Below, one piece after another: positions 1 to 9,163 of a stretch of DNA of 9,163 nucleotides. Numbering within the stretch: position 1 is the first letter of the stretch; every line of letters starts with the position of its first letter. A model generated the notes under the pieces. The model was not told the origin of the DNA. It did not search any database and was given only the letters and a program-made list of their open reading frames with translations. This DNA is from Candidatus Hydrogenedentota bacterium (GTDB lineage: Bacteria; Hydrogenedentota; Hydrogenedentia; Hydrogenedentiales; GCA-2746185): contig DTSJ01000316.1 in NCBI GenBank assembly GCA_012965445.1, positions 1 through 9,163 of the forward strand. Direction: 5' to 3'. A program made the translations under genes and the position numbers.

Positions 1-26
1 GCCTGCGACGACTTCGCCTCCTTTGA

Positions 27-314
27 TTACGTCGTATTCGCCACCCCAAGTTCACCGCGATATTCGATCGGCGCATATGGCTTGGGATCAAATGTATCCA
101 GATGGCTCATCCCGCCAGCCATGAATACGAAAATCACCGACTCAGCCTTAGGACCAGCAACCGAGTCTTGCGCGGTCGCCGCTTGTAGCGCGAAATAGTC
201 GCCAAGCGTTAAACCAAGCCCCGATATCGCCCCTACCTTCAAAAAAGTTCGTCGGTCCAGCGGCCCTGAACACGCGGAACGTCTGAAGCTTCCAAAATTC
301 TTTGATCCTGCCAT
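27..314 (-). CDS. DUF1501 family Tat-exported protein, N-terminal fragment
   Basis: This is the N-terminal 95 residues of a DUF1501 protein, an exported family of unknown function related to sulfatases/alkaline phosphatases and normally about 400-480 residues long. The start at 314 is chosen because GGGGAGAGGAG lies 8 bases upstream; an upstream in-frame start at 392 lacks this support and overlaps a likely promoter. A twin-arginine signal is visible (DRRTFLKVGAISGLGL, then ALQAATAQ), followed by the family's hallmark stretch VIFVFMAGGMSHLDTFDPKP and then EYRGEL. The reading frame stops at 27-29, just after GELGV, where the sequence switches to a 40-base inverted copy of the CotH gene (window 1-40). 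More than three quarters of the protein is therefore missing, through rearrangement or misassembly. The identity is secure from the motifs; whether a working protein is made is doubtful. Confidence 0.8.
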   Translation of the reverse strand: MAGSKNFGSFRRSACSGPLDRRTFLKVGAISGLGLTLGDYFALQAATAQDSVAGPKAESVIFVFMAGGMSHLDTFDPKPYAPIEYRGELGVANTT

Positions 315-363
315 TCCAGACGCTCCTCTCCCCAAATATTCTTCCGCACACAGCCTGTTAGAT

Positions 364-392
364 ATTATGCCTAGAACCGACCACAAACTCAA
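364..392 (-). promoter_or_regulatory. Candidate sigma70-type promoter for the DUF1501 gene
   Basis: On the minus strand TTGAGT (387-392) is followed after exactly 17 bases by CATAAT (364-369), matching five of six consensus bases at the -10. Transcription would start near 357, giving a leader of about 43 bases that contains the Shine-Dalgarno sequence. This is a pattern match only. Confidence 0.4.
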
Positions 393-451
393 GAAGATCT
401 ATCCACGAGTTCGCACGTAAAATTGTAACTACGAGCCTCGTGTCCGCGCGT

Positions 452-480
452 TTGACTATGATTTCCGATTTATCTATTGT
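452..480 (+). promoter_or_regulatory. Candidate sigma70-type promoter for the selenoprotein operon
   Basis: TTGACT (452-457, five of six consensus bases) and TATTGT (475-480, four of six) are separated by 17 bases. The predicted transcription start, near 487, leaves a leader of about 45 bases before the ATG at 532. The site lies in an AT-rich stretch between two divergent genes, where a promoter is expected. I see no clear operator in the 315-531 interval. Confidence 0.45.
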
Positions 481-531
481 AATATCGTTCATTCCACCTA
501 AAAGTTCCCAAATCTCAGGAGTTTCATTCCT

Positions 532-1971
532 ATGGCTGCATCCTCAACCGCTTGGCTCGTTTTTGCTAAACGCGACTGCCCAACCTGCACAATGATCGAG
601 TCCGTCCTACAGGCGCTCGACAAAGAGTCCACACCAATCACTGTCTACGTTCAAGATGACCCCTCATTTCCAGAGCAAGTTTCTTCCGTCATCGACGACT
701 CCTCCCTCGAACAATCCTATCTCCACGAAATCGAAACCGTCCCGACCCTGATCCGCATCGAAAACGATTCCGAAATCCAACGCATCGTAGGCTGGAACAA
801 GGAAGAGTGGCGCACGTTTACAGACATCGACTCCCTCGGAGAAGATCTCCCCGCTCACAGACCCGGCTGCGGCTCGAAAAATGTCGAGCCAGGCGTCACG
901 GAAAAACTCGCGATCCAATTCGGAGATGTGGTGTTCGGCTCCCGACCCATCGAACTCGCTGCACTCGAAGACGAAATGGAGGCCTGCTACGACCGCGGAT
1001 GGTCCGATGGACTCCCCGTCGTTCCCCCCACCCGCGAGCGAGTCCTCGGCATGCTCGGAGGCACCACACGCGATCCCGCAGAAATCATAGGCACCGTCCC
1101 TCCCGATTTGATCGAATGCACTGTCGAAAAGGTCGCTATCAATGCAGTCCTCGCCGGATGCAAACCTGAATATATGCCCGTCGTACTCGCCACCGTAGAG
1201 GCCGCCCTGATCGACGACTTCTGCATGCACGGACTCCTCGCCACCACCTGGTTCTCCGGCCCAATCGTTGTCGTCAACGGTCCAATCACGAAACGCATCG
1301 GCATGAACTCCGGCGCAAACGCACTCGGACAAGGCAACCGCGCAAACGCCACCATCGGCCGCGCCCTCCAGCTTGTCATCCGAAACGTAGGAGGCGGAAA
1401 ACCCCAAGGAGTCGATCGCGCTACGCTCGGCAATCCCGGCAAATATACATTCTGTTTCGCCGAAGACGAATCAGATGATCGCTGGAAGACCCTCCACGAA
1501 GAACGCGGCTTCGACAAATCCAAATCAACCGTCACGCTCTTCGCAGGCGACGGCGTGCAAGGCATCATGGATCAGCAATCACGGGAACCCGAGTCCCTCA
1601 TCGCAACCTTCGCCGAATGCCTCAAAACCGTCGCCCACCCAAAACTCGCCATGGTCGCAGATGCCATGCTCGTCGTCACACCCGAACATAGCCGAGTTTT
1701 CTATGAAGCAGGCTGGGACAAACAGAAATTCCGCGAAGCCCTCGAATTCAAGACCATGCGCCCCGGTGCAGACCTCATTCGCGGGGCAAACGACATCGCA
1801 GAAGGCCTGCCCGAACACCTAAAAGACGTCACCGTACCAAAATTCCGACCCGGCGGACTGCACATCGTCCGGGCAGGAGGCAAAGCCGGTATGTTTTCAG
1901 CTATAATCGGTGGATGGGTCGCCAGCGGCCCGATCGGTAGTCAAGCCGTAACAAAGGAGATCTCCACATGA
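532..1971 (+). CDS. Glutaredoxin-like domain fused to the large UGSC-partner protein
   Basis: The 479-residue protein has two parts. Residues about 6-95 look like a glutaredoxin/thioredoxin-fold domain: a beta strand WLVFAKRD leads into a C16-P-T-C19 redox motif, and a likely cis-proline lies in V70-P71-T72. After a linker with PGCGS comes a region of about 335 residues with the motifs YDRGWSDGLPVVPPT, ECTVEKVAINAVLAGCKPEY, VVVNGPITKRIGMNSGANA, RANATIGRAL and GNPGKYTFC. I recognise this second part as the uncharacterised protein found next to UGSC-family proteins; its reaction is unknown to me. No signal peptide is visible, so it is probably cytoplasmic. AGGAG lies 10 bases before the ATG. 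The stop overlaps the next start (ATGA at 1968-1971), so the two proteins are probably made together. The inferred role is to reduce, or be reduced by, the selenoprotein; the fold assignment comes from motifs only. Confidence 0.82.
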   Translation: MAASSTAWLVFAKRDCPTCTMIESVLQALDKESTPITVYVQDDPSFPEQVSSVIDDSSLEQSYLHEIETVPTLIRIENDSEIQRIVGWNKEEWRTFTDIDSLGEDLPAHRPGCGSKNVEPGVTEKLAIQFGDVVFGSRPIELAALEDEMEACYDRGWSDGLPVVPPTRERVLGMLGGTTRDPAEIIGTVPPDLIECTVEKVAINAVLAGCKPEYMPVVLATVEAALIDDFCMHGLLATTWFSGPIVVVNGPITKRIGMNSGANALGQGNRANATIGRALQLVIRNVGGGKPQGVDRATLGNPGKYTFCFAEDESDDRWKTLHEERGFDKSKSTVTLFAGDGVQGIMDQQSREPESLIATFAECLKTVAHPKLAMVADAMLVVTPEHSRVFYEAGWDKQKFREALEFKTMRPGADLIRGANDIAEGLPEHLKDVTVPKFRPGGLHIVRAGGKAGMFSAIIGGWVASGPIGSQAVTKEIST

Positions 1972-2489
1972 GCAGCGAACGCGTCTTACTAGACCCCACC
2001 GCAGAACTGGCTCCCTCAACCCGCGAACTGCTGCCGCGCCCCGAATCTCTGAAAGGCAAAACCGTCGGACTCCTTGATATTTCCAAAGCACGCGGCAACG
2101 TTTTTCTCGATCGAATCGAAGAAAAATTGGCGGAGATGGGTGCTGAAGTGAAGCGATACACCAAACCGACTTTCGCCCGCGTAGCTCCGGTCGATCTCAA
2201 ACAGGAAATTACTACCCAATGCAGTGTGGTCATCGAAGCCCTCGCCGATTGAGGTTCCTGCACCTCGTGCAGTATGCACGACATTGCTGACCTCGAATCT
2301 CGCGGAATTCCCGGCGGCTTCATCGCGTCAAGCGAATTCGAAGAAGCGGCAGACGCACAGGAGCGCGCCCTCGGATTCGCACCCAACCGCGTCTACATTC
2401 AGCATCCAATCCAGGACCGTACAGACGAAGAAGTCGTCGCTCTGGCCGATGCCGCTTTTGACGATGTCATCGCGATGGTCACGCAATAG
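1968..2489 (+). CDS. UGSC-family selenoprotein (UGA at 2250-2252 read as Sec)
   Basis: This is one 173-residue gene that ordinary prediction splits at an in-frame UGA into pieces of 94 and 71 residues with a gap. Reading UGA as selenocysteine gives ALAD-U95-GSCTSCSMHDIADLE, the motif that names the UGSC family, in which position 95 is Sec or Cys. The frame runs unbroken from ATG 1968 to TAG 2487-2489, and protein on both sides of the UGA fits the family, including SRGIPGGFI and ERALGFAPNRVYIQHPI. U95-x-x-C98 resembles a thioredoxin-type redox pair, and C98-x-x-C101 overlaps it. A hairpin suited to SECIS function follows the UGA. AAAGGAG lies 8 bases before the start, and translation overlaps the glutaredoxin-fused partner gene. 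The protein is probably a cytoplasmic selenol redox enzyme of unknown substrate. The alternative, a nonsense mutation, is unlikely given the exact motif position. Production needs SelA, SelB, tRNA-Sec and SelD, none of which is in the window. Confidence 0.9.
2250..2294 (+). promoter_or_regulatory. Bacterial SECIS-like hairpin directly after the Sec UGA
   Basis: The RNA can fold into a layered hairpin. The upper stem is a perfect 7-bp pairing, 2265-2271 with 2275-2281, closing a GUA loop at 2272-2274. A middle stem pairs 2260-2262 with 2285-2287, and a lower stem pairs 2251-2256 with 2289-2294, including one G-U pair and the last two bases of the UGA. Bacterial SECIS elements lie inside the coding region, have a small apical loop with a G in its first two positions, and place that loop roughly 16-37 bases after the UGA. 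Here the loop G is 20 bases after the UGA. I worked out the pairing by eye without an energy calculation. Confidence 0.75.
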
Positions 2490-2493
2490 GAAA

Positions 2494-4563
2494 ATGAACC
2501 GAAGTTCTCTTCCGTGTACGGCAATCCTGCTCTTGGGTAGCGTCGTCACGCAATCGGCAATTGCTGATGTCTATATCTCCGAGTTCGTCGCCTCAAACGC
2601 CACCGGACTGCAAGACGAAACAGGCGCACGACCCGACTGGATAGAAATCCACAACGATGGCGAACAGGCCGTCAATCTATTCGACTGGAAACTGTCCGAC
2701 GGCTCCCTGAATATGGAACCCTGGATATTTTCCGAATACCACCTCGCACCAGACGAATACATCGTCGTGTTTGCATCCGGCAACGACCGTCGAGATTCAC
2801 AACCATTCCATACCGACTTCGAACTGAAGCGCTCCGGTGAAAAGCTAAGCCTCGTCCCCCCGAAAAATACGCCGTCCCAGAAACACCAGCTAGTTTCACC
2901 GTACCCGGAACAACTTACAGATACGGCCTACGGAGTCGTCGACGGTAAACTTCTATTCATCGGCGTACCTACCCCGGGAAAACCGAATAGAGTATTCGAA
3001 CCCTTCATCGGCATCCTCGAAACGCCAAAAATCTCCCACGCGCCGAGCTGGTTTGAGACACCCTTCGAACTGTCCGTTCTAAACATACAACCCGATTCTC
3101 AGGTGTTATACACGCTCGACGGCTCAAATCCAACCTACAGAACAGCCATACGCTACACCCAGCCAATCCCCATTTCGAATACCACCACCCTGCGAATCGC
3201 GGCTTTCCACGAGAGCTATCTCGCGCCGCCAATTGCAACCTATACATTCCTCCATACACCGTCAATCGCCGCCCAGTCCCGCCCAAACAACTATCCGGAA
3301 TTCTGGGCCCCGGAAATTCCAGCCCACTACACCATCGCCACCGAGGAAAAGGATTTCACATCAGCCCTCAAAGCACTCCCCCTCATCTCAATCGTCGCCG
3401 ACTCGAAACATCTCTTCGATAAAGACACAGGCATCTACATGAACACCGAACAGGACGGCACCGACTGGGAACGCCCCGTTTCAATCGAATTCCTCGGCGA
3501 CAATAATATTCAACTCAACGCAGCACTCCGAATCCAGGGCAGGAGCAGTCGCCAACCACGCACGAGCCCCAAACATTCCTTCCGCCTACTCTTCAAACAT
3601 CCATACGGCCCGACAACGCTCAACCATCCCGTCTTCGACTCCGACAACCCGGAAGTTGAATACAACACCCTCGTCCTCCGCGCAACAAGCAACCACTCCT
3701 GGACATACCCACTCGCCGACCAACGACAGCGCGCCCAATACCTCCGCGATCCCTGGGTAAAAGAGACACAACGCGCCATGGGACACATCGTACCTAAATC
3801 GAAATTCCATCACGTCTTCCTAAACGGGCTCTACTGGGGTATCTACGCCGTTTCCGAACGCCCCGACGACGCCTTCATGGCGCAGCATTTCGGTGGGAAA
3901 AAATCCGAATACGACGTAATCAAAGGAGGCGAAGTCGTCGCAGGCAACAACCGTATCTGGCGTAGACTATTCACGCTCGCCAATCAAGGCCTGAAAGACC
4001 CGCGCCAATACCGCGCAATCACCCAATATCTCGACCTGGACAACTTCATCGACTTCATAATTCTCAACCACTTCATCGGAAACGAAACATGGGACTTTGG
4101 AAACTGGTACGCCGCTCGACAGAAAGTCGACAACGGAACCTTCCGCTTCTTCTGCTGGGATGCAGAAACCTCCATGAACCGACTCAACGAAAATCGCGTA
4201 CTCACCCACAACGCCGACCGACCAACCGCCTTGTTCCATGCACTGCGCAGAAACCCGGACTTCCAAAAACGATTCACAAATCGCCTGCACCTTCACTGTA
4301 CAGAAAACGGCGCATTGACCCCCGAACGAAACATACTTCGATACGTATCGCTCGCAACAAAAATAGACCTCGCGATTATCGCCGAATCCGCGCGTTGGGG
4401 AGACTACCGCCTGACACGCCACCCCTATCGTACCCCGCCCTTCGAACGCTACACACGAGATGACCACTGGTATGTCGAACAGCACCGAATACTTACCGAA
4501 TATCTCCCTAATCGCACGCATATTCTGCTGGATCAATACCGATCAATCGGTCTATTCGATTGA
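2494..4563 (+). CDS. Secreted protein with lamin-tail, chitobiase-like and CotH domains
   Basis: The 689-residue protein begins with a signal peptide (about residues 1-24, cleavage after QSAIA). A lamin-tail domain follows (about 25-130: VYISEFVASN, ARPDWIEIHN, FDWKLSDG). Next is a chitobiase/hexosaminidase C-terminal-like beta domain (about 183-255: VLYTLDGSNPTY). A CotH kinase-like domain starts near residue 294 (LPLISIV), with GRSSRQ near 349, PKHSFRLLFK, EYDVIKGGEVVAGN near 472 and FCWDAETSMN near 554. The W-D-x-E stretch resembles the metal-binding acidic motif of CotH proteins. CotH phosphorylates spore-coat proteins in Bacillus; in large exported relatives like this one the target is unknown. 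The start at 2494 gives the best signal peptide and lies 4 bases after the selenoprotein stop, with AGGA very close; an in-frame ATG at 2464 is an alternative. Bases 3906-3945 recur inverted at the window's left edge. Confidence 0.82.
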   Translation: MNRSSLPCTAILLLGSVVTQSAIADVYISEFVASNATGLQDETGARPDWIEIHNDGEQAVNLFDWKLSDGSLNMEPWIFSEYHLAPDEYIVVFASGNDRRDSQPFHTDFELKRSGEKLSLVPPKNTPSQKHQLVSPYPEQLTDTAYGVVDGKLLFIGVPTPGKPNRVFEPFIGILETPKISHAPSWFETPFELSVLNIQPDSQVLYTLDGSNPTYRTAIRYTQPIPISNTTTLRIAAFHESYLAPPIATYTFLHTPSIAAQSRPNNYPEFWAPEIPAHYTIATEEKDFTSALKALPLISIVADSKHLFDKDTGIYMNTEQDGTDWERPVSIEFLGDNNIQLNAALRIQGRSSRQPRTSPKHSFRLLFKHPYGPTTLNHPVFDSDNPEVEYNTLVLRATSNHSWTYPLADQRQRAQYLRDPWVKETQRAMGHIVPKSKFHHVFLNGLYWGIYAVSERPDDAFMAQHFGGKKSEYDVIKGGEVVAGNNRIWRRLFTLANQGLKDPRQYRAITQYLDLDNFIDFIILNHFIGNETWDFGNWYAARQKVDNGTFRFFCWDAETSMNRLNENRVLTHNADRPTALFHALRRNPDFQKRFTNRLHLHCTENGALTPERNILRYVSLATKIDLAIIAESARWGDYRLTRHPYRTPPFERYTRDDHWYVEQHRILTEYLPNRTHILLDQYRSIGLFD

Positions 4564-4773
4564 CCTTTACCCCGAATCCCTCGCTAAACGTGAATTTCAC
4601 CCCTTCTCAAGGCTGATTACCCCAAACTTATTCTATTAAGACGTTAATTAGCACCGCCGTCTGAGTCAGAAAATAAAGCATATTTCTACTAGACTTTTCC
4701 TATATCCTTGGGTTAAGGTAGGTTCTTATCAAAGTGCGCGTTGGTTTTATAACTCAATGGAAAGGGAAATAAC
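4564..4773. other. AT-rich intergenic region upstream of the lipoprotein gene
   Basis: No gene or convincing terminator is visible in these 210 bases. A weak promoter match on the plus strand, TTATCA (4726-4731) with a 16-base gap to TATAAC (4748-4753), would start transcription near 4760 and leave a leader of only about 14 bases before the lipoprotein ATG. I give it low weight. The stretch is richer in A and T than the flanking coding DNA. Confidence 0.4.
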
Positions 4774-4893
4774 ATGAAAGCACTATTGGCAACCTTGATG
4801 ATTGCTCTGTCAGTTACTTTTGCTGGATGCTCTAGCGACGACGCTGATGACGCAGCTACTGAAGAACCGGCCGCTGAAGATGCTGCTGAGTAA
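4774..4893 (+). CDS. Small acidic lipoprotein, 39 residues
   Basis: This short gene encodes a classical lipoprotein: MKALLATLMIALSVTFAGC, with a lysine near the start, a hydrophobic core and a lipobox T-F-A-G-C whose cysteine is residue 19. The mature part would be only 21 residues (SSDDADDAATEE, then PAAEDAAE), made almost wholly of Ala, Asp, Glu and Ser and strongly negative. GGAAAGGGAAA upstream of the ATG serves as a ribosome binding site. It has its own intergenic region on both sides and a strong hairpin downstream, so it is probably transcribed alone. Small acidic lipoproteins of this kind are often abundant envelope components, but I do not recognise the family. It would sit in the inner or outer membrane depending on sorting; Ser at +2 does not signal inner-membrane retention by the E. 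coli rule. Confidence 0.72.
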   Translation: MKALLATLMIALSVTFAGCSSDDADDAATEEPAAEDAAE

Positions 4894-4910
4894 GACTCAA
4901 ACGTCTGACA

Positions 4911-4932
4911 GCTATTTATAGTTCAAAATAGC
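4911..4932. repeat. Short inverted repeat after the lipoprotein gene
   Basis: GCTATTT (4911-4917) pairs with AAATAGC (4926-4932) around an 8-base loop. No T-run follows, so it is not by itself a standard terminator. It could protect the 3' end of the lipoprotein mRNA. Confidence 0.4.
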
Positions 4933-4941
4933 GAGATTAAA

Positions 4942-4986
4942 AACCCGCAACTCGGATGATATACTTCTGTCGTCCAGTTGCGGGTT
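4942..4986 (+). terminator. Strong hairpin, probable terminator of the lipoprotein gene
   Basis: AACCCGCAACT (4942-4952) and AGTTGCGGGTT (4976-4986) are perfect 11-base inverted copies. The stem continues inward after one bulged base, GGATGA (4954-4959) with TCGTCC (4970-4975), including one G-U pair, leaving a 10-base loop. It is followed by CTCTTC rather than a clean T-run, and an A-run precedes it, so it could also act on the other strand. It separates the lipoprotein gene from the acyl-CoA ligase operon. Confidence 0.7.
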
Positions 4987-5047
4987 CTCTTCATTCGGAA
5001 ATTACAGCGACCAATCTCCCATCACTCAACAAGCCCGGTACTACCCC

Positions 5048-5767
5048 ATGAACAGCAGTTATATCCAAAATCTTGCCGCCCTCGTAGAGGAATCTCTCCA
5101 AACCAAAGGCGAATATACCGCGCTGAAGTTCAATGACACTCCGCACTCCAATGCTGAGACCGCCTCCAACGGTCGCCGACTCCAGACCGCTTTTAGCCAG
5201 CTCGGCCTCCAGAAAGAAGATATTGTCCTCGTCTGCATGGTCAACGACCCAATCGTCCATTCCGTTTTTCTCGCAGGATTTCGAACCGGTGCCGCGCTCG
5301 TCCCCGTCGTATCACAGTTGATTGCCTCTGAACTCGAATACATCATTCAGCACACCACCTCAAAAGCCGTCATCACCGACATCGAAAAAATCGACGCAAT
5401 GCGCCAGGCCGTCAGGAACGCGCCCCACGTGAAATGGATCGCAGTACGCGGCGGCGTCACAGATGAATCCAAGACCCCGCGCGAGTACAGACTCGAAGAA
5501 CTAATCGAACACCCGGAGTCCACCGAATTTCCCGAGCAGACCCGGGAAGACACAGCTCTCATCCTCTATACATGCGGCTCCACCGGAAAACCCAAAGGCG
5601 TCATGCTCACGCACGGAAACCTCCTCGCCTCAGGTGAAACCCTCATCGATGCCGCCGAACTTCATCTGCGCGATCACCCCATGCGCTCAATCACAACATT
5701 GCCCATGGCACACATCTTCGGCATCAGCCTGATGACTGTCGAATTCCTCATCCCTATACTAACTTAA
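5048..5767 (+). CDS. Acyl-CoA ligase, N-terminal part of a split gene
   Basis: These 239 residues are the N-terminal half of an AMP-forming acyl-CoA synthetase, which activates a carboxylic (fatty) acid with ATP and then joins it to CoA. The nucleotide-binding loop is present from residue 174: YTCGSTGKPKGVMLTHGNL, with Cys and Ser where YTSGTTG is usual. The second core motif follows as LPMAHIFGISLM. The frame then runs into a stop at 5765-5767, shortly after EFLIP. The rest of the enzyme resumes in another frame at about 5797, so this is one gene with an internal deletion and frameshift; roughly a dozen or more residues appear to be missing between the halves. Alone this piece lacks the catalytic lysine and C-terminal domain and should be inactive. 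No good Shine-Dalgarno sequence precedes the ATG, so the start is less certain than the family. Confidence 0.8.
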   Translation: MNSSYIQNLAALVEESLQTKGEYTALKFNDTPHSNAETASNGRRLQTAFSQLGLQKEDIVLVCMVNDPIVHSVFLAGFRTGAALVPVVSQLIASELEYIIQHTTSKAVITDIEKIDAMRQAVRNAPHVKWIAVRGGVTDESKTPREYRLEELIEHPESTEFPEQTREDTALILYTCGSTGKPKGVMLTHGNLLASGETLIDAAELHLRDHPMRSITTLPMAHIFGISLMTVEFLIPILT

Positions 5768-5805
5768 CAACTGGTACCATCAACGGGGGCAGACCAGTAC
5801 CAACC

Positions 5806-6573
5806 ATGATGTCTCTAATCCTCAATCATCCACACTTCGATAAGTATGACTTGTCCTCACTGTTCAAAGTCGACATTGGAGGCGCACCCATGGCCGTAGA
5901 ACTCGCACGCCAATGGAAATCACGCGTCGGCTCACACCTCAGGCAGCGTTACGGAATGACAGAAAATTCCGGGAAATGCTCAACTGATAGAACATCCGAA
6001 CCATACTATGAAGGCTCAGTTGGCCGCGCATACCATTCCACTGACCTCCTCATTGTCGACGACAACGGAATTCCCGTACCTGCAGGCCAATCCGGGGAAA
6101 TTCTGACGGCCGGACCGACCACCATGAAAGGCTACTTCAAGGACCCGGATGCTACCGCCCTGACACTACGCGACGGATGGCTGCACACGGGCGATATCGG
6201 CTACCTTAACGATGAAGGATGGCTATACGTGGTTGATCGCAAAAACGACATGATAATAAAAGGCGGTGAAAATATATACCCCGCAATACTCGAAGATGTA
6301 CTGTACAAACTTCCAGCCATTGCCGAGGCTGCGATTGTAGGAGTACCCCACGAAATCTATGGCGAAGAACCCATGGGATTTGTCGTACAATTGCCAGACC
6401 ACGATTTGGAAGAAGCCGATGTCCTCGATCACATGAAAAAACACATCACAAAATTCAAAGTCCCGTCTCGGGTTCTTTTTCGCGACTCTCTTCCAAAGAG
6501 CGGTGTCGGAAAGGTCCTTCGTCGTAAACTACGCGATGAAGTTCTCCGGAAAACTCCGGGAGTAGAAGCATGA
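5806..6573 (+). CDS. Acyl-CoA ligase, C-terminal part of a split gene
   Basis: This carries the rest of the acyl-CoA synthetase: the substrate region (HFDKYDLSSL, VDIGGAPM), RYGMTENSG (the YGxTE motif), GWLHTGDIGYL (the ATP-ribose-binding Asp), DRKNDMIIKGGENIYP (the hinge to the mobile C-terminal domain) and SGVGKVLRRKL with the catalytic lysine. Family similarity begins a few codons before the ATG, with V-P-T at 5797-5805 in the same frame, which shows that 5806 is not a natural start. The two parts with the gap sum to about 507 codons, slightly short of typical family members. All core motifs are intact, so the break is recent or technical. The stop overlaps the start of the enoyl-CoA hydratase (ATGA at 6570-6573), so the two genes were translated together, consistent with a joint role in fatty or aromatic acid breakdown. 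Confidence 0.82.
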   Translation: MMSLILNHPHFDKYDLSSLFKVDIGGAPMAVELARQWKSRVGSHLRQRYGMTENSGKCSTDRTSEPYYEGSVGRAYHSTDLLIVDDNGIPVPAGQSGEILTAGPTTMKGYFKDPDATALTLRDGWLHTGDIGYLNDEGWLYVVDRKNDMIIKGGENIYPAILEDVLYKLPAIAEAAIVGVPHEIYGEEPMGFVVQLPDHDLEEADVLDHMKKHITKFKVPSRVLFRDSLPKSGVGKVLRRKLRDEVLRKTPGVEA

Positions 6574-7349
6574 GTACTGACGACACAATCGAAACCAAAG
6601 TTTCCTGGGTCGATAACGATCAGGAAGGACATACAGCTTGCATCACATTTCACAGGCCGGCGAAACTCAATGTAATAAATCGCAAAGCAATGACCACTCT
6701 CCGCGAAATGATCGTCAAGGTCTCAAAACGACCCGATCTCAGATGCGTTATCCTCAATGGCGGCGGCGACAAAGCATTTATCGGAGGTGCCGACATCACC
6801 GATATGTTCGACCTCGATCCGAAGTCCGCCCGGGAGTTCATCACAAGGCTCCATAGAGTCTGCCAGGCCATCCGAGACTGCCCCGCTCCCGTCATTGCTC
6901 GCATCGATGGATACTGCCTCGGCGCAGGCATGGAAATCGCCGCCGCATGTGATCTCCGCATCGCAACAACCACCTCGCAATTCGGCATGCCCGAAGTCCA
7001 GGTAGGCATACCCTCTGTCATCGAAGCCGTTCTCCTGCCCCGCCTCATCGGTTGGGGAAAAACCTCAGAACTCCTCCTCACAGGAAAAATCATCTCCGCC
7101 CACGAAGCCGAATCCATCGGCTTCGTCGAGCGCGTCGTACAACCAGACAAGCTCGATTCAGCCCTAAAGGAATGGACCACGGCAATGCTCAGCGCAGGCC
7201 CACTCGCAATTTGGTCACAGAAATCGCTCATCCGTCAATGGGAAACGCTAAACGTCGACGACGGAATCCGCGCCGGTATCGACGCGTTCGCCCATGCATT
7301 CACCACCGACGAACCCAAAACATACATGCTGCGCTTCCTCAAGCGCTAA
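6570..7349 (+). CDS. Enoyl-CoA hydratase/isomerase family protein (crotonase)
   Basis: The 259-residue protein has the usual length and layout of the crotonase family. The first oxyanion-hole motif is FIGGADITDM and the second is DGYCLGAGMEIAAACDLRIA. Both glutamates used by hydratases (E144 and E164 of the rat mitochondrial enzyme) have counterparts at the correct 20-residue spacing, E122 (GMEIA) and E142 (GMPEV). This favours hydration of 2-enoyl-CoA to 3-hydroxyacyl-CoA over a pure isomerase or another crotonase reaction. GGAG lies 8 bases before the ATG, and the start overlaps the stop of the acyl-CoA ligase, so both belong to one operon: acid activation followed by a beta-oxidation step. 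The protein should be cytoplasmic. The acyl chain it handles cannot be read from the sequence. Confidence 0.9.
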   Translation: MSTDDTIETKVSWVDNDQEGHTACITFHRPAKLNVINRKAMTTLREMIVKVSKRPDLRCVILNGGGDKAFIGGADITDMFDLDPKSAREFITRLHRVCQAIRDCPAPVIARIDGYCLGAGMEIAAACDLRIATTTSQFGMPEVQVGIPSVIEAVLLPRLIGWGKTSELLLTGKIISAHEAESIGFVERVVQPDKLDSALKEWTTAMLSAGPLAIWSQKSLIRQWETLNVDDGIRAGIDAFAHAFTTDEPKTYMLRFLKR

Positions 7350-7466
7350 GAAAGCACACCGCACTTGGTGCCATCACAGTTCCCGCAGCATATCTCCCAA
7401 ATATTGGAATCCCTTCACGGCTTCGCCCATACTTATATCTATCGTGTTCATTTAGCATTAGATCTG

Positions 7467-7976
7467 ATGAGTCAAGAAAACTGGGACCCACCGAATGTCG
7501 ATTCGCTTTACCCCGAGCTTGACGCAGAACTGTTAGACAAAATTCAGAGCAGAAACTGGAAAGTTGTCTACGAAATCAGAAATTACGGCAAAGCCGTGGA
7601 CTTCCAGCCCATCGAAGAAATTTTCAATCAAGGCGCTGAAACCCTCAGTATCGAACCGCGATATCACATATATCCCGCGTCAATCTCCTACGATACATTC
7701 ATCGACGGTGTCATCAAAGAAACCCTGCAAGTCCCCTGTGTCAACATCGACGACCAGATGCGTATCGTTTTCGGATTCGGTATTCGCGATGACCACTGCT
7801 ACTTCGTCACATCTACACCTGTCCCGTCCAGCTCAATTCGCAGTGAATCAAAAAAGCCAAACTGCGCATGCTTCGTCGCCGAATACCCAGTCCGCGTAGG
7901 AACCCCTACCATACCCGCAATACTCGAGACCCCGACAATAAGGCCCTTCGTTTCTTTAAGATGCGGCAGCGCATAA
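7467..7976 (+). CDS. Unrecognised protein; its last third is probably an artefact of a junction
   Basis: I do not recognise this protein. From ATG 7467 the frame gives 169 residues; it also stays open back to a TTG at 7365, but nothing supports that start, and no clear Shine-Dalgarno precedes either. Residues 1 to about 111 look like real protein: mixed composition, no signal or membrane segment, acidic N-terminus, stretches such as WKVVYEIRNYG, YPASISYDTFIDGV and MRIVFGFGIRDDHCYF. Beyond about base 7800 the frame runs antisense to a convincing dehydrogenase gene and turns into low-complexity Pro/Ser/Thr-rich sequence, so that tail is probably not natural. The likely picture is a gene of unknown function whose 3' end was lost where it meets the truncated dehydrogenase. 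It follows the hydratase gene on the same strand after 117 bases, but I cannot say whether it belongs to that operon. Confidence 0.5.
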   Translation: MSQENWDPPNVDSLYPELDAELLDKIQSRNWKVVYEIRNYGKAVDFQPIEEIFNQGAETLSIEPRYHIYPASISYDTFIDGVIKETLQVPCVNIDDQMRIVFGFGIRDDHCYFVTSTPVPSSSIRSESKKPNCACFVAEYPVRVGTPTIPAILETPTIRPFVSLRCGSA

Positions 7977-8338
7977 TACGTACACCACACGCTGCTCATA
8001 TAGTTCAATCTCATCAAGTATTCATAGATAGAAAGACCTTCTACATCGTCCAGATTCGCCCACATTGTGCCGCCGACGTTATTTACAATTACATCCAGTT
8101 TACCGAACGCCTCAATCGCCCCGTCAATCAACTCGGCGCATTGGCGCTCATCAGTAACATCCGCAACCGCTTCCGCACCAAGCTGCTTACATTGATCCAC
8201 AACCTCGTCCAGCCTCGATTCAGTCCGGGCAGCCAGCACCAGATGAGGATTCTGCGGCGCAAGCTGCAAAGCCAGCGCCCGACCAATCCCCTCGCTCGCA
8301 CCCGTAATCACAATTGTCTTCGCTGTAAATATACCCAT
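7799..8338 (-). CDS. Short-chain dehydrogenase/reductase, C-terminus missing
   Basis: This is an NAD(P)-dependent short-chain dehydrogenase/reductase. It shows the cofactor loop TGASEGIG near residue 12, a likely NADPH-favouring AARTESR after the second strand, DVTDE, NNVGG in place of the usual NNAG, the catalytic serine region GVSSIAG and the active-site Y-x-x-x-K in GYSATKHA. The start at 8338 is well supported by GGAGG 5 bases upstream. The frame ends after 179 residues at ELDGTGVDVTK, exactly where family members continue into a strand and a substrate-binding loop, usually another 70-80 residues. Similarity therefore stops near base 7805 and the 3' end of the gene is missing. Without that part the enzyme probably does not fold or bind substrate. 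Its substrate is unknown; a lipid or ketone role would fit the neighbouring fatty-acid genes but is only a guess. Confidence 0.82.
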   Translation of the reverse strand: MGIFTAKTIVITGASEGIGRALALQLAPQNPHLVLAARTESRLDEVVDQCKQLGAEAVADVTDERQCAELIDGAIEAFGKLDVIVNNVGGTMWANLDDVEGLSIYEYLMRLNYMSSVWCTYYALPHLKETKGLIVGVSSIAGMVGVPTRTGYSATKHAQFGFFDSLRIELDGTGVDVTK

Positions 8339-8492
8339 AACTACCTCCAGATCGCTGACACTACCCTCTCACTCTATCGCCAAAATGTCCTATCTTCAAG
8401 CAAAATCTCGGAGACAAGAACGACAGGGTCCAAACCCTGAAAATCGACATTTCGGTTGAAGAAGGACTCCACTGATTTACACGCTACGAGGC

Positions 8493-8521
8493 TTGCAACA
8501 CAAACCTCGGCCTGATAAAGT
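8493..8521 (+). promoter_or_regulatory. Weak promoter candidate for the Nudix gene
   Basis: TTGCAA (8493-8498) and TAAAGT (8516-8521) are 17 bases apart, each matching four of six consensus bases. Transcription would begin at about the ATG at 8528. I see nothing else in the 8339-8527 gap between the divergent dehydrogenase and Nudix genes. Confidence 0.25.
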
Positions 8522-8527
8522 GCTTCC

Positions 8528-9049
8528 ATGACGCTCGAATGGACACCACTAGTATGGAACCACTGCCCGATATGCAGTAGAAAACTCGTCGAAGGCGACG
8601 ACGGACAATCCATTCGGCCCCACTGCCCCGACTGCAATAAATTCTACTATTACAACCCCGTCCCAGCCGCCTGCTGCTTCCTTACAAACGAACAAGGCGA
8701 ACTCCTCATGGTTCAACGTTCCGTGGAACCCCGAAAAGGGCTCTGGACCCTCCCCGGAGGATTCGTCGAAAGCGGAGAAACCACCGAACAAGGCGCCCTG
8801 CGCGAACTCGAAGAAGAAACCGGACTCATCGGCGAAGGTACACACCTCCTCGGCGTCAGTTCCCTCCCCGGACAAATCTCAGGAGGCGTCATCGTCATCG
8901 CCTACACCGTCGATTCATGGCAGGGAGAAATGGAAGCCAAAACGGACGCCATGGATCTCGGCTTCTTCGCGCCCGAAAGCCGCCCGGAAGTCGCTTTCGA
9001 AGTCCACGAAAACCTGCTCAAAATCTACGACGAGTCTCGAAACGCCTAA
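8528..9049 (+). CDS. Nudix hydrolase with N-terminal zinc ribbon
   Basis: The 173-residue protein starts with a zinc-ribbon-like module, C13-P-I-C16 and C33-P-D-C36, which probably binds one zinc ion. A Nudix domain follows. Its signature is complete at residues 78-100: GFVESGE, seven residues, then RELEEETGL, matching G-x5-E-x7-R-E-U-x-E-E-x-G-U with all metal-binding glutamates. Such enzymes hydrolyse nucleoside diphosphates linked to another group, for example ADP-ribose, NADH or oxidised nucleotides; the zinc ribbon recalls NudC-like and ADP-ribose pyrophosphatase-like members, but the substrate cannot be fixed from sequence. It is cytoplasmic, with no signal peptide. No Shine-Dalgarno sequence is visible before the ATG, and the closest promoter match would start transcription at the ATG, so a leaderless mRNA is possible. 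It is divergent from the truncated dehydrogenase and stands alone. Confidence 0.9.
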   Translation: MTLEWTPLVWNHCPICSRKLVEGDDGQSIRPHCPDCNKFYYYNPVPAACCFLTNEQGELLMVQRSVEPRKGLWTLPGGFVESGETTEQGALRELEEETGLIGEGTHLLGVSSLPGQISGGVIVIAYTVDSWQGEMEAKTDAMDLGFFAPESRPEVAFEVHENLLKIYDESRNA

Positions 9050-9100
9050 CAGGCACACCCCGATCCGCGCCCCTAAAACCCCCGCGTTGCACGCACAAAG

Positions 9101-9130
9101 TTGACATTCCGCCCCATAAATCAGTACACT
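9101..9130 (+). promoter_or_regulatory. Strong sigma70-type promoter pointing out of the window
   Basis: A perfect TTGACA (9101-9106) is followed after 18 bases by TACACT (9125-9130). The transcript would start near 9137 and run past the right edge. No start codon with a ribosome site is visible in the last 30 bases. A perfect -35 with this kind of -10 often drives tRNA or rRNA genes, but the target lies outside the window. Confidence 0.6.
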
Positions 9131-9163
9131 CCCCATCGCTCTTAACCCTACTAATTCATCAGG

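What the first reader, a model, noticed from the sequence alone, without database searches (positions are those of the whole stretch)
1968..2489. UGSC selenoprotein hidden as two broken pieces by an in-frame UGA
The two open stretches 1968-2252 and 2274-2489 are in one frame and are joined by TGA at 2250-2252. Translating TGA as Sec yields U-GSCTSCSMHD, the signature of the UGSC family. Standard gene calling would annotate a short protein plus an orphan fragment, or nothing.
Basis: partly seen in the sequence, partly recalled or inferred. Interest (0 to 1): 0.85.

Follow-up and report, generated by a model that had tools for sequence, protein, structure and literature searches.

The report
UGSC selenoprotein with its thioredoxin partner
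A bacterial gene that looks cut in two by a stop codon is most likely one intact gene for a selenium-containing protein of an already known family, and it sits, as most of its relatives do, beside a partner gene without a family name, which hints at what the protein does.

Summary
One frame (1968-2489) is interrupted by a single TGA at codon 95; read as selenocysteine it gives a 173-aa protein over the cut-offs of Pfam UGSC and NCBIfam 'UGSC family (seleno)protein', and both halves match NCBIfam's model alone. In 80 of the 80 best genome loci the same codon is a stop (73 TGA, 7 TAG) followed by GSC and an open C-terminal half. Of 21 of their genomes tested, SelB passes its cut-off in 21 and tRNA-Sec in 20; the 6 TAG genomes among them have CUA tRNA-Sec, a recoding already published. 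The window's own genome is not held. So: a new member of a known family.

Beyond the finding: the gene overlaps by 4 bases an upstream gene (thioredoxin-like domain plus a large domain with no Pfam family). That domain lies beside UGSC in 119 of 122 loci, also beside Cys forms, and is sometimes fused to it. The UGSC model alternates strands and helices, unlike the thioredoxin fold suggested in print, and its Sec region aligns Sec-on-Sec with glycine reductase selenoprotein B. I propose a Grd/Prd-like reductase recharged by its own thioredoxin; substrate unknown.

The parts
1968..2489 (+). UGSC-family selenoprotein gene, 173 aa, read through one TGA
2250..2252 (+). TGA read as selenocysteine, residue 95, first residue of a UGSCTSC (UxxCxxC) motif
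2265..2281 (+). SECIS-like hairpin: arms 2265-2271 and 2275-2281, loop GTA, 19 nt between TGA and loop
2250..2295 (+). possible extended stem pairing the TGA region with 2289-2295; only partly kept in relatives
1953..1959 (+). ribosome-binding-site-like AAAGGAG, 8 nt before the UGSC ATG
   Evidence: read by eye from the sequence
532..1971 (+). partner gene, 479 aa: N-terminal thioredoxin-like domain (CPTC) plus a large domain with no Pfam or NCBIfam family; overlaps the UGSC gene by 4 bases (ATGA)

Best explanation
Window 1968-2489 is one gene for a UGSC-family selenoprotein: UGA 2250-2252 is decoded as selenocysteine by tRNA-Sec and SelB, guided by the hairpin at 2265-2281 (inferred from homology, conservation and the machinery of relatives, not measured). 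It is the second gene of a pair whose ends overlap, so the two are probably translated together. Proposed working (inferred): the UGSC subunit is an alternating alpha/beta domain with the selenolate at the start of a helix, as in the Sec region of glycine/sarcosine/betaine reductase selenoprotein B; the large domain of the partner binds or activates the substrate; Sec95 attacks it, a Se-S bond forms with a Cys of UxxCxxC, and the partner's thioredoxin-like domain (CPTC) reduces that bond again. The substrate is unknown. My odds: about 0.97 for 'Sec-encoding UGSC gene', about 0.8 for 'works together with the partner domain', about 0.45 for 'Grd/Prd-like chemistry'; the figure below is for the gene and its decoding together with the partnership, taken loosely.
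For: Family match over cut-off, both halves alone. Stop codon in 80 of 80 loci (the best 80 of 529 confirmed), 73 TGA and 7 TAG, each followed by GSC and an open C-terminal half. After the TGA, differences from the window still fall mostly at third codon positions (588/455/1396 at positions 1/2/3). Hairpin arms pair in 96.3% of cells over 31 sequences. Of 21 genomes chosen from the 80, SelB over cut-off in 21 (controls: 2 of 14) and tRNA-Sec in 20 (controls: 5 of 14); 15 of the 20 best tRNA genes read UCA and 5 CUA, the 5 being in genomes whose UGSC gene has TAG; the sixth TAG genome has a CUA gene too, besides a UCA one. In 68 genomes of the phylum of L002, UGSC is in 5, all with TGA, and SelB in 4 of these 5 against 6 of 63 others (Fisher p 0.001). 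In at least 5 of the 21 genomes SelB and tRNA-Sec lie within about 3.5 kb of UGSC. Partner domain linked to UGSC in 119 of 122 loci, fused in four aligned cases, and beside a Cys form in a haloarchaeon. At E up to 10, 23 of 35 UGSC proteins hit GrdF and 22 hit GrdB models, best 8.6e-6; hhalign 91.9%, Sec on Sec; the GrdB HMM finds 33 of 35 UGSC proteins at E<=10 and 15 below 0.01, against 0 of 35 reversed, and 27 of the 2746 other-ORF controls less the GrdB ones at E<=10, none below 0.01. UGSC model pLDDT 92.
Against: The window's genome is not held. Relatives with Trp (3) or Arg (1) of 17 at position 95. Covariation in the hairpin is weak: one pair changes on both sides and 23 of 500 shuffles reach the score; codons constrain the same bases, and two shorter folds have z of only -1.0 and -1.7. 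G043 has UGSC but no SelB or tRNA-Sec at the limits used; SelB and tRNA-Sec also occur without UGSC (6 and 9 of 63). In G047 the two genes lie on different contigs; L135 shows no partner. The partner domain matches neither GrdB nor GrdE-like proteins, and the UGSC-partner fusions match GrdB only weakly (prob 1.1%). The window's own protein has no GrdB-type hit and E 0.071; 3 of 10 UGSC proteins scanned singly have none. In the reverse search the UGSC HMM finds 12 of 12 GrdB at E<=10 but only 4 below 0.01, and 3 of 600 shuffles also come in, the best at 1.2.
Confidence: 0.9

Rival explanations
1. The TGA is a real stop or a sequencing error: two pseudogene fragments of a Cys-type UGSC gene.
For: The contig has other damaged genes: AMP-binding gene split at 5767/5806 with about 43 model positions missing, short-chain dehydrogenase ending early at 7799. 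Cys forms of the family exist.
Against: 80 of 80 loci have a stop at exactly this codon and a preserved C-terminal half; the hairpin is largely kept; TAG users have matching CUA tRNAs in 6 of 6 genomes tested.
Confidence: 0.02
2. UGA is read as tryptophan (a table 4/25-like code) and the protein carries Trp95.
For: 3 of 17 full-length database relatives carry Trp here, which may come from such a translation; their DNA was not seen.
Against: ORFs of the window end in TGA (1969-1971, 4561-4563). 13 of 17 have Cys. Relatives have SelB and UCA tRNA-Sec.
Confidence: 0.01
3. The UGSC protein is a general thiol-disulfide oxidoreductase with a thioredoxin-like fold, as suggested in the 2008 GOS paper (PMC2398784), and the neighbour is incidental.
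For: UxxC motif; the published suggestion (passages).
Against: The AlphaFold2 model (pLDDT 92) alternates five strands with helices, Sec after the third strand; fold matches are to other alpha/beta proteins. Partner linkage 119 of 122 and fusion.
Confidence: 0.12
4. The partner domain is a hydratase or lyase of the class I fumarase kind and the UGSC subunit is its small subunit; Sec/Cys serves catalysis or cluster binding, not reduction.
For: Weak Foldseek matches of the partner model to class I fumarases, prob 0.41-0.77; in Natrinema the pair lies near CoA-transferase, HMG-CoA lyase, amidohydrolase and isocitrate-lyase-family genes.
Against: TM-scores 0.17-0.27 and rmsd 11.9-16.3 A, that is, no reliable match; the thioredoxin-like domain fused to the partner suggests reduction.
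Confidence: 0.15

Closest known systems
UGSC-containing selenoprotein family (Pfam PF24696, NCBIfam NF041046; GOS selenoproteome, PMC2398784)
   Same: Near full-length match over both cut-offs, UGSC motif, Sec encoded by UGA, Cys homologues exist.
   Different: Nothing essential found. The 2008 paper suggests a Trx-like fold (passages); the model here says otherwise.
Glycine/sarcosine/betaine reductase selenoprotein B (GrdB/GrdF/GrdH; TIGR01917, NF040794, NF040795, TIGR01918) and D-proline reductase PrdB
   Same: UxxCxxC with Sec aligned to Sec and similar sequence after it; PMC13188914 gives UxxCxxC for GrdB and homology of PrdB with GrdB (passages).
   Different: UGSC is 173 aa against about 430; no match of the partner to GrdB or to GrdE-like neighbours; far below the family cut-offs.
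UGSC/Unknown_1 fusion of the GOS paper (PMC2398784)
   Same: A UGSC domain fused to a conserved domain, as in L150, L153-L155 here.
   Different: Whether Unknown_1 is this partner domain was not checked: the supplement was not seen.
UAG-encoded Sec of Geodermatophilaceae (Mukai 2016, not held; cited in PMC5330540)
   Same: TAG at the UGSC Sec codon and CUA tRNA-Sec, reported for UGSC-motif selenoproteins (passage).
   Different: The window uses TGA.

Membership tests
UGSC family (PF24696 / NF041046) | profile score over curated cut-off | tested here: met
   151.2 bits against 125; 141.4 against 25
UGSC family (PF24696 / NF041046) | Sec or Cys at the first position of xGSC | tested here: met
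   TGA at codon 95; stop in 80 of 80 loci; Cys 13, Trp 3, Arg 1 of 17 full-length relatives
bacterial selenoprotein gene | hairpin just after UGA (16-37 nt in PMC10778597, passage) | tested here: met
   7-bp stem, loop GUA after 19 nt; 96.3% of cells paired in 31 sequences, covariation weak
bacterial selenoprotein gene | SelB and tRNA-Sec in the same genome | tested here: inconclusive
   window genome not held; genomes of relatives 21 of 21 and 20 of 21
bacterial selenoprotein gene | selenium in the protein | not testable with these tools
   needs labelling or mass spectrometry
GrdB/PrdB selenoprotein B | score over NCBIfam cut-off | tested here: not met
   10 of the 35 UGSC proteins of A3 scanned singly: 7 have a hit at E<=1, at most 22.8 bits against cut-offs of 65-800; the window's own protein has none
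GrdB/PrdB selenoprotein B | UxxCxxC Sec site in the same place of a shared domain | tested here: met
   hhalign 91.9%, E 7e-7 for this one comparison, Sec on Sec; distant homology, not membership
GrdB/PrdB selenoprotein B | pyruvoyl-type partner subunit (GrdE/PrdA; recalled) | tested here: not met
   partner profile against 7 GrdE-like neighbours (so named by recall): prob 0.1%
thioredoxin fold (for the UGSC subunit) | thioredoxin topology | tested here: inconclusive
   the predicted model alternates strands and helices; a fold search cannot exclude it

The most novel reading that the evidence does not exclude
UGSC proteins are not thioredoxin-fold redox proteins but the catalytic half of an undescribed two-part selenoenzyme (or Cys enzyme), spread over several bacterial phyla and at least one haloarchaeon: a GrdB-like Sec domain plus a substrate domain that has no family name yet, in some lineages with its own fused thioredoxin. 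It would be a glycine/proline-reductase-like system outside the amino-acid-fermenting anaerobes where those enzymes are known (recalled), acting on an unknown substrate.
Probability: 0.4. Interest if true: 0.65.

Novelty: new member of a known kind. Interest (0 to 1): 0.35.

Why it matters
The gene itself is one more case of a known selenoprotein family that gene callers cut at the UGA. [quoted passage not shown] That makes its function testable: express the pair, label with 75Se, and look for reductive cleavage driven by the fused thioredoxin.

Full report
Observation. The frame 1968-2489 holds two open stretches separated by one TGA at 2250-2252. Reading TGA as selenocysteine gives 173 aa with U95-GSCTSCSMHD. 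NCBIfam NF041046 'UGSC family (seleno)protein' matches at 151.2 bits (cut-off 125) and Pfam PF24696 UGSC at 141.4 bits (cut-off 25); each half matches NF041046 alone, 2.6e-15 and 1.7e-20. That the frame stays open after the TGA is not by itself remarkable (1494 of 20000 shuffles).

Relatives at protein level. A search of 5.8 billion proteins gave 418 relatives, 120 listed. By a pattern count, 98 of the 120 end just before the codon in question, 17 run through it and 5 are other forms; of the 17, 13 have Cys, 3 Trp and 1 Arg. The search takes only proteins of 0.55 to 1.75 times the query's length, so truncated forms under 95 aa are not counted.

Relatives at DNA level. All 80 have a stop at codon 95, 73 TGA and 7 TAG, followed by GSC and an open C-terminal half. 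The 7 TAG loci are Geodermatophilus and Blastococcus. UAG as a Sec codon there, also in UGSC-motif selenoproteins, is already reported (PMC5330540, passage, citing Mukai 2016, which is not held).

Machinery. No genome is held for the window. In 21 genomes chosen from the 80 loci, SelB passes its cut-off in 21 (2 of 14 control genomes) and tRNA-Sec in 20 (5 of 14 controls); the miss is L001's genome. Of the best tRNA gene of each of the 20, 15 have anticodon UCA and 5 CUA; the 5 lie in genomes with TAG. The sixth TAG genome tested, that of L075, has a UCA gene as its best hit and a CUA gene on another contig; the seventh, L031's, was not tested. In 68 genomes of the phylum of L002 (a Candidatus Hydrogenedentota MAG), UGSC is in 5, all with TGA. 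SelB (E <= 1e-65) is in 4 of these 5 and in 6 of the other 63; tRNA-Sec (E <= 1e-9) in 3 of 5 and 9 of 63 (Fisher p 0.001 for SelB). G043 has UGSC without either hit. In at least five of the 21 genomes (those of L028, L030, L050, L066, L070) SelB and tRNA-Sec lie within about 3.5 kb downstream of UGSC, and Pfam finds SelA in 6 and the SelB wing domain in 9 of 75 genes scanned. The window is probably from the same phylum: its partner protein is 95% identical to one named Candidatus Hydrogenedentota, and in L002 the gene after UGSC is 50% identical to the window's CotH-like gene.

Hairpin. 2265-2271 pairs with 2275-2281 around a GTA loop, 19 nt after the TGA. Folded as 61 nt the z-score is -2.5, but only -1.0 and -1.7 for two shorter cuts. 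In 31 sequences (the window and 30 of the 80 loci, chosen by me) the 7 pairs form in 96.3% of cells; one pair (G-C, G-U, A-U) shows changes on both sides, and 23 of 500 shuffles reach that score. The outer stem is only partly kept. The bases also encode conserved residues, so this is fair but not strong evidence of an RNA signal.

Fold and distant kin. The UGSC model (pLDDT 92) has five strands alternating with helices, Sec between strand 87-93 and helix 96-111, unlike the thioredoxin fold suggested in PMC2398784 (passages). At E up to 10, 23 of 35 UGSC proteins hit sarcosine reductase GrdF, 22 glycine reductase selenoprotein B and 11 TIGR01918, best 8.6e-6; unrelated families come in with at most 4 members, best 0.0043. 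GrdB-type genes from 7 of 251 Chloroflexota genomes show UGTCTRCG and similar motifs. hhalign of 35 UGSC against 12 GrdB proteins gives 91.9% over 84 columns with Sec on Sec. With the GrdB HMM, 33 of 35 UGSC proteins come in at E up to 10 (29 below 1, 15 below 0.01; the window's 0.071), none of 35 reversed, and 27 unrelated ORFs, 3 of them below 1 and none below 0.01. With the UGSC HMM, 12 of 12 GrdB come in (9 below 1, 4 below 0.01), 0 of 12 reversed and 3 of 600 shuffles, the best at 1.2. The partner matches neither GrdB nor GrdE-like proteins, and the fusions match GrdB only weakly.

Conclusion. The finding is right and the gene is a new member of a known selenoprotein family. The wider inference, a Grd/Prd-like two-part enzyme with an unnamed partner domain, is my reading; the linkage is shown, the distant homology of the Sec region is likely, the chemistry is inferred.

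Noticed in passing
window 5048-5767 and 5806-6573: An AMP-binding (acyl-CoA ligase-like) gene is split between two frames with about 43 model positions missing between the pieces; damage or assembly error.
   Followed up: no
window 7799-8338 (-): Short-chain dehydrogenase gene seems to end early; possible frameshift.
   Followed up: no
window 27-392 (-): Start of a DUF1501 gene that stops at 27; by eye it seems to go on in another frame.
   Followed up: no
L003, L008, L017, L027, L031, L053, L075: TAG instead of TGA at the Sec codon in Geodermatophilaceae; CUA tRNA-Sec in 6 of the 6 genomes tested, one of which also has a UCA gene; the recoding is already published.
   Followed up: yes
L150, L153, L154, L155: UGSC-like domain (motif GHUSTCAP) fused to the partner domain in one frame through a single TGA, Chloroflexota.
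   Followed up: partly
genome G225 (Chloroflexota): 12 UGSC matches in one genome, which also has a GrdB-type gene.
   Followed up: no
L167 4278-5974: Haloarchaeal plasmid with Cys-type UGSC and partner domain near CoA-transferase, HMG-CoA lyase, amidohydrolase and isocitrate-lyase-family genes.
   Followed up: partly
window 4774-4893; L105 downstream of UGSC: Small lipoprotein-like ORF in both places, read by eye.
   Followed up: no
L164: UGSC match with TGC at the Sec codon; the one TGA counted inside lies elsewhere (SEKF-TGA-PAGQ), so this may be a damaged Cys form.
   Followed up: partly
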